This document shows, in pieces, positions 1 to 64,000 of a stretch of 64,000 bases of DNA. Origin of the DNA: Kribbella pratensis (GTDB lineage: Bacteria; Actinomycetota; Actinomycetes; Propionibacteriales; Kribbellaceae). Each line of letters opens with the position of its first letter. Positions within the stretch are counted from its first letter, which is position 1. Made by a program: the position numbers and the translations under genes. The stretch spans positions 186,001-250,000 of the forward strand of contig NZ_SODU01000005.1 of the NCBI RefSeq assembly GCF_004366075.1, read 5' to 3'. The notes below the pieces were generated by a model that worked only from the letters and a program-made list of their open reading frames with translations, was not told the DNA's origin and ran no database searches.

Positions 1-1
1 G

Positions 2-1147
2 CTGATCACCGCGACCGCCTTCGTGGTCGCGCTGAGCCTGCGCCCGGCACTGACCGCGGTCGGTCCGGTGCTGCCGCGGATCGGGCTCGATCTGCACCTC
101 GGTGAGGCCGCGCAGGGTCTGCTGGGCACGCTGCCGCTGCTCGCGTTCGCGGTCGCCTCTCCCCTGGTCCACCTCGCGTCGCGGCGGTTCGGGATGGAGC
201 GGGCGGTGTTCGTCTCACTCCTGGTGCTCGCGGCGAGCAGCGCGCTCCGCCCGTACACGGGCCAGGCCGGTCTGTGGATCGGTACGGCGGTGGTCGGCGG
301 CGCGATCGCGGTCGGCAACGTGCTGGTGCCGGTCATCATCAAACGCGACTACGCCGCACACGTTTCCCGTGCGACCGGCATCTACACCGCATTCATCACC
401 GGCGGCGCCGCGATCGCCTCGATCCTCGCCGTACCGATCGCCGACGCGGTCGACTGGCGGCTGTCACTCGCCGTCTGGGGCGGGCTCGCCGTACTGGTCG
501 CAGTGATCTGGTTGCCGCGGACGTTGTCGCCGGAGCCGATGCCGTCGGCAACAACGGACGACGGCGCTCCGCCGGTGAGCGTCTGGCGGCAGCCGATGGC
601 CTGGCTGGTAACCGGGTTCATGGGCCTGCAGTCCACGAGTTTCTACCTGTTCGTGAACTGGCTTCCCACCATCGAGATCGCGACCGGCGGCGTCTCGGAG
701 CGGTCCACCGGAGTGCATCTGTTCGTCTTCCAGGTGTTCGGCCTGATCGGCGGGCTGAGCATCCCGTTGCTGCTCAAGCACCCGACCAACCAGCGGGCCG
801 GGTTGATGACCGCGAGCGCGCCGATTCTGCTAGCACTGCTAGGTCTGCTGCTGGCGCCGCACCTGGCGATCGTCTGGGCGGTCGTCGGTGGGCTGGGCCA
901 GGGCGCCGGACTGGTCGCCGCGCTGTCGTTGATCAGCCTCCGCGGCCGCGGCCACCACGAGACCACACAGCTGTCCGGGATGGCGCAGGCAGTCGGGTAC
1001 ACGCTCGCCGCTGCCGGTCCGGTCGTCGCGGGCTACTTGACCCAGGTGACCGGCGGCTGGACCACGACGCTGACCGTGTTCGCGACCCTGGCCGCCGTAC
1101 AAGTCACGCTCGGCTTCGTGGTCGGCCGCGACTCTCGCCCTGTTTGA
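2..1147 (+). CDS. MFS transporter, CynX/NimT-like, 5' partial
   Basis: The frame is open from base 2, so the start lies left of the window; 381 residues are visible. The protein is almost entirely hydrophobic with about 11-12 membrane segments. The early stretch SLRPALTAVGPVLPRI resembles the first helix of the CynX/NimT group of major facilitator transporters, which export or import small organic anions and drugs. A polar loop around residues 170-190 would be the central cytoplasmic loop of a 6+6 fold. The substrate cannot be read from sequence. It converges on the sugar isomerase gene and both end at the shared hairpin 1151-1198. Family assignment is good; subfamily is by resemblance only. 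Confidence 0.8.
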   Translation: MITATAFVVALSLRPALTAVGPVLPRIGLDLHLGEAAQGLLGTLPLLAFAVASPLVHLASRRFGMERAVFVSLLVLAASSALRPYTGQAGLWIGTAVVGGAIAVGNVLVPVIIKRDYAAHVSRATGIYTAFITGGAAIASILAVPIADAVDWRLSLAVWGGLAVLVAVIWLPRTLSPEPMPSATTDDGAPPVSVWRQPMAWLVTGFMGLQSTSFYLFVNWLPTIEIATGGVSERSTGVHLFVFQVFGLIGGLSIPLLLKHPTNQRAGLMTASAPILLALLGLLLAPHLAIVWAVVGGLGQGAGLVAALSLISLRGRGHHETTQLSGMAQAVGYTLAAAGPVVAGYLTQVTGGWTTTLTVFATLAAVQVTLGFVVGRDSRPV

Positions 1148-1150
1148 GCG

Positions 1151-1198
1151 ACTTGGGGAGGGTTTTGGCCCGTTTCGGGTAGAAAACCCTCCCCAAGT
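1151..1198. terminator. Bidirectional terminator between convergent genes
   Basis: ACTTGGGGAGGGTTTT (1151-1166) pairs perfectly with 1183-1198, a 16-bp stem whose loop holds a second small CCCG/CGGG hairpin. The A and T ends of the inner stem give a short U run in either direction. It sits between the MFS stop (1147) and the isomerase stop (1203). Confidence 0.85.
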
Positions 1199-1202
1199 TC
1201 GG

Positions 1203-2210
1203 CTACTTGTCGGTGGCGAAGGCGGCGTCGAAGGCGGCTTCGGGCTTGTCGAAGGCGAGTGCACGGATGACGTTGACCGCCTCCGCCGCGCCGACCTTGC
1301 GCTCCATACCGGCGTCCTCCCACTCGACCGAGATCGGGCCGTCGTAGCCGATCGAGTTCAGCACCCGGAAGCAGTCCTCCCACTGCACGTCTCCGTGGCC
1401 GGTGGAGTAGAAGTCCCAGCCGCGGCGCGGGTCGCCCCACGGCAGGTGCGAGCCGAGCCGGCCGTTGCGTCCGCCGCCGACCCGCATCCGGGTGTCCTTG
1501 CAGTCCACGTGGTAGATCCGGTCCTTGAAGTCCCAGAGGAACGCGACCGGGTCGATGTCCTGCCACACCATGTGCGACGGGTCCCAGTTCAGGCCGAACG
1601 CCTCGCGGTGGCCGATCGCCTCGAGGGTGAGCGTGGTGGTCCAGTAGTCGTACGCGATCTCCGACGGGTGCACCTCGTGCGCGAACCGCACGCCCTCCTC
1701 GTCGAACACGTCGAGAATCGGGTTCCAGCGGTCGGCGAAGTCCTTGTACCCGGCCTCGATGCGCTCCGCCGGCACCGGTGGGAACATCGCGACGTACTGC
1801 CAGATCGAGGAGCCGGTGAAGCCGATGACGGTGTTCACGCCCAGCTTCTTGGCCGCGCGGGCGGTGTTCTTCAGGTCCTCCGCGGCGCGCTGCCGGACAC
1901 CTTCGGCGTCGCCGTCGCCCCAGATCCGGGACGGCACGATCGCCTGGTGCCGGAAGTCGATCGGGTTGTCGCAGACCGCCTGCCCCACCAGGTGGTTGGA
2001 GATCGCGAAGACCTGCAGGTTGTACTTCTCCAGGATGTCCTTGCGGGTCTGGACGTACGAGTCGTCGTCAACGGCCTGCTGGACGTCGAAGTGGTCCCCC
2101 GAGCAGGCGATCTCGACGCCGTCGTACCCGGCCTCGGACGCGAACTGACAGACCTCCTCGAACGGCAGATCGGCCCACTGACCGGTGAACAGTGTGATCG
2201 GGCGTGGCAT
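1203..2210 (-). CDS. Sugar phosphate isomerase/epimerase, TIM barrel
   Basis: 335 residues of the xylose-isomerase-like TIM-barrel family (AP endonuclease 2 fold). Barrel-strand motifs with likely metal ligands are visible: [13 protein letters not shown] near residue 30, [13 protein letters not shown] near 175, [13 protein letters not shown] near 205, [10 protein letters not shown] near 235 and [10 protein letters not shown] near 290. Glu, Asp and His at these strand ends bind the divalent metal in the family. The start is supported by AGGAG eight bases upstream of ATG. It lies 11 bases behind the Gfo/Idh/MocA dehydrogenase, so the two are probably one transcript for catabolism of a sugar or inositol-like polyol, controlled by the facing ROK regulator. 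The substrate is unknown. Confidence 0.85.
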
Positions 2211-2221
2211 CTCACAGGCTC

Positions 2222-3310
2222 CTAAGAGTTCTCGACTGGGATCCAGGCGCTGTCGTCCGCCGCAGACCGCAGTACGGCGTCGACCACGCGAGCGGACCGC
2301 GCTCCGGCGGCGAAATCGGGCAGGCCGTCCGGGCGGTCACCCAGTACGGCGGCATAGCTGTCGGCGACGAACGAATCGAACGCGTCCTGGTACCCCTGCG
2401 CGTGCCCGGCCGGCAGCCGGTTCACCCGGGCCGCGGGCGGGCTCAAGGTCTCGGGGTCGCGGGTCAGCAGTTGCGAAGCGGTACGGCGACCGACCCAGAG
2501 GCGATCCGGGTCCTCCTGGTCGAAGCCGAAGCTCGACTCAGTGCCCGAGACCTCCAGGTACAGCCGGTTCTTGCGGCCGGCCGCGACCTGACTGACCACG
2601 ATCGTCCCGACCACACCGGCCTCGGTCCGGAACTGCGCCGTGGCCAGGTCCTCGGTCCGTACGTCGACGCCGCCACGCTGCGCTCGTACCGTCCGCAACT
2701 GGGCGCTGATCGCGGCGATCCGGTCACCGGTGACGAACTCGGTCAGGTCGCACCAGTGCGACCCGATGTCGGCGAACGTGCGCGACGGCCCACCGGTGGT
2801 GTCGTCCACCCGCCAGTTCTGGTCGTCCGCGCCGGCGAGCCAGTCCTGCAGGTACGAGCCGTGCAGGCTGGTGATCACGCCGGCGTCGCCCGCGGCGATC
2901 CGGGTGCTCAACTCGCGGACCATCGGGTGATAGCGGTACACGAACGGCACCGCGCCCACCAAACCTGCCTCGACCGCGGCGGCGTGCAGACCGGTCGCGT
3001 CCTGCACCGAGGTGGCGAGCGGCTTCTCGCAGACCACGTGCTTGCCCGCTTCGAGAGCCTTCAGCGCGACGTCGCGATGCGTGTTGTTCGGCGTACAGAT
3101 GTGGACGACGTCGATGTCGGCGGCCAGCAGCTCGTCGAGGGTCGCGAAGCCGCGCTCGGCACCGGTCGCCTCGGCCGCGGCCTCAGCTCTGGCAGGCGAC
3201 GAGCCGACCGCGCCGACCACCGTCGCCCCGGAGACCAACGCGGACCTGCCATGGACCTGGCCCATGAAGCCGCCGCCGACGATTCCTACCCTGAGCCGTT
3301 TGGTGGACAC
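2222..3310 (-). CDS. Gfo/Idh/MocA family NAD(P)-dependent oxidoreductase
   Basis: 362 residues from the GTG at 3310. The protein opens with the Rossmann strand and loop [15 protein letters not shown], then carries the family signature CEKPLA near residue 95 (Lys of EKP is catalytic) and a C-terminal alpha/beta domain. Such enzymes oxidise sugars or inositols. An in-frame TTG at 3352 would add 14 residues, but that stretch is itself a promoter (TTGACA, 18 bp, TAGCGT ending eight bases before the GTG). I therefore take the GTG as start of a leaderless mRNA. First gene of a two-gene operon with the isomerase; divergent from the ROK gene. Confidence 0.87.
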
Positions 3311-3318
3311 GTCGTAGG

Positions 3319-3348
3319 ACGCTATGGGACCCTTTTGAACCCTGTCAA
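3319..3348 (-). promoter_or_regulatory. Leaderless promoter of the dehydrogenase-isomerase operon
   Basis: On the minus strand a perfect TTGACA (3348-3343) is followed after 18 bases by TAGCGT (3324-3319), matching the actinobacterial TANNNT -10. Transcription would begin within a base or two of the GTG at 3310. Confidence 0.7.
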
Positions 3349-3355
3349 GCAAAAG
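3332..3355. promoter_or_regulatory. Candidate ROK operator
   Basis: CTTTTG (3332-3337) and CAAAAG (3350-3355) form a 6-bp inverted repeat around the -35 box of the divergent dehydrogenase promoter. Position suits repression by the adjacent ROK protein; the assignment rests on position and symmetry only. Confidence 0.4.
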
Positions 3356-3381
3356 TCCAGGCCCAGTACGACGAAAGTCCG

Positions 3382-4503
3382 GTGATGAGCGATCTCGGTA
3401 CGGCGGACACGGTGCTGCGGCTGCTCCTCGACGGGCAACCGCGGACGCGCGCCGAGCTGATCGAGCGCAGTGGTCTTGCGCGGTCCACGGTGACCGGGCG
3501 GATCGAGGCGTTGCTCGCGGAAGGGCTGGTGGTGCCGTCGGGTGAGGCGGCGTCGACAGGCGGCCGGCCGCCGGCGCGGTTCCGGTTCAATCCGACCGCG
3601 CGGCTCGTGCTCGCCGCGGACGTCGGCGCGACGCACCTGTCCGTCGCCCTCACGGACCTGGCCGGCGAAATCCTGCACCGGTCGACCACGCCGCTCGAGA
3701 TCGCCGAAGGACCCGAAGTCGTCCTCGATGCGGTCGCCCGGGCCGGACATGCGCTGCTGCGCGAGGCCCGAAGGCCACCGGACGATCTGGCGGGCACCGG
3801 CGTCGGGCTGCCCGGGCCGGTCGAGCACAACACCGGGCGGCCGAACCATCCGCCGATCATGCCGGGCTGGGACTCGTACGACGTGGTGGGTCGACTGAGC
3901 CGTGAGCTCCCCGGACCCGTCCTGGTCGACAACGACGTGAACATCATGGCGCTCGGCGAGCACGCGACGACGTACCCGGACGTCGAGCACCTGCTGTTCG
4001 TGAAGGTTGCCACCGGCATCGGAGCGGGCGTGATCAGCGGCGGCCGGTTGCACCGTGGCGCGCAAGGGGCGGCCGGCGACATCGGCCACATCCAGGCGCC
4101 CGGACACACCGAACTCTGCCGCTGCGGCAACACCGGCTGCCTGGAAGCGATCGCGTCCGCGGCCGCACTCGCCCGCACGCTGGGCGTCGAGACCAGTCAG
4201 GACATCGTCGACCTTGTCCGAGCGGGCAACACGCCCGCGACCACCGCCGTACGCCAAGCGGGCCGCGAGATCGGCACGGTCCTCGCCGCCGCGGTCAGCC
4301 TGCTCAACCCGTCCGTGATCGTCGTCGGCGGCTCCCTGTCCCAGGCCGGCGACAGCCTCCTGGCCGGCCTCCGCGAAGCTGTCTACGCGAGATCGTTGCC
4401 CCTGGCCACAACCCACCTCCACGTCGTCCGCTCCCGAACCGGCCGCGACGCCGCCCTCCTGGGCGCCGTCACCCTGGTCCTCAACCAGGTCCTGCAGGCC
4501 TAG
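3382..4503 (+). CDS. ROK family transcriptional regulator
   Basis: 373 residues. The N-terminal 75 residues form a winged helix (TRAELIERSGLARSTVTGRI is the recognition region); the rest is the ROK sugar-kinase-like fold. ADVGATHLSVAL begins the ATP-binding-like half, VDNDVNIMALGEH and TGIGAGVISGG follow, and ELCRCGNTGCLEAIAS is the conserved zinc cysteine cluster. ROK repressors of this length bind a sugar and release DNA. It faces the dehydrogenase-isomerase operon with 71 bases between starts, so that operon and its own gene are the likely targets. GTG at 3382 and ATG at 3385 are both possible starts. Its stop overlaps the convergent APH-like gene by four bases. Confidence 0.88.
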   Translation: MMSDLGTADTVLRLLLDGQPRTRAELIERSGLARSTVTGRIEALLAEGLVVPSGEAASTGGRPPARFRFNPTARLVLAADVGATHLSVALTDLAGEILHRSTTPLEIAEGPEVVLDAVARAGHALLREARRPPDDLAGTGVGLPGPVEHNTGRPNHPPIMPGWDSYDVVGRLSRELPGPVLVDNDVNIMALGEHATTYPDVEHLLFVKVATGIGAGVISGGRLHRGAQGAAGDIGHIQAPGHTELCRCGNTGCLEAIASAAALARTLGVETSQDIVDLVRAGNTPATTAVRQAGREIGTVLAAAVSLLNPSVIVVGGSLSQAGDSLLAGLREAVYARSLPLATTHLHVVRSRTGRDAALLGAVTLVLNQVLQA

Positions 4504-5414
4504 TCGGTCCAGCTGATGGCGAGCTCGTCGATCAGGCGGAGGATCTGGTCGAGGTGGCTGCCGCCGCGGGCCCGGCCGAAGCCGTGGCGGCGGCCCCAGA
4601 ACGACGACTGTACGGCGATCAGCTGGAGCCAGCGGTTGATGCGTTCGGGGTCGATGCCTGATGCCTCGGCGAACTGCCCGAGCTCGGCGCGCAACTGCCG
4701 CAGCAGGTCGGCCGCGAGAAGACCCTCCCCGACGAACAGGTGGTAGGCCCGGGTGCGGAGAAAGATCGCGGCGTCGTACGCCGGGTCGCCGACGTAGCCT
4801 TTCGGGTCGATGGCCAGCCATGGCTCGCGGTCCGCGCTGAGGATGTTGCGGGGGTGGAAGTCGCCGTGGATCAGGATCTCCGGCTGATTGCGACCGAGGT
4901 CGTCGACGACCGCGAGGGCTGCGTCCACCACCGCCGCGGGCAACGGGTGATCCAGCTCGGCGGCGTCCTTGCGGAGCGCCTCCGCCCACCCGTCGGCCTG
5001 CGCCGACAACCGCGGCAGGCCGTCAGGAGCCGGGATGGTCAACTGGCGATGCAGTACGCCGGCGATGGTGACGACGTCCTCGTCGTACTCGAACAGCGTC
5101 GACGGATGGGCTCGCTCAAGAAGCATGGCGTAGCGGGCGTCGTCGCGTTCGTACAGCTTGACCGCCCCGCGACCGTCCCACACCTCGAACGCATCCGGCT
5201 CGTGATCGTTGCCGGGGTGCGGGAACGACACCTTCAAAGCAGCACCGCGCACCGGCACGACGACGCCGACCTGGCCGTACGCGACCTCGCCGTCGACCGT
5301 GCAGTCCCAACGCGCCAGCAGATCCTCGATGATCTCCGGCAACTCGGCGAGCCACGCCGCCCCGGCGTCACCTTCGCGCGCGACTGTGCTCTGCGCGAAC
5401 GCTTCCGGGATCAA
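4500..5414 (-). CDS. APH(6)/hydroxyurea-type phosphotransferase
   Basis: About 304 residues. The catalytic and metal motifs are clear near residues 200-230: [20 protein letters not shown], then [14 protein letters not shown]. This arrangement is typical of the aminoglycoside 6-phosphotransferase/hydroxyurea kinase family, whose members phosphorylate streptomycin or other hydroxylated molecules. I place the start at TTG 5414: GGAG lies eight bases upstream, and the TTG overlaps the gpsA stop as TTGA, implying translational coupling. No ATG or GTG fits better. The real substrate is unknown; a chromosomal copy behind gpsA need not confer resistance. Confidence 0.75.
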
Positions 5415-6415
5415 CCCCAGCGCTCCGACTTCGCAGAGCGCGACACGAGACTGAACAGCATGTCCTTCGGCGTCATCTCGCCGGCGACCACCTTGGTGAC
5501 GTGCTCGACGATCGGCATCTCCACGTCGTGATGGTGCGCGAGTTCGCTGATCGACGCGCAGGACTTCACGCCCTCGGCGACCTGACGGGTCCCGCTCGCG
5601 ATCTCGGCGACCGTCATGCCCTGACCGAGCTTCTCGCCGAAGGTCCGGTTCCGCGACAACGGCGACGAACACGTGGCCACCAGGTCGCCCAGGCCGGCCA
5701 GCCCGGAGAACGTGTGCTCGTCCGCACCCAACGCCGTACCCAGACGAGCGATCTCGGCCAGCCCGCGGGTGATCACCGACGCCCGGGCGTTGTCGCCGAA
5801 CCCGAGACCGACCGCCATCCCGACCGCGAGTGCGATCACGTTCTTGCAGGCGCCGCCGAGCTCGCAGCCGACGACGTCGTTGTTCGTGTACGGGCGGAAC
5901 GTCGGGGAATGGCACAGCTTCTGCAACCGCGCCGCCGTCCCCTCGTCAGCACAGGCGACGACCGACGCGGCCGGTTGTCCCTCGGCGATCTCGCGCGCCA
6001 GGTTCGGCCCCGACACCACCGCGATTCGCTCGGGGCCGGCGCCGGTGAGCTCGGCGATCACCTCGCTCATCCGCTTCGTCGTACCGAGCTCGACGCCCTT
6101 CATCAGGCTGACCAGCGGTACGGCGTTCGGCAGCACGCCGGCCCAGTCCGCGAGGTTCTCGCGCAGCGACTGCGACGGCACCGCGAGAACCACGGCCTCC
6201 GCCCCGTCGGCCGCCGCGGCGGGATCGTGCGTCGCGGTGATCGCGTCCGGCAACCGCAGTCCCGGGAGGTAGTCGGGGTTCTCGTGCGCGGTGTTGATGT
6301 CCGTGCACAACGTCTCCCGCCGGGCCCACAGGGACACGTGGTTCCCCGCGTTCGCCAGCACCACGGCGAACGCCGTACCCCAGGACCCCGCGCCGAACAC
6401 CGCTACTTTCGTCAT
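5411..6415 (-). CDS. gpsA: Glycerol-3-phosphate dehydrogenase [NAD(P)+]
   Basis: 334 residues, the usual GpsA length. It reduces dihydroxyacetone phosphate to sn-glycerol 3-phosphate, the backbone of phospholipids, in the cytosol. [18 protein letters not shown] at the N-terminus is the nucleotide-binding GxGxxG loop. VSLMKGVE (near 110), [12 protein letters not shown] (near 145) and the catalytic-lysine stretch [17 protein letters not shown] (near 190) match the family closely. Its ATG overlaps the plsC stop (ATGA) and its stop overlaps the APH-like start, so plsC-gpsA-APH form a tightly coupled operon. Confidence 0.95.
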
Positions 6416-7206
6416 TCCTTTTCCTCACCGTCGGCGGCTTTCCTGGCCTTGCGCAGGTCGTAGAGCTCCTTGGGCGGGGTCTCGCCGCGCAGTTCGCCGA
6501 GGGTCTCGGCCACCCGGGCCATGATCACCTCGGTTGCCTCGTGCAACAGCTGGTTGGTCAGCGGCTTGCCTTCGAAGGCGCTCAGGTCGACGGGCGCACC
6601 GGCCCGCACCTGCAGGGTCTTGCGCGGCAGCAACCGGATCCGGATCTTGCCGGTGTACGACTGCAGGATCTCCTGCGCGCCCCAGTTCGCGACCGGAATC
6701 ACCGGGCAGCCGGTCATCAGCGCGATCCGCGCGGCGCCGGTCTTGCCGGTCATCGGCCACATCTCGGGATCGCGGGTGATCGTTCCCTCCGGGTAAACGC
6801 CCACACACTCACCGCGTTCGACCGCGGCCACCGCGTCCCGGAAGGCGTCCACGGCCTGCGCGGAATCCCGATACACCGGGATCTGCCCGGCACCGCTGAT
6901 GATCTTCCCGAGCACCGGGATCTTGAACACCGACGCTTTTCCGAGGAAGCGCGGGATCCGCCGGCACTCCCAGATGAAGTACCCGAGCAGCACCGGGTCG
7001 AAGTGCGAGACGTGGTTCGGCACGTACACCACGCCGCCGGTGCGGGGCATGTTCTCCCGTCCGGTGAACCGGCACTTGGTGAACACGATCATGAACGGCT
7101 TGACGATCGCGACGATCACCCCGAACCAGAATCCACGCGGCGGCCGTGGGTCCGCCTGCCTCGCGTCCACAGCTGCCTCCTGGTGCTCATGATGGCCGTC
7201 GGTCAT
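6412..7206 (-). CDS. plsC: 1-acyl-sn-glycerol-3-phosphate acyltransferase
   Basis: 264 residues. It belongs to the PlsC/LPLAT family that acylates lysophosphatidic acid to phosphatidic acid at the membrane. The HX4D motif is NHVSHFD (near residue 62) and the second block is [11 protein letters not shown] (near 130). There is a hydrophobic stretch near residues 25-45. A hydrophilic His/Glu-rich leader of about 20 residues precedes the domain. It heads the operon plsC-gpsA-APH, so acyl acceptor and its G3P precursor are made together. Its start is divergent from cofC with only about 16 bases between the two start codons. Confidence 0.88.
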
Positions 7207-7222
7207 GGGAGAATCCTGCCTG

Positions 7223-7894
7223 ATGGCAGACCTACAGGTCGCTCCCTGGACCCTGGTGATCCCGGTGAAGCGTACGGCGATCGCGAAGAGCCGGCTCGCT
7301 GCGGCCTACCCTCAGCACCGTCCCGAACTGGCCCGCGCGTTCGCTGTCGACACTACTGCGGCCGCTCTCGGCTCTCCCCTGGTGCAGGCCGTCCTGGTGG
7401 TCACCGACGACCCGCTGGTCGCCGCGGACGTGACCGCCGCCGGAGCGCACGTGGTCCCGGACCTGCCCGCCGCCGGTCTCAACGAAGCCTTGCTGCATGG
7501 AGCCACTGTGGCCGCTGCCGAGTTCGGAGGCAACGCAATCGCAGCCCTCTCGGCTGATCTTCCCGCCCTGCGCCCGGCCGAACTGACCGCCGTCCTCGCA
7601 GCCTGTACGGCGCCGCGCTCGTTCGTGATCGACCAGCCCGGCACCGGTACGACGTTGCTCGCCGCGGCGCCCGGGGTGGCGCTGGATCCCCGCTTCGGCG
7701 TGGGTTCCGCCCTGGCGCACCAGGCGTCCGGGGCGATGCCGATCGAGCTGACCGCGATCGAGTCGGTACGCCGTGACGTCGACACGGCCGCCGATCTCGC
7801 GCACGCCGTACAACTGGGAGTCGGTCCGGCGACCGCGGACGTGATGTCGCTGGTGCTCGGTGCCGCGACCGGGACCGAAGGTCTAGCCTGCTGA
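7223..7894 (+). CDS. cofC: 2-phospho-L-lactate/phosphoenolpyruvate guanylyltransferase
   Basis: 223 residues from ATG 7223, chosen over the ATG at 7205 because GGGAG sits 11 bases upstream of the later one. CofC (FbiD in actinobacteria) loads GMP on phospholactate or phosphoenolpyruvate, the first step of the F420 side chain. WTLVIPVKRTAIAKSRLA is the N-terminal nucleotide-binding loop, LVVTDDP and LSADLPALRP the metal-binding strands, and the region around DPRFGVGSALAH is conserved. The Ala/Val-rich 223-residue length fits. The next gene begins one base after its stop region, suggesting cotranscription. Confidence 0.87.
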   Translation: MADLQVAPWTLVIPVKRTAIAKSRLAAAYPQHRPELARAFAVDTTAAALGSPLVQAVLVVTDDPLVAADVTAAGAHVVPDLPAAGLNEALLHGATVAAAEFGGNAIAALSADLPALRPAELTAVLAACTAPRSFVIDQPGTGTTLLAAAPGVALDPRFGVGSALAHQASGAMPIELTAIESVRRDVDTAADLAHAVQLGVGPATADVMSLVLGAATGTEGLAC

Positions 7895-7895
7895 C

Positions 7896-8102
7896 ATGCA
7901 GGCAACCGTGAGCCGCTACGACGGCGAGACGTTCTCCGGTGCAGTGCTGACGGACACCGGGATCGAGCTCCCGTTCACCGTGCACGCCGTCTCGGACACA
8001 CCGGTCCGCCACCTGCGGGTGGGCCAGCGGGTGCGGATCGAGACCACTGGTTCGGGTGCGGGACTGGCGATCACCAAGCTGGAGTTCGGCACCGCTCTGT
8101 AG
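7896..8102 (+). CDS. Small cold-shock-like (OB-fold) protein
   Basis: 68 residues beginning MQATVSRYDGETFSGAVLTD. The pattern of short strands (ATVSRYD, SGAVLTDTGIELPF, VRHLRVGQRVRIETT, AITKLEF) matches the beta layout of a cold-shock/OB fold, and VGQRVRIE is the typical strand of such domains. The classical RNP1 motif (KGFGFI) is not present. It starts one base after the cofC stop, so it is translated from the same mRNA. Function not known; nucleic-acid binding is inferred from the fold. Confidence 0.65.
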   Translation: MQATVSRYDGETFSGAVLTDTGIELPFTVHAVSDTPVRHLRVGQRVRIETTGSGAGLAITKLEFGTAL

Positions 8103-8151
8103 TTGCCACAAGCATCTCCGGATACTTTCTCCGGACACTTCTCGGGACACG

Positions 8152-8193
8152 GCGAAGGCCGGTCAACCCTGGAGTGGGATGACCGGCCTTCGC
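8152..8193. terminator. Bidirectional terminator, cofC operon and HU gene
   Basis: GCGAAGGCCGGTCA (8152-8165) pairs perfectly with 8180-8193: a 14-bp stem with a 14-base loop, between the converging small ORF (stop 8102) and the HU gene (stop 8224). No long U run. Confidence 0.8.
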
Positions 8194-8223
8194 TGTTGTG
8201 CGGTATGCCGCAGTGCGTGAAGA

Positions 8224-8793
8224 TCAGCGGGCGGTGCGCTTCGCCGCGGTCTTCTTGGCGGGGGCCTTCTTGGCCGGCGCCTTCTTCGCAACGGTCTTCT
8301 TGGCCGGGGCCTTCTTCGCCGGGGCCTTCTTGGCAACGGACTTCGCCGGAGCCTTCTTGGCGACCGTCTTGGCCGGGGCCTTCTTCGCGACCGTCTTCTT
8401 CGCAGCGGCGGTCTTGGTCGCAGCGGCCTTGGCCGGAGCGGCCTTCTTCGCCGGGGCAGCCGCCTTGGTGGCGGTCGCGGCCGGCTTCGGGGCTACCAGC
8501 TTCGGCAGCTTCTTGGCACCGGAGACAACGGCCTTCAGCTCCGCACCCGCGCGGAACTTCGGAACCGTGGTCTTCTTGGCGCGCTTGGTCTCACCGGTCC
8601 GCGGGTTGCGCACGATGCGCGCACCACGCTCGATGGCCTCGAAGGCACCGAAACCGGTGATGGCGACCTTGCCGCCCTTCTTGGTCAGCTCACGCTGGAC
8701 GGTGTCGATCACCGACTCCAACGCGTGCTGGGCCTGGCGGCGGTTTCCGTCGAAGTGCACTGCGAGCGCTTCGACCAACTGGCTCTTGTTCAC
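8224..8793 (-). CDS. hupB: HU-family nucleoid protein with Lys/Ala/Pro tail
   Basis: 189 residues. Residues 1-90 are a complete HU domain: MNKSQLVEAL start, GAFEAIERGARIVRNPRTGE as the DNA-bending arm with its conserved RNP. The remaining 100 residues are a basic tail of KAPAKK, AAKK and VAKK repeats, as in mycobacterial HupB and Streptomyces HupS. The tail adds nonspecific DNA binding and is a modification target in relatives. GTG start with GGAGG seven bases upstream. A promoter lies at 8845-8873. The repetitive tail DNA (about 8230-8480) could vary in length between strains. Confidence 0.93.
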   Translation of the reverse strand: MNKSQLVEALAVHFDGNRRQAQHALESVIDTVQRELTKKGGKVAITGFGAFEAIERGARIVRNPRTGETKRAKKTTVPKFRAGAELKAVVSGAKKLPKLVAPKPAATATKAAAPAKKAAPAKAAATKTAAAKKTVAKKAPAKTVAKKAPAKSVAKKAPAKKAPAKKTVAKKAPAKKAPAKKTAAKRTAR

Positions 8794-8844
8794 TGCTTCC
8801 CTCCGTGAACGTAGGCGTCGAGCACAGCGCTCGATCTCACAGGA

Positions 8845-8873
8845 ACGTTATGGACTCAACACGCCGTTCACAA
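8845..8873 (-). promoter_or_regulatory. Probable HU gene promoter
   Basis: On the minus strand TTGTGA (8873-8868), 17 bases, TAACGT (8850-8845). Transcription would start about 45 bases before the GTG, leaving room for the GGAGG ribosome site. Confidence 0.55.
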
Positions 8874-8961
8874 ACACCAACGCGGCAATTCGGCCTTGTT
8901 TTAGGCGATTCGTGCCACAATTTGGCCCGATTCGGCCCGATACGGTGCCGTTAGCAGGGTT

Positions 8962-10128
8962 TCAGAGCCAGCCGCGGCGCTTGAAGATCTGGTGCAGACC
9001 TCCACACACCAAGGCCATCAGGCCGATCGCGAAGGGGTATCCGTACTCCCAGTGCAACTCCGGCATCTTGTCGAAGTTCATGCCGTAGACGGTGCCGATC
9101 AGCGTCGGGGCGAACAGGATCGCCGCCCAGGCAGAGATCCGCTTCACCTCTTCGTTCTGCTCGCTGCTGGCGATCGCGAGGCTCTTCATCTCCTCGTTCT
9201 GCTGCTGGGCCACCAGGGTCGCGTTCACGGTCAGGATGTCGCGCAGCAACTCCCGGAAGCCGTCGACCTTCTCCACCACTTCGGTGACGTGGTCGGCCAC
9301 GTCCCGCAGTGAACGTTGCAGTTCCTCGTCGACGCCGTACTTCTGGAATCCGCCGCGGAGCTGCTCGAGCATGCCGACCAGCGGCCGGGTCGCGCGCTGG
9401 AACTCGATCACCTCACGGGACAGTTCGTAGATGCGCCGCGACACCTTCGGGTCACCGCGGAACACCTCGGTCTCGATCTCGTCGATGTCGTTCTCCAGAC
9501 CGGCGACCACCGGCGCGTACCCGTCGACGACCTTGTCCATGATCGCGTACAGCACCGCTTCGGCGCCCCGGCCGAGGAGTTCGGGGTCGCGCTCGACACG
9601 ACGCCGTACCGCGGCCAGATTGGGCGCTTCGGCGTGCCGGACCGTCACCACGAAGTCCGGGCCGACGAAGACGTGCACCTCACCGAACTCGACCTCCTCG
9701 GTCGCGTCCCGGTACCGCGCGGCCTTCAGTACGACGAACAACGTGTCGCCGTACCGCTCCAGCTTCGGCCGCTGATGCGCCTCGTTCGCGTCCTCGATCG
9801 CGAGCTCGTGCAGGTCGAACTCCTGCGCCAGCGAGGCGAGCTCGCGGCGGTCCGGCCGGTACAGGCCGATCCAGGCCAGGCTCTGCGGCGATGTGTGCAG
9901 CGCCGCGTAGGTCTCCGCGAGCGAGTGCGGGGACGCGATCCGGTTGCCGCCGCAGTAGATCGCGCTGTCGACGACGCTGTGCCCCTTGGGCTTCTGCGGA
10001 TCGCGGGACGGCTTCTCGGCCGGCTCGATCGCGGTCGCGGCAACGGACGCGGCGTGCTTACGGGCGGCGGCGCGCAGTGACGGGGTGCGGCTGAACGCGC
10101 GGAGCGAACGCAGGCGCAGGTCGGACAT
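8962..10128 (-). CDS. corA: CorA-family Mg2+/Co2+ transporter
   Basis: 388 residues. The long cytoplasmic alpha/beta domain and helical stalk (residues about 60-325) end in two membrane helices; the signature YGMNFDKMPEL follows the first helix and forms the pore entrance with the GMN triad. FAPTLIGTVYG and ALVCGGLHQIFKRR are the helices. A basic 50-residue N-terminal extension precedes the domain. It is a pentameric divalent cation channel in the family. A GGAGG site precedes the ATG. About 70 bases upstream lies a structured leader with a small ORF (10214-10276), so translation or transcription is probably controlled there, plausibly by Mg2+. Gene symbol by family. Confidence 0.92.
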   Translation of the reverse strand: MSDLRLRSLRAFSRTPSLRAAARKHAASVAATAIEPAEKPSRDPQKPKGHSVVDSAIYCGGNRIASPHSLAETYAALHTSPQSLAWIGLYRPDRRELASLAQEFDLHELAIEDANEAHQRPKLERYGDTLFVVLKAARYRDATEEVEFGEVHVFVGPDFVVTVRHAEAPNLAAVRRRVERDPELLGRGAEAVLYAIMDKVVDGYAPVVAGLENDIDEIETEVFRGDPKVSRRIYELSREVIEFQRATRPLVGMLEQLRGGFQKYGVDEELQRSLRDVADHVTEVVEKVDGFRELLRDILTVNATLVAQQQNEEMKSLAIASSEQNEEVKRISAWAAILFAPTLIGTVYGMNFDKMPELHWEYGYPFAIGLMALVCGGLHQIFKRRGWL

Positions 10129-10213
10129 GAGTCCTCCAGGAGCAGTGTGGTGCGGGTGAGTGATGAGCGCGCACGTCTGCTCGACCCCACAACTGCTGGC
10201 GACTCTGCGACTT

Positions 10214-10276
10214 CTAGAAGAAGGCGGCCCCCGAAGGTCGAGCGAGACCGGTATGTCTGGAGGGATCGCTGTTCAT
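10214..10276 (-). CDS. Putative corA leader peptide, 20 residues
   Basis: A 20-codon ORF, MNSDPSRHTGLARPSGAAFF, with a near-perfect ribosome site (GGAGGTGAGG, nine bases before the ATG). It ends 85 bases before the corA start. The start codon lies in the loop of a hairpin and the ribosome site is in a second helix (see the adjoining feature), so its translation is likely the regulated step. Peptides upstream of Mg2+ transporters (MgtL, CorL in enterics) control their operons by translation rate; no homology to those is claimed. No database check was possible. Confidence 0.5.
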   Translation of the reverse strand: MNSDPSRHTGLARPSGAAFF

Positions 10277-10301
10277 CAGCGCCTCACCTCCTCGGTCTCG
10301 C
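10242..10301 (-). promoter_or_regulatory. Structured 5' leader of corA
   Basis: Three nested helices in the minus-strand RNA: GCGAGACCG (10301-10293) with 10250-10242; GGAGG (10291-10287, the leader ribosome site) with CCTCC (10263-10259); CGCTG (10281-10277) with CAGCG (10271-10267). The last loop holds the leader-peptide AUG (10276-10274). The GGTGAGGC string is reminiscent of the M-box, but the rest of that riboswitch consensus is not visible. Confidence 0.55.
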
Positions 10302-10333
10302 AAGCCTTGTTCTGACAACCACGCAAGGGTAAC

Positions 10334-10386
10334 ACCAGAGTTATCGCCCCCGCCCCCTCCAACGTTACGGGGACGATAACTCCGGT
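10334..10386 (-). terminator. Terminator of the leuCD operon
   Basis: GAGTTATCG (10338-10346) pairs with CGATAACTC (10374-10382); ACC/GGT extend the stem beyond one mismatch. It begins just downstream of the leuD stop and separates it from the corA leader. No U run. Confidence 0.65.
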
Positions 10387-10392
10387 TGAGTT

Positions 10393-10992
10393 TCAGGCCT
10401 TCGCGGGCAGGGTGGCCGGCTTGAAGGACGGGCGGGTCGCTTCGTACGCAGCGATTTCGTCCGCGTGCGACAAGGTGATGCCGACGTCGTCCAGACCGTT
10501 CAGCAGCCGGTAGCGCGTGTAGTCGTCGATCTCGAAGGGTGCCGAGACGTCACCGGCCGAGATCGTCTTGTTCTCCAGGTCGACCGTGACCTTGGTCCCC
10601 GGGTCGGCCTCGATCGCATTCCACAGCTGCTCCACGACGTCCTGCGTCACCAGGGCCGCGAGCAGACCGGCCTTGCCCGAGTTGCCGCGGAAGATGTCGC
10701 CGAACCGCGACGACACGACGACCCGGAACCCGTAGTCGAGCAGGGCCCAGACCGCGTGCTCCCGGGACGATCCGGTGCCGAAGTCCGGTCCCGCCACGAG
10801 GACCGAGACACCGTCGTACTCGGGCTGGTTGAGGACGAACGAAGGATCGTTGCGCCAGGCCGCGAACAGTCCGTCCTCGAAGCCGGTCCGAGTGACCCGC
10901 TTCAGGTAGACGGCCGGAATGATCTGGTCGGTGTCGACGTTGCTGCGGCGCAGCGGGGCCGCCGTACCGATGTGCTGGGTGAAGGCATCCAT
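10393..10992 (-). CDS. leuD: 3-isopropylmalate dehydratase, small subunit
   Basis: 199 residues, the normal LeuD length. With LeuC it isomerises 2- to 3-isopropylmalate in leucine synthesis; the small subunit is the swivelling aconitase domain 4. [32 protein letters not shown] (substrate-binding loop) and [15 protein letters not shown] are family hallmarks. The ATG at 10992 has GAGGAG ten bases upstream. It follows leuC by 14 bases, so they are one operon. Confidence 0.96.
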
Positions 10993-11006
10993 GATTCCGT
11001 TGCTCC

Positions 11007-12431
11007 TCAGGCGTTCGCAGGTGCGGCGACGGGCGGCAGGTCGGCCGGTGCGGCCAGGGTGCCGGTGACGGCGGTCGCGGCCGCGACCAGCGGCGACACC
11101 AGGTGGGTGCGGCCGCCCTTGCCCTGGCGGCCTTCGAAGTTGCGGTTCGAGGTGGAGGCGCTGCGCTCCCCCGGGGCCAGCTGGTCCGGGTTCATCCCCA
11201 GGCACATCGAGCATCCGGCACCCCGCCACTCGGCGCCGGCGTCCTTGAAGATGGTGTCCAGGCCCTCGGCCTCGGCCTGCAGCCGGACCCGGCCGGAGCC
11301 CGGGACCACCAGCATCCGGGTGCCCTCGGCAACCTTCCGCCCGGCCAGTACGCCGGCCGCGGCGCGGAGGTCCTCGATCCGGCCGTTGGTGCAGGACCCC
11401 AGGAACACCGTGTCCACGTGGATCTCGCGCAACGGCGTACCGGCGGTGAGGCCCATGTACTCCAGGGCGCGCTCGGCGGCGACCTTGTCGTTCTCGTTGT
11501 CGAAGTCGTCCGGCGACGGCACGGTCGCGGACAGTGGAACGCCCTGGCCGGGGTTCGTGCCCCAGGTGACGAACGGCGCGATGTCCTCGGCGCGCAGCAC
11601 GACCTCACGGTCGAAGCCGGCGTCCTCGTCGGTGGCCAGGCTCTTCCAGTACTCGACCGCGGCCTCCCAGTCGACACCCTGCGGCGCGTGCGGCTTGTCC
11701 TTCAGGTACGCGAACGTGGTCTCGTCCGGCGCGATCATGCCGGCCTTCGCGCCCCACTCGATCGACATGTTGCAGATCGTCATCCGGGCTTCCATGCTCA
11801 GCGCCCGGATCGCCTCGCCGCGGTACTCGACGATGTAGCCCTGGCCGCCGCCGGTGCCGACCTTCGCGATCAGCGAGAGCACCAGATCCTTCGCCGAGAC
11901 ACCGTCCGGCAGTACGCCGTCGACCGTGACGGCCATCGTCTTCGGGCGGGCCTGCATCAGCGTCTGGGTGGCGAGCACGTGCTCGACCTCGCTGGTACCG
12001 ATGCCGAAGGCAATCGCCCCGAACGCGCCGTGCGTGGACGTGTGGCTGTCACCGCAGACCACGGTCATCCCGGGCTGGGTCAGGCCGAGCTGCGGGCCGA
12101 TCACGTGCACGACGCCCTGGTCCGGGTCGCCGAGGGTGTGGATCCGGATGCCGAACTCCTCGGCGTTCTTGCGCAGCGTGTCCACCTGCGTCCGCGACAC
12201 CGGGTCGGCGATCGGCTTGTCCACGTCGAACGTCGGGACGTTGTGGTCCTCGGTCGCGATCGTCAGATCCGGCCGCCGGACCTGGCGGTTCGCCAGCCGG
12301 AGGCCGTCGAACGCCTGCGGACTGGTCACCTCGTGCACCAGGTGGAGGTCGATGTACAGGAGGTCGGGTTCTCCGTCGGCATGGCGCACGACATGCGCAT
12401 CCCAGACCTTTTCCGACAACGTCCTACCCAT
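11007..12431 (-). CDS. leuC: 3-isopropylmalate dehydratase, large subunit
   Basis: 474 residues. This [4Fe-4S] subunit of isopropylmalate isomerase carries [15 protein letters not shown] (near 140), [14 protein letters not shown] (near 350) and [12 protein letters not shown] (near 415), whose cysteines hold the cluster. ATG 12431 is supported by GGAGAG a few bases upstream and by the typical opening [15 protein letters not shown]. The divergent IclR gene begins 109 bases away. In Streptomyces and corynebacteria the corresponding IclR proteins (NdgR, LtbR) control leuCD, so the same circuit is expected here. Confidence 0.97.
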
Positions 12432-12521
12432 CAGACTCTCCTTCGAGGATGTGTGTGGTGAAGTGCTCTCGCTCACAGTGCTCTCGATTGGGCAGCTGAA
12501 GCGACTTGCGTTCCACGATTC

Positions 12522-12540
12522 GAGACGGCAATATCGTCTC
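12522..12540. promoter_or_regulatory. Candidate NdgR operator and -10 region
   Basis: GAGACG (12522-12527), seven bases, CGTCTC (12535-12540): a perfect 6-bp inverted repeat that abuts the regulator's ATG and contains TATCGT. Binding would block its own transcription and sit about 90 bases from leuC. Assignment is by position and symmetry. Confidence 0.5.
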
Positions 12541-13260
12541 ATGGACAACTCTAGCGGAGTCGGTGTTCTCGACAAAGCAGCCCTCGTACTGTCCGCCCTG
12601 GAGTCCGGGCCGGCGACCCTGGCCGGTCTGGTGGCGGCCACGGGCCTGGCTCGTCCGACGGCCCACCGGCTGGCGGTCGCGCTCGAGCACCACCGCCTGG
12701 TCGGCCGCGACATGCAGGGACGCTTCGTGCTCGGGCCGCGACTCAGCGAGTTGGCCTCGGCGGCCGGTGAGGACCGGTTGCTCGCGACCGCCGGTCCGGT
12801 GCTGGCGCGACTGCGGGACATCACCGGTGAGTCGGCGCAGCTGTTCCGCCGCCAGGGTGAGTACCGGGTGTGCGTCGCCGCTGCCGAGCGTCCGTCCGGT
12901 CTGCGTGACACCGTCCCCGTGGGCAGCCAGCTGACCATGGCGGCCGGGTCGGCCGCTCAAATACTGCTTGCGTGGGAAGACCCGGAGCGGATGCACCGCG
13001 GTCTGCACAACGCATCGTTCAACGCTGCCGCGCTGGCCGGCGTACGGCGTCGCGGCTGGGCGCACTCGGTCGGCGAAAGGGAGCAGGGCGTCGCGTCCGT
13101 CTCCGCCCCCGTCCGCTCCCCCAGCGGCAAGGTGATCGCGGCCGTGTCGGTGTCCGGCCCGATCGAGCGCCTGTCCCGCCAGCCCGGCCGCATGCACGCG
13201 CCTGCCGTCATGGCCGCCGCCGAACGCCTCTCCGAAGCCCTCCGCCGCGCGTCGGAGTAG
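12541..13260 (+). CDS. ndgR: IclR-family regulator, NdgR/LtbR-like
   Basis: 239 residues: an N-terminal winged helix (residues 8-70, with [14 protein letters not shown] as recognition helix) and the IclR effector-binding domain. Divergent location beside leuCD is the hallmark of NdgR (Streptomyces) and LtbR (Corynebacterium), which regulate leucine and other amino-acid genes. A long upstream reading frame exists, but the ATG at 12541 gives the standard IclR N-terminus. The inverted repeat directly before the ATG suggests autoregulation. The last 13 bases including the stop are duplicated in tandem (13248-13260 and 13261-13273), with no effect on the product. Confidence 0.85.
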
Positions 13261-13287
13261 CGCGTCGGAGTAGTCCCAAGAAGGCCA

Positions 13288-13315
13288 AAGGGTTCCTGGA
13301 CGCCCAAGAACCCTT
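13288..13315. terminator. Terminator between ndgR and the RNA ligase-like gene
   Basis: AAGGGTTC (13288-13295) pairs with GAACCCTT (13308-13315), 8 bp with a 12-base loop, between the two convergent stops (13260 and 13328). Confidence 0.65.
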
Positions 13316-13327
13316 CACATGCAGCCG

Positions 13328-13846
13328 TCAACGCTTGAGGGGCCAGAGTTGTCCTGTGCTGCTGTCGATGAGGGCGGCGTGGTCGGCGGTGGCTTCGAGT
13401 GGGAGTACGTCGTACACCGCTGCCGCCAGCACCGGCAGCGCGGCCAGCGGGACCCGCGGTGCAAGAGTGCAATGCGGCACCCACCGCCCCGGCTGATAGT
13501 GCCGATGCAGTTCGGCATCCGTCGCCCGCAGCGCGGACACCACGGTCGCCTGCAGTTGCAGCACCTCCACTCCCACAGCCGGCACCAGCCAGGCTCGGCC
13601 GCGGCGGAACGTGCCGAGCGCATCGAAGTACAGCTCGGCAGAGTGTTCGTTCAGCAGGGGTTGGACGGCTGTCTGCACTCTGTCGTGGTCCCACTCGCGC
13701 AGTACTGCAAGCGACAGGTGCGGCACGTGCCGGCCATGGGTGTGGGATTTCAGCGTCGGTACGCCGAGATTCTCCAAGCGGTCCCACAGCGCTCGCAGGA
13801 GCCGGTCGGTGCGGCGATCGAAGAGTAGGCAGACGGCAAGTGCCAC
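13328..13846 (-). CDS. 2'-5' RNA ligase/2H phosphodiesterase family protein
   Basis: 172 residues from GTG 13846. Two histidine motifs mark the 2H fold: HLSLAV (near residue 44) and HCTLAP (near 125). The family includes LigT/ThpR RNA 2',3'-cyclic phosphodiesterases and ligases. The GTG is preferred over the ATG at 13915 because the upstream 23 residues are charged and unlike the family, and because TACTGT lies six bases before the GTG, suggesting a leaderless mRNA. It stands alone. The true nucleic acid substrate is unknown. Confidence 0.75.
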   Translation of the reverse strand: MALAVCLLFDRRTDRLLRALWDRLENLGVPTLKSHTHGRHVPHLSLAVLREWDHDRVQTAVQPLLNEHSAELYFDALGTFRRGRAWLVPAVGVEVLQLQATVVSALRATDAELHRHYQPGRWVPHCTLAPRVPLAALPVLAAAVYDVLPLEATADHAALIDSSTGQLWPLKR

Positions 13847-13926
13847 ACGACCACAGTAGGTCGGTGATTGCCGTGAGTGAGCAATCGGATCACCATGAGG
13901 AGAGCGAGCCCTCAAGGAGGTCCGAC

Positions 13927-14499
13927 ATGGAGCGGGACTGGTTGACTCTGGGGTGGAAGATGCTGCTCGTCCGCGGTGCGATCGGCATCGTGTTCGGGAT
14001 TCTCGCGATCGCGTGGCCGATCTCCACGGCGATCGCGCTGGCGCTGCTCTGGGGGTTCTGGGCCCTCACCGACGGGATCGGATCGATCGTTCAGGCCTTC
14101 CAGCCCGAGTCCCGGGGTAGTCGGCTGTGGTTGGTCGTGCTCGGCGTGATCGCGTTGCTCGCGGCGTTCTTCGCGATCACCAGTCCCGGCATGACCGCCA
14201 AGACGCTGACCTGGATCCTCGGGATCTGGCTGATCATCCGCGGCATCTTCGAGCTCGCGGGCGCCTTCAGCAGCCACCAGGTGATGCCGCGCTGGCTGCT
14301 CGTGCTCAACGGGCTGTTGTCGCTCCTGATCGGCGTACTGTTCGCCGCCAATCCCGGTGCGGGCGCGGTCAGCATCGCCGTACTGCTGGGGATCACGGCA
14401 CTGATCTGGGGCGTGGTCCTGATCGGCGTCGGATGGTCGATGCGGCGCGCGCTCTCGGCCCCACCCGGACCGACCCGGTCGAGTCCGTCGCCGGCCTGA
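13927..14499 (+). CDS. HdeD-like (DUF308) membrane protein
   Basis: 190 residues with six predicted membrane helices in three tandem pairs (each about 20 residues, for example LLVRGAIGIVFGILAIAWPI, LWLVVLGVIALLAAFFAI, WLLVLNGLLSLLIGVLFAA). This repeat structure is that of HdeD/DUF308 proteins, linked to acid stress in E. coli; the role in actinobacteria is unknown. An excellent AAGGAGG seven bases before ATG 13927 fixes the start. A GTG at 13873 in frame would add 18 polar residues but lacks such a site. Confidence 0.8.
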   Translation: MERDWLTLGWKMLLVRGAIGIVFGILAIAWPISTAIALALLWGFWALTDGIGSIVQAFQPESRGSRLWLVVLGVIALLAAFFAITSPGMTAKTLTWILGIWLIIRGIFELAGAFSSHQVMPRWLLVLNGLLSLLIGVLFAANPGAGAVSIAVLLGITALIWGVVLIGVGWSMRRALSAPPGPTRSSPSPA

Positions 14500-14506
14500 C
14501 GAGCAA

Positions 14507-14908
14507 CTAACCGAGTGCGTTGCCCTGGTTCCAGCCGCCGTACGGCACCGTGAGGATCTCGAGGTTGTGGCCGTCGGGGTCGTCCCAGTACAGGCCGCGG
14601 CCGCCGTCGTTGGTGTTGATCTCGCCTTCGCTGCGGTGGAAGGGGTCGGCCCAGTAGGTCAGCCCGCGGTCGACGATCCGGGCGTGGATCTGGTCGAACT
14701 CCTCCTCGCTCACGAGGAAGGCGTAGTGCTGCCGGTGCGGCTGCCCCTGGCCCTCGGCGAAGTCGAGCGTCGTGCCGTTCGCGAGCTGCACGACGGCGAA
14801 CGGCCCGTAACTGCTCGGTTCGCCGACCCCGAGGATGTAGGCCAGGAACCGGGCCGAGGCATCTTTGTCGGTGCAGTTCACGATGGTGTGGTTGAACTCG
14901 ACAGCCAT
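14507..14908 (-). CDS. VOC-family protein (glyoxalase-like)
   Basis: 133 residues forming a pair of beta-alpha-beta3 modules. His7 in VEFNHTIV and the Glu of DPDGHNLEILTVPYGG occupy the usual metal-ligand sites, and HYAFLVSEEEFDQIHARI starts the second module. VOC proteins include glyoxalases, dioxygenases and antibiotic-binding proteins, so substrate is open. It ends seven bases from the convergent HdeD gene and its start is nine bases after the LacI-type gene, so it may be the last gene of the nucleoside operon. Confidence 0.82.
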   Translation of the reverse strand: MAVEFNHTIVNCTDKDASARFLAYILGVGEPSSYGPFAVVQLANGTTLDFAEGQGQPHRQHYAFLVSEEEFDQIHARIVDRGLTYWADPFHRSEGEINTNDGGRGLYWDDPDGHNLEILTVPYGGWNQGNALG

Positions 14909-14917
14909 TCCTTCAGG

Positions 14918-15910
14918 CTACTCGGATTCGGTGCAGCCGCAGGAGGTGCTGGGAACCAACTCGTAGTCGAGCACGTGGCGGGCTGCCGGTGGATTGGTGC
15001 GGTCCAGCAACAGTTCGACGGCCTGGCGGGCGGTTTTCTCGATCGGCTGGCGGACGCTGGCCAGTGGCGGGATCGTCACTGTGCACTCACTGGTGCCGTC
15101 GAACCCCATCACAGCCACGTCGTCCGGCACCTGCAGCCCGGCTTCCCAGGCCGCGAACAATACGCCGAACGCCTGCTCGTCCGTCGAGCAGTAGATCGCC
15201 CGCGGCGGCCGCTTCTGCGCGAACCACGGCCGTACGGCGTCCCGCGCGGCGAACCGCGACACGGGCGCGGCGACATACCGGGCCGAGGCTTGCGGATGCG
15301 CCTTCAGCGCACGTTCGATGCCCCTGCGGTGTTCCGCCGTACCGGGTGAATCCTCGGGGCCGGTGACGACACCGAGGGTCCGGTAGCCGTGTGACAGCAG
15401 ATGGTCCGCCGACGCCTCGGCGCCCGCGACGTAATCGATCGAGAGCGTGGAGACCGTCACGCCGTCGGGGACGGGATGCAGAGCGACGACCGGTACGCCG
15501 GCGGTCGCGAAGCGCTGGATCGCCGGCGCGACGAGCAGCGAGACGAGGACGACGCCGTCGACCTTGCGTTCGATGAACGAGCCGATGTGGGCCGACTCCT
15601 GTTCCGGGTCGCCGGCCGAGTCGCCGATAAGGAGCAGGTGGTCGTGCTGCCGCGCGTAGTTCTCCAGGTGTTCGGCGAGCGTGGCGAAGTACGGGTTGCG
15701 GATCTGCGGAATGAGCAACCCGAGCGAGTACGTGCGGCCCGCGCTCAGCGCCCGGGCGAGGATGTTCGGCCGGTACTCCAGCTCCGCCGCGGCCTCCAGC
15801 ACGCGCCGGCGGGTCTCCGCCGACACGGGCCGGGGGCCGTTGTTGAAGACGTAGCTGACGACCGCCGTGGACGTGCCGGCGCGTTCCGCGACGTCACGTG
15901 CGGTCGCCAT
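14918..15910 (-). CDS. LacI-family regulator of the nucleoside operon
   Basis: 330 residues. Residues 2-55 are a classic LacI helix-turn-helix with hinge (TARDVAERAGTSTAVVSYVF, then EYRPNILARALSAG); the remainder is a periplasmic-binding-protein fold. STDEQAFGVLFAAWE and VAVMGFDGTSECTV are typical. The C-terminus ends STSCGC, possibly metal-binding. Its ATG overlaps the end of the nucleoside hydrolase by 17 bases, so it is cotranscribed with the ABC genes. The two operators at 19829-19854 before the operon have the CG-centred palindrome that LacI proteins bind. Confidence 0.9.
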   Translation of the reverse strand: MATARDVAERAGTSTAVVSYVFNNGPRPVSAETRRRVLEAAAELEYRPNILARALSAGRTYSLGLLIPQIRNPYFATLAEHLENYARQHDHLLLIGDSAGDPEQESAHIGSFIERKVDGVVLVSLLVAPAIQRFATAGVPVVALHPVPDGVTVSTLSIDYVAGAEASADHLLSHGYRTLGVVTGPEDSPGTAEHRRGIERALKAHPQASARYVAAPVSRFAARDAVRPWFAQKRPPRAIYCSTDEQAFGVLFAAWEAGLQVPDDVAVMGFDGTSECTVTIPPLASVRQPIEKTARQAVELLLDRTNPPAARHVLDYELVPSTSCGCTESE

Positions 15911-16811
15911 CGATCTCCCCACGAGCCACAGGGTATGCCGTCCCGGCTGCCACGATCCGCGCCGTGATCTCCTCGGCCACCTGCTCGGCCTCCAGCGCGG
16001 TGACGATCCGCACGGTGCCGTCCGCATGGGGCGCGAACGTGCTGTGCCCCGCCCGCTCTCCCCCGACCTCGATCGACACCCGTCCGAGCTTGGAGAACGT
16101 GAACAGTTCCGGGCGACTCATCGCGAGCACCGCCACCGGATCGTGCGGCACGTTCCACGTCTCGTTCCAGTACGCCCACCATTGCTCGATGTCCGCCCCG
16201 AGCGCGGCGCCGAGTGGTCCGGCGGTGCGGATCCGCTCCAGGCGGGCCGCCTCGATCGTGACCTGCTGGGTGATCTCCAGCCCGGTGATCGTGGTCGGAA
16301 TCCCCGCGCTCAGCACGGCCTGCGCAGCCACGTCGTCGGACTTGAAGTTGTGCTCGCACACGTCGTCGCCGAACGATCCACCCATCACCCACAGATGCCG
16401 GATCCAGTAGGCCGCCTGCGGTTCGAGAGCCAGCGCGGCCGCCACGTTCGTCAGCGGGCCGATCGCGGCTACGTCGAGCTCACCAGGTTGCTCGCGAAGC
16501 CGGGCGACCAGCCGTTCGGGTGCGCTGTCCGCGCTGATCGTCTCCTGCTCGAGGTGGTCGTGCAGCGTGCCTTCGTGCCCGGCCCACCAGACCTTTCGCC
16601 CCGACAACGCCTCGGCCTCACCGGGTACGACGTTCAGTTCGCGGCCCGCGAGTACGCCGTACCGCCTGGCGAGCTGGGCCCGCAGCCGGGTGTCGCCGTA
16701 CACGGTGTGCACCTCGACGAGGTCGAGCTCCGGGCTGCCCAGGAGCTGGGCGAGCGCCATCGCGTCGTCGACGTCGGAGCCGATATCGGTATCGAGAATG
16801 ATGGATCGCAC
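15894..16811 (-). CDS. Nucleoside hydrolase, IU-NH family
   Basis: 305 residues. The calcium-binding motif is DTDIGSDVDDAMAL (residues 7-20); the substrate loop CEHNFKSDDVAAQAVL near 155 and GPLTNVAAAL near 118 are conserved, and NVPHDPVAVLA near 225 supplies the catalytic-site His-Asp. Family members hydrolyse purine or pyrimidine ribosides to base and ribose. Placement behind two ABC permeases and a binding protein indicates import of a nucleoside and cleavage in the cytosol. Nine bases separate it from the upstream permease. Confidence 0.92.
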   Translation of the reverse strand: MRSIILDTDIGSDVDDAMALAQLLGSPELDLVEVHTVYGDTRLRAQLARRYGVLAGRELNVVPGEAEALSGRKVWWAGHEGTLHDHLEQETISADSAPERLVARLREQPGELDVAAIGPLTNVAAALALEPQAAYWIRHLWVMGGSFGDDVCEHNFKSDDVAAQAVLSAGIPTTITGLEITQQVTIEAARLERIRTAGPLGAALGADIEQWWAYWNETWNVPHDPVAVLAMSRPELFTFSKLGRVSIEVGGERAGHSTFAPHADGTVRIVTALEAEQVAEEITARIVAAGTAYPVARGEIDGDRT

Positions 16812-16820
16812 AGATCTCCC

Positions 16821-17639
16821 TTACTTGAGTCCGGTACTCGACACGGACTGGACGAAGTACCGCTGGAAGCCGGCGATGACGACCAGCGGGATGACGGTGA
16901 GGACGACGGCGCCCGCGAACACGAGACCGTAGTCGGTGAAGTTCTGGCCCTGCAGGTTGGACAGCGCGACCGGGCCGAGGATGTGCTTGGCGTCGGTGCC
17001 GATCAGCAGCGGCCAGACGTACGCCTGCCACTGGAAGAGGAACAGCATCAGGCCGGCGCCGATCAGCGCTGGCTTCGACAGCGGCAGGTAGATCCACCGG
17101 AACACGCCGAACCAGCCCAGCCCGTCGAGCCGGGCGGCCTCGACCAGTTCGGCCGGGATACCGAGGAAGAACTGCCGCAGCAGGAAGATCGCCATCCCGT
17201 TGCCGATCCCCGGCAGCACCAGACCCGCGAACGTGTTGGTCAGGTGCCAGTCCCGGAACATCGTCGACAGCGGGATCGCGATCGCGTCGAACGGCACCAG
17301 GAAGCTCAGGACGACGATGCCGAAGACCAGCCCGCGGCCGCGGAACTGGAACGCCGCCAGCCCGAACGCCGCGGTCGCGCAGATCGCCAGCCCGATGACG
17401 ACCGTGGCCGCGCTGACCACGATCGAGTTGAGCGTCGCGCGGCCGATCGCGCTGTTCAGCAGGGCGGAGTAGTTGGTGAGGGTGGGACGCAGCTCGAGGA
17501 ACGTCTGCCAGGACAGCGGATTGAGGTTGGCGAACGTCTCCGAGCCGGGGCGCAGCGAGTTCGTCACGACCCAGAGCAAGGGCAGGAAGAACAGGATGCC
17601 GACGACACCGCCGAGCACCGAGAGGCTGGCGCGCTTCAC
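16821..17639 (-). CDS. Carbohydrate ABC transporter permease (MalG/CUT1-like)
   Basis: 272 residues, six membrane helices. The coupling loop VEAARLDGLGWFGVFRWIYLP near residue 180 is the EAA motif that docks the ATPase. It starts with ATGA overlap on the preceding permease gene. No ATPase gene is in the operon, so a shared MsiK-type ATPase encoded elsewhere is likely, as common in actinobacteria. The neighbouring nucleoside hydrolase points to nucleosides as substrate despite the sugar-type family. Confidence 0.9.
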   Translation of the reverse strand: MKRASLSVLGGVVGILFFLPLLWVVTNSLRPGSETFANLNPLSWQTFLELRPTLTNYSALLNSAIGRATLNSIVVSAATVVIGLAICATAAFGLAAFQFRGRGLVFGIVVLSFLVPFDAIAIPLSTMFRDWHLTNTFAGLVLPGIGNGMAIFLLRQFFLGIPAELVEAARLDGLGWFGVFRWIYLPLSKPALIGAGLMLFLFQWQAYVWPLLIGTDAKHILGPVALSNLQGQNFTDYGLVFAGAVVLTVIPLVVIAGFQRYFVQSVSSTGLK

Positions 17640-18496
17640 TGGTCACCTCGCAGCAGCCGGAACTGCCCGGCCACGATCGCCAGCGTGAGCGCGACCAGGA
17701 TGACGACCTCGGCCTGGGCGACGTGGATGTCGCCGATCGCGTACGCGCGGCTGTAGACGTCGTACATCAGCAGGTTGCTGTTGCCGTTCGGGCCGCCCTT
17801 GGTGAGGATCTGCACCGGCGCGAACACGAGCAGGTTCGACACCGTGTCGGCGACCAGGACGAACGCCAGCGGACGACGTACCAGTGGAAGGACCACGGAC
17901 ACCATCCGGCGCCACGGGCCCGCGCCGTCGAGCAGCGCGGCTTCACGGACCTCTTCCGGGACCTCCTGGATGCCCGCGATCAGGAACAGCATCCAGTACC
18001 CGACGCCGATCCACGACAGCAGGACGATCAGCGACGGCAGCACCTGGCTCGGCGAGGTGAGGAACGGCTGCGCAGGCAGGCCGAGTCGTTCGAGGACGCC
18101 GTTCGCGAGACCGTCCGGCCGGTAGATGACGCTCCAGATCACTGCCGACACCGCAGGCGGGGTGGCTATCGGCAGGATCACGAGCGTGCGCCAGAGCTTC
18201 GCACCCGCGGCCCGCTGGGTGAAGAGGACCGCGAGCAGGAACGAGACCGCGACCTGGATCGGGTTCACCAGCACGGTGAACAGCAGCGTCACGCCGATCG
18301 ACTGCCGGAAGTCCTTGTTCGACAGCAGATCCGTGTAGTTGCCCAGGCCCGCGAACACCCGCCCGCCGCGCAGGAGGCTCTCGGTGTAGAAGCTCTCGAC
18401 CACGGCCGAGATCGCCGGGACGATCCGCAGTACGGCGAGACACACCAGCGCGGGGGCCAGGAAGGCGAGGGCGATCAGCCCCTGCCTTTGTTTCAC
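17636..18496 (-). CDS. Carbohydrate ABC transporter permease (MalF/CUT1-like)
   Basis: 286 residues with six membrane helices; the EAA loop is REAALLDGAGPWRRMVSVVLP near residue 190. The N-terminus is short and starts at ATG 18496, overlapping the stop of the binding-protein gene. Together with the downstream permease it forms the heterodimeric channel. Confidence 0.9.
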   Translation of the reverse strand: MKQRQGLIALAFLAPALVCLAVLRIVPAISAVVESFYTESLLRGGRVFAGLGNYTDLLSNKDFRQSIGVTLLFTVLVNPIQVAVSFLLAVLFTQRAAGAKLWRTLVILPIATPPAVSAVIWSVIYRPDGLANGVLERLGLPAQPFLTSPSQVLPSLIVLLSWIGVGYWMLFLIAGIQEVPEEVREAALLDGAGPWRRMVSVVLPLVRRPLAFVLVADTVSNLLVFAPVQILTKGGPNGNSNLLMYDVYSRAYAIGDIHVAQAEVVILVALTLAIVAGQFRLLRGDQ

Positions 18497-19791
18497 TTGA
18501 TCGACTTCCAGGCGTCGGTGAGCTGCCGGGTCGCCTCCTGCAACCGCGCGTCCGAGTTGGTCCCGTTGCGGATGTCGGCGAACGCCTTGCCCATGACTTC
18601 CTCGAACTGGATGTACCCGACACTCACCGGCCGCGACACCGCGGTGTGCTCACTCTCGTACGTCGTGATCGCGGCAGCACCGGCCGTCTTCGCGCCGGAG
18701 AACTTGTCCATCTGCGGTGTGTACTGCTTCTGCGCCTCGAGGTTCGCCGGGATGATCGTCGTCGTACTCGTGGTGGCCAGGTTGCCGGCCGGGTCCAGCG
18801 TCGCGAACTCGACGAACTTGCGCGCCATCCCCTGCTGCTTCGACGCCGGGTTGATGCCGACCGACCACGAACCGGTCGGCGTGACCGGCTTGCCGCCCTG
18901 GAAGTACGGCATCGGGGCGACGCCCCAATCGACCTTCGAGCTGCCGAAGATCTTCAGGTCCCACGGGCCGCCGACGAAGAACGCGACGTCACCGGCCGCG
19001 AACACCGGACCGGTCTGGAACCCGCCGATGCCGCGCGGCGACAGTCCGCTCGCGAACGTAGCGCCGTACCACTGCATCGCCTTCTTCCAGCCGTCGGTCT
19101 CGACCGCCGGGGTGAGTGCGTCGTCGCCTTCGATCCCGGATCCGCCGCCGAGCGACTCGGCCAGCGGCTGGAGCTGGTAGTACGCCTCGGGCTGTTCCAT
19201 GAACAGCCCGTACTTCGTGCCGCCCGACTGCATCGCCTTCCGGCCGGCGGCCTCGACCTGCTCCCAGGTCCAGCGCTGCTCCGGGTCCGCGGTCGGCGGC
19301 GTCACCTTGGCCTTGGCGAGCGCGGTCTTGTTGTAGAAGAGGAACTGCGTCGAGTTCCACATCGGCAACGACCACAGCTTGTCGCGGAAGTGGTTGGTCT
19401 TGTACGCCGTCGCGCTGAAGGACGTCTTCACCTTGGCGTCGAGGTCGCTGAGATCGGTGAGGAAACCCTTCGCGGCGAGCTGCGAGACCCGCGGTTCGTC
19501 GACGGTGTAGACATCGATCGCGGCGTCCTTCGCGCTCAGCCGCTGCTGCATGGTCGCGTTGAACTGGTCGAACGGGATCTGGGTGTAGGTCACCTTGATC
19601 CCGGGGTTCTTCGCCTCGAACGCCTTGATCACGGGCTGGTAGGTCTCGGCGTTGTCGGTGCCGGTGAACGTGATCGTGCCGGTCTGCGGACCTTGGTCCG
19701 CGGTGGCCGGAGCGCCGGTATCCGGCGAGCCACCGCATCCGGCGACGAGTGCCGCGACGGCAACGATCGCGGCGGGAAGTAGTCGCTGCAC
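18493..19791 (-). CDS. Extracellular solute-binding lipoprotein, ABC uptake
   Basis: 432 residues, family 1 solute-binding protein. A lipoprotein signal is clear: MQRLLPAAIVAVAALVAGC, with Cys19 as the lipidated residue, followed by an Asp/Thr/Ala-rich linker. The mature protein begins TGTITFTGTDNAETYQPVI, a typical beta strand-helix start of maltose-binding-like folds. GTG start. It is the first gene of the operon SBP-permease-permease-nucleoside hydrolase-LacI-(VOC), and the two LacI-type operators lie 38-63 bases upstream of the start. Confidence 0.9.
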   Translation of the reverse strand: MQRLLPAAIVAVAALVAGCGGSPDTGAPATADQGPQTGTITFTGTDNAETYQPVIKAFEAKNPGIKVTYTQIPFDQFNATMQQRLSAKDAAIDVYTVDEPRVSQLAAKGFLTDLSDLDAKVKTSFSATAYKTNHFRDKLWSLPMWNSTQFLFYNKTALAKAKVTPPTADPEQRWTWEQVEAAGRKAMQSGGTKYGLFMEQPEAYYQLQPLAESLGGGSGIEGDDALTPAVETDGWKKAMQWYGATFASGLSPRGIGGFQTGPVFAAGDVAFFVGGPWDLKIFGSSKVDWGVAPMPYFQGGKPVTPTGSWSVGINPASKQQGMARKFVEFATLDPAGNLATTSTTTIIPANLEAQKQYTPQMDKFSGAKTAGAAAITTYESEHTAVSRPVSVGYIQFEEVMGKAFADIRNGTNSDARLQEATRQLTDAWKSIK

Positions 19792-19828
19792 AGGAGTCCC
19801 TTTCCTCGAACGGCCCCCGACGGTCTGA

Positions 19829-19854
19829 TCTAAGCGGTTAGACTAAGCGCTTAG
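19829..19854. promoter_or_regulatory. Two abutting LacI-type operators
   Basis: TCTAAGCGGTTAGA (19829-19842) and the perfect 12-bp palindrome CTAAGCGCTTAG (19843-19854) lie back to back, centres 13 bases apart. The CG-centred form is that of LacI-family operators; the regulator is the last-but-one gene of the operon. Confidence 0.75.
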
Positions 19855-19917
19855 ACCTCGCCTGTCCAGCGACTCCGGTGCTGTCCGATCCCGGGCTCAC
19901 CGACGTACTCTCAGCTG

Positions 19918-22900
19918 ATGAGGGTGGGGATTCTCGGGGCGGCGGAGGTCCTGCGGGACGGGGAGCCGGTGGAACTCGGTGGCCGGAAGCAACGCATGCT
20001 GCTTTCGGCCCTGGCGCTGTACGCCGGGCAACCGGTGCCGGTGGACAGCCTGATCGACATGCTGTGGCGGGACAGCCCGCCGCCGAGCGCTCTGTCGACC
20101 CTGCAGGTGTATCTCGCCGGCGTGCGCAAGGCACTGGAGCCGGACCGGCCGGCTCGCACCTTGCCGAGAACGGTGGTGACGGTGGCTCCGGGCTACGCCC
20201 TGCGCCTGCCCGGGGACTGCCTCGACGCAGCGCGGTTCGCCGCCGTCGTCGACGCGGCACATCGTCGCCTCGGCTCGTGGTCCGACGAGGTTTCGGGGGC
20301 AATCGCGGCGCCGGAACTCGAGCCAGACGAACTGGGCCCGGTCATCACCGCGCTCGACGACGCGCTGGCCTTGTGGCGAGGCACGCCATACCTCGATCTG
20401 GACGATGCCCCCGCAGCGATCGCCGAGCGCGGACGACTCGAGGAACTTCGGCTCGTGGCTCTCGAGGACCGCGCGGTCGCCCGGCTGGCGCTCGGCCTGC
20501 ATGCGACGCTCGCCGCCGAACTGGAGGCGCTCACAGCCGAGCACCCCCTGCGGGAACGGCTGTGGGCACTGCGCGTCCTGGCGCTTGCGGGTGCCGGCCG
20601 GCAGGCCGACGCGCTCGACGCGCTGCGCCGGGTGCGCAGGGTCCTGGCGGACGAACTCGGGCTGGATCCGGGCACACCGCTGCGTGAACTGGAACTCGCC
20701 GTCCTTCGCCAAGACCCGCAACTGGTCTGGCGGCCGAAGCCCGGCAACGGATCCCACGTCCTTCCAGTCGCCACCGGTCCTGTTCCTGATGCTGCTACTG
20801 GTGCTGCTACTGGTGCTGGTGCCGGTGGCGCGTCGCAGTGGCCGCTCGTCGGACGGGTCGCGGAGCTCGCGGCGCTCGAACGGCTGCTCGACGAAGCGGG
20901 TGCGGCACCGCAGTTCGCCGTACTCACCGGGGAGCCGGGAATCGGCAAGACCAGGCTGGCATCGGAGATCGCGGCGCGAGCGCGGTCGCGCGGATTCGCC
21001 GTACTCACCGGGCGGTGTTCGGAGGACGAGGGCGCACCGCCACTGTGGCCGTGGATCGGTGTCCTCCGGGCCCTCGCCGACACAGTCGATCTCCCGGACG
21101 CGGTACGGCGGCAGCTCGCCGAGCTGACCGGCCTACTGGAGCCCGGTGTCGCGGGACCGTCAGCGCCCGCGGAGGACGTGGATGCCGCGCGGTTCCGGCT
21201 GTGGACCATGACCTCCGATGTCCTGGTCTCCGCGTCGCGGATCCGGCCGCTGCTCGTGATCCTCGACGACCTGCATTGGGCCGACCCGTCGTCACTCAAG
21301 CTGCTCAGACATCTCGCCGACATGATCGACACCGGACGCCTGCTCGTCGTCGCCACTCGGCGAGCGGCTCCCGCGCTCGCGGGTCAGCTCGCGGCCGTAG
21401 CCGAGAGCCTCGCCCGGCGGCACGCACTGCGCCTGGACCTGCCGGGGCTGACGACGTCCGAGGCGGCCGCACTGGTCGAGGTCGCGACCCATCGCCAACC
21501 CGGCGGCCGGGAAGCGGAGGCGTTGCGTGCGCGGACGGACGGAAACCCCTTCTTCCTGGTCGAACTCCTCCGCGACGGCCGCGGGGACGTGCCGGCGGCG
21601 GTGACCGACATCGTCGCCCGCCGGGTCGCGAGGTTGCCCGAGGCAACCGGTGAACTGTTGCGCACCGCAGCTGTCATCGGCCGGGAGTTCGACCTCGCGG
21701 TCCTCGCCGCGGCGACCGGGTGCGACGAGGACGAGCTTCTCGACGCGCTCGATCCCGCGCTGGCCGCCGGTGTGCTCGCCGAGGGAGACCGGCTGGAGCG
21801 GTTCCGGTTCGCCCACGCGCTGGTGCGCGACGTGGTGTACGCCGGTCTGCCGGCGGCGCGGCGGGCTCGCCGGCACGCGGTGATCGCGCGGGTGCTCGAG
21901 GACACCGACGCGGCACCATCCGAGACTGCGCGGCACTGGCTGGCCGCCGGGCCGGCGCATGCGGCACGAGCCTGGCGGTCGGCTGCCGTCGCGGCCGAGC
22001 ACGCGACCCGGCTGTACGGGTACGACGAAGCGGCCGGGCTGCTCGCGGCCGCACTCGACGTACAGCGCACCGACGGCGCGGCCACCCCACTCGACCGGTA
22101 CGGCCTCTTGATGGCACGAGCCGACGCGTGCCGCTGGTCGGTCGATCGCGACGGCCTGGACGCAGCCCTGACCGCCGCCGTGCAGGAGGCCGAGCAGCTC
22201 GGCGACGTCGTACGCATGGCGCAGGCGGCGGTCAGTACCGCAGAGGGCGCCTTGTGGCAGACCCGCGCCTACGGGCGGGCAGATCGGCACATGATCGCGA
22301 CCCTGCGACGGGCGCTGCGGGAGCTGCCCGCAGAGGACCAGGAGCTGCGCTGCCGGGTCCTTCTCGTCCTGGCGACCGAGCTCTACCACACCGACGCGCC
22401 CGCCTACCGGGAGGCGTTGGTCGAGCAAGGCCTGGCGATGGCGCGCAGGCTCGGCGACCCCGCCTTGCTGGTGTGGGCCTGTCAGGCCGCGTTCATCGCC
22501 ATCTGGCGTCCGGCCACTGCGCCGGACCGTCTGCGGCTGGCGGACGAGGCCCTGGCCAGCGCGGTCGAGCAGGCCGACCCGGTACGCGAGGCGCTGGCGC
22601 GCACCCTCCGGGTGATCGTCACCTGTGAGCTGGGCCTGGTCGCGGAGATGCGGGACGAGATCAGCCGGCTCCGGCAGATCGCTGAGCCACGGCGGCTGGT
22701 GTACGTCCTCATCGTGCTGACCGAGCTCGAGCCACCGTGGCTGGCGATGCAAGGGCGGTTCGACGAGGCGGACCGGCTCATCGAGCAGCGGCGCGAACTC
22801 GTCGCCGGTGCCTCGCTCCCGCAGCGGGACGAGTCGATGGTCGCCGCCCCGGCGTGCATCGAGCTGTGGCGCACCGGCGCAGCCGGGATCGTGCCCGCGT

Positions 22901-23322
22901 TCCGGGCGCTCGCGTCGGTCAGTCCGATGCCGTTCGACCTGACCGTCCAATGGCTGCTCGTGCGGGCCGGCCGGCTGGAGGAGGCGCGCACGGTCCGGGC
23001 CGAACCGGTTCCGTCCACCGACGACTGGGTCTCGGTGCACCACTACTGCATCGCGGCCGAGGTCGCCTTCGCCCTGGAGCGGCCCGCGGCGGCGCGTTCG
23101 GTGTACCACTGGCTGAGTCCGTACGCGGGACGCGTCTGCAGCGCCGGATTCTCGGTGGCAATAGGTCCGGTGGACGCCTTCCTGGCCTTCGCGGCGATGG
23201 CGTCGGGCGAACGCGAGATCGCGAGCCGGCACGCCGACACGGCGCTGGAGTTGTGCGCCGAATGGGAGATCCCGCTGGCCGCACAGTGGTTGCGCGAGCA
23301 GCGGGATCGCGGCGGCTTCTGA
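19918..23322 (+). CDS. SARP-type (BTAD) ATPase transcriptional regulator
   Basis: 1134 residues. Residues 1-90 are an OmpR-type winged helix (MRVGILGAAEVLRDGEPVEL, GGRKQRMLLSALAL, PGYALRLP), 95-250 the BTAD helical domain, then a linker with repeated TGAATGAG-type residues, and an AAA/STAND ATPase: GEPGIGKTRLASEIA near 340 (Walker A) and LLVILDDLHWADPSSLKLL near 445 (Walker B). The last 500 residues are helical repeats. There is no C-terminal LuxR domain. AfsR-like proteins activate stress or secondary-metabolite genes. TACTCT six bases before the ATG implies a leaderless mRNA. The adjacent hemerythrin and PNPOx genes with their repeat array are likely targets. Confidence 0.85.
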   Translation: MRVGILGAAEVLRDGEPVELGGRKQRMLLSALALYAGQPVPVDSLIDMLWRDSPPPSALSTLQVYLAGVRKALEPDRPARTLPRTVVTVAPGYALRLPGDCLDAARFAAVVDAAHRRLGSWSDEVSGAIAAPELEPDELGPVITALDDALALWRGTPYLDLDDAPAAIAERGRLEELRLVALEDRAVARLALGLHATLAAELEALTAEHPLRERLWALRVLALAGAGRQADALDALRRVRRVLADELGLDPGTPLRELELAVLRQDPQLVWRPKPGNGSHVLPVATGPVPDAATGAATGAGAGGASQWPLVGRVAELAALERLLDEAGAAPQFAVLTGEPGIGKTRLASEIAARARSRGFAVLTGRCSEDEGAPPLWPWIGVLRALADTVDLPDAVRRQLAELTGLLEPGVAGPSAPAEDVDAARFRLWTMTSDVLVSASRIRPLLVILDDLHWADPSSLKLLRHLADMIDTGRLLVVATRRAAPALAGQLAAVAESLARRHALRLDLPGLTTSEAAALVEVATHRQPGGREAEALRARTDGNPFFLVELLRDGRGDVPAAVTDIVARRVARLPEATGELLRTAAVIGREFDLAVLAAATGCDEDELLDALDPALAAGVLAEGDRLERFRFAHALVRDVVYAGLPAARRARRHAVIARVLEDTDAAPSETARHWLAAGPAHAARAWRSAAVAAEHATRLYGYDEAAGLLAAALDVQRTDGAATPLDRYGLLMARADACRWSVDRDGLDAALTAAVQEAEQLGDVVRMAQAAVSTAEGALWQTRAYGRADRHMIATLRRALRELPAEDQELRCRVLLVLATELYHTDAPAYREALVEQGLAMARRLGDPALLVWACQAAFIAIWRPATAPDRLRLADEALASAVEQADPVREALARTLRVIVTCELGLVAEMRDEISRLRQIAEPRRLVYVLIVLTELEPPWLAMQGRFDEADRLIEQRRELVAGASLPQRDESMVAAPACIELWRTGAAGIVPAFRALASVSPMPFDLTVQWLLVRAGRLEEARTVRAEPVPSTDDWVSVHHYCIAAEVAFALERPAAARSVYHWLSPYAGRVCSAGFSVAIGPVDAFLAFAAMASGEREIASRHADTALELCAEWEIPLAAQWLREQRDRGGF

Positions 23323-23323
23323 G

Positions 23324-24034
23324 TCAGGCGTAGCGGAACGCCGCGCGTTCCCGGCGCTCGAACGGGCGCCGCCAGAAGAGCCGCCACACCAGTTCCATCG
23401 GACGCCCCGCCATGGAGTCGCGAACCCGCCCGAAGTGTTCGGCCGGCAACCCGTACAGGGCCCACGAGGCGATGAACGGCAGGTCGCGCGGGCCGTAGGC
23501 GGGCTTGAACTGCTCCGTCTCCAGCCGATGCCAGTCGGCGTCGACCAGATAGCGCTGGACCAGGACCATGGCGTCGCGCTCCTCGTGCGCCAGGTGTCGC
23601 GCCAGGAGTTCCCCCAAGGCGACCACACGCACCTCCAACGCATCCCGCGCGTCGACGTCGGCGTACGCCGCCAGTCGCTCGAATCCCGCCGTACACGACG
23701 TCAGGAGGGGGTCGATCTCGGCATGCTCATCCTCCATCGCCTCCAGCGTCGCCCGGCTGTCGGCGTCCGCCTTGGCCATCAGGAGCGGCCACAAGCCGGC
23801 GTCCTCGCCGGTGTGGTGCTTGTGCAGGATCTCGCAGAACCTGCCCCATCGCGTGGCGAGTGCCCGCCAGGTGCCGCGGTCCTCCACCGGCGTGCGGATG
23901 ACGGCGGTCTTGAAGGCGGCGAGGTCGCGACGGAACCCGTGGTGCATGACGTACATGGCGGTCAGGTCCACCGGTCCGGGCGGTGCGGCCGCCTGTCCCG
24001 GCAGCATCAACTGATCGACGGTCGCTGTGCTCAT
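23324..24034 (-). CDS. Hemerythrin-like (HHE) protein
   Basis: 236 residues. The first 160 form the hemerythrin four-helix bundle with iron-ligand motifs YVMHHGFRRDL, HKHHTGEDAGLW, DEHAEIDPLL and HLAHEERDAMV at the expected intervals. The C-terminal 75 residues (from about 165) carry YGLPAEHFGRVRDSM and a basic end. Such proteins bind a diiron centre and sense or scavenge O2, NO or peroxide. It ends two bases after the SARP gene (convergent) and is divergent from the PNPOx-like gene, from which a symmetric repeat array separates it. Confidence 0.85.
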   Translation of the reverse strand: MSTATVDQLMLPGQAAAPPGPVDLTAMYVMHHGFRRDLAAFKTAVIRTPVEDRGTWRALATRWGRFCEILHKHHTGEDAGLWPLLMAKADADSRATLEAMEDEHAEIDPLLTSCTAGFERLAAYADVDARDALEVRVVALGELLARHLAHEERDAMVLVQRYLVDADWHRLETEQFKPAYGPRDLPFIASWALYGLPAEHFGRVRDSMAGRPMELVWRLFWRRPFERRERAAFRYA

Positions 24035-24078
24035 CAGCGGTTCCTTCCTCTCGAGCTGCGCCTACCGTCTCCCAGCTC

Positions 24079-24165
24079 GCTTGGAAGGCGCTTGGGGCCG
24101 AACCTGAAGCGGACCCCAAGCCGAACCCAAGCGACCGCGCGGATGATCCTTCCAAGGACCCAAGG
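24079..24165. promoter_or_regulatory. Symmetric array of 11-bp-spaced repeats, candidate SARP sites
   Basis: GCTTGG occurs at 24079 and 24090 (11 bp apart); its complement CCAAGC occurs at 24116 and 24127 (11 bp apart). The two pairs are exactly symmetric about 24105.5. A looser pair CCAAGG follows at 24152 and 24160. SARP proteins bind direct repeats spaced by one helical turn, and a SARP gene is next door. The array lies between the divergent hemerythrin and PNPOx starts. Confidence 0.65.
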
Positions 24166-24178
24166 GGAGGAATTGTCG

Positions 24179-25180
24179 ATGAACACCGTGTCCGCACCGT
24201 CGGTCTCGCGCTGGCCCGCGGAGGTGCTGCCGCTCTTCGAACGTGCCATCACCTGCGAGTACGCGTCGCTCACCCGTTCGGGCGCACCGATCACCTGGCC
24301 GCTCACGCCGTACTACGACCCGGGCGCGACGACCGTCGACGTCAGCACCGGGCTCACGTATCCGGCCAAGGCGGAGCGTGCCCGGCGTGACCCGCGCGTC
24401 GCTCTGCTGTTCTCCGATCCGACCGGTTCCGGCCTGAGTGATACACCGGTTGTTCTGGTCCGGGGGTTGGCGACGGTTCGAGACGCCGACCTGCAGGCCA
24501 ACACGGATCTGTACGTGCGTCGCGTGCTGGAGAAGCTGCCGCAGACAGTGACCGGGCAGCCGTGGTTCTTGGTACGGCGGCAGCAGTGGTACTGGGGCCG
24601 GCTGTGGATCGAGATCACGCCGCTGAAGATCCTGTGGTGGCCTGCCGGTCAGCTCGACGCCGAGCCGCTCCGCTGGGACGCCCCCGCAGACGTAACCGCA
24701 CCGCCGTCGGATCCGGCGCCCGAGGGTGCCGCACCGCCGCCGTGGGCCGCACCACCGGCCGACTGGCGGCCGGGGGCCGATCGCGCGATGCGACTCGGCC
24801 ACCCGGTACTGACCGTCCGCGACGCGGAAGGCTGGCCACTGCCGCTGCGATCGCTGGGAGTCGAGCGGGTGGACGACGGCTTCGTGGTCCGGACCGGTGC
24901 GCTCGGCACTGCGGCCGCCGGTCGGGCCTGTCTGACGTTCCACGACCATCCGGAAGTCTTCACCGGCCAGGAGAACGCCGCATTCGTCGGCACTGCGACC
25001 CCGGCTGCTGGCGGCGTCCATGTCCGGGTCGACCGTGCGCTGGCAGACTTCAGCCTTCCGACCGGCCGCTTCAGCCAGCTGCGGAGATTCGTGTCCAGCG
25101 GCCGGAAGTTGACGCCCCGACTTGCTCACGAGGCCGCTCGCAGACACCAGCCGGTACCGGTCGTCCGCCGTCCTGAATGA
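24179..25180 (+). CDS. PNPOx-like split-barrel flavoprotein, two domains
   Basis: 333 residues from ATG 24179, with GGGGAGGAA a few bases upstream. The first 160 residues resemble the pyridoxamine-phosphate-oxidase split barrel (ITWPLTPYYDPGATTVDVSTG, ARRDPRVALLFSDP, VLVRGLATVRD). A Pro-rich linker (about 175-200) joins a second barrel-like domain (RLGHPVLTVRDAEGWPLPLRSLGVERVDDGFVV). Members bind FMN, F420 or heme; the cofactor here is unknown, though cofC in the window shows F420 is made. Divergent from the hemerythrin gene and probably controlled with it. Confidence 0.72.
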   Translation: MNTVSAPSVSRWPAEVLPLFERAITCEYASLTRSGAPITWPLTPYYDPGATTVDVSTGLTYPAKAERARRDPRVALLFSDPTGSGLSDTPVVLVRGLATVRDADLQANTDLYVRRVLEKLPQTVTGQPWFLVRRQQWYWGRLWIEITPLKILWWPAGQLDAEPLRWDAPADVTAPPSDPAPEGAAPPPWAAPPADWRPGADRAMRLGHPVLTVRDAEGWPLPLRSLGVERVDDGFVVRTGALGTAAAGRACLTFHDHPEVFTGQENAAFVGTATPAAGGVHVRVDRALADFSLPTGRFSQLRRFVSSGRKLTPRLAHEAARRHQPVPVVRRPE

Positions 25181-25235
25181 CAGTCGTCAATGACCGTCGA
25201 CAATGACAGCCGTTGACGACCGTCCGGAATGACAA
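25176..25235 (+). repeat. 26-bp imperfect tandem repeat at PNPOx 3' end
   Basis: AATGACAG recurs at 25176, 25202 and (as AATGACA) 25228, exactly 26 bases apart, with partly conserved sequence between. The first unit includes the stop codon of the PNPOx-like gene. It ends at the terminator stem. Confidence 0.6.
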
Positions 25236-25267
25236 CAGCCTCCCGTCCGACTGGATGGGAGGCTGTT
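25234..25267 (+). terminator. Rho-independent terminator of the PNPOx gene
   Basis: AACAGCCTCCC (25234-25244) pairs perfectly with 25257-25267, an 11-bp stem with a 12-base loop followed by TTCTC. Confidence 0.8.
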
Positions 25268-25271
25268 TCTC

Positions 25272-25347
25272 TGGTAGCCCCGACGGGATTCGAACCCGCG
25301 CTACCGCCTTGAGAGGGCGGCGTGCTAGGCCGCTACACAACGGGGCC
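25272..25347 (-). tRNA. tRNA-Glu (CUC)
   Basis: All arms fold on the minus strand: acceptor GGCCCCG with CGGGGCU, D arm around GTAGCGGCCTAGCAC, anticodon arm CCGCC-CUCUCAA-GGCGG with anticodon CUC, and T arm GCGGGTTCGAATCCCGT. CCA is encoded (25274-25272). The first acceptor pair is a G-U wobble. Confidence 0.95.
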
Positions 25348-25425
25348 AGAGGTGTGTCATCCGGACCTGATGGCCCGGGCAACGAGGTTGAACTGTACCG
25401 ATTTTCACCGGTGCGGTCCAATCCG

Positions 25426-25497
25426 CTGGGGTACTAGGACTCGAACCTAGACTAACTGAACCAGAATCAGACGGGCTGCCAATTACCCCATACCCCA
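25426..25497 (-). tRNA. tRNA-Gln (CUG)
   Basis: Acceptor TGGGGTA pairs with TACCCCA, anticodon arm CUGA-UUCUGGU-UCAG gives anticodon CUG, T arm CTAGGTTCGAGTCCTAG. The discriminator is G and CCA is not encoded. It lies 78 bases upstream of tRNA-Glu on the same strand; both are near gltX, whose enzyme charges tRNA-Glu and often tRNA-Gln in actinobacteria. Confidence 0.95.
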
Positions 25498-25614
25498 AAG
25501 GCATTTCACTGGGTCGAGAGTTTGTTTCCGCCCTCATCAACCCGGCTCGGAGAGCTTACCCGAGGCAGGGACCGGACAGCAAAACGGGCCCCTCGCAGCG
25601 GGTTGTCACTCCCG

Positions 25615-26526
25615 TCACACCCGTCCCGGGCCGGCGACCGGCAGCGCGGTCAACGGCAACTCGGAGCTGTCGGCCAGCTTCATCCGCCCGGACATCCACC
25701 ACGCGATCGCGCCGAACGCCACGAACTTCACCACGTCGATCGTCACCAGCGGCCAGGGCGCGTCCTTCACGCCGAAGCTCGCCCCGACGGTGTCGGTCAG
25801 CGCCGCGAACACGAACGTCACCACGTTGTTCGCCGCATGCGACGCGATGCCGGCCTCCAGACCGCCGGTCCGGATGACGAGCAGCCCGGCGACCAGACCG
25901 AACGCGAGCCGGTCGACGAAGAGCGCCGGGCTCTGCCACGGCCAGATCCCGTGCGCCGCGGTGAACAGCACTCCGGTGACGATCACGACCACCAGCGAGC
26001 TCCGCACGAACGACCCGACGGCCTGCAGCAGGTACCCGCGGAAGAAGTACTCCTCCCCCGCGGCCTGGATCGGCGAGGTCAGCAGCGTGATCGCGATGAC
26101 CGCGATCGCGTCCGGCGCCACACCGCCACCGTGGCGTTCACCGGTGGCGAGCGGGACGTTGCCGACCTGGATGATCGTGAACGCGACCAGCTCGAGCCCG
26201 ACCGAGACCAGCGCGAACCAGGCCAGCGGCCGCCACCGCAGCCGGCCGACCACCGACGACAGCAGGCCCGGAGTCTGCTTGTTCAGGCCCCGGGCGACCA
26301 GCACCGACAGCGGGATCAAGGAGATCAGGGTCAGGTTGACGCCCAGCAACCCGAACCAGGACAGCGTCCCCTCGGCGTCCTTGTGGATCGCGAGTTGCAC
26401 ACCCTGGATCACGACCCCGGCGATCATCCAGCCGACCAGGATCGTGAGCGAACCCAGTACGACGAACGCGCGTGGCGTGATGTCGTTGTCGAGCAGCCGC
26501 TGGTACGGCGTGGTCTGCTTGCTCAT
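25615..26526 (-). CDS. CPBP (CAAX-like) intramembrane metalloprotease family
   Basis: 303 residues with about eight membrane helices. The family motifs are present: AGEEYFFRGYLLQAV (EExxxR) near residue 170, FTAAHGIWPW (second motif, His) near 205, and ASHAANNVVTF (HxxxN) near 245. These three form the metal site of Abi/CAAX-like proteases. It starts at ATG 26526, overlapping the gltX stop, so it is the third gene of the FAH-gltX-CPBP operon. Substrate unknown. Confidence 0.87.
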   Translation of the reverse strand: MSKQTTPYQRLLDNDITPRAFVVLGSLTILVGWMIAGVVIQGVQLAIHKDAEGTLSWFGLLGVNLTLISLIPLSVLVARGLNKQTPGLLSSVVGRLRWRPLAWFALVSVGLELVAFTIIQVGNVPLATGERHGGGVAPDAIAVIAITLLTSPIQAAGEEYFFRGYLLQAVGSFVRSSLVVVIVTGVLFTAAHGIWPWQSPALFVDRLAFGLVAGLLVIRTGGLEAGIASHAANNVVTFVFAALTDTVGASFGVKDAPWPLVTIDVVKFVAFGAIAWWMSGRMKLADSSELPLTALPVAGPGRV

Positions 26527-28040
26527 CACGTCGTACGGCGAGCGCGCTCGAGCCGGTGCAGGGACTTCTCCCGCCCGAGCAGTTCCAGTGACTCGAACAG
26601 CGGCGGCGAGATCCGGCGACCGGAAATCGCCACCCGGACCGGGCCGAACGCGTTCTTCGGCTTCAGCCCGAGCCCGTCGATCAACGACGCCCGCAGCGCG
26701 GCCTCGATCGCCTCGGTGGCCCACTCGGTGTCGCCCAGGTCGGCCAGCGCCTTCGCGGCCGCGTCCAGTACTGCGTGCGCGTCACCGGTCAGCACCTTCG
26801 CGGCGGCGTCCGGATCGACCCTGAACGCGTCCTCGTCGACGAACAGGAACCCGAGCATCTCGTCGGACTCCGACAGCGTGTTCATCCGCTCCTGCACGAG
26901 CGGTACGGCGGCCCGCAATACCGCGAGCTGCTCCTCGGACGGCTGCTCCGCAAGCACGCCGGCCGTGGCCAGGAACGGGATCATCCGCTGCGCGAACTCC
27001 TCCTGCGGGAGCAGCCGCATGTGCGCGGCGTTGATCGCCTCGCACTTCTTCGGGTCGAAGCGGGCCGCGTTCGAGTTCACCTTGCGGATGTCGAACGCCT
27101 CGACCATCTCCGCCATCGTGAACACGTCACGGTCTTCGGCGATCGACCAGCCCAGCAGCGCCAGGTAGTTCAGCAGCCCCTCGGGCAGGAACCCGCGCTC
27201 GACGTACTCCGTCAGCCCGGATCCCTTGTCCCGCTTGGACAGCCGCTTGTTGCCCTCGCCCATCACCATCGGCAGATGCCCGAAGCGCGGCGTCCGGCCG
27301 CTGCCGACGCCGATCTCCGCCAGCGCCTCGTACAGCGCGATCTGCCGCGGCGTCGACGGCAGCAGGTCCTCACCGCGGAGGATGTGGGTGATCTCCATCA
27401 GCGCGTCGTCGACCGGATTCACCAGCGGGTAGAGCGGGTAGCCGTTCGCCCGGACCAGGACGTAGTCGCCGAGGTTCTCCGGAAGGAACGTGATCTCGCC
27501 GCGGACCAGGTCGTCGAACACGATCGGGCGGTCCGGCATCCGCAGTCGCACCACGGGCCGCCGGCCTTCGTCGACGTACGCCTGGACCTGCTCGGGCGAG
27601 AGGTTGCGGCAGTGACCGTCGTACCCGCTGTGCTGGCCGGCCGTGCGGGCCTCTTCGCGGCGCTGGTCGAGCTCCTCCTGCGAGCAGTAGCAGTGGTACG
27701 CCTTGCCGGCGGCCATCAGCTTCGCGACGACGTCGGCGTAGATGTCCATCCGCTCGGACTGCAGGTACGGACCGAAGTCGCCGCCGGCCTCGGGGCCCTC
27801 GTCCCAGTTCAGGCCGAGCCAGCGCAGCGCGTCGTACGTGTACCGGTAGCCCTCCTCGGTGTTCCGGGAGGTGTCGGTGTCCTCGATGCGGAGCACCAGC
27901 GTGCCGCCGAAGTGCCGGGCGAAGGCCCAGTTGAACAGCGCACTGCGGATGTTGCCGACGGTCAGCATGCCGGTCGGGGACGGTGGGAATCGGACCCTGA
28001 CGGCACTCGGTTCCAGATCGCCCAGTACGGCGTCAGTCAC
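26526..28040 (-). CDS. gltX: Glutamyl-tRNA synthetase
   Basis: 504 residues, normal for class Ic GluRS. The nucleotide-binding region reads [21 protein letters not shown], in which the first His of the HIGH motif is Thr (TVGN). The second motif, [11 protein letters not shown] near 255, is intact, and [10 protein letters not shown] and YCSQEEL are typical. The C-terminal anticodon domain is complete. With few GlnRS in actinobacteria it probably also makes Glu-tRNA-Gln for the amidotransferase. Its start overlaps the FAH gene by eight bases; tRNA-Glu and tRNA-Gln lie just downstream. Confidence 0.95.
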
Positions 28041-28821
28041 GCACGATCACCTTGTTCGTCAGGGTTCCGATTCCTTCGATGCTGACCGAGACCTCGTCAC
28101 CGGGCAGCATCGGGCCGACGCCGGCCGGGGTGCCGGTCAGCACCACGTCACCGGGCAGCAGCGTGGTGAAGGAGGTGATGTAGGCCAGCACCTCGGGGAT
28201 GTCGAAGATGAACTGGGAGGTGCGCCCGTCCTGCTTGGGCTCACCGTTCAGCTCGGTGCTGACCCGCAGGTCGGACACGTCGAGCTCGGTGCTGATCCAC
28301 GGACCGAGCGGGCAGAACGTGTCGAAGCCCTTGGCCCGCGCCCACTGCCCGTCGCTCTTCTGCAGGTCGCGCGCGGTCACGTCGTTCGCGATCGTGTAGC
28401 CGAAGATCACCTCGTTGACCCGCTCCTTGGGCAGATCCCGGCAGATCCGGCCGATCACGATCGCGAGCTCGCCCTCGAAGTGCAGGTCTCCTGTCTGCTC
28501 CGGGTAGACGATGCCGTCCCGCGGGCCGATCACGCTGGTGTTCGGCTTCAGGAAGATCAGCGGTTGTTCCGGTACGTCGTTGCCGAGCTCCGCGGCATGC
28601 GCCGCGTAGTTGCGGCCGACACAGACCACCTTGCTGCGCGGGATGACCGGCGCGAGCAGGCGGACGTCCGCGAGCTGCAGCTTTTCCCCGGTGAACTGCG
28701 CCGACCGGTAGAGGGGGTCGGAGTCGAGGACGTTGACAGTACCGGCGAGGCCTTCGGGGTCGTCGGTCTCGACGACGCCGTACTTCGGCTCGTCGTCCAC
28801 GGAGAATCTGGCGATACGCAC
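28033..28821 (-). CDS. Fumarylacetoacetate hydrolase family protein
   Basis: 262 residues from GTG 28821. [14 protein letters not shown] starts the catalytic domain near residue 68; [12 protein letters not shown] gives the ExE metal ligands near 110; [13 protein letters not shown] and [25 protein letters not shown] complete the fold. Members hydrolyse or isomerise beta-diketo acids, including acylpyruvases and oxaloacetate decarboxylases. It heads the operon with gltX, a common arrangement in actinobacteria. A TAGGCT box ends six bases before the GTG (28833-28828), so the operon is probably leaderless. Confidence 0.92.
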
Positions 28822-28827
28822 GGGCCG

Positions 28828-28833
28828 AGCCTA
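28828..28833 (-). promoter_or_regulatory. -10 box of the FAH-gltX-CPBP operon
   Basis: TAGGCT on the minus strand with six bases to the GTG start; no convincing -35 and no ribosome site, consistent with leaderless initiation. Confidence 0.5.
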
Positions 28834-28861
28834 CCGGGGCGTGGGATGAGACAGTTATGCG

Positions 28862-29344
28862 GTGACTGTTGAGATCCGGCCGGCCGTTCCGGCGGAGTAC
28901 GACGCTGTGGGCGAGCTGACCGTGGAGGCGTACTCGCACGACGGTTTCGTTCGTGGTGAGTACGCGATGACGCTCCGTGCAGCCGCCGATCGCGCCGCGA
29001 AGGCGGAGCTGTGGGTCGCGGCGGACGCTTCCGGTCTGCTTGGCACTGTTACCTACTGTCCTGTCGGCTCGGTCTACCGCGAGATCGGGCGGGACGACGA
29101 GGGCGAGTTCCGGATGCTCGGCGTCGCGGGCCGCGCGCGGGGCCTGGGGATCGGGACCGCGCTGACCGAGCGCTGCATCTCGCGAACGCGTGAGCTCGGT
29201 CAGCGGCGAATCGTCATGAGCAGCGCCGTCTACATGACCACAGCGCACCGCATCTACGAGCGCCTCGGGTTCGTCCGCCTGCCTGAACGTGACTGGTCCC
29301 CCATCCCGGGCGTCGATCTGTACGCGTTCGCCCTGGACCTATGA
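28862..29344 (+). CDS. GNAT family N-acetyltransferase
   Basis: 160 residues starting GTG 28862. The acetyl-CoA loop is FRMLGVAGRARGLGIGTALTERC (RxxGxG near residues 90-100) and the C-terminal strand ERLGFVRLPERDW is typical of GNAT. It transfers an acetyl group to an amine that cannot be named. The stop overlaps the next ATG (ATGA), so the two are coupled. Divergent from the FAH operon. Confidence 0.88.
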   Translation: MTVEIRPAVPAEYDAVGELTVEAYSHDGFVRGEYAMTLRAAADRAAKAELWVAADASGLLGTVTYCPVGSVYREIGRDDEGEFRMLGVAGRARGLGIGTALTERCISRTRELGQRRIVMSSAVYMTTAHRIYERLGFVRLPERDWSPIPGVDLYAFALDL

Positions 29345-30192
29345 GCGTCACGCTGCCCTTTGCGGAGTGGTCGTCGTACGCCGAGGATCACGCCGCGCGC
29401 GTCGACGTACTGCTGGCGGACCACCTGGAACGGCGGCGCCGCCGGGAAGCGCATCCGGTCGAGGACTTCCTCTTCACCTACTACCCGACGCGGCCGAACC
29501 AGCTCCGCGTCTGGCACCCGGGCCCTGGGATCCGCCTGGAAGACGCTGCTTCGTACGGCGATCGGCGCGGGTACGTCGTCGTCGACGGGACTGCCGCACT
29601 CGATCCGGCCGAGATCGCACGCCGCGCGGACAGCATCACGTGGATCCGCCGGCTGCTCGTGTCGACACTCGATCGACAGCCCCAGTTCGGGTGCTTCGGC
29701 CTGCACGAGTGGGCGATGGCCTACCGGACTCCCGACGTACGGCATGCCGCTTGGCCGCTCCGGCTAGGTGCCGAGGGCACCGATCAGGTCGTGGAGTCGC
29801 ACAAGATCAGCTGTTCGCACTTCGACGCGTTCCGCTTCTTCACCACTCCTGCTCGGCCCCTGAACACACTCCAGCCCGACCGCGAATCCCAGCCTGCGTT
29901 GGAACAAGGCGGCTGCCTGCACGCGAACATGGACCTCTACAAATGGGCGACCAAGCTGATGCCGTTCACGCCCAGCTCACTGCTCCTGGAGTGCTTCGAG
30001 CTCGCCCGTGACATCCGCACCCTCGACATGCGCGCATCGCCGTACGACCTGGCTCCCCTCGGCTACTCCCCCGTGCGGATCGAAACCCCTGAAGGCAAAG
30101 CGGAGTACACCGCCGCCCAACGCGCCTTCGCCGACCGCGCCCGCCCACTCCGCGCGAAGCTGATCGCCCTCTGCGACGAGCTGCTCCGCTAA
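29341..30192 (+). CDS. Conserved protein, annotated elsewhere as 3-methyladenine DNA glycosylase
   Basis: 283 residues. HPVEDFLFTYYPTRPNQLRVWHPGPG near residues 40-65 is a conserved block I recall from Streptomyces and Kribbella proteins labelled 3-methyladenine DNA glycosylase. KISCSHFDAFRFFT, NMDLYKWATKLMPF and RASPYDLAPLGYSPVRIETPEG are further conserved segments. I see no helix-hairpin-helix, so the enzymatic label is by memory of annotations and may be wrong. Coupled to the GNAT gene by ATGA overlap. Confidence 0.55.
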   Translation: MSVTLPFAEWSSYAEDHAARVDVLLADHLERRRRREAHPVEDFLFTYYPTRPNQLRVWHPGPGIRLEDAASYGDRRGYVVVDGTAALDPAEIARRADSITWIRRLLVSTLDRQPQFGCFGLHEWAMAYRTPDVRHAAWPLRLGAEGTDQVVESHKISCSHFDAFRFFTTPARPLNTLQPDRESQPALEQGGCLHANMDLYKWATKLMPFTPSSLLLECFELARDIRTLDMRASPYDLAPLGYSPVRIETPEGKAEYTAAQRAFADRARPLRAKLIALCDELLR

Positions 30193-30201
30193 CCTCCCTG
30201 C

Positions 30202-30396
30202 ATGGGAAAGATCGTCGCCATTGCCTTCGCCGCGCTCCTCATCGCGACCGGCGGCGTCTGGACACTGCAGGGCCTCGGCTACCTCAAAGGCAGCTCCATG
30301 ACCGGCAGCACCCTCTGGGCCACCATCGGCCCAATCACCGCAGCCTTCGGCGTCTCCCTGCTGTACGTCGCGATCCGCGGGCCTAGGAAGCGCTGA
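30202..30396 (+). CDS. Small two-helix membrane protein
   Basis: 64 residues with two hydrophobic segments (IVAIAFAALLIATGGVW and TIGPITAAFGVSLLYVAI) and a basic end GPRKR. It begins nine bases after the glycosylase-like gene and ends overlapping the convergent methyltransferase by 14 bases. Function unknown. Confidence 0.7.
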   Translation: MGKIVAIAFAALLIATGGVWTLQGLGYLKGSSMTGSTLWATIGPITAAFGVSLLYVAIRGPRKR

Positions 30397-31009
30397 CTCG
30401 CAGCACTGCCCACTGGTAGTGCAAGACGCGGTCGTCGTCCCAGGTCATCCACTCCTCCACCGCGCCGTACCGGCCGAGGACCTCGCGCAGTCCCTCGTCG
30501 CTGCGGATGCTGAAGAACCGGCCGGGACCGTAGCCCTTGCCGTCCTCCCAGACGTGTTCGTGTGCGCTGACGTCACCCCAGAGTCCGACGGCCAGCGGTG
30601 CTCCTGGGCGCAGTACCCGGATGATCTCCTGCAGCGCTTGGTCGAGATCTTCGTCGGCGACGTGCAGCAACGTGCTCATCGTCCAGCCGGCATCGAACGT
30701 CGCGTCGTCGAACGGCAGGTCGACGACCGAGGCGACCTCCGCGCGCAGGCCGAGCTCGCGGCAGGCGTCGACGCCGGCCGGCGACAGATCCACGCCGGTG
30801 TAGCTGAATCCGGCCGCCGCGATCGCTTCTCCGTCGCGACCGGGACCGCAGCCGAGTTCGAGGACCGTGTCGCGGCCTTCGGCGCGAAGTTGTTCGAGGT
30901 ACGCCGTACGCCGGGCGATACGCGGCTCGGGGAGGTCACGCTCGACGCGAGCCTGGATCTCGTTGGAGTAGTAGGTGATGAGGTCCTGCTCGCGTTCTGC
31001 GCGGCTCAT
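30383..31009 (-). CDS. Class I SAM-dependent methyltransferase
   Basis: 208 residues. VLELGCGPGRDGEAIAAAGFSYTGVDLS (motif I and the acidic loop) near residue 50, VVDLPFDDATFDAGWTMSTLLHV (motif II-III) near 95. Start at ATG 31009, overlapping the stop of the upstream methyltransferase gene (ATGA). Substrate unknown; the small-molecule type is suggested by length. Confidence 0.86.
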   Translation of the reverse strand: MSRAEREQDLITYYSNEIQARVERDLPEPRIARRTAYLEQLRAEGRDTVLELGCGPGRDGEAIAAAGFSYTGVDLSPAGVDACRELGLRAEVASVVDLPFDDATFDAGWTMSTLLHVADEDLDQALQEIIRVLRPGAPLAVGLWGDVSAHEHVWEDGKGYGPGRFFSIRSDEGLREVLGRYGAVEEWMTWDDDRVLHYQWAVLRVSAS

Positions 31010-31830
31010 GGCTTCGTGACCTTCAGGGCGAAGAGAAGTGGGATACGAGGCGCGGTGTCCGGGAGACGCCACCAGCCCTCGGGGGTCTGCTGCATCGATG
31101 GCCAGCGAGGCCACGGGAGTACTTCGGATTCGCGCAGTGTAGTGATCTGGAAGCCGGCGCCCGCGAGGGTGGTGACGATCTCGCCGAGGCCGTGGCGCCA
31201 CTCGTAGCTGGTCTGGCGGCCGGGGACTTCGTCGCCCGTGTAGGTGACGGTGGAGTCGCGAGCGATGGGCCCGCGGCCCTCTAGGTAGTCGGCGCGAAGA
31301 ACCAGGTCGTCGGACTCGCCGGGCAGGGAGACCTCACGGAGCGCGTTGAGCAGCGGGTGGAACTCGACGATGTAAAGGACGCCGCCTGGCTTGAGCAGGT
31401 CGCGAACGACGTCAGCCCACTGCTTCAGCTCGGGCAGGTAACAGAGCGCGCCCTTGCCGGTGTAGACGATGTCGAACCGCCGTCCGTCGACCGCGTCCAA
31501 GGCGTCGTACACATTGGCGTGCACGTAGTCGACCTCGACGCCCGCCTCGGCTGCGATCCACCGTGCGGCCGCCAGCGACTTCTCGGACAGGTCGAGTCCG
31601 CTGGTCCGCGCACCCCGCCGCGCGAACTCGATCGTCTCGGTCCCCAGGTGACACTGCAGATGCAGTACGTCGCGACCGTCGAGCGGACCGAGATCCTTCC
31701 ACTCGTAGTCGGCGAACCAGAACTCCGCGGGCCGGTCGTAGAACTCGCTCGCCGCGTGCAGCGGCGCCCGTGCGTTCCAGTCGGCCTGGTTTGCGGCCAC
31801 CATCTGCTGCGTCTCAGCGTCCAGAGTCAC
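31006..31830 (-). CDS. Class I SAM-dependent methyltransferase
   Basis: 274 residues from GTG 31830, chosen because GGGGAGA lies nine bases upstream; longer forms from ATG 31848 or 31878 are possible. VLHLQCHLGTETIEFARRGA near residue 52 is motif I, DIVYTGKGALCYLPEL near 120 motif II, and LLKPGGVLYIVEFHP motif III. It is paired with a second methyltransferase, an arrangement hinting at duplication with divergence. Substrate unknown. Confidence 0.86.
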   Translation of the reverse strand: MTLDAETQQMVAANQADWNARAPLHAASEFYDRPAEFWFADYEWKDLGPLDGRDVLHLQCHLGTETIEFARRGARTSGLDLSEKSLAAARWIAAEAGVEVDYVHANVYDALDAVDGRRFDIVYTGKGALCYLPELKQWADVVRDLLKPGGVLYIVEFHPLLNALREVSLPGESDDLVLRADYLEGRGPIARDSTVTYTGDEVPGRQTSYEWRHGLGEIVTTLAGAGFQITTLRESEVLPWPRWPSMQQTPEGWWRLPDTAPRIPLLFALKVTKP

Positions 31831-31874
31831 AACCAGCAGTCTCCCCATCGCCGGGTTCAATGCAGGTTGTTTCT

Positions 31875-31900
31875 CCACAGACCTTGTTCAAGGTTTGTGG
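31875..31900. promoter_or_regulatory. 26-bp near-perfect palindrome upstream of fic
   Basis: Left half CCACAGACCTTGT, right half the complement of CCACAAACCTTGA: 11 of 13 positions are symmetric about 31887.5, with ACCTTG-TT-CAAGGT at the core. It lies 19 bases before the Fic start and 45 bases before the divergent methyltransferase start, the position of an operator. Confidence 0.6.
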
Positions 31901-31918
31901 ATAAGCTTGAATAAGGGT

Positions 31919-33184
31919 ATGGCGAGGGTTGAGTTGCACCGCTGGCCCGGGCACCCCGACGGGTTCACCCGGGCGGAGCGCCTGGGCGGGTCGTACGAGC
32001 TGTATTTCCCCGACCCGCTGGTCGGGCGTGAGTTCGACCTGTCCGACGACGTGCTCGCAGTGCTCGAGGACGCCGCCGGCGATCTGGCCCGTCTGGACGC
32101 GACAGCCGCCGTCCTGACGAACAGCGAGGCACTGGCGCGATTGCTGCTGCGCGCCGAAGCGGTCGGGTCGTCGCACATCGAGGGACTCGTCGTCGGCGCA
32201 CGCAGGTTGCTGAAGGCCGACGTACTGCGGGATCGCACCAGCGACGTGACCGCCGAGGAAGTGCTCGGCGCGGTCGACGCGATGACGTGGGTGACCGAGT
32301 CCGTCCAGGCCGGGGAGAAGCTCGAGGTCGACCATCTGCTCGAGGCGCATCGCCGGTTGATGGCGCAGTCGCCGCATCCGGAGTACGGCGGCGAGATCCG
32401 CTACCTGCAGAACTGGATCGGCGGCCGCTCCCCCGCCGAGGCGTACTACGTGCCGCCGCCGGCGCAACTGATCCCCGAACTGCTCGCGGACCTGATGACA
32501 TTCGTCCGCGAGTCCGGGCTGCCGGTGCTGGCGAAGACGGCGATCGCGCACGCGCAGTTCGAGACCATCCACCCGTTCGCGGACGGCAACGGCCGGACCG
32601 GGCGCGCGCTGATCCACTTGATCCTGCGCGCCGACGGTCTGATCACGCGCACCGTGCCACCGGTCTCGCTCGCACTCGCGACCCACGCCGCGGAGTACGT
32701 CGAGACACTGACCGCCTTCCGGTACGTCGGGCGCGCGACGACCGCAAAGGCCCGCGCGGCCGCGAACCCGTGGCTGCGGATGTTCGCGAAGGCCTGCACG
32801 CACGCGACCGCCGAAGCCGCGCGCTTCGAGCGAAGTGCCGCAGACCTCAAGGCCGAATGGCGCGAACGCGCGGCGCCGGTCCGCGCCGGCTCCGCGGCCG
32901 AACTCCTGATCGAGGCACTGCCCGCCGCACCGGTCCTGACCCTCGCGGCCGCGGCCCAGCTCATCGACCGATCCCAGCAGGCCGCGAACCAGGGTCTCGC
33001 CCGGCTGGTCGAGACAGGCATCCTTCGCGAGATCACCGACGGGCGCCGGAACCGCGTCTACGAGGCGCCCGAACTGATCGACGCCTTCACCTTGCTGGAG
33101 CGTCGCTTCGCGAGTCCGGCCGCCGACACGCGGATCCAGGCGCCTAGCAGACCGGTCCCCGCGAGGCCAGAACCGACACGCTAG
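31919..33184 (+). CDS. Fic-domain protein with N-terminal inhibitory motif
   Basis: 421 residues from ATG 31919; TTG codons at 31895 and 31907 are possible but lie in or after the palindrome. The catalytic loop is HPFADGNGRTGR at residue 218 (HxFx[D/E]GNGRxxR, complete). The inhibitory helix motif SSHIEG near residue 85 ([S/T]xxxE[G/N]) makes it a class II Fic. A C-terminal winged-helix-like segment (TLAAAAQLIDRSQQAANQGL near 345) suggests DNA binding. Fic proteins AMPylate targets using ATP. No antitoxin partner gene is next to it. The palindrome just upstream fits autoregulation by the C-terminal domain. Confidence 0.88.
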   Translation: MARVELHRWPGHPDGFTRAERLGGSYELYFPDPLVGREFDLSDDVLAVLEDAAGDLARLDATAAVLTNSEALARLLLRAEAVGSSHIEGLVVGARRLLKADVLRDRTSDVTAEEVLGAVDAMTWVTESVQAGEKLEVDHLLEAHRRLMAQSPHPEYGGEIRYLQNWIGGRSPAEAYYVPPPAQLIPELLADLMTFVRESGLPVLAKTAIAHAQFETIHPFADGNGRTGRALIHLILRADGLITRTVPPVSLALATHAAEYVETLTAFRYVGRATTAKARAAANPWLRMFAKACTHATAEAARFERSAADLKAEWRERAAPVRAGSAAELLIEALPAAPVLTLAAAAQLIDRSQQAANQGLARLVETGILREITDGRRNRVYEAPELIDAFTLLERRFASPAADTRIQAPSRPVPARPEPTR

Positions 33185-33189
33185 GGGGT

Positions 33190-33235
33190 TTGACTTTCCG
33201 GTCGCGATCGAGCAAGAATTCGAACACATGTTCGA
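33190..33235 (+). promoter_or_regulatory. dinB-family promoter overlapped by a LexA (SOS) box
   Basis: TTGACT (33190-33195), 18 bases, AAGAAT (33214-33219) forms a promoter; directly downstream TCGAACACATGTTCGA (33220-33235) matches the Gram-positive LexA box CGAAC-N4-GTTCG exactly. LexA bound there would block transcription until DNA damage. Confidence 0.75.
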
Positions 33236-33253
33236 TCGTACAGGGGAGTTGTG

Positions 33254-33835
33254 ATGCCGGAGGCGTTCGACTGGGACATCCTGCACCGGCCGTCGGCGAT
33301 GGCGATGGTCCGCGGCCAGCTCGGCTTCAGCTGGATGGTGCTGTCCGGGCGGCTCGCCCAGTTGACCGACGAGCAGTACTTCTGGCGGCCCAGCAGTGAG
33401 GCGCTCACCGTCGTACGGCGGCACTACACCGGGCGATTCCGGCCACTCGGATCCGGCGAGTGGGTCGCGCAGTGGCCGGACGAACCGGACCATCGCGGAC
33501 CGCGGACGATCGCCTGGCTGATCGCGCATCTGACCGAGATGTTCTTCGAGCGCTGGGAGTGGACGTTCGGCGAGAGCCGGCAGGGACGGGCCGACATCAC
33601 GCTGCACGGCAACGCCCGGGACGCGGTCGCCTGGCTGACCTACTGGGTCGAGGCCTGGCAGGACGCGATCGCCGGCCTGGACGAGGACGCCGCGATGACG
33701 ATCGGCCTGAGCCAGGCCAACGAACTGGATGCCGCCGAGCCGTTCGGCCACGTCGTCCTGCGGCTGAATCGCGAGCTGATCCATCACGGCTCGGAGATCA
33801 TGACGCTCCAGGATCTCTACGCGGTCGCCGCATGA
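33254..33835 (+). CDS. DinB/DUF664-family protein, putative SOS gene
   Basis: 193 residues from ATG 33254 (GTG 33251 also in frame). A four-helix DinB-superfamily bundle is suggested by the spaced histidines: RRHYTGRF, TIAWLIAHLTEMFFERWEW near 85-100, and RELIHHGSEIMTL near 180, which would bind one metal. The founding B. subtilis DinB is DNA-damage inducible; many others are metal-dependent transferases using mycothiol. GGGGAG is near the start. The LexA box at 33220-33235 makes SOS control very likely. Biochemical role unknown. Confidence 0.8.
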   Translation: MPEAFDWDILHRPSAMAMVRGQLGFSWMVLSGRLAQLTDEQYFWRPSSEALTVVRRHYTGRFRPLGSGEWVAQWPDEPDHRGPRTIAWLIAHLTEMFFERWEWTFGESRQGRADITLHGNARDAVAWLTYWVEAWQDAIAGLDEDAAMTIGLSQANELDAAEPFGHVVLRLNRELIHHGSEIMTLQDLYAVAA

Positions 33836-33848
33836 TTCGAGGGCGAGG

Positions 33849-33958
33849 ACCACAAGATGTGCGACACGCGGCGTGGCGCTACCACAAGATCTAGATCGAT
33901 CCGCCTAGCATCACTACCACTGGTGGGTTGGAGCGATCAGCACCACAACATGTTGTGG
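33849..33958 (+). promoter_or_regulatory. Array of NrdR-like boxes upstream of nrdA
   Basis: ACCACAAGATGTGCGA (33849), ACCACAAGATCTAGAT (33881), CCACTGGTGG (33917-33926) and the perfect 16-bp palindrome CCACAACATGTTGTGG (33943-33958) are spaced by about 30-32 bases, three helical turns, as NrdR box pairs are. A TAGCAT -10 lies at 33906-33911. The first two boxes are half-conserved and the third is only a 10-bp core. Confidence 0.6.
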
Positions 33959-34117
33959 GCGCCTGCCACCGGTGCGTGTACCGCCGGTGCACGCGGTCCG
34001 AGATCTCGCGGGTGGGTCGCAGGGCGTGACGGCAGTGTTCCCGGCCGGTGCCGCCGGTCCCGTCGTACGCCTGCTCGCGCGGTCCCGGATCTCCGAACTC
34101 TTCTGGAGCGCACACCT

Positions 34118-36931
34118 GTGACCATTGCTTCCTCATCATCTGTGGCAACGGCAGATCTCCGAACGGAGCTCACCGTCATCCGCAGGGACGGCACCAGTAC
34201 GCCGTTCGACGCCACCAAGATCTCCGTCGCCATGACCAAGGCCTTCCTCGCTGTCGAGGGCTCCGAGGCCGGCGCCACGCACCGGGTCCGCGACCTGGTC
34301 GCCGACCTGACCGGCCGGGTCGTCGCCGCGTTGACCAGCCGCGGCGACACTCGTCGCAGCGTGCAGGTCGAGGACATCCAGGACCAGGTCGAGCTGGCGC
34401 TGATGCGCGCCGGCGAGCACCAGGTCGCCCGCGCCTACGTGCTGTACCGCGAGGAGCGGACCAAGGCCCGCACGCCCGCCGATCCGGCCGGCGTCACCGA
34501 GAAGCCGGCGCTGACCGTCCGCGCCGCCGACGGCAGCCGGTCCCCGCTCGACGTCGACCGGCTCCGGGTGATCGTCGCCGAAGCCGCCTCCGGACTCGAC
34601 GCAGTCGACCCCGAGCTGATCCTGAACGAGACCCTCGGCGCCTGCTACGACGGCATCGCGCAGCACGAGGTCGAGCTCGCGATGGCGATGGCCGCGCGGT
34701 CGTACGTCGAGACCGAGCCGCAGTACAGCTTCGCCGCGTCCCGCCTGCTGCTGGACCAGATCCGTCGCGAGACGCTGGGTCGCGTCCACGGCGAGCCGCG
34801 TCAGGCGAGTCAGGCCGACATGACCACGGCGTACGTCGACTACTTCCCGCGCTACATCCAGCTCGGCATCGAGGCCGGGCAGCTCGACCCCGAGCTCGGC
34901 CGCTTCGATCTCGACCGGCTCGCCGCGGCGATCAAGCCCGAGGCCGATCTGAACTTCACGTTCCTCAGCCTGCAGACGCTCTACGACCGGTACCTGCTGC
35001 ACCTCGCCAAGGTGCGGTACGAGTTGCCGCAGGCGTTCTTCCTCCGGGTCGCGATGGGAATGGCCCTGCGCGAGGACGACCGCGAGGCGCGGGCGATCGA
35101 GTTCTACGAACTGCTCAGCTCGTTCCGCTTCATGTCGTCGACGCCGACGCTGTTCAACTCCGGCACCACCCGGCCGCAGCTGTCGTCGTGCTTCCTGACC
35201 ACGGTCGAGGACGACCTGTCCGGCATCTTCACCGGCATCCGCAACAACGCCCTGCTCGCGAAGTACTCCGGCGGCCTCGGCAACGACTGGACCCCGGTCC
35301 GCGGCATCGGCGCCCACATCCGCGGCACCAACGGCGAGTCCCAGGGCGTAGTCCCCTTCCTCAAAATCGCCAACGACACCGCCGTAGCTGTGAATCAGGG
35401 TGGAAAAAGGAAGGGCGCAGTCTGTGCGTATCTCGAGACGTGGCACATTGACGTCGAGGAGTTTCTTGATCTGCGGAAGAACACCGGCGACGAGCGGCGG
35501 CGTACGCATGACATGAACACCGCGAACTGGGTGCCGGATCTGTTTCTGCAGCGGGTCGAGGCCGGTGGGGAGTGGACCTTGTTCTCCCCCGACGAGGTGC
35601 CGGATCTGCACGATCTGTACGGCGCTGCGTTCGCCGAGGCGTACGCGCGGTACGAGGTGGCTGCGGATCGCGGGGAGATCCGGGTGTTCAAGCGGGTCAA
35701 GGCCGTTGACCTGTGGCGGCGGATGCTGACCGTATTGTTCGAGACCGGGCACCCGTGGATCACGTTCAAGGACGCCTGCAACCTGCGCTCGCCGCAGCAG
35801 CACGACGGCGTCGTCCACTCGTCGAACCTGTGCACCGAGATCACGCTGAACACGACCGTCGACGAGACCGCGGTCTGCAACCTCGGCTCGGTCAACCTGG
35901 TCGCCCATCTGACCGAGGACGGTCTGGATGCCGACCTGCTCCGCGACACCGTGAAGACCGCGGTGCGGATGCTCGACAACGTGATCGACGTGAACTTCTA
36001 CACCACCCCGGAATCGGAGCGCGCCAACCAGCGGCACCGCCCGGTCGGCCTCGGCCTGATGGGATTCGCCGACGCGTTGTTCACATTGCGGATCCCGTAC
36101 GCGTCCGACGCCGCGGTCGAGTTCGCGGACCGCTCGATGGAGCAGATCAGCTACCACGCGATCGAGGCGTCCAGTGAGCTCGCGGCCGAGCGCGGCCGGT
36201 ACTCGTCGTACGACGGATCGCTGTGGAGCCTCGGGATCCTGCCGATCGACTCGCTCGACCTGCTGCACACGGCGCGCGACGGTGACGTGATCATCGACCG
36301 CGACACCCGGCTCGACTGGGACGGTCTGCGCGCGAAGGTCCTGCGTGACGGCATGCGGAACTCCAACGTGATGGCGATCGCGCCGACCGCGACGATCTCC
36401 AACATCTGCGGCGTGAGTCAGTCGATCGAGCCGACGTACAGCAACCTGTTCGTGAAGTCGAACATGTCAGGCGAGTTCACCGTCGCCAACCCGTACCTCG
36501 TCGCCGATCTGAAGGCACGCGGGCTGTGGGACCAGGTGATGGTGTCGGACCTGAAGTATCACGACGGCGTCGTCGCGGGGATCGAGCGGATCCCGGCCGA
36601 TCTGCGCGAGCTGTACGCGACGGCGTTCGAGATCGACCCGCTCTGGCTGGTGAAGGCGGCGTCGCGGCGGCAGAAGTGGATCGACCAGGCGCAGTCGCTG
36701 AACCTCTACATGGCGAAGCCGTCCGGCCGGGCGCTCGACGAGCTTTACCGGTCAGCTTGGCGTTATGGCCTCAAAACGACTTATTACCTGCGTTCCCAGT
36801 CAGCGACCCATGTCGAGAAATCCACGCTGAAGGGCACCGACGGCCGGCTCAACGCCGTACCCGTATCCGTCCCTGAACCTACCGGAGCGGTCTGCTCGAT
36901 CGACGACCCTGACTGCGAGGCCTGCCAGTGA
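34118..36931 (+). CDS. nrdA: Ribonucleoside-diphosphate reductase, alpha subunit (class I)
   Basis: 937 residues from GTG 34118 (GGAG 10 bases upstream). Two ATP-cone regulatory domains occupy residues about 15-100 and 125-205. The catalytic barrel has Cys358 (SSCFLTT), Asn570-Cys572-Glu574 (NLCTEI) with Cys572 as the thiyl radical site, and Cys587 (AVCNLGS). The C-terminal CEACQ tail carries the redox shuttle pair. It reduces ribonucleotides to deoxyribonucleotides with NrdB. The stop overlaps the NrdB start as GTGA. Upstream in-frame codons to 33857 are regulatory DNA. Twin ATP-cones are a feature shared with chlamydial NrdA. Confidence 0.93.
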
Positions 36932-37968
36932 GCGCCATTTCGATCGGGGCCGCCCGCGTCGAGGTCGCCGACAAGGCGATGATCAACTCGCGCGCGGACG
37001 TGAACCAGCTGCTGCCCTTGAAGTACACGTGGGCTTGGGAGAAATACCTTGCCGCGTGCAACAACCACTGGATGCCCACCGAGGTCTCGATGCAAGCCGA
37101 TATCTCGCTGTGGAAGTCACGTGATGGTCTGACCGACGACGAGCGCTTGATGCTGAAGCGGAACCTCGGGTTCTTCGCCACCGCGGAGTCCCTGGTCGCG
37201 AACAACATCGTGCTGGCCGTCTACCGCCAGCTGAGCAACCCCGAGTGCAGGCAGTACCTGCTCCGCCAGGCGTTCGAGGAGGCGGTGCACACGCACACCT
37301 TCCAGTACATCTGCACGTCGCTCGGTCTCGACGAGGGCGAGCTGTTCAACATGTACCGCGAGGTGCCGTCGATCTCCGACAAGGACGCGTGGGCCCTGAA
37401 GTACACGCAACACTTGGAGGACCCGGATTTCCGCACTGGTACGCCGGAAGCGGACACCGCATTCCTGCGCGACCTGATCGCGTTCTACGTGGTGTTCGAG
37501 GGGATGTGGTTCTACACCGGGTTCGCGCAGATCCTGTCGCTCGGCCGGCGGAACAAGATGGTCGGGATCGCCGAGCAGTACCAGTACATCCTGCGCGACG
37601 AGTCGATCCACCTGAACTTCGGGATCGACTGCATCAACCAGATCAAGCAGGAGAACCCGCACCTGTGGACGACGGCGTTCCAGGCCGAGGTCCGGCAGAT
37701 GCTGACCGAGGCGTGCGAGCTCGAAGTCGCCTACGGCCGCGCCACGATGCCCAACGGCATGCTCGGCCTGACCGCGGACCTCTGCGAGCAGTACATGCAC
37801 TTCGTCACGGACCGCAGAGCAGAACAAATTGGTATCGAACCGATTTTCGGTGAAACGCGGAACCCCTTCGGATGGATGTCAGAGGTGATGGACCTGAAGA
37901 AGGAGAAGAACTTCTTCGAAACCCGCGTCATCGAGTACCAGTCCTCCAGCGGCCTCAGCTGGGACTGA
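36928..37968 (+). CDS. nrdB: Ribonucleotide reductase beta subunit, class Ic-like (Mn/Fe)
   Basis: 346 residues. Metal ligands are Glu87 (ATAES), Glu118 and His121 ([13 protein letters not shown]), Glu191 (VVFEGMW), Glu225 and His228 (LRDESIHLN). The residue at the radical tyrosine position, four after His121, is Phe125. In class Ia and Ib this is Tyr; Phe with an all-Glu first ligand (Glu87) is the signature of class Ic enzymes such as chlamydial R2, where a Mn(IV)/Fe(III) pair replaces the tyrosyl radical. Start GTG 36928, coupled to nrdA. The C-terminus ends SSSGLSWD, the docking tail to R1. Confidence 0.93.
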
Positions 37969-37976
37969 CCCGATCC

Positions 37977-38016
37977 GGGAGGCCCGCGGCGCAACTCGCC
38001 GCCCCGCGGGCCTCCC
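37977..38016 (+). terminator. nrdAB terminator
   Basis: GGGAGGCCCGCGG (37977-37989) pairs perfectly with 38004-38016, a 13-bp GC-rich stem nine bases after the nrdB stop. No U run. The following 170 bases up to 38183 hold no gene that I can support. Confidence 0.8.
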
Positions 38017-38183
38017 GCCAACGCACCGCCCGCCGAGCAGCTGACTCGGGGAGGATATTGCGCCGGTTGCGTGGAACGCCAAGCCTTGTCCGGACGATCG
38101 CGCCGAGGCGTGTCGTTTGGCTCGGCCCCGGGACCGCGAGTCGTGGATCGGGGTTGCGATTGGCCGCCGAAATCTAACCGGGC

Positions 38184-38762
38184 TCATCCGAGCAGTGCGA
38201 GGATCTCCGCCGTCGAGCCGGTCTCTCCCAGTCGCGGGAAGATCCAGTTCAGTGAGTTCTCGTGCGCGGAGGCGGACAGGTCGGTCATCGCGTCGGTGGC
38301 GAGGGTGACGTGGTAGCCGTGCTCGTACGCCGCTCGCGCGGTCGACTCCACGCCGATACTGGTGGCCACGCCGGTCAGCACAATCTGCGTGATGCCGCGA
38401 CGGCGCAACTGCACATCGAGGTCGGTGCCGTGGAACGCACCCCAGTTGCGTTTCGTCACGACGATGTCCTCGGCGTTACCGGCCAGCTGGTCGACGATCT
38501 GGTCCGCCCCGGCCGGCGGCGTCCCTCCACCTGAGCGGGCCGGCTGCTCAGTCCGGCCGGGCAGCCGATCGCCACCGTCGGCGGCGAAGCTGACGCGGAC
38601 GAGGACAACCGGCAGGTCGTGCTTACGGAAGGCGTCGGCGAGCTCGACGGTCTTGCCGATCACGTCCGCGGTGGAATGCGGCGCACCGGGCAGTAGGGCG
38701 ACGGCGTTCTGCAGGTCGATGACGACGAGGGCGGTCTTCGGGTCAAGGGTGGTGACAGGCAC
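38184..38762 (-). CDS. Isochorismatase-family hydrolase lacking the catalytic Cys
   Basis: 192 residues of the cysteine-hydrolase fold. Asp16 (VVIDLQNAV) and Lys104 (VTKRNWGAF) of the triad are present, but the third residue is Gly137 (GVATSIGVESTARAAYE) where the family has Cys. Such Cys-less homologues exist and their activity is unclear. It is the last gene of the MarR-MFS-hydrolase operon, 12 bases after the MFS stop. Confidence 0.85.
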   Translation of the reverse strand: MPVTTLDPKTALVVIDLQNAVALLPGAPHSTADVIGKTVELADAFRKHDLPVVLVRVSFAADGGDRLPGRTEQPARSGGGTPPAGADQIVDQLAGNAEDIVVTKRNWGAFHGTDLDVQLRRRGITQIVLTGVATSIGVESTARAAYEHGYHVTLATDAMTDLSASAHENSLNWIFPRLGETGSTAEILALLG

Positions 38763-38774
38763 AGTTGAACCTCT

Positions 38775-40106
38775 CTATTCGGGTAGGTCGAGGAAGGTGA
38801 CCAGGAGGAGCAGGCCAGCGACGACGAGCAGGAAGATCGCCAGGTCGTGCAGTCCGGCCGTAGTTGCGCCGTACTGGAAGAAGTGGGCGTTCGCCGCGGC
38901 CGAGATGAGAGCGCCGACGTACACGCAGGTTCGTAGCAGGCCCGCGGATGAGCCGATGCGGGCCGGATCGGCCTGCTGGTACAGGGCGGTCTGGTTGGCG
39001 AGGTTGTTGAGGCCTTGTGGTACGCCGGCGATCACGCCGACGAGGGCGAGGACCCAGATCGGCGTGCTCGTGCCGACGAACAACTGCGCGGCCGCGGCCA
39101 GCAGCAAAAAGAGGCCTCCGGCAACGAGTTTGCCGCGGATCGCTGCCCGCCGGCCGGTCAGCGCGGTGATCACAACCGCCGCGAGCGACAGCGGCAACAG
39201 GAGCAGACCGGCCGCGGACGCACCGAGCCCGCGGGCCTCCTCCAGCCACTGGGTGAAGCCGTAGAGGAACGAGTAGGCGCCGACATACGCGAGCACCTGG
39301 CGGGTGTAGGTCATGATCAGCGGCCGGTTGCCACCCAGTACACGCAGATCGATGAATGGCTCCACCACCCGCAACTGCGCGATCACGAACGCCACGCCAA
39401 GGGCGACCGCGAGCACCACCAGGTACCAGTGCGAGACCCGCGGCTGCATGAGGAAGAACATCAGTGAGACCAAAGTGCCGGTGAACAGCACGATGCCCAC
39501 GTAGTCCAGTCCGCCGGCACCCCGCGAACGTGCGCGGCGCGGCAGCCAGAGCGAGCCGAGGACCACGCAGATCACGGACAGCGGGACGTTGATCGTGAAG
39601 ATCAGATGCCAGCCGCCGAGGCCGATCAGGAGGCCGCCCAGCGTCGGGCCGATCACCGCGATCACCTGGTTCGCGATCGACAGACTGCTGAGGATGGCGG
39701 CGGGCGTGTCCATCCCGGTCCGGTCGGCCTCGCTGCGGATCAAGGACATCGACGCCGGGTACGCCGCCGACGTACCGAGGCCGAGGAGGACACGCGATGC
39801 GACGAGTACGCCGAGGTTGGGGGCCAGCGCACCGAGCAGACCGGCCACGCCGACGAGCGAGGTGGCGATCAGGTAGAGCGGTCGCGGCCCGAACAGGTCG
39901 ACGAGCCGGCCCATCACGGGCTGACCGACCGCGGTGGCCAGGTACAGGCCGGTGACCAGCCATGCGGTCTGCGACGGCGGTACGCCGAATGCGGCGCCGA
40001 TCGGGATCAGCGCGACCGCGAGCATCGACGAGTTGATCGGGTTCAGGATCGACCCGACGAGCATCGGTGCGATCAGCCGCCGATCGAAGCGTTCCGGCGG
40101 CGTCAC
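38775..40106 (-). CDS. MFS transporter, drug:H+ antiporter type
   Basis: 443 residues with about 12-14 membrane segments. The first loop has the MFS motif A form GRLVDLFGPRPLYL near residue 68, and LGLGTSAAYPASMSLIRSEADR near 110 resembles motif C-bearing exporters. Cotranscribed with the MarR repressor, the usual layout for a multidrug or aromatic exporter induced by its substrate. 34 bases follow the MarR stop. Confidence 0.88.
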   Translation of the reverse strand: MTPPERFDRRLIAPMLVGSILNPINSSMLAVALIPIGAAFGVPPSQTAWLVTGLYLATAVGQPVMGRLVDLFGPRPLYLIATSLVGVAGLLGALAPNLGVLVASRVLLGLGTSAAYPASMSLIRSEADRTGMDTPAAILSSLSIANQVIAVIGPTLGGLLIGLGGWHLIFTINVPLSVICVVLGSLWLPRRARSRGAGGLDYVGIVLFTGTLVSLMFFLMQPRVSHWYLVVLAVALGVAFVIAQLRVVEPFIDLRVLGGNRPLIMTYTRQVLAYVGAYSFLYGFTQWLEEARGLGASAAGLLLLPLSLAAVVITALTGRRAAIRGKLVAGGLFLLLAAAAQLFVGTSTPIWVLALVGVIAGVPQGLNNLANQTALYQQADPARIGSSAGLLRTCVYVGALISAAANAHFFQYGATTAGLHDLAIFLLVVAGLLLLVTFLDLPE

Positions 40107-40140
40107 CTCGAGGCCGCCGTGGACGTGCGATGAGAACCGG

Positions 40141-40590
40141 TCAACGGTCGGTCGCCGCCTCGATCGCGTGGTCCAGCAAGGCGAGCGCCTTGATGATCGT
40201 CTGTCGCTCGGACTCGGTGCAGTGCTCCTGGAGCGTCTCCGCCAGCCACTCCTGCCGGACCTTGCGATCGCCCTGCAGACGATTCCGGCCGACTGTGGTC
40301 AGTGAGACCACCTGGCGGCGACCGTCCTCCGGATCCGGGTTGCGCTCGATCAACTCCGCCTCGCGCAGTCCGGCGAGAATCGCGGCCATCGACTGCGGCC
40401 GCACCCGCTCGGCCGCCGCGAGCTCGCTGGCCGACGCCGGTCCCTCCTTGTCCAACCGACTCAGCACGGACGACTGCGACGGCGTCAGGTCGTCGGTGTC
40501 CGCAAGCGCCTTCAACCGCCGTTTCACACGGCCGAACACCACCCGCACCTGACTCGCGGCCTGGACGGCAGACTCTGATACACCAGCCAT
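40141..40590 (-). CDS. MarR-family repressor
   Basis: 149 residues: winged helix with LTPSQSSVLSRLDKEGPASASELAAAERVRPQSM (recognition helix) and wing NPDPEDGRRQVVSLT, flanked by dimerisation helices. The DPEDGRR wing is the MarR signature. ATG 40590 is directly downstream of a -10 box (TATACT) buried in a perfect palindrome, so it represses itself and the MFS/hydrolase genes behind it. The ligand is unknown. Confidence 0.92.
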   Translation of the reverse strand: MAGVSESAVQAASQVRVVFGRVKRRLKALADTDDLTPSQSSVLSRLDKEGPASASELAAAERVRPQSMAAILAGLREAELIERNPDPEDGRRQVVSLTTVGRNRLQGDRKVRQEWLAETLQEHCTESERQTIIKALALLDHAIEAATDR

Positions 40591-40591
40591 A

Positions 40592-40611
40592 TGAACAGTA
40601 TAAACTGTTCA
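40592..40611 (-). promoter_or_regulatory. MarR operator with embedded -10 box
   Basis: TGAACAGT-ATAA-ACTGTTCA (40592-40611) is a perfect 8+8 palindrome. The minus-strand TATACT (40602-40597) lies inside it and ends six bases before the MarR ATG, so the mRNA is likely leaderless. Confidence 0.75.
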
Positions 40612-40622
40612 GTCCAGACTGA

Positions 40623-41801
40623 CTATCTCTGGAGGGTCGCCAACCGGGCGTCGACGGCGGTCGACGAGAAGACCTCGTTGACGACCAGGCGTGCCATGCC
40701 GTCGAGGGCGGCGCGGTCGGCGAGCCGGCCGGTCGTGACGCCCAGATGACGGGTGGCCCGGGGCAGCGTCACCTGATAGAGGACCTCGTTGACGCCGGCC
40801 ACGAAGTCCGTGTGGGCCAGGTCGCCCGCGATCATCAGCACCCCCGGATTGAGGACGCTCACCACGGTCGCGAGCACCTCCCCCACCCGGCGGCCGGCCT
40901 CGCGGGCGAGCCGCAACGCGTCCGGCTGCCCGGCCTGCAGCAACGCCCGGACGTCGGCGCCCGAGCGCGCGGCCACGCCCAGCTCGGTGAGCGCCGCGGC
41001 GATCGCGCCGCCGCTCGCGACCGCCGCCAGGCAGCCGATCGAGCCGCACTGGCACTTCGCGTCACCGGCGTCCCGGACCCGGATGTGCCCGATGTCGCCG
41101 GCCCCGCCGTCGATCCCACGGAACACCTGCCCGTCGATCACGACCCCGGACCCGATCCCGGTCGACACCTTGACCAGCACGAACGCCGGGCAGTCCGGGT
41201 ACTCGGCGGTCTGCTCCCCGAGCGCCATCGCGTTCGCGTCGTTGTCGACCAGCACCGGTACGTCGAACCGGCGGCGGAGGTGATCGCGGATCGGGTACTC
41301 GTCCCAGCCCGGCATGATCGGCGGCCGGATCACCAGCCCGGTGTCGAACTCGACCGGACCGGGCACCGACACCCCGATTCCCGCCAGCTCCGCCGCCGAC
41401 CGCCCAGCCGCGGCGAGCAACGCGTCGAACCAGTCCGCCAGCGTGTCGAGGACGACTCCCGGACCGTCCGCGATGACGAGGTCGCCGGACTGCTCGGCCA
41501 GCACGGCGCCGCCGAGATCCATCAGCGCGGCCCGCGCGTGCCGGGTGTCCAGGTCGGCGGTCAGCACGCAGGCATGCTGCTCGTCGAACCGCAGGACCAC
41601 CGGCGGCCGCCCGCCGGTGGAAGCGGTCGACCCCGCTTCCACCAGCCAGCCGTTCTTCAGCAGGCCGTCGAGACGCTGGCCCAGCGTCGACCGGGAGAGG
41701 CCGGTGAGCTCCTGCAACTCGCCACGGGTCAGCGCCCGGCCGGTGCGAACGAGCTCCAGCAGGTACCCCGACGTCGTGAGATCAGCTCTTATCGGCCCCA
41801 C
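40623..41801 (-). CDS. ROK family transcriptional regulator
   Basis: 392 residues. Winged helix in residues 1-75 (TRGELQELTGLSRSTLGQRL), then the ROK domain: VDNDANAMALGEQ, TGIGSGVVIDGQVFRG, IGHIRV and the zinc cluster KCQCGSIGCLAAVAS. It closes the second sugar ABC operon, overlapping the last permease gene by 20 bases. The inverted repeat 45060-45090 upstream of that operon is its probable operator. Confidence 0.88.
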   Translation of the reverse strand: MGPIRADLTTSGYLLELVRTGRALTRGELQELTGLSRSTLGQRLDGLLKNGWLVEAGSTASTGGRPPVVLRFDEQHACVLTADLDTRHARAALMDLGGAVLAEQSGDLVIADGPGVVLDTLADWFDALLAAAGRSAAELAGIGVSVPGPVEFDTGLVIRPPIMPGWDEYPIRDHLRRRFDVPVLVDNDANAMALGEQTAEYPDCPAFVLVKVSTGIGSGVVIDGQVFRGIDGGAGDIGHIRVRDAGDAKCQCGSIGCLAAVASGGAIAAALTELGVAARSGADVRALLQAGQPDALRLAREAGRRVGEVLATVVSVLNPGVLMIAGDLAHTDFVAGVNEVLYQVTLPRATRHLGVTTGRLADRAALDGMARLVVNEVFSSTAVDARLATLQR

Positions 41802-42645
41802 TGGTCAATCCCTCCGTCAGCATGCGCTCCGCCGCGTAGAACATGAGCACCACCGGCAGAGTCAACACGACCGAGCCTGCCATCAGCACGGTCTTCGGCA
41901 CCTCGACCCCGTTCGACAGTTGCTGCAGCCCGAGCGAGACCGTCCAGTGTGTCGGCTCGGCCGCCAGGAACAGCAGTGCGAACAGGAACTCGTTCCACGC
42001 GATCATGAAAACGTACAGCCCGGTGGCCATCACCGACGGAGCGGCCAGCGGCAGCACGATCCGCCGGATGATCGACAGCCGCGAGCACCCGTCCAGCGCG
42101 GCGGCCTCCTCGACACTCACCGGCACGGTCGCGAAGTAGTTGCGGAGCATGTAGATCGCGACCGGCACGGTCTGCGCGATGTACACGATCACCAGTCCGA
42201 CGAGGCTGCCCTGCAGCCCGGCCTTGGCGAACATCACGAACAGCGGTACGGCGAGCAGCGTCGCCGGGAACAGGTACACGCCGAGGAAGAGCGCGCTCAC
42301 CTCGCGCCGCCCGGTGAACCTCAGGCGGCTCACGGCGTACGCGCCCGGGATGGCGACCAGCAGCGTCAGGACGACGGCTCCGATCGACACCAGGGCGGAG
42401 TTCCGCAGCATGGTGAGGAAGCCCTGGCCGCCGTCCTCGACCGAGGTGAGCACCTGCCGGTACGAGTCCACGGTGAACTCGCTGACCGACACCCAGATCC
42501 GGCCCGGGTCCAGCAGCAGGTTGTCGATCGGCTTCACCGACAGCAACAGCATGTAGTAGAAGGGGAAGAGCGTCGCCACCACCAGGACAGCGATCACCAC
42601 CCAGCGCATCACGCCGAAGAACTTCTCCTGGAACGCCGCCCTCAC
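41782..42645 (-). CDS. Carbohydrate ABC transporter permease
   Basis: 287 residues from GTG 42645, which overlaps the stop of the preceding permease (GTGA). Six helices and the EAA loop EEAAALDGCSRLSIIRRIVLP near residue 180. CUT1 family, partner of the next permease. The ATPase is not in this operon. Confidence 0.9.
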   Translation of the reverse strand: MRAAFQEKFFGVMRWVVIAVLVVATLFPFYYMLLLSVKPIDNLLLDPGRIWVSVSEFTVDSYRQVLTSVEDGGQGFLTMLRNSALVSIGAVVLTLLVAIPGAYAVSRLRFTGRREVSALFLGVYLFPATLLAVPLFVMFAKAGLQGSLVGLVIVYIAQTVPVAIYMLRNYFATVPVSVEEAAALDGCSRLSIIRRIVLPLAAPSVMATGLYVFMIAWNEFLFALLFLAAEPTHWTVSLGLQQLSNGVEVPKTVLMAGSVVLTLPVVLMFYAAERMLTEGLTSGADKS

Positions 42646-43622
42646 GACTCCTCCTCCTGTGCGCGCCGGCCCCAGAACCGGAAGTACAGACCGAGCAGCA
42701 CGATCAGCACTGCCGCGAGTACGACGGCCTGCGCGGACGCCAGTCCGACATCGAACCGCGCGGTCAGGAACCGGTAGACCCGGACCGCGACCACGTCGGT
42801 CCCGGCGCCGCCGCCGGTCAGCAGGTACACGTCGTCGAACTTGTTGAACGTCATGATGAACCGCAGCACCGACAGCAGCGCGATCACCGGCATCAGCTGC
42901 GGCAGCAGGACGAACCGGAACCGCTGCCACGGCGTGGTCCCGTCCACGACGGCCGCCTCCTCGAGCACCACTGGGACCGCCTGCAGCCGGGCCAGCAGGA
43001 ACAGGAAGGCGAACGGGAAGTACCGCCAGGTCTCGAAGGCGATCACGGTGAACAGCGCCATCGGCACCGGTACGCCGAGAACGTCGTACGAGCGTTGCGT
43101 CAGGAAGGCGATCGGGCGGTCCCAGCCGAAGATGTTCATGCCCCAGTGGTTGACCACGCCGAGGTCCGGGCTGAGCAGGACCTGCCAGACGAACGCGACG
43201 GCCACGACCGGTGCGACGTACGGCAGCAGCATGGCGCCGCGGATCAGGGCACGGCCGCGGAACGGCCGGCGCAGTGCGAGCGCTGCGACCAGGCCGACCA
43301 GGATCGAGCCGAGGGTGGAGCCGATCGTGTAGACGACCGTGGTCCACAGTGACGACCAGAAGCCCGGCGAGCTGAAAACACGTTCGAGGTTGCGCAGGGT
43401 CCAGTGGCCCCACAGGCCCTGGCTCTGGATGTCGACGAGCCGGACGCTCTGGAACGCCAGCACGATGGTCCAGAGGATCGGCAGCACCACGACGACCAGC
43501 ACGATGACGAAGGTCGGCGAGACCAGCGCGAGCCCTGTCCGGTTCTCTTCGCGGCGGGCGGTGCGAGGCCTGGTACGGCGTTCCGGCTCGGTCGCCGGCG
43601 GCCGCTCGGTCAGTGTTGTCAT
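42642..43622 (-). CDS. Carbohydrate ABC transporter permease
   Basis: 326 residues. A cytoplasmic Arg/Glu-rich N-terminus of 30 residues precedes six helices; the EAA loop is EEAAVVDGTTPWQRFRFVLLP near residue 215. It starts seven bases after the binding-protein gene. Confidence 0.9.
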   Translation of the reverse strand: MTTLTERPPATEPERRTRPRTARREENRTGLALVSPTFVIVLVVVVLPILWTIVLAFQSVRLVDIQSQGLWGHWTLRNLERVFSSPGFWSSLWTTVVYTIGSTLGSILVGLVAALALRRPFRGRALIRGAMLLPYVAPVVAVAFVWQVLLSPDLGVVNHWGMNIFGWDRPIAFLTQRSYDVLGVPVPMALFTVIAFETWRYFPFAFLFLLARLQAVPVVLEEAAVVDGTTPWQRFRFVLLPQLMPVIALLSVLRFIMTFNKFDDVYLLTGGGAGTDVVAVRVYRFLTARFDVGLASAQAVVLAAVLIVLLGLYFRFWGRRAQEEES

Positions 43623-43629
43623 CAGGCCC

Positions 43630-45021
43630 TCATCCCAACGTGTCCTGGATCGCGACGATGTCGTCGGTCGCCTGTTTCGCGGCCTCGTCGGCCGTCACCT
43701 GCCCGCTCGCCAGGGCGCTGATCGCCTTCGGCACCGGCAGCTCGCCGAGCGTCGCGCCGACCAGGGCTCCCTGTCCTTCGGTGATCCCCCAGCGCTGCAT
43801 CTTGCCGACCCCCTCGCGCAGGTCGGTGATGAGCGGCGCAGGGTACAGCGCGGCCAGCGGCTTGCGCGCGTCGACGCCGATGTCGGCCTTGTCCCACGCC
43901 TGGTCGAACGCTTCCGGCTCGGCGGCGGTCCCGTGCCGGACCGGGAACTTGCCTTCGGCAGCCATCCCGATCCACTGGTTGTAGCCCTCGTTCAGCATGT
44001 ACTCGACGAACTGTCGCGAAGCGTCCGCCTTCGCGGTCTTCGTGACGGTCCAGCCAGTGAGTTCACCGAACTGCGCCGGCTGCTTGCCGTCCGGCCCCTG
44101 TACGGCGGTGACGACACCGGTGTTGCGCGAGAGCCACTGCTTGTCCGCCTTGCACTGCTCGCAACTGGGCAGTGCGTCGTCGCGCAGGCCGGCGAGCTCG
44201 TCGAGCAGGAACGACGACCAGACCACCATGGCGGACTGCCCCGCGAAGTACGTCGCACGCGTCGAGTCGACCGTCTGCGTCCCTGAGGCGGAGTACTTGG
44301 TCGCCAGGTCACCGTAGAAGCGGAACGCGTCCTTGCACGGCCGGCTGTCGAGCGTCACCTTGCCCTGCGGGTCCACGAGCTGGCAGCCGTTCGCCAGCGC
44401 GAGGTGCTCGAAACTCTGCTGCGTGAACGGGTCCGCGGGGTCGGTGGCCAGCGAGATGCCCTCGACACCGCCCTTGTTCAGCGTCCGGGCCGCCTGCTCG
44501 ATGGCAGCGTACGTCGTCGGCGCGGGCAGCCCGGCGGCCGCGAACAGGTCCTTGCGGTAGTAGAGCAGCTGAGTCCAGCCGTCCGACGGTACGGCGAGTT
44601 GCCGGCCACCGTCCCTGGTGAGCTCGAGCGCCCGCGGGTTGAACGTGGAACTGCCGAGATCCTCGACCGCCTGGTTCGCGACGTCGGGGTTGAGCAGGCC
44701 GTTGCTCGACAGCTGCTGCATCGCGGCCAGCGGGACCGCGCCGATCACGTCGGGCAGCTTGCCGGCCGCGGCCGCCGACATCACCAGCTGGCTGAGCTGC
44801 GGCTCGTCGACCCCGACGAGCTTCACCTCGATGCCGGTCTCGGCGGTGAACTTCTTCAGGATCTGTCGTGTGGTCTCGAGCCGGTCGGAGACGTTCTCCA
44901 GCGACCACACGGTGATGCTGCGCGGGTTGCCGCCGGCGGACTCGTCGCCGCACGACGTCAGCAACCCTGCGGCGAGCACCAGCGCGCACAAGGTGCCGAG
45001 CACCTTGGTCAGACGTGCCAT
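43630..45021 (-). CDS. Extracellular solute-binding lipoprotein, ABC uptake
   Basis: 463 residues from ATG 45021, which has GAGGAGG a few bases upstream. The lipoprotein signal MARLTKVLGTLCALVLAAGLLTSC places the lipidated residue at Cys24. Family 1 binding protein: ITVWSLENVSDRLETTRQIL starts the mature domain. First gene of SBP-permease-permease-ROK. The opposite strand carries a dehydrogenase, an epimerase and a glycosidase, so the imported sugar is probably an oligosaccharide or amino sugar processed by those enzymes. Confidence 0.9.
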   Translation of the reverse strand: MARLTKVLGTLCALVLAAGLLTSCGDESAGGNPRSITVWSLENVSDRLETTRQILKKFTAETGIEVKLVGVDEPQLSQLVMSAAAAGKLPDVIGAVPLAAMQQLSSNGLLNPDVANQAVEDLGSSTFNPRALELTRDGGRQLAVPSDGWTQLLYYRKDLFAAAGLPAPTTYAAIEQAARTLNKGGVEGISLATDPADPFTQQSFEHLALANGCQLVDPQGKVTLDSRPCKDAFRFYGDLATKYSASGTQTVDSTRATYFAGQSAMVVWSSFLLDELAGLRDDALPSCEQCKADKQWLSRNTGVVTAVQGPDGKQPAQFGELTGWTVTKTAKADASRQFVEYMLNEGYNQWIGMAAEGKFPVRHGTAAEPEAFDQAWDKADIGVDARKPLAALYPAPLITDLREGVGKMQRWGITEGQGALVGATLGELPVPKAISALASGQVTADEAAKQATDDIVAIQDTLG

Positions 45022-45059
45022 GCGTCCTCCTCGATGGACGATCACGAGGCATAACATCA

Positions 45060-45090
45060 GGACTTATGCGTTTTGACAAGACCTAAGTCC
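45060..45090. promoter_or_regulatory. Candidate ROK operator in divergent promoter region
   Basis: GGACTTA (45060-45066) and TAAGTCC (45084-45090) form a 7-bp inverted repeat between the divergent binding-protein and dehydrogenase genes, and the spacer contains TTGACA (plus strand) and TTGTCA (minus strand), possible -35 boxes. Confidence 0.45.
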
Positions 45091-45137
45091 GGATGATTTG
45101 TTGGTCTCGTTCCGTTCGCCAGTGCCGGAGGTGCCCT

Positions 45138-46163
45138 GTGGCCCGTGTCGTCCAGTTCTCCGCTCCCCGCGTCGCCGAGGTCGTCGACTTCGATCCGCCA
45201 CCGCTGCCGCCGGGCCACGTCCGTGTGCGGACGGCGTTCTCCGGTATCTCCGCCGGCACCGAGCTGACGGCGTACCGCGGCACGAATCCGTACCTGACGC
45301 GCAGCTGGGACCCGGACGCCCGGCTGTTCCGCGAATCGACCGCGGGGATCGCGTTCCCGGTCGTCGGCTGGGGGTACTCCGAGTCCGGCGAGGTCACCGA
45401 GGTCGCGGACGACGTGACCGGCCTCGCGCTGGGCGACCAGGTGTGGGGCATCTGGGGTCACCGCAGCGAGGCCGTGCTGCCGGCCGAGAAGCTGGCCGGG
45501 CACCAACTGCCCGACGGCGTCGACCTGGCCGCGGCCGCGTTCGCGCGGGTCGGAGCGATCGCCTTCAACGCGATCCTGGCCGCCGGGATCTCGCTCGGCG
45601 AACTTGTCGCGATCTACGGTCAAGGCGTGATCGGCTTGCTGGCCACCCGGCTCGCGGTGCTGAGCGGTGCGCGCGTCGTCACCGTCGATGCGGTTCCCGC
45701 GCGACGCGAGGAGTCGGTGCGCTTCGGAGCGGTCGAGTCGCTGGCGCCCGGGGCGGCGGCCGAGCGGATCCGCGAGCTGAGTCCGGCCGGCGCGGACACG
45801 GCGATCGAGCTGTCCGGCGTGTACGCCGCGCTGCACGAAGCGATCCGGTCCGTGACGGTCGGCGGGCGGGTGGTTGCCTCGGGCTTCTACCAAGGTGGCG
45901 GCGACGCGCTACGGCTCGGCGAGGAGTTCCACCACAACCGCGTGCAACTGGTCAGCTCGCAGATCGGCGGGGTGCCGCCGGAGCTGACCGGACGCTGGTC
46001 GGTCGATCGGCTGCAGACGACGTTCCTCGGTCTGATCGGCAGCGGTCAGGTCGACGTGCGGCCGCTGATCAGTCACCGCGTCCCGGTCGACGACGCCGCG
46101 GACGCCTACACCCTGCTCGACACGCGTCCCGGCGACGCCCTGCAAGTGCTGCTGGAGTTCTGA
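45138..46163 (+). CDS. MDR-family dehydrogenase, zinc-type
   Basis: 341 residues from GTG 45138 (GGAGGTG upstream). GroES-like N-terminal domain with SGISAGTEL in place of the usual Cys-ligand loop, and a Rossmann core GELVAIYGQGVIGLLATRLA near residue 155. NAD(P)-dependent oxidation or reduction of a polyol or sugar is expected. First of three coupled genes (stop-start overlaps TGATG and GTGA). Confidence 0.82.
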   Translation: MARVVQFSAPRVAEVVDFDPPPLPPGHVRVRTAFSGISAGTELTAYRGTNPYLTRSWDPDARLFRESTAGIAFPVVGWGYSESGEVTEVADDVTGLALGDQVWGIWGHRSEAVLPAEKLAGHQLPDGVDLAAAAFARVGAIAFNAILAAGISLGELVAIYGQGVIGLLATRLAVLSGARVVTVDAVPARREESVRFGAVESLAPGAAAERIRELSPAGADTAIELSGVYAALHEAIRSVTVGGRVVASGFYQGGGDALRLGEEFHHNRVQLVSSQIGGVPPELTGRWSVDRLQTTFLGLIGSGQVDVRPLISHRVPVDDAADAYTLLDTRPGDALQVLLEF

Positions 46164-46957
46164 TGAAGATCATTTGCCAAGAGCAACTGCTGCCGGGCGA
46201 GAGCCTGCAGGAGAAGTGGGACTTCGCGGTTGCCGCCGGCTACGAGGGTATCGAGCTGCGCGGCAAGGGTGACCTGTCGTTCCGCGACCGCTTGCCGGAG
46301 CTCCGGCAGGCCAAGGCGGACGGTGTCGTGATGCCGACGGTCTGCGTCGACATGCTGCACTTCTTCGGCGCGTTCGACGCCGATCAGCGGGCCGACGCGG
46401 TGGCGCAGATGAAGTCGCAGTTGTCGGTGATCGCGGAGCTCGGCGGGATCGGCGCACAGACCCCGGCGTCCTACGGGATGTTCTCCCGGCGGCTACCGCC
46501 GTTCGAGCCGCCGCGGGACGAGGCCGGCGACCGTGAGGTGCTGCTCGACGGACTCCGTCAGCTGGGTGAGCACGCGGCGTCCGAGGGCGTCGAGCTGTTC
46601 CTGGAGCCGCTCAATCGGTACGAGGACCACATGGTCAACCGGCTCGAGCAGGCCGCTGGACTGATCCAGGAGGTCGGGCTGGACGCGGTGCGGATCGGCA
46701 TCGACAGCTATCACATGAACATCGAGGAAGCCGACCCGTCCGCCGCGATCACCGAGTTCGCGGCGTACGTCGGCCATGTGCAGCTGAGCGACTCGAACCG
46801 GCTGCAGCCGGGCGCGGGGCATCTCGACTGGGCCGCGTTCCTCGGCGCGCTGGATGCGGTGGGCTACGACCGGTACCTGGCCGTCGAGTGCCGGTTGAGT
46901 GGTGACCCGGTCGAGGCGGTCCGCTCGATCCCCGCTGTCGTCAGGCGGTACGTGTGA
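46163..46957 (+). CDS. Sugar phosphate isomerase/epimerase, TIM barrel
   Basis: 264 residues. AAGYEGIELRGKGDLSFRDRLPEL starts the barrel; LFLEPLNRYEDHMVN (near 145), IGIDSYHMNIEEADP (near 180), VGHVQLSDSNRLQPGAGHLDW (near 205) and YLAVECRLSG (near 240) hold the metal ligands of the AP endonuclease 2 fold. It overlaps its upstream neighbour (TGATG) and its downstream neighbour (GTGA), so translation is coupled throughout the operon. Confidence 0.9.
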   Translation: MKIICQEQLLPGESLQEKWDFAVAAGYEGIELRGKGDLSFRDRLPELRQAKADGVVMPTVCVDMLHFFGAFDADQRADAVAQMKSQLSVIAELGGIGAQTPASYGMFSRRLPPFEPPRDEAGDREVLLDGLRQLGEHAASEGVELFLEPLNRYEDHMVNRLEQAAGLIQEVGLDAVRIGIDSYHMNIEEADPSAAITEFAAYVGHVQLSDSNRLQPGAGHLDWAAFLGALDAVGYDRYLAVECRLSGDPVEAVRSIPAVVRRYV

Positions 46958-48279
46958 GCGAGCTGCGGCGCGCGGCGGAGCGCGTGCTGTTGGGGAACTG
47001 GACCGGCCGGTCGACCGTGCCGTCGCACTCCCTGTATCCGCATCACTGGAGCTGGGACTCGGCGTTCATCGCGATCGGCCTACGGCACCTCTCGCCCCGC
47101 CGTGCCCAGGTCGAGCTGGAGTCCCTGTTCGGCGCGCAGTGGCAGGACGGGCGGATCCCGCACATCAGCTTCTCCCCCAGCGTCCCGCGGGACGCGTACT
47201 TTCCCGGGCCCGACTTCTGGCAGGCGACGACGCGAGGCGGGGTGGAGAGCTCCGGGATCGTCCAGCCGCCGGTTCATGCGCTCGCGGTCTGGCTGACCCA
47301 TCAGGCCGACGAGGCCGAGTCGATCCGCCGGGGCTTCCTGGCCAGGATGTATCCGAAGCTCGTTGCCTGGCACACCTATCTGCGCGAGCGCCGCGATCTC
47401 GGTGGGCGCGGACTGGTCGCAGTGGTGCATCCGTGGGAATCGGGCATGGACAACAGTCCGGCCTGGGACGAGGCGCTCGCGCGGGTCGAGCCGGCGCCGT
47501 TGCATTCGTTCACCCGCAGGGACACCGACCATGCCAGCGACGACGACCGGCCGACGGACCTCGACTACGGACGCTACGTCCAGCTCGCGGCGACGTACCG
47601 GGACCACGGGTACGACGACGCGCGGACACCGTTCACCTTCGCCCTCGAGGACCCCTGTTTCAACGCCCTGCTCATCGCCTCCGAGCATGCGCTGGCCTCC
47701 ATCGCGGAGGCTCTGTCTCTCGACCCCAGCCGCCATGTCACCGCGGCCGCCGAGTTGACATCCGCCCTGACCACCCTGTTCCACGACGGCATCTTCCGCC
47801 CCCGCGACCTGCGCGCAGGCCAGCCGAGAGCGGAAGATGAGCAGACAACGGCGGGTGAGCAGGCAGCGGGGCGGCTTGTCGAGGTCGACACGGTGGCGGG
47901 GCTGGTGCCGTTGATCGTGCCGGAGTTGCCGCAGGCGAAGGAGTTGCTGGCGACTGCGCGGGGACCGAAGTTCCGGTTGGGCGAGGTGCGGATGGTGCCG
48001 AGCTACGACCTGACCGGGCCGGCGTTCGAGCCCGGACGCTACTGGCGCGGCCCGAGCTGGTTCAACACCGCGTGGCTGTTGCATCGCGGCCTGGTTCAGC
48101 GAGGCGAGCACCAGGCGGAAGAGCTGGCCGACGCGTTGCGGGCCGACGTACTCGAGCTTGCGGGATCGACCGGCTTCGCCGAGTACGTCGAGCCCTTCAC
48201 CGGCGAGGCCCGCGGCGCCCGCGACTTCTCCTGGACCGCAGCCCTCGCCCTCGACCTGCTCCGCCCCTCTCGCCCTTGA
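46954..48279 (+). CDS. GH63/MGH-like (alpha/alpha)6 glycoside hydrolase
   Basis: 441 residues from GTG 46954. SLYPHHWSWDSAFIAIGLRH, WQDGRIPHISFSP, VVHPWESGMDNSPAWDE and YWRGPSWFNTAWLL are blocks of the six-hairpin glycosidase superfamily (mannosylglycerate hydrolase, GH63, glycogen-debranching types). The Glu/Asp of WESGMDNSP would be the acid. Substrate not readable. The final residues LRPSRP and the stop are encoded by the first unit of a 22-bp tandem repeat, so the native C-terminus may have been rewritten by repeat expansion. Confidence 0.82.
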   Translation: MSELRRAAERVLLGNWTGRSTVPSHSLYPHHWSWDSAFIAIGLRHLSPRRAQVELESLFGAQWQDGRIPHISFSPSVPRDAYFPGPDFWQATTRGGVESSGIVQPPVHALAVWLTHQADEAESIRRGFLARMYPKLVAWHTYLRERRDLGGRGLVAVVHPWESGMDNSPAWDEALARVEPAPLHSFTRRDTDHASDDDRPTDLDYGRYVQLAATYRDHGYDDARTPFTFALEDPCFNALLIASEHALASIAEALSLDPSRHVTAAAELTSALTTLFHDGIFRPRDLRAGQPRAEDEQTTAGEQAAGRLVEVDTVAGLVPLIVPELPQAKELLATARGPKFRLGEVRMVPSYDLTGPAFEPGRYWRGPSWFNTAWLLHRGLVQRGEHQAEELADALRADVLELAGSTGFAEYVEPFTGEARGARDFSWTAALALDLLRPSRP

Positions 48280-48360
48280 CCTCCGCCCCTCTCGCCCCTG
48301 ACCTCCGCCCCTCTCGCCCTTGACCTCCGCCCCTCTCGCCCCTGACCTCCGCCCCTCTAG
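48259..48360 (+). repeat. 22-bp tandem repeat across a 3' gene end
   Basis: Units of CTCCGCCCCTCTCGCCCTTG-AC (C/T variants) at 48259, 48281, 48303, 48325 and a partial one at 48347. The first unit encodes the last residues and stop of the glycosidase. Sequence 48361-48547 after it has no convincing gene; an open frame there ends at the ATGA that opens the response-regulator remnant. Confidence 0.8.
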
Positions 48361-48547
48361 CCCGGGCCTCCCTCCCACCCGCCCATGACCTTCGACCACT
48401 CGCGCTTGACCTGCTGGATGCACTCGCCAACCGAGGCGGCCCCCGGACATCCCAGCTAGGAGGTCAGGCGTCGGCGGAGGGTCGGGAGGAGCCCGAGGGC
48501 GTTGTCGCGGCTGATCTGGCGGTGTCGGCGTCGGTGCCGGGTGGCGG

Positions 48548-48823
48548 ATGATCCGGGTGCTGGTCGTGGACGACGAGTGGATGGTGCGCGCGATGCTGTT
48601 CCGGATTCTCGACGGGTACGACGACCTCGAGGTCGTCGGCGAGGCCGAGGACGGACGCCAGGCGGTCGAGGAAGCGCGCTGCATCGCCAACAGCGATATC
48701 GCCGAGCAGCTGTATCTCAGCGAGGCGACGGTGAAGACTCACGTCAGCCGGATCCTCGCCAAGCTGCAACTCACGAACCGCGTGCAGGCCGCGATCCTCG
48801 CCCACCACGCGGGGCTCAGCTGA
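48548..48823 (+). pseudogene. Internally deleted NarL-type response regulator
   Basis: 91 codons that read through without a stop. Residues 1-44 are the start of a receiver domain (MIRVLVVDDEWMVRAML with the acidic pocket DDE), and residues 46-91 are the second half of a LuxR/NarL helix-turn-helix (SDIAEQLYLSEATVKTHVSR, ILAKLQLTNRVQAAI). The middle, including the phosphoaccepting Asp and the switch residues, about 120-130 residues, is missing. An in-frame deletion with junction near residue 45 is the simplest explanation. No kinase gene is next to it. It may still bind DNA weakly, but phosphorelay is impossible. Confidence 0.75.
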
Positions 48824-49052
48824 CGGAGACCTCGAGGACGCCGATCACCTTGGCGAGCCGGGCGGCGACGCGGCCGGCGTCGAAACCGTCGCCTTCGACG
48901 ACGACCCGCAACTCGCCGCGGTCCAGTGAGAGCGAGAGCTCGCGAACGTCGTACGGGTTCAGAAGTACGGCGATCCGCGCGAGGATCCCCGTGGTCTCGA
49001 CGACCTGGGCGGTGAACTCGGTGACGGTGCGTTCGACCGCGAGGAGACTCAT
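48816..49052 (-). CDS. Small ACT-domain-like protein coupled to cimA
   Basis: 78 residues starting ATG 49052, whose ATGA overlaps the cimA stop. The arrangement beta (VTEFTAQVV), helix (GILARIAVLL), beta (VRELSLSLD), beta (ELRVVVEGD), helix (AGRVAARLAKVI), beta (VLEVSVS) is that of a lone ACT domain, as in regulatory subunits of acetolactate synthase. A role in allosteric control of CimA or of branched-chain synthesis is inferred from coupling. It overlaps the convergent response-regulator remnant by eight bases. Confidence 0.6.
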   Translation of the reverse strand: MSLLAVERTVTEFTAQVVETTGILARIAVLLNPYDVRELSLSLDRGELRVVVEGDGFDAGRVAARLAKVIGVLEVSVS

Positions 49053-50638
49053 CGCACGACCTCCTTGTGGCGCAGGAGACCGAACGTGAAGCCGTCGACC
49101 AGCGCCTCCCAGGACGCCTCGACGATGTTGTGGCCGACCCCGACCGTCACCCACGAGCCCTCGCCGTCCGCGGTCTCGATCAGCACTCTGATCACCGCGT
49201 CCGTCCCGTGTCCCTGGTCGAGGATGCGGACCTTGTAGTCGACCAACTCGAACTTGTTCACCACCGGGTACGCGCGCTCGATCGCGGTCCGCAGCGCGTG
49301 GTCGAGCGCATTGACCGGGCCGTTGCCCTCGCCCGTGACGATCTCCCGCTCGCCGCCCGCGACCAGCTTCACCGTCGACTCCGACACCGCCTCGCCGTCG
49401 GCGCGCGACTCGGTGATCACGCGCCAGGACTCGACGTCGAAGAAGGACGCCCGCTCGCCGGTCACCTCTTCGGTCAGCAGCAGCGAGAACGACGCGTCCG
49501 CGGCCTCGAACGTGTATCCGCGCGACTCCATCTCCTTCACCCGATCGGTCACCCGGCTGACCAGCTCGCGGTCGCTGCCGAGGTCGAACCCGAGCTCCCG
49601 GCCCTTCAGCTCGACGCTCGCCCGGCCCGCCATCTCGGACACCAGCATCCGCATGTCGTTGCCGACCTTCGCCGGATCCGTGTGCTGGTAGAGATCCGGG
49701 TCCACCTTGATCGCGCTGGCGTGCAGGCCCGCCTTGTGGGCGAACGCGGACACACCGACGTACGGCTGCCGGGTCGACGGCGGCACGTTCGTCACCTCGG
49801 CGATCGCGTGCGCGAGCCGGAACGACTCGGCGAGATTGCCCTCCGGGAGCAGCTTCAGGTCACGCTTGAGCTCGAGGTTGGCGACGATCGCCAGCAGATC
49901 GGCGTTACCGGTGCGTTCGCCGTACCCGTTGATCGTGCCCTGGACGTGCGTGACGCCGGCCTCGACGGCGGCGATCGTGTTCGCCACCGCGCAGCCGGCG
50001 TCGTTGTGACAGTGGATGCCGAGCCTGGCCCCGGTCGATTCGAGTACGTCGCGGACGACGTCCTGGAGCTCCCGGGGCAACGTCCCGCCGTTGGTGTCGC
50101 ACAAGGCGACGACGTCGGCGCCGGCCTCGGTGGCTACCCGTACGACCTCGAGCGCGTAGGCGCGGTTCGCGCGGTACCCGTCGAAGAAGTGTTCGGTGTC
50201 GAGGAAGACCCGCTGGCCGTTCTCCCGCAGGTGCCGGACGGTGTCGGCGACCATCCGGAGGTTCTCGTCGAGCGTCGTCCGCAAGGCCCGTTCGACGTGC
50301 GCGTCGTGGCTCTTGGCAACGAGTGTGACGACGCCGGCGCCGGACTCCCGCAGCGCGGCGACCTGCGGGTCGTCGGCGGCCACGGCCTCCGGCTTACAGG
50401 TCGCACCGAAGGCCGCGAACGTCGCGTGCCGCAGGTGCAGCTCGGTCTTCGCCCGCTCGAAGAACTCGGTGTCCTTGGGTACGGCGCCCGGCCAGCCGCC
50501 CTCGATGAAGCCGACCCCGAGCTCGTCCAGGTACTGCGCGATGGCGATCTTGTCGGCCACGGACAGCGCCAGACCCTCCTGCTGCGCACCGTCGCGCAGA
50601 GTGGTGTCGTACACGTGGAAATCGTCCGAGATAGTCAT
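49049..50638 (-). CDS. cimA: (R)-citramalate synthase
   Basis: 529 residues. The HMGL-like barrel has VYDTTLRDGAQQEGLALSV at the N-terminus (metal and pyruvate site), GIHCHNDAGCAVANTIA near 225 and GHNIV near the end; the C-terminal third is the LeuA-type allosteric dimer domain. It condenses pyruvate and acetyl-CoA to citramalate, feeding 2-oxobutyrate to isoleucine synthesis without threonine. Length and motifs separate it from LeuA and homocitrate synthase only by resemblance to actinobacterial CimA. ATG 50638. A leader peptide with Val-Ile-Ile codons and a terminator hairpin lie between 50690 and 50774, implying attenuation. Confidence 0.85.
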   Translation of the reverse strand: MTISDDFHVYDTTLRDGAQQEGLALSVADKIAIAQYLDELGVGFIEGGWPGAVPKDTEFFERAKTELHLRHATFAAFGATCKPEAVAADDPQVAALRESGAGVVTLVAKSHDAHVERALRTTLDENLRMVADTVRHLRENGQRVFLDTEHFFDGYRANRAYALEVVRVATEAGADVVALCDTNGGTLPRELQDVVRDVLESTGARLGIHCHNDAGCAVANTIAAVEAGVTHVQGTINGYGERTGNADLLAIVANLELKRDLKLLPEGNLAESFRLAHAIAEVTNVPPSTRQPYVGVSAFAHKAGLHASAIKVDPDLYQHTDPAKVGNDMRMLVSEMAGRASVELKGRELGFDLGSDRELVSRVTDRVKEMESRGYTFEAADASFSLLLTEEVTGERASFFDVESWRVITESRADGEAVSESTVKLVAGGEREIVTGEGNGPVNALDHALRTAIERAYPVVNKFELVDYKVRILDQGHGTDAVIRVLIETADGEGSWVTVGVGHNIVEASWEALVDGFTFGLLRHKEVVR

Positions 50639-50689
50639 GGGGGTCGGCCTTCCGGAGGGGTGTGCGGCGTCGATACGGGCAAACAAAAA

Positions 50690-50744
50690 ACCTCCCGCAA
50701 GGTGCGAGAGGTCTGCGCGCTCAGGTACAGCTTGCTGAGCGCGC
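50690..50744 (-). promoter_or_regulatory. Attenuator-like hairpins before cimA
   Basis: On the RNA, GCGCGCTCAG/CTGAGCGCGC (50744-50735 with 50724-50715, 10 bp perfect) is followed by ACCTCTCGC/GCGGGAGGT (50712-50704 with 50698-50690) and a run of six U. The second is a rho-independent terminator inside the cimA leader. No alternative antiterminator pairing is obvious. Confidence 0.65.
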
Positions 50745-50774
50745 CTAGGAAATAATCACCCGATAGTGCTTCAT
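50745..50774 (-). CDS. Putative cimA leader peptide MKHYRVIIS
   Basis: Ten codons, with Val-Ile-Ile before the stop, ending one base before the 10-bp hairpin. It has no ribosome site, so it would be leaderless or fortuitous. The position and the branched-chain codons fit attenuation; the peptide is very short, so the call is tentative. Confidence 0.4.
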   Translation of the reverse strand: MKHYRVIIS

Positions 50775-50875
50775 GACGTTTTGCAGTCTGCCACACAATG
50801 TCCGGACCATGACGCGGCTGTCTCGCATCACGAACATTCAGTACGCGGAGGCGTACTGGAGTTCAGGCCCCAAGA

Positions 50876-51274
50876 TTACGCACTGAGGGACCAGCCGGGA
50901 TCGTCCCAGGCGGTGTAGAAGTCTTCGCGGGTGAGCGGACGCAGGCCCCACTCCTCGCGGTCCAGGGACTGGTCGGTGAGCATCCCCTCGTCGTCCTCGA
51001 GGCGCTGCCACCAGTACCGCCGTACCTCGCCGTCCTCACCCATCCCGAGCTGGCGGACGACGACCCACTCCCGCTCGTGCCAGACCGCCTCGTAGAGCCA
51101 GTCGGTGCCGTAGTCGTCGACAACAGCGCCGTACGTCCGCGACGCCGTCCCACGGTCCAGATCCCGAATCAGCTCGACCGTCGCCCGAATCGCGGCGGAC
51201 GTCTCGGCGGACCATCCCCGGCGCTCGGCCAGCTCGGCGTAGTAGCCCTCGACGTCGTCCGGGAAGCTGCTCAT
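50876..51274 (-). CDS. Conserved acidic protein of unknown function
   Basis: 132 residues from ATG 51274; TAGGGT lies eight bases upstream, a leaderless promoter. Rich in Asp, Glu, Trp and Arg (WVVVRQLGMGEDGEVRRYWWQRLEDDEGMLTDQSL). No membrane segment or recognisable fold. It stands alone between the cimA leader and the next plus-strand gene. A longer frame to 51355 exists but the added residues look non-native. Confidence 0.55.
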   Translation of the reverse strand: MSSFPDDVEGYYAELAERRGWSAETSAAIRATVELIRDLDRGTASRTYGAVVDDYGTDWLYEAVWHEREWVVVRQLGMGEDGEVRRYWWQRLEDDEGMLTDQSLDREEWGLRPLTREDFYTAWDDPGWSLSA

Positions 51275-51380
51275 GGCGCCCGACCCTATCGAACCGAACC
51301 TGTGCACAGCGACCACCGGTCCAGCCCCCAGACCTGAAAAGATCCTGTGAAACATCCGCTGGAGAGATGGGAACCATCAA

Positions 51381-51863
51381 GTGAGTGAGCCCGACGACCA
51401 GGTCGACCTGAACGTCCTGAAGGCTCCGTTGCCACCGCAGGGCGAAAGGGATCCCCTGCAACGGCTGCGGTTCCAGCTGCTGGGTTACGCCACCGCGCTT
51501 GCGGTGCTGGTCACGCTCACGCCGACCTGGCTGACCCGGGAGTACAGCCGCAGCAGCCCTCACCTGTACACCGGATTCGGCATGGCCCGCGACGCCACGA
51601 TCCTCGGCAGCGCCGCCAACCTCTTGTTCATCGCGTACGTCGTCCTAGTGCTGGTCGCACTGGCGACGCCGACGAGGCTCGCCGGCTTCGTCTGTGCGTA
51701 CGCCGGGCTCGTGGACACGATCGTGATCATGCTGCTGAAGCCGGACGGGAGTCGACACACCGAGATCGGCTGGACCGGGGCGCCGATCCTCGCGCTCGGA
51801 CTGTGGTTGCTGCTGGCCGTCATCAACCACATCGGCTGGTTCGAGACCAGGCGCCGGTCATGA
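51381..51863 (+). CDS. Conserved membrane protein, four helices
   Basis: 160 residues. After a 30-residue polar N-terminus four hydrophobic segments follow (LLGYATALAVLVTLTP, AANLLFIAYVVLVLVALA, LAGFVCAYAGLVDTIVIML, APILALGLWLLLAVINHIGW). No family recognised. GTG start. Convergent with ilvE, both ending at the shared terminator. Confidence 0.6.
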   Translation: MSEPDDQVDLNVLKAPLPPQGERDPLQRLRFQLLGYATALAVLVTLTPTWLTREYSRSSPHLYTGFGMARDATILGSAANLLFIAYVVLVLVALATPTRLAGFVCAYAGLVDTIVIMLLKPDGSRHTEIGWTGAPILALGLWLLLAVINHIGWFETRRRS

Positions 51864-51865
51864 CA

Positions 51866-51893
51866 AAGGCCCGGCGACAAATCGCCGGGCCTT
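51866..51893. terminator. Bidirectional terminator
   Basis: AAGGCCCGGCGA (51866-51877) pairs with 51882-51893, a 12-bp stem with loop CAAA, between the membrane gene and ilvE. Confidence 0.85.
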
Positions 51894-51904
51894 CGTCACC
51901 TGCT

Positions 51905-52996
51905 TCAGGAAATGCGGGTCATCCAGCCGTGGGGGTCAGCCGCTCGGCCGTACTGGACGTCGAGGAGGGCGGTGCGGACGGCTGCGGTGACCGGGCCGCC
52001 GTTGCCGTCGCCGATCTGGGTCTCGCCGCCCCTCCACTTCAGCGAGGCGACCGGGGTGACGACCGCGGCGGTCCCGCAGGCGAACACCTCGCGCACCTTC
52101 CCGGAGGCCGCGCCCTCACGCCACTCGTCGACCGAGACCTTGCGCTCGGTGACCGTGTAGCCGAGGTCGGTGACCAGCTTCAGGATCGAGTCCCGGGTGA
52201 CGCCCTCCAGGATCGTGCCGGACAGCTCCGGTGTGACCACCGAGTTGTCGTCGAGGACGAAGTACAGGTTCATCCCGCCGAGCTCCTCGACCCACTTCTT
52301 CTCCACCGCGTCCAGGAACGCGACCTGGTCGCAGCCCTGCTCGATCGCCTCGGCCTGGGCGAGCAGCGAGGAGGCGTAGTTACCGCCGGTCTTCGCCGCG
52401 CCGGTGCCGCCGGGGGCCGCGCGGGTGTACTCCTCGCTCAGCCAGATCCGGACCGGCTTCACGCCGTTCGCGAAGTACGACCCGGCCGGCGACGCGATCG
52501 CGCAGTACGTGACCCGGGCGGACGGGCGGACACCGAGGAACGGGTCCGAGCCGAACATGAACGGCCGCAGGTACAGCGACGTCTCGCCGCCACCCGGAAC
52601 CCAGGCCCGGTCGATCTCGACCAGCTTGTGCAGCGAGTCGAGGAACGCCGCGACCGGCAGCTCCGGCAGCGCGAGCCGGTGCGCGGACCGCTGGAACCGG
52701 ATCGCGTTCGCCTCGGGGCGGAACAGATGGATCGAGTCGTCGGGATGCCGGTAGGCCTTCATCCCCTCGAAAATCGTCTGGGCGTAGTGGAACACCGAGG
52801 TCGCGGGAGACAGCTCCAGCGGCCCGAAGGCGGTGATCCGTGCGTCGTGCCAGCCCTTCTCGGCCGTCCAGGTGGCGATCGCCATGTGGTCGGAGAAGTA
52901 CTGCCCGAATCCCGGGTTCGCCAGGATCTGGGCGCGCTGGTCGTCGCTGGCCGGTTGGGTGTTCGGCTCAACTGAGAACTGCAGATCGGCGCTCAT
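51905..52996 (-). CDS. ilvE: Branched-chain amino acid aminotransferase
   Basis: 363 residues, class IV PLP fold. FEGMKAYRHPDDSIHLFRPEANAIRFQRSAHRL is the N-terminal signature, the PLP lysine lies in GGTGAAKTGGNYASSLLAQ near residue 204, and EELGGMNLYFVLDDN and LEGVTRDSIL are conserved. It makes the last step of Ile, Leu and Val synthesis. TACGGT six bases before the ATG suggests a leaderless start although it lies only 49 bases after leuB. Confidence 0.95.
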   Translation of the reverse strand: MSADLQFSVEPNTQPASDDQRAQILANPGFGQYFSDHMAIATWTAEKGWHDARITAFGPLELSPATSVFHYAQTIFEGMKAYRHPDDSIHLFRPEANAIRFQRSAHRLALPELPVAAFLDSLHKLVEIDRAWVPGGGETSLYLRPFMFGSDPFLGVRPSARVTYCAIASPAGSYFANGVKPVRIWLSEEYTRAAPGGTGAAKTGGNYASSLLAQAEAIEQGCDQVAFLDAVEKKWVEELGGMNLYFVLDDNSVVTPELSGTILEGVTRDSILKLVTDLGYTVTERKVSVDEWREGAASGKVREVFACGTAAVVTPVASLKWRGGETQIGDGNGGPVTAAVRTALLDVQYGRAADPHGWMTRIS

Positions 52997-53045
52997 GCCG
53001 AAACCGTACCTCTCGGCTGACTGGTCATGCGAGCATCAGCCTTTC

Positions 53046-54095
53046 TCAGCCGGCCGCGCGCTTGGCGATCGCGTCACCGATCTCCGCGGTACTGCGGGCA
53101 ACGCCCGTGCGCTCCTCGATGTCCGCCGTGACGGCGTCCTCGATCGCGCGCGCGGCCTCGGTCAGACCGAGGTGCTCGAGCAGCAGCGCCGCGGACAGGA
53201 TCGCCGCGGTCGGGTCGGCCTTCTGCTGGCCCGCGATGTCCGGCGCGGAGCCGTGCACCGGCTCGAACATGCTCGGCGCGGTCCGGTCCGGGTTGATGTT
53301 GCCGCTCGCGGCCAGCCCGATCCCGCCGCTGATCGCGGCCGCCAGGTCGGTGATGATGTCGCCGAACAGGTTGTCGGTGACGATCACGTCGAACCGGGCC
53401 GGGTCGGTGACCAGGAAGATCGTCGCGGCGTCCACGTGCAGGTAGTCGACGGTGATCTCCGGGAACTCCTCGGCGACCTTGTCGACGGTCCGCTTCCACA
53501 GGTGGCCGGCGTGCACGAGCACGTTGTTCTTGTGCACGAGCGTCAGCTTCTTGCGCGGGCGGGCCTGCGCGCGGGCGAAGGCGTCCCGCACGACCCGCTC
53601 GACGCCGTACGCCGTGTTCACCGACACCTCGGTGGCGATCTCGGCCGGCGTACCGACCCGGAGCGCGCCGCCGTTGCCGACGTACGGGCCCTCGGTGCCT
53701 TCGCGGACGACGACGAAGTCGACCTCGCCCGGGTTCGCCAGCGGGGATCCGACGGACGGGTAGATCTTCGACGGCCGCAGGTTCACGTAGTGGTCGAGGG
53801 TGAACCGGAGCTTGAGCAGCAGACCGCGCTCGAGGACGCCGGACGGGACACTCGGGTCCCCGACCGCGCCGAGCAGGATCGCGTCGTGCTTGCGGATCTC
53901 CTCCAGCTCGGCGTCCGGCAGCGTCTCGCCGGTGGCGTGCCAGCGCTTCGCGCCGAGGTCGTACTCGGTCCGCTCGAACGTCACGCCGTGCTGTGCGGCG
54001 ACCGCGTCGAGGACCTTGAGCGCCTCGGTGGTCACCTCGGGTCCGATCCCGTCACCGGGGACGACGGCCAGCGTGAAGTTCTTCGTCTCGCTCAC
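53046..54095 (-). CDS. leuB: 3-isopropylmalate dehydrogenase
   Basis: 349 residues. [20 protein letters not shown] opens the beta-decarboxylating dehydrogenase fold; [17 protein letters not shown] and [25 protein letters not shown] are active-site blocks, and Lys/Asp of KNNVL and [10 protein letters not shown] catalyse. It oxidises 3-isopropylmalate. GTG 54095 overlaps the stop of a 51-codon upstream ORF, so translation is coupled to that small protein. Confidence 0.96.
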
Positions 54096-54247
54096 TTCTT
54101 GGGTTCTCCCCCATTGTCACGGCGGTTCATGGCCTCTTGGACAGCCTTGACCTCGTCGCTCGCCGGGCGCGCGGTGCGGCGACGCCGGGTCGCCTTCCGC
54201 TCGCGTGCGTCGATCGAGGGCCAGTTGGCTGGATACATGTCATACAT
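54092..54247 (-). CDS. 51-residue basic protein coupled to leuB
   Basis: A small [23 protein letters not shown] at its start, rich in Arg and Lys ([10 protein letters not shown]), ending GGEPKK. Its TGA overlaps the leuB GTG (GTGA). GGGAG lies about eight bases before the ATG. Codon use has the usual G/C third positions. Function unknown; it may be a small regulatory or ribosome-associated protein, or only a coupling leader. Confidence 0.6.
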
Positions 54248-54393
54248 GCAGCTGCTCCCAAATATGTCGTGGGCGGCAGGATGCGCACGAATTTACTCGC
54301 ACATCCGACTATTTCTCCACCATGCGGGCAGCTTGTCCCGGAATATGAGATCCGAGTGCGGTCACTGGACCGGACCTGTGCGACTCTCAGCCG

Positions 54394-54960
54394 GTGAGTG
54401 CTCCTCCAGAACTGCCGCCGCTGGTTTCAGCGGCCCTCAGCCTGTCCGGCCGGCGCGGATTCGTCAGTTCCACCAGGAACGAGACCGGCCGTTTGCTCGC
54501 CACCCTCGCGGCGTCGAAGACCGGCCTGCTCGGTGAGCTCGGGACCGGCTGCGGCGTCGGCTCGGCGTGGCTGCGCAGCGGCGCCGGCGAGAGCACGTCG
54601 ATCGTCACCGCGGAGAGCGATCCGCAGCTCGCGCAGGTGGTCGCGGAACTGTTCGCCGACGACGAGCGGATCGAGGTCGTCTCCGCCGACTGGACCGCGC
54701 TGATCGAGCGCGGCCCGTTCGCGCTGCTGTTCGTGGACGCCCGCGAGGCGAAGCTGTCCGCCCGCGACATCATCGCGGACGTGGTCGAGCCGGGCGGCTT
54801 CGTCGTACTGGACGACTTCACGCCGTCGGCCGTCTGGCCGCCGATGTACGAGGGGCGCGTCGACACGCTCCGCCAGGAATGGCTGATGGACAGGCGCTTC
54901 ACCACCGTCGAGGTGATGGTCGCCCCGGACGCCGCCGTCCTGCTCGCCACGCGCCACTGA
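54394..54960 (+). CDS. SAM-dependent O-methyltransferase-like protein
   Basis: 188 residues. LGELGTGCGVGSAWLRSG near residue 47 is motif I, TAESDPQLAQVV the acidic loop, FALLFVDAREAKLSARDIIADVVEPGGFVVLDDF motif III-IV. Size and DDF motif resemble metal-dependent catechol-type O-methyltransferases. GTG start. Divergent from the leuB unit. Substrate unknown. Confidence 0.8.
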   Translation: MSAPPELPPLVSAALSLSGRRGFVSSTRNETGRLLATLAASKTGLLGELGTGCGVGSAWLRSGAGESTSIVTAESDPQLAQVVAELFADDERIEVVSADWTALIERGPFALLFVDAREAKLSARDIIADVVEPGGFVVLDDFTPSAVWPPMYEGRVDTLRQEWLMDRRFTTVEVMVAPDAAVLLATRH

Positions 54961-55032
54961 AGCTCCACCACCCGTACCACCACCCGACCCGACCACTCGT
55001 ACCGCCGCCCCAGCGCCCCTCCTCCTCGCCAT

Positions 55033-55138
55033 TTGGCTGGGTGACCCATCAAATGCGGGGTTACGGACCCTGGTTCAGGGTGTAGAACCCCTTAGCTGGC
55101 TGGCTTACCCAGCAAACTGGCTGGCTTATCCAGCAAAT
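55033..55138. repeat. Repeated short hairpins after the methyltransferase gene
   Basis: CTGGCTGGCTTACCCAGCAAA (55096-55116) is followed at once by a copy with one change (55117-55137), and a diverged copy TTGGCTGGGTGACCCATCAAA precedes at about 55034. Each folds as GCTGG-N5-CCAGC. Between them a nested hairpin GGGGTT (55057-55062) with AACCCC (55086-55091) encloses ACCCTG-GTT-CAGGGT, a likely terminator of the methyltransferase. Confidence 0.6.
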
Positions 55139-55174
55139 CGGGCCACGGGACGACCGGCAGGACGGTGGCGGGCG

Positions 55175-55219
55175 GTGCGGCTGGGTGGGGTGCGGCTGGG
55201 TGGGGTGCGGCTGGGTGGG
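55175..55219. repeat. 15-bp tandem repeat, three copies
   Basis: GTGCGGCTGGGTGGG at 55175, 55190 and 55205, identical copies in an otherwise gene-free stretch (54961-55330). No gene is visible there. Confidence 0.75.
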
Positions 55220-55241
55220 TGGTGGGGTGCAAACGTGAAGC

Positions 55242-55299
55242 GGGCCCGAGCTATGGAGCTCGGGCCCTTGTCAGCCGCCATGCGCCTGCGGGCGGCTGA
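55242..55299. terminator. serA terminator, two hairpins
   Basis: GGGCCCGAGCT (55242-55252) pairs with 55257-55267 (loop ATGG), and TCAGCCGCC (55271-55279) pairs with GGCGGCTGA (55291-55299). They lie just downstream of the serA stop (55331 on the minus strand). Confidence 0.8.
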
Positions 55300-55330
55300 C
55301 CGCCTCCAGTAAATCAGTCGTTGGGGTGAA

Positions 55331-56929
55331 TCAGGCCTCGAGGTCCACGGTGCGGGCTGTGTCCGCCTGAACCGCGACCGCGATGTCGTCCAGGACCGTC
55401 GGCACGATCTTCGAGTCGACCGACAGCGCGACGAGCGCCTTGCCGCCCTTGCGGTCCCGGCTGACCTGCATGCCGGCGATGTTGACGTCGGCATCGCCGA
55501 GGATCCGGCCGATCTGGCCGACCGCGCCCGGCCGGTCCTCGTAGGTGAGGAACGCCAGGTGCGCGGCGAGCTCGATCTCGGGGTCGTACCCGTCGATCTC
55601 GACCAGCCGCTCCGACTGCCGGACGCCGACCAGCGTGCCGGACACCGACACCTGCGCGCCGTCGGCGAGCGTGCCGCGGAGCGTGATCAGGTTGCGGTGC
55701 TCGGGGCTGTCGTGGTCGGTGACCAGCCGGACCTCGAGGCCCCGCTCGGCCGCCAGCAGCGGCGCGTTCACGTACGAGACGTTGTCCTCGACGACATCCG
55801 CGAAGACGCCCTTCAGCGCGGCGAGCTCGAGCACCTTCACGTCGTACTGCGTGATCTCGCCGCGGACCTCGACGTCGAGCTGCTGCGCGACGCCGCCGGC
55901 CAGCGCGGTGAAGATCCGGCCGAGCTTCTCGGTCAGCCCGATGCCCGGGCGGACGTCCTCGGCGATCACGCCGCCCTGGACGTTGACCGCGTCCGGGACC
56001 AGCTCACCCGACAGCGCCAGCCGGACCGATTTGGCGACCGCGATACCGGCCTTCTCCTGCGCCTCGTCGGTGGACGCGCCGAGGTGCGGCGTGACGACGA
56101 CGTTCTCGAACTCGAACAGCGGCGAGTCGGTGCACGGCTCGGACGCGAACACGTCCAGACCGGCGCCGGCCACCCGGCCTTCCTTGAGCGCGCTGTACAG
56201 CGCCTGCTCGTCGACGATGCCGCCGCGGGCCGCGTTCACGATGATGACCTCGGGCTTGACCTTGTGCAGCTGCTCGTCGCCGATCAGGCCGATGGTCTCC
56301 GGGGTCTTCGGGAGGTGCACGGAGATGAAGTCACTGGTCGCCAGCAGCTCGTCCAGGGTGGCGAGCCGGACGCCCATCTGCGCGGCCCGGCCGGCCTGCA
56401 CGTACGGGTCGTAGGCGATCACGTTCATGCCGAAGGCGGCCAGCCGCTGTGCGACCAGGACGCCGATCTTGCCGAGGCCGACGATCCCGACGGTCTTCTC
56501 GAACAGCTCGACACCCGAGTACTTGCTGCGCTTCCACTCGCCCTTCTTGAGCGCCTCGTTCGCGGCCGGGACCCGGCGCGCGGACGCGAGCAGCAGCGCG
56601 ACGGCCAGCTCGGCGGCGCTGGTGATGTTGGAGGTCGGGGCGTTCACGACCATCACACCGGCCTGGGTGGCGGCCTTCACGTCCACGTTGTCCAGGCCGA
56701 CCCCGGCCCGGGCGACGACCTTCAGCTTCTTCGCGGCGGCCAGGGCCTCGGCGTCCACCTTGGTGGCGCTGCGGATCAGGATGGCGTCGACGTCGGCGAT
56801 GGCCGGGAGCAGTTCGGCGCGGTCGGCGCCGTTGGTCTGGCGGATCTCGAAGTCGGGGCCGAGCGCCTCGACGGTGGCCGGGCTGAGCTCTTCGGCGATC
56901 AGGACGACGGGCCGGGTTACGTCAGTCAT
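55331..56929 (-). CDS. serA: D-3-phosphoglycerate dehydrogenase
   Basis: 532 residues, long type I form. ARAGVGLDNVDVKAA near 75, the NAD-binding GIVGLGKIGVLVAQRLAAFG near 148, the catalytic Arg/Glu/His stretch VNAARGGIVDEQAL, VTPHLGASTDEAQEKAG; then an ASB intervening domain (about 315-450) and the ACT domain (LTYEDRPGAVGQIGRILGDADVNIAGMQVSR) at the end, which binds serine for feedback. First step of serine synthesis. It is monocistronic, between the pseudoprotease gene and the terminator. Confidence 0.96.
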   Translation of the reverse strand: MTDVTRPVVLIAEELSPATVEALGPDFEIRQTNGADRAELLPAIADVDAILIRSATKVDAEALAAAKKLKVVARAGVGLDNVDVKAATQAGVMVVNAPTSNITSAAELAVALLLASARRVPAANEALKKGEWKRSKYSGVELFEKTVGIVGLGKIGVLVAQRLAAFGMNVIAYDPYVQAGRAAQMGVRLATLDELLATSDFISVHLPKTPETIGLIGDEQLHKVKPEVIIVNAARGGIVDEQALYSALKEGRVAGAGLDVFASEPCTDSPLFEFENVVVTPHLGASTDEAQEKAGIAVAKSVRLALSGELVPDAVNVQGGVIAEDVRPGIGLTEKLGRIFTALAGGVAQQLDVEVRGEITQYDVKVLELAALKGVFADVVEDNVSYVNAPLLAAERGLEVRLVTDHDSPEHRNLITLRGTLADGAQVSVSGTLVGVRQSERLVEIDGYDPEIELAAHLAFLTYEDRPGAVGQIGRILGDADVNIAGMQVSRDRKGGKALVALSVDSKIVPTVLDDIAVAVQADTARTVDLEA

Positions 56930-57058
56930 GGAGGAATCTCCTGCAGAAGCGGTAGGGGCTCATCAAGAACAGAGCACCGCGCTGTGCCCGCTGCCTCGAT
57001 GGTACCCCGTCCGCTGCACGCCGTGTGCGGGGACCCGGATGCCGGTCACAGGGGGTGT

Positions 57059-58243
57059 CTAGCTGTCGCAGGGGACCGCTGCGGTCATCGGCGAGGTGCG
57101 GTCGATGACCAGCTTGCCCTTCGAGCGGACCAGTTCGAACTTCGTGTCCAGCCGGCTGCAGTTCTGCCCGGCTGCGCCCGTCGCGGTGGGGGCGAACAGC
57201 ACGTTGTACGACATCCGCGCGTAGGACCCGTCCGCGGCCAGGTCGGTGAGCTTCGGGCCGAAGAAGTACGACGTCAGGTGCTTGGCCCTGTCTTGTTCCT
57301 CGCTCAGGTTCCGCGCGAACCGTGGTGAGTACAACGGCCGCAGCGCCGCGAAGTCCTGGCGATTCTCCAGCGTCAGGTAGCTGCCGAGCAGCCTCTGGAC
57401 TTCTACCGCCAGCGGCGTGTTGGCAACCTGCAGCACCGGCGCGATCGCGGCCTGCGGGCCCTTCGATTGGGCACACGTTCCAACCGCTGCGACGGTGAGG
57501 CCCGTCGGCGCGGGAGCGACGTACCCTCGGAGCTTGTCGAGACCGACGACCGTGCCGGCCTGGACGGTTCTGCCGACGACGAGACCGATGAGTCCGCCGG
57601 ACTTGTCGACGACCGGGCCGCCCAGCTTGGCCGCGTTCATCACCTCGCCCAGCGCCGTAGGGTCGGCCGCCGAGCCGATCGCGTTGATGACCTCCTTGCC
57701 CGCGGCGGTGTACCCGACCAACGCGCGCTCGGCCTTCGGCTCGGGATCCGTGGCCGGCAGGTGCAGCGGCGCGCCGTCCAACCCGATCGACTGCAGGACC
57801 GCGACCCCGTCGGCGCTGGTGCTGAGCAGGTTGGCCCGCCGGATCCGGCCGTCCGGCGCCACCACCACGATCGACCTCGGATTCTCGACCGCCGATGTCG
57901 CGGTCAGGATCCGCCCGTTGTCGATCAGCACGCCGGATGCCTCGCCGGACGAGCCGCAGGTCGTCGCGAGCACCCGGACGACCGACGGTCCGACCGACTC
58001 GAGCACCTCGTCGGTGTTGATCCGCAGGCTCTCCTGCCGGATGAACCAGCCCGCACCGGCACCGGCCGCGACGATCACGATCAGCACGAGGAGGCCGGCC
58101 AGGATCCGGCCGAAGATCCACGGACCCCGAGGCGGCGGCGTGGCTCCGGCCGGCCGGCTCGGAGCCTCCAGCTGGGTCAGCGTGCCGACCCCCGCCGGAA
58201 CCCGCCGCGGCGGCCGCGGAAGTCCGCTCCTGCCGTCCTCCAC
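57059..58243 (-). CDS. Membrane-anchored trypsin-fold protein, catalytic residues lost
   Basis: 394 residues from GTG 58243 (GGGGGAGG upstream). A Pro-rich cytoplasmic stretch, one membrane helix (ILAGLLVLIVIVAAGAGAGW, about 47-66), then an HtrA/trypsin-like domain. The His motif TAAHC is TATSAV, the Asp site reads SADGVAVL, and the GNSGGP serine motif is KLGGPVVD, so His and Ser are gone. A C-terminal 130-residue domain with two Cys follows. A scaffold or sensor role outside the membrane is more likely than proteolysis. Located between serA and ilvC; no functional link known. Confidence 0.6.
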   Translation of the reverse strand: MEDGRSGLPRPPRRVPAGVGTLTQLEAPSRPAGATPPPRGPWIFGRILAGLLVLIVIVAAGAGAGWFIRQESLRINTDEVLESVGPSVVRVLATTCGSSGEASGVLIDNGRILTATSAVENPRSIVVVAPDGRIRRANLLSTSADGVAVLQSIGLDGAPLHLPATDPEPKAERALVGYTAAGKEVINAIGSAADPTALGEVMNAAKLGGPVVDKSGGLIGLVVGRTVQAGTVVGLDKLRGYVAPAPTGLTVAAVGTCAQSKGPQAAIAPVLQVANTPLAVEVQRLLGSYLTLENRQDFAALRPLYSPRFARNLSEEQDRAKHLTSYFFGPKLTDLAADGSYARMSYNVLFAPTATGAAGQNCSRLDTKFELVRSKGKLVIDRTSPMTAAVPCDS

Positions 58244-58305
58244 CGCTCGCCCTCCCCCAGATCACCAGTACAGACCACAACCGTCACACATTGTGTCAAA
58301 CAAAA

Positions 58306-58339
58306 GGGCCCGGACCACCCACCTGGATGGTCCGGGCCC
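58306..58339 (-). terminator. Rho-independent terminator of ilvBNC
   Basis: GGGCCCGGACCA (58306-58317) pairs with 58328-58339 (12 bp); on the minus strand it is followed by TTTTGTTT. It ends the ilvB-ilvN-ilvC transcript. Confidence 0.88.
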
Positions 58340-58363
58340 TCGAGTCACCGGCGAGGTCGTTCG

Positions 58364-59410
<1,047 letters not shown>

Positions 59411-60097
59411 TTAGTGTTGATTCGGTACGGCGGCGGCGGTCCGGCCCGGCGGCGGGGCCGGCACCGGGTGGTGCGAGGAGCCGGCACTGGCCTGGGTACT
59501 GGCCTGGGCGCTGGTACTGGCACTGGTGTTGGCGGGTCGCGCCTGCACGTTCGGGGGTCCGGTCTGCACGTGCGGCGGCGGCACCGGGACCGGTCGCAGG
59601 GTGCGGTCGGAGATGGAGCGGCCGCCCCGGCCGATCGCCACCATGCCGGACTGCACCAGCTCGCGGACGCCGAAGGGTTCCAGCACCCGGAGCATGGCCT
59701 CGAGTTTCTCGGGATTGCCGGTCGCCTCGATCGTGATCGCGTCCGGTGCCACGTCCACCACCTTCGCACGGAACAGCTGGACGGTCTCCAGCACCTGTCC
59801 GCGGGTCAGGGTGTCCGCCTTGACCTTCACCAGCAGCAGTTCACGCTGAACCGTCTGGCTGGGCTCCAGCTCGACGATCTTGATCACGTTCACCAGCTTG
59901 TTCAGCTGCTTGGTGATCTGCTCCAAGGGCTGCTCGTCCACGCTGACCGCGATGGTCATCCGGGAAACCTCGGGGTGCTCGGTCGGACCGACCGCGAGCG
60001 AGTCGATGTTGAAGCCCCGCCGCGAGATCAACGCGGCCACCCGGGCCAGCACACCGTGCTTGTTCTCCACCAGGATGCTCAGCGTGTGCTTACTCAT
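59411..60097 (-). CDS. ilvN: Acetolactate synthase small subunit with extended tail
   Basis: 228 residues. Residues 1-165 are the standard IlvN: ACT domain (HTLSILVENKHGVLARVAALISRRGFNIDSLAVG) and its second domain (VLELETVQLFRAKVVDV-like stretch and VLEPFGVRELVQSGMVAIGRG). About 60 extra residues follow, rich in Pro, Ala, Ser, Thr and Gln (TSASTSAQASTQASAG), encoded by repeat-like DNA. It confers valine feedback on IlvB. ATG overlaps the ilvB stop. Confidence 0.93.
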   Translation of the reverse strand: MSKHTLSILVENKHGVLARVAALISRRGFNIDSLAVGPTEHPEVSRMTIAVSVDEQPLEQITKQLNKLVNVIKIVELEPSQTVQRELLLVKVKADTLTRGQVLETVQLFRAKVVDVAPDAITIEATGNPEKLEAMLRVLEPFGVRELVQSGMVAIGRGGRSISDRTLRPVPVPPPHVQTGPPNVQARPANTSASTSAQASTQASAGSSHHPVPAPPPGRTAAAVPNQH

Positions 60098-61848
60098 CAG
60101 AGTTCCTCCCCGTCCCACTTCGGCGCCATGTCGCGGGCGATCTGGATGTCGTCGTTGCTGGTGCCGGCGGCGACCATCGGCCACACCATCGCGTCACGGT
60201 GCACGACGAAGTCGACCACGACCGGCTGGTCGGTGACCGACATCGCCTTGTCGATGGTGGCGTCGACCGAGTCCTTGTCGGAGCAGCGCAGCCCGACGCC
60301 GCCCATCGCCTCGGCGAGCTTCGCGAAGTCCGGGATCCGGGCGGAGTGCAGATCGGTGTTGGAGTAGCGCTTGTCGTAGAACAGCGTCTGCCACTGGCGG
60401 ACCATGCCCAGCGACTGGTTGTTGATCACGGCGACCTTGATCGGGATGCCCTCGAGCGCGCAGGTGACGAGCTCCTGGTTGGTCATCTGGAAGCAGCCGT
60501 CGCCGTCGATCGCCCACACGGTCTTGTCCGGCCGCGCGACCTTGGCGCCCATCGCGGCCGGCACGGCGTACCCCATCGTGCCGAGGCCGCCGGAGTTCAG
60601 CCAGTGGCCGGGCTTCTCGAACGGCAGGTAGTGCGCGGACCACATCTGGTGCTGACCGACGCCCGCGGTGTAGACGGCGTCCGGGCCGGCGATCTTGCCG
60701 ATCCGCTCGATCACGTACTGCGGGGACAGCGTGCCGTCCTCGGGTTCGTCGTACGCTACCGGGTACTTCGCGCGGACCGATTCGAGCAGCCCGCGCCACG
60801 CGTCGTACGACGGGGTGCGGCCGGCGCTCGCGATCTCGGTCTTGAGCGCCGCGATCAGGTCGGTGATGACCTCCTTGCAGTCACCCACGATCGGCACGTC
60901 GGCGGCCCGGTTCTTGCCGATCTCGGCCGGGTCGATGTCGGCGTGGATGACCTTCGCCTCCGGCGCGAACGAGTCGAGCCGACCGGTCACGCGGTCGTCG
61001 AAGCGGGCGCCCAGGGTGATCAGCAGGTCGGAGCGCTGCAGGGCGCCGACGGCCGAGACGGAGCCGTGCATCCCGGGCATGCCGAAGTGCAGCTCATGGG
61101 TGTCGGGGAGCGCGCCGCGGGCCATCAGCGTGGTGACCACCGGGATGCCGAGGAGCTCGGCGAGCTCCTTCAACTCGGCGCTGGCCCGAGCGCGGATCAC
61201 ACCGCCGCCGACGTACAGGACCGGCTTCTCGGCGGCGACGATCAGGCGGGCCGCCTCGCGCACCTGCTTGGGGTGCGGGCGGGTCACCGGCCGGTAGCCG
61301 GGCAGCGACAGCTCGGTGGGCCACTGGAAGTCGACGCCGGTGGTCTGCATCGCGTCCTTGGTCACGTCGACGAGCACCGGTCCGGGTCGGCCGGTGGAGG
61401 CGATGTGGAACGCCTCGGCGATCGTGCTGGCGATGTCGTTGGGGTCGGTCACCAGGAAGTTGTGCTTGGTGATCGGCATCGTGATGCCGCGGATGTCCGC
61501 CTCCTGGAAGGCGTCCGTACCGATCGCGGCCCCGGCCACCTGACCGGTGATCGCGACCATCGGCACCGAGTCCATGTACGCGTCGGCGATCGGCGTCACC
61601 AGGTTGGTCGCGCCCGGCCCGGAGGTCGCCATACACACGCCGGTCTTCCCGGACGCGGCGGCGTACCCCTGGGCGGCGTGGCCGGCGCCCTGCTCGTGAC
61701 GTACCAGGATGTGGCGGATCTGGGTCGAGTCGAGCATCGGGTCGTACGCCGGGAGGATCGCGCCGCCCGGGATGCCGAAGACGGTGTCGACTCCGGCATG
61801 TTCCAGTGCGCGGATCAGAGCCTGTGCCCCGGTCAGCAGCTCACTCAT
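60097..61848 (-). CDS. ilvB: Acetolactate synthase large subunit
   Basis: 583 residues, ThDP-dependent. [16 protein letters not shown] and [18 protein letters not shown] (catalytic Glu) at the N-terminus; the ThDP-Mg motif [30 protein letters not shown] near 440-470. Catalyses condensation of pyruvate with pyruvate or 2-oxobutyrate. First gene of ilvB-ilvN-ilvC, preceded by an attenuator with leader peptide (61966-62063). Confidence 0.97.
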
Positions 61849-61965
61849 GGGTGCCTTCCCTCAGTCCTGTCACGATGTGGCCTTGATGGCTTTTCGCGAC
61901 CGATCCATCCTCGCTTGTGGCTGTCGTCCGGGCACTACTGGGTCGCAGATAGTCGCCCTGGCAAC

Positions 61966-62035
61966 AAAAAACCCCCTCCGCCGGGTGGGCTGAAGGGGGC
62001 GCGCTCGACTCTGTGGTCGCGTCAGTCGGCGCGCC
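61966..62035 (-). promoter_or_regulatory. ilvB attenuator (terminator and upstream hairpin)
   Basis: On the minus-strand RNA, CCCCCT (61999-61994) and AGGGGG (61977-61972) form a terminator followed by six U (61971-61966). Upstream, 62035-62024 pairs with 62010-61998 (GGCGCGC, then CGACT/AGTCG across a one-base bulge), overlapping the terminator arm by two bases. The first arm contains the end of the leader peptide. Confidence 0.75.
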
Positions 62036-62063
62036 GCACAAGTACGAGGAGAATCGATCGCAT
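62022..62063 (-). CDS. ilvB leader peptide MRSILLVLVRRAD
   Basis: Thirteen codons, six consecutive being Ile-Leu-Leu-Val-Leu-Val, ending inside the first hairpin arm of the attenuator. This is the classical control peptide of ilv operons: shortage of any branched-chain amino acid stalls the ribosome here. It has no ribosome site; a TTGACC/AATAAT promoter (62100-62070) ends six bases before the ATG, so it starts at the 5' end of the mRNA. Confidence 0.8.
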   Translation of the reverse strand: MRSILLVLVRRAD

Positions 62064-62069
62064 GTAGGC

Positions 62070-62100
62070 ATTATTCGCCCGCGGACCGCGACCCGGTCAA
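62070..62100 (-). promoter_or_regulatory. ilvB promoter, leaderless control peptide
   Basis: TTGACC (62100-62095) and AATAAT (62075-62070), 19 bases apart on the minus strand, six bases before the leader-peptide ATG at 62063. Confidence 0.65.
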
Positions 62101-62140
62101 GTTGGACGCCGCCGTGTCTCATCATTTGGTACGACCGTCC

Positions 62141-63808
62141 CTAGATGCAGACAGCGCCTTCGGAGGCGGAGCGGACCAGGCGGGTGTACTTGCCGAGGAC
62201 GCCCTTGGTGATGGCCGGGGTCTTCGGGGTCCAGCCCACGCGGCGGCGTTCGAGTTCCTCGGGGTCGACGTGGAGTTCGAGGGTGCGGTTCTTGACGTCG
62301 AGGGTGATCCGGTCGCCGTCCCGGACGAAGGCGATCGGGCCGCCGTCGACGGCTTCCGGCGCCACGTGCCCCACGCAGAGTCCCGTCGTACCGCCGGAGA
62401 AACGGCCGTCGGTGAGCAGCAGGACGTCCTTGCCGAGGCCCGCACCCTTGATCGCGCCGGTGACCGCGAGCATCTCGCGCATGCCGGGGCCGCCCTTCGG
62501 GCCTTCGTACCGGATCACCACCACGTCGCCGGGATTCAGCGAGCCGACCGCGTCCATCGCACCACGCTCGCCGTCGAACACCCGCGCCGTACCTTCGAAG
62601 ACGTCCGAGTCGAAGCCGGCGCTCTTCACCACCGCGCCCTCGGGCGCGAGCGAGCCGTGCAGGATCGTGATGCCGCCGGTGCCGTGGATCGGCTTGTCCA
62701 GCGCGCGGATGATGGTGCCGTCGACATCCGGTGGCGCGATGTCGGCGAGGTTCTCGGCCATCGTCTTGCCGGTCACCGTCAGGCAGTCGCCGTGCAGCAG
62801 GCCGGCGTCGAGCAGCGCGCGCATGATCACCGGGATGCCGCCGACGCGGTCGACGTCGGTCATCACATAGCGGCCGAACGGCTTGAGATCACCGAGATGC
62901 GGGACCCGGTCGCCGATCCGGTTGAAGTCGTCGAGGCTCAGATCGACCTCGGCCTCACGGGCGATCGCGAGGAGATGGAGTACGGCGTTCGTCGAGCCGC
63001 CGAGTGCCATCACCACGGCGATCGCGTTCTCGAACGCTTCCTTGGTGAGGATCTGGCGGGCCGTGATGCCTTTCCGCAGCAGCCCGACGACGGCCTCGCC
63101 GGACCTGCGGGCGTACCCGTCGCGGCGGCGGTCCACCGCCGGCGGGGCGGCCGAGCCCGGGAGCGACATGCCGAGGGCTTCGGCGGACGCCGCCATGGTG
63201 TTGGCGGTGTACATGCCGCCGCAGGCACCTTCGCCGGGGCAGATCGCGCGCTCGACCGCGTCGACCTCGTCCTGGGTGATCAGGCCGCGGACACAGGCGC
63301 CGACCGCCTCGAAGGCGTCGATGATCGTGACGTCCTTGTCGCCGAGCTTGCCCGGCATGATCGAACCGGCGTACAGGAACACCGACGCCAGATCGAGCCG
63401 GGCCGCGGCCATCAGCATGCCCGGCAGCGACTTGTCGCAGCCGGCCAGCAGGACCGAACCGTCCAGCCGCTCGGCCTCCATCACGGTCTCGACCGAGTCC
63501 GCGATGATCTCGCGGCTGACGAGCGAGTAGTGCATGCCGACGTGGCCCATCGAGATGCCGTCGGACACGCTGATCGTGCCGAACTCGAGCGGGTATCCAG
63601 CGGCCGCGTGCACGCCGTCCTTGACCGCCTTGGCGAGCCGGTCCAGCGACAGGTTGCACGGGGTGATCTCGTTCCAGCTCGACGCGACGCCGATCTGTGG
63701 CTTGACCCAGTCGTCGTCCCCCATCCCGACCGCGCGCAGCATGCCTCTGCTGGCGGTCGCTTCCAATCCGTCGGTGACTGTCCGGCTGCGGGGCTTCACA
63801 TCGACCAT
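62141..63808 (-). CDS. ilvD: Dihydroxy-acid dehydratase
   Basis: 555 residues. [21 protein letters not shown] and [17 protein letters not shown] and [13 protein letters not shown] hold Fe-S cysteines and Mg ligands. Dehydrates dihydroxy acids of Ile and Val synthesis. ATG 63808 has TAGGGT six bases upstream, so a leaderless mRNA. Monocistronic, divergent from a methyltransferase gene; the 77 bases between it and the ilvB leader hold the ilvB promoter. Confidence 0.96.
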
Positions 63809-63852
63809 GCCGCCACCCTATTCCTGGGTCGCCGCCCAGTAAGGTGCGGTGG

Positions 63853-64000
63853 GTGATCGATGACCCGTACGGCGACCAGCAGTTGGTGGAGCTCTACGAC
63901 CTGGACAACCCGGCCGGGGAGGATCACGACTATTACCGCGCTTTGGCCGAGGGCACTGCGAAGGTCCTGGACTTCGGTTGTGGAACCGGTCTGCTCACCC
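63853..64000 (+). CDS. SAM-dependent methyltransferase, 3' partial
   Basis: The first 49 codons are seen. IDDPYGDQQLVELYDLDNPAGE is followed by KVLDFGCGTGLLT, motif I of class I methyltransferases. GTG 63853 is the likely start because TAAGGT ends seven bases upstream. The gene runs out of the window on the right. Confidence 0.75.
   Translation, partial: MIDDPYGDQQLVELYDLDNPAGEDHDYYRALAEGTAKVLDFGCGTGLLT

Follow-up and report, generated by a model that had tools for sequence, protein, structure and literature searches.

Probable back-to-back SARP sites in a divergent promoter between hemerythrin and split-barrel genes of Kribbella pratensis

In the published register of SARP-controlled promoters, direct repeats are positioned 11 or 22 bp apart and the 3' repeat lies 8 bp from the -10 element (PMC10936776). 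The AfsR-afsS system of Streptomyces coelicolor resembles the locus described here. Two 11-bp direct repeats precede a poor -10 element (CACTGT in afsS), the AfsR box spans positions -40 to -19, and the regulator combines a SARP domain with an ATPase (PMC10936776). The operators of the SARP-LAL regulators PimR, SanG and PolR consist of 2-3 repeats of the heptamer CGGCAAG with 4-bp spacers, i.e. an 11-bp period. They serve antibiotic clusters, and the main PimR operator is reported to be clear of the -35 element (PMC5930380, PMC10972967). SARP sites in divergent promoters are known for SanG and PolR (PMC10972967) as well as for OtcR, whose direct repeats, 11 bp apart, are found in the presumed bidirectional promoters of the oxy/ctc intergenic regions (PMC4393881).

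The window, which is the whole 64,000-nucleotide stretch of Kribbella pratensis DNA that was analysed, contains a large SARP regulator next to two divergently oriented genes. The identities of the three genes agree with the original prediction, which placed a repeat element between hemerythrin and PNPOx-like genes beside a 1134-residue SARP.

19918..23322, + strand: large SARP regulator, 1134 amino acids; winged-helix DNA-binding domain, BTAD and AAA_16 ATPase (Pfam PF00486, PF03704, PF13191)
23324..24034, - strand: hemerythrin HHE-domain protein (HHE), 236 amino acids; PF01814, E 6.7e-15
24179..25180, + strand: PNPOx-like split-barrel protein (PNPOx), 333 amino acids; assigned from an AF2 model and Foldseek

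The region between HHE and PNPOx contains two pairs of direct repeats in mirror orientation, each followed by a -10-like hexamer.

24057, - strand: predicted HHE transcription start, placed by the -10 position together with the register of the AfsR promoter (PMC10936776)
24064..24069, - strand: -10-like hexamer GACGGT for HHE, 9 nt from the left arm
24079..24095, - strand: left arm, a pair of SARP-type direct repeats with the sequence CCAAGC-n5-CCAAGC in the direction of HHE (plus strand GCTTGG-AAGGC-GCTTGG)
24105..24110, + strand: degenerate third repeat TGAAGC of the right arm, 11 bp from the next repeat
24116..24132, + strand: right arm, a pair of SARP-type direct repeats with the sequence CCAAGC-n5-CCAAGC in the direction of PNPOx (minus strand, 24132-24116: GCTTGG-GTTCG-GCTTGG)
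24142..24147, + strand: -10-like hexamer on the PNPOx side, GATGAT, separated from the right arm by 9 nt
24154, + strand: predicted PNPOx transcription start, from the -10 position and the same AfsR register (PMC10936776)
24163..24170, + strand: likely ribosome-binding site AGGGGAGG of the PNPOx gene, read from the sequence by eye

We propose that two SARP sites lie back to back in a divergent promoter at 24064-24147, and that its activator is most likely the adjacent large SARP. We assign this reading a probability of about 0.8.

Similarities and differences to the described systems can be observed. The spacing in the window fits the published AfsR-afsS register (PMC10936776), while the AfsR box, CGTT(T/C)ATCGNN, differs from the CCAAGC boxes of the window (PMC10972967). 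Furthermore, the window has two mirrored boxes where AfsR-afsS has one, and the base-contacting residues of the regulators differ. PimR, SanG and PolR share with the window the CAAG core of the repeats as well as the combination of a SARP domain and a large ATPase half (PMC5930380, PMC10972967). The GG that precedes this core in the PimR-type CGGCAAG is absent from the window boxes (PMC5930380), and the sections of the reports considered here mention no mirrored pair of direct-repeat sites for these regulators (PMC5930380, PMC10972967). OtcR targets tetracycline-type antibiotic clusters (PMC4393881), whereas the window contains a large SARP together with a hemerythrin and a split-barrel protein. 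A hemerythrin-like domain as in HHE is also found in MsmHr, which has been linked to the H2O2 response (PMC4295536), and RICs are hemerythrin-like di-iron four-helix bundles (PMC9268430). Unlike for the predicted HHE protein, the consulted sections of these papers mention no SARP partner for MsmHr or RIC (PMC4295536, PMC9268430).

The SARP protein carries the OmpR-like DNA-binding domain (PF00486, 30.1 bits, cut-off 26.2) and the BTAD (PF03704, 115.2 bits, cut-off 22.1) that define large SARP regulators. Their central ATPase, of NB-ARC or AAA type, is represented by AAA_16 (PF13191, 94.2 bits, cut-off 32.6); no NB-ARC match is listed by Pfam. The residues after about 480, where a TPR region would sit, have no Pfam match at E 0.001. 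Among PDB sequences, residues 1-269 match EmbR (E 8.9e-36) and AfsR (E 4.4e-33). Since the base-contacting residues T88 and R92 of AfsR align with V64 and G68 (alignment read by eye, numbering fitted), the recognition mode is not transferable from AfsR. An assignment as AfsR orthologue was rejected, as the score of 145 bits misses the NCBIfam NF053617 equivalog cut-off of 1430 bits. In SARP-LAL regulators of the PimR type the ATPase half is related to LAL or guanylate cyclase proteins; the score of the window SARP against the kinase/cyclase model TIGR03903, 110.6 bits, is far under the cut-off of 705.75.

The Pfam match (PF01814, 56.1 bits, cut-off 25.3) and the His/Glu pattern identify HHE as a hemerythrin HHE-domain protein. 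Residues H31, H73, E77, H104, H147 and E151 are invariant in 18 aligned module sequences, some of them fragments, and constitute what we take to be the hemerythrin ligand pattern. The AF2 model is all-helical (pLDDT 90.7). Foldseek returned no match at E <=0.001 for this model, and the similarity to a solved hemerythrin domain is weak (E 0.56 or more, TMt about 0.7).

PNPOx has no Pfam match. Its AF2 model (pLDDT 92.9, from an alignment of 31 sequences) contains two beta-rich halves, which we read as a tandem split barrel. Foldseek found 85 matches at E <=0.001 (best 7e-8), and split-barrel proteins of the FMN, F420 or heme type predominate among the top 50 of these 85, with most alignments covering one barrel. 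The model thus indicates a split beta-barrel fold, and the original label of PNPOx-like protein is correct as a fold, with no cofactor implied. Membership in the F420-dependent PPOX class TIGR03618 was considered and rejected (25.8 bits, cut-off 79.05).

The mirrored element had been described as symmetric to the base about 24105.5. The hexamers and their coordinates are exactly symmetric about this centre, whereas the n5 spacers of the two arms differ. The description of each arm as two repeats was correct for the pairs but overlooked the degenerate third repeat TGAAGC and the -10-like hexamer located 9 nt outside each arm. The exact pattern GCTTGG-n5-GCTTGG has 2 matches in the window and 2 in the 8.39-Mb genome, one per strand and both at 24079-24132. 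When up to 2 mismatches are allowed, the window contains 6 matches. Shuffled sequences average 5.07, and the relaxed pattern is therefore not enriched. One of the 4 inexact matches (24105-24121, - strand) corresponds to the degenerate inner repeat in the right arm. The reversed control pattern has 10 matches in the 8.39-Mb genome (2+8), and a single arm alone is therefore unremarkable. The extended pattern CMAAGY n5 CCAAGY n10 A n3 T, which includes the -10 positions, has 2 matches in the window and none in 100 shuffles. As for further regulon members, the exact box with the -10 is found in its own genome at this locus only. Across 38 Kribbella genomes it has 8 matches, 5 of which are located at the module (in all 4 genomes that contain it) and 3 in two genomes without the module. 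As the reversed control also has 8 matches, the pattern alone is unspecific; its position and conservation are specific.

On both sides of the window, the last repeat is located 9 nt from the -10 when counted from the hexamer and 8 nt when counted from the heptamer, in agreement with the distance of about 8 bp in SARP-controlled promoters, and the repeats have the corresponding 11-bp spacing. The original assignment of the repeats as SARP targets in form is thereby upheld. If the -10-like hexamers are set at -12 to -7, the repeat hexamers fall, by arithmetic, at -27 to -22 and -38 to -33. These positions are inside the published SARP-contacted stretches, and the arms therefore resemble two complete back-to-back SARP promoters. 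Judged by its sequence, each mirror arm is best read as a putative SARP site for its own promoter. The earlier proposal that one regulator dimer set could drive both promoters is not supported: neither the repeat pair nor the -10-like hexamer is shared between the arms, and one would expect two pairs of protomers.

The three genes are conserved as a unit. PNPOx orthologues with at least 80% identity are present in 4 of 38 Kribbella genomes, with a partial 33% match only in a fifth genome. The same four genomes contain the orthologues of HHE (at least 79%) and SARP (at least 80%), and in all four the module is adjoined by CAAX-protease and gltX genes. Weaker HHE matches in G025 and G019 bring the total for HHE to 6 of 38; for SARP, weaker matches in G019 and G014, plus a second one in G033, likewise give 6 of 38. 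Relatives of PNPOx were collected by peptide patterns with one genome per species, resulting in 38 loci, and the presence of SARP and HHE was assessed by tblastn at E 1e-8 within the locus DNA only. Both genes are located near PNPOx in Kribbella, Nonomuraea, Microbispora, Sphaerisporangium, Acrocarpospora, Planotetraspora, Microtetraspora and one Frankia locus. In the locus DNA of L013-L015, L018, L021 and L041, SARP was found but HHE was not, and neither gene was found in that of L016, L030-L035, L038-L040 and L042-L046. The gene order of the window (SARP> <HHE PNPOx>) is common to Kribbella, L036 and L047. Other arrangements are the operon-type order SARP> HHE> PNPOx> (L017 type), PNPOx> <SARP (L013-L015) and HHE> <SARP PNPOx> (L012). 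The linkage to SARP persists at about 33-42% SARP identity in several gene orders. The three-gene unit of the original prediction is thus borne out in Kribbella, and it is rearranged in other actinomycetes.

Ten neighbours of PNPOx relatives from six loci (L013, L031, L034, L042, L045 and L046) have no common theme. They include ornithine cyclodeaminase-like, NADAR, methyltransferase, histidine kinase, MerR, copper amine oxidase and aminotransferase proteins, among others, and 2 of the 10 are without a match. L036 and L038, both from Nonomuraea jabiensis, contain PNPOx paralogues with CCAAGA-type repeats upstream of each, and SARP is linked to one of them only; the pair is possibly a two-locus regulon. 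In an Anaerolineae MAG (L035, 4812-6993) two PNPOx relatives are arranged in tandem, with no SARP or HHE match in the locus DNA.

The 11-bp period emerges from a motif-free analysis. Among the repeat lags, 11 ranks first by z both in the 4 Kribbella intergenic regions (58 matches; shuffles average 3.6) and in 9 other loci (41 matches; shuffles average 10.7, with a maximum of 26 in 100 shuffles). In a 26-locus set lag 51 is slightly above lag 11 by z (14.1 vs 13.7), which we put down to related coding ends. Box variants across the loci include CCAAGC, CCAAGT, CCAAGA, ACAAGT and similar hexamers. By eye, the repeats have a single orientation in L013-L015, the operon-type loci and L041. Mirror symmetry was consequently dropped as the key feature, as many relatives are single-oriented and the conserved features are the period and the -10 gap. 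In operon-type loci the box is located just before HHE, at a gap of 20 (9+11, one extra turn) from a hexamer that is mostly CAC(G/T/C)CT; this gap was picked after those loci were inspected. The repeats before HHE lie mostly inside the 3' coding end of SARP (by eye; L017, L019, L020, L022-L029, L037, L053, L055-L057), so that regulatory and coding constraints overlap.

The distance between the repeats and the -10 is nearly invariant among promoters with a clear pair. In 18 promoters chosen for a visible, clear pair (the last pair being used at three-repeat sites), nAnnnT begins exactly 9 nt after the last repeat in 17, with L038 as the sole miss, which corresponds to the SARP distance of about 8 bp. 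The set leaves out L011 (PNPOx side), L012 (both sides), L018, L021 and the operon-type loci. No nAnnnT begins at gaps 1-8, 10 or 11, single or double counts occur at 0, 12, 19, 20 and 22, and the background frequency is 119 of 4392 positions (2.7%). When reduced to one promoter per lineage and direction, with L038 omitted, 8 of 8 have gap 9. A first gap scan of 13 regions, some of them miscut, had given a weak peak at 9 (9.54 vs 9.31 at gap 6).

Regions upstream of PNPOx and/or HHE were then scored for a CAAG pair of 11-bp period and a -10-like hexamer, with a threshold of 10 of 12. Of 36 SARP-linked regions, a set that includes many close relatives, 33 reach the threshold. So do 3 of 3 regions with a suspected box and no linked SARP, none of the 16 regions upstream of PNPOx relatives that lack a SARP homologue in the locus DNA, and 0.6% of 3360 shuffles. 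A score of 10 is attainable without both -10 positions. L011 and L012 (PNPOx side), which have no clean -10 at 9 nt, pass with one of the two -10 positions, L012 in a register other than that of the repeats seen by eye. L012 (HHE side), L025 and L056 are below the threshold with a score of 9, and the L010 HHE-side region as used ends 6 nt short of the ATG. With periods of 10 and 12, the threshold is reached in 6 and 10 of the 36 regions, respectively. The original prediction had been staked on conservation of the repeat in orthologous loci, and the repeat recurs there, both in the 17 of 18 promoters with gap 9 and in the 33 of 36 regions.

As gap 9 was first spotted by eye on the same loci, the rule was fixed before its trial on 18 later loci. 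Thirteen near-copies (>97% identity) were dropped and five loci were kept (L102, L105, L107, L109 and L111). Four of the five pass: L111 has gap 9 on both arms, and L102, L105 and L107 pass at gap 20, as in the earlier operon-type loci. L109 fails with a score of 9. Counted by region, 5 of 6 pass, or 5 of 8 if the PNPOx-side regions of L102 and L105 are included (score 7, uncounted because they lie inside the HHE gene). Periods 10 and 12 give 2 of 6 and 0 of 6. L107 has no HHE match in the locus DNA. Because L102, L105 and L107 resemble earlier operon-type loci, L111 is the most independent new locus. It is a mirror locus with the layout of the window and an inner gap of 9 bp (by eye).

The -10-like hexamers on the HHE side of the six mirror loci are GACGGT, CACGGT, GACCGT, CACGGT, CACGAT and CACGAT. 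The inner gap between the pairs is 10 bp in L009 and L010, 9 bp in L036 and L047, 20 bp in the window and 21 bp in L011. The longer gap is filled by a third right-hand repeat, which is intact in L011 and degenerate in the window, and which sits at the same inner spacing of 9-10 bp. The inner edges of the -10 hexamers are 61-62 bp apart in L009, L010, L036 and L047 and 72 bp apart in the window. In K. antiqua (L010, 5886-5900, - strand), the HHE start codon is located 6 nt past the -10-like hexamer (GACCGT AAGGCC ATG), which suggests that this mRNA may be leaderless.

The boxes could be SARP sites with a different physiological binder, another SARP of the genome, while the adjacent SARP has its targets elsewhere. 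Large SARPs are numerous: of the 10 genomes searched, 5 contain between 3 and 8 matches with E values of 1e-60 or better (those of Nonomuraea, Planobispora and Herbidospora; the other five gave no large SARP match). In addition, L016, L038 and L046 contain box-like repeats and no SARP in the locus DNA, and trans-acting SARPs could bind there. However, the co-occurrence of the three orthologues in the same 4 of 38 Kribbella genomes argues against a different binder, as does the linkage kept at about 33-42% SARP identity in several gene orders, and we consider it unlikely.

It is considerably less probable still that the inverted repeat is the operator of another dimeric regulator, such as a repressor, or a nucleic-acid hairpin, with an incidental likeness to SARP sites. 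The two arms are 76% complementary over 21 nt, and a cruciform or hairpin is possible in principle. Against this reading stand the loci with repeats in a single orientation (by eye) and the conservation of the 11-bp period and the gap to nAnnnT in place of the symmetry. We give practically no weight to chance repeats in a GC-rich intergenic region. Although reversed controls also occur (10 in the own genome, 8 in the 38 genomes), two arms are present within 54 bp and are conserved in divergent loci, and the 0.6% of shuffles at the threshold stands against the 33 of 36 regions. The mirrored arms are a real element and not a product of chance.

In the preferred reading, each arm, with its two repeats at 11-bp spacing and the core CCAAG, would be occupied by two SARP DNA-binding domains arranged side by side. 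This pair would substitute for a poor -35 element and recruit RNA polymerase to the -10-like hexamer 9 nt downstream. HHE would be driven from the left arm and PNPOx from the right arm. The adjacent large SARP would be the most likely activator, with its ATPase and C-terminal part gating the output upon a signal. The two products may have a diiron/flavin-type redox role; the O2/NO/redox stress function of the original prediction is suggested by the hemerythrin and split-barrel family names only. It is possible, if rather doubtful, that the mirror arrangement is a functional device in which two contacting SARP dimers load two polymerases under one redox- or small-molecule-sensing ATPase switch. 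The idea of contact comes from the 9-10 bp between the pairs in 4 of 6 mirror loci (L009, L010, L036 and L047), from the third repeat at this spacing in L011 (intact) and in the window (degenerate), and from the 9 bp in L111 (by eye). Such a device would provide matched output of the diiron protein and its split-barrel partner, and a dedicated SARP stress circuit outside antibiotic synthesis.

As SARP sites in divergent intergenic regions have already been published, the kind of site is known and the target module is new. The novelty lies in this conserved module and the tight back-to-back layout. A search of the open-licence literature found no paper that names SARP together with hemerythrin or with Kribbella, and nothing on this module among its best-ranked matches, in agreement with the earlier claim that the system is undescribed. 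Via promoter sites also present in distantly related actinomycetes, the locus connects a small hemerythrin/split-barrel gene pair with a large SARP, and regulators of this class are known mainly from antibiotic clusters. Owing to its compactness, the system would be suited to studying which signal is sensed by a large SARP, and whether two SARP complexes can operate back to back when their -10 elements are 61-72 bp apart.

No box that would indicate autoregulation was seen by eye upstream of the SARP gene in the printed upstream regions. Two near-identical palindromes, CTAAGCGGTTAG (19830-19841) and CTAAGCGCTTAG (19843-19854), 13 bp apart, are located in the intergenic region that SARP shares with a divergently oriented gene for an ABC-transporter substrate-binding protein (18493-19791, - strand). 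They are also present in L011 (K. pratensis) and, by their sequence, look like an operator of another regulator. At 19906-19920, a TACTCT hexamer is followed 6 nt on by the SARP start codon, which suggests that the SARP transcript may be leaderless.
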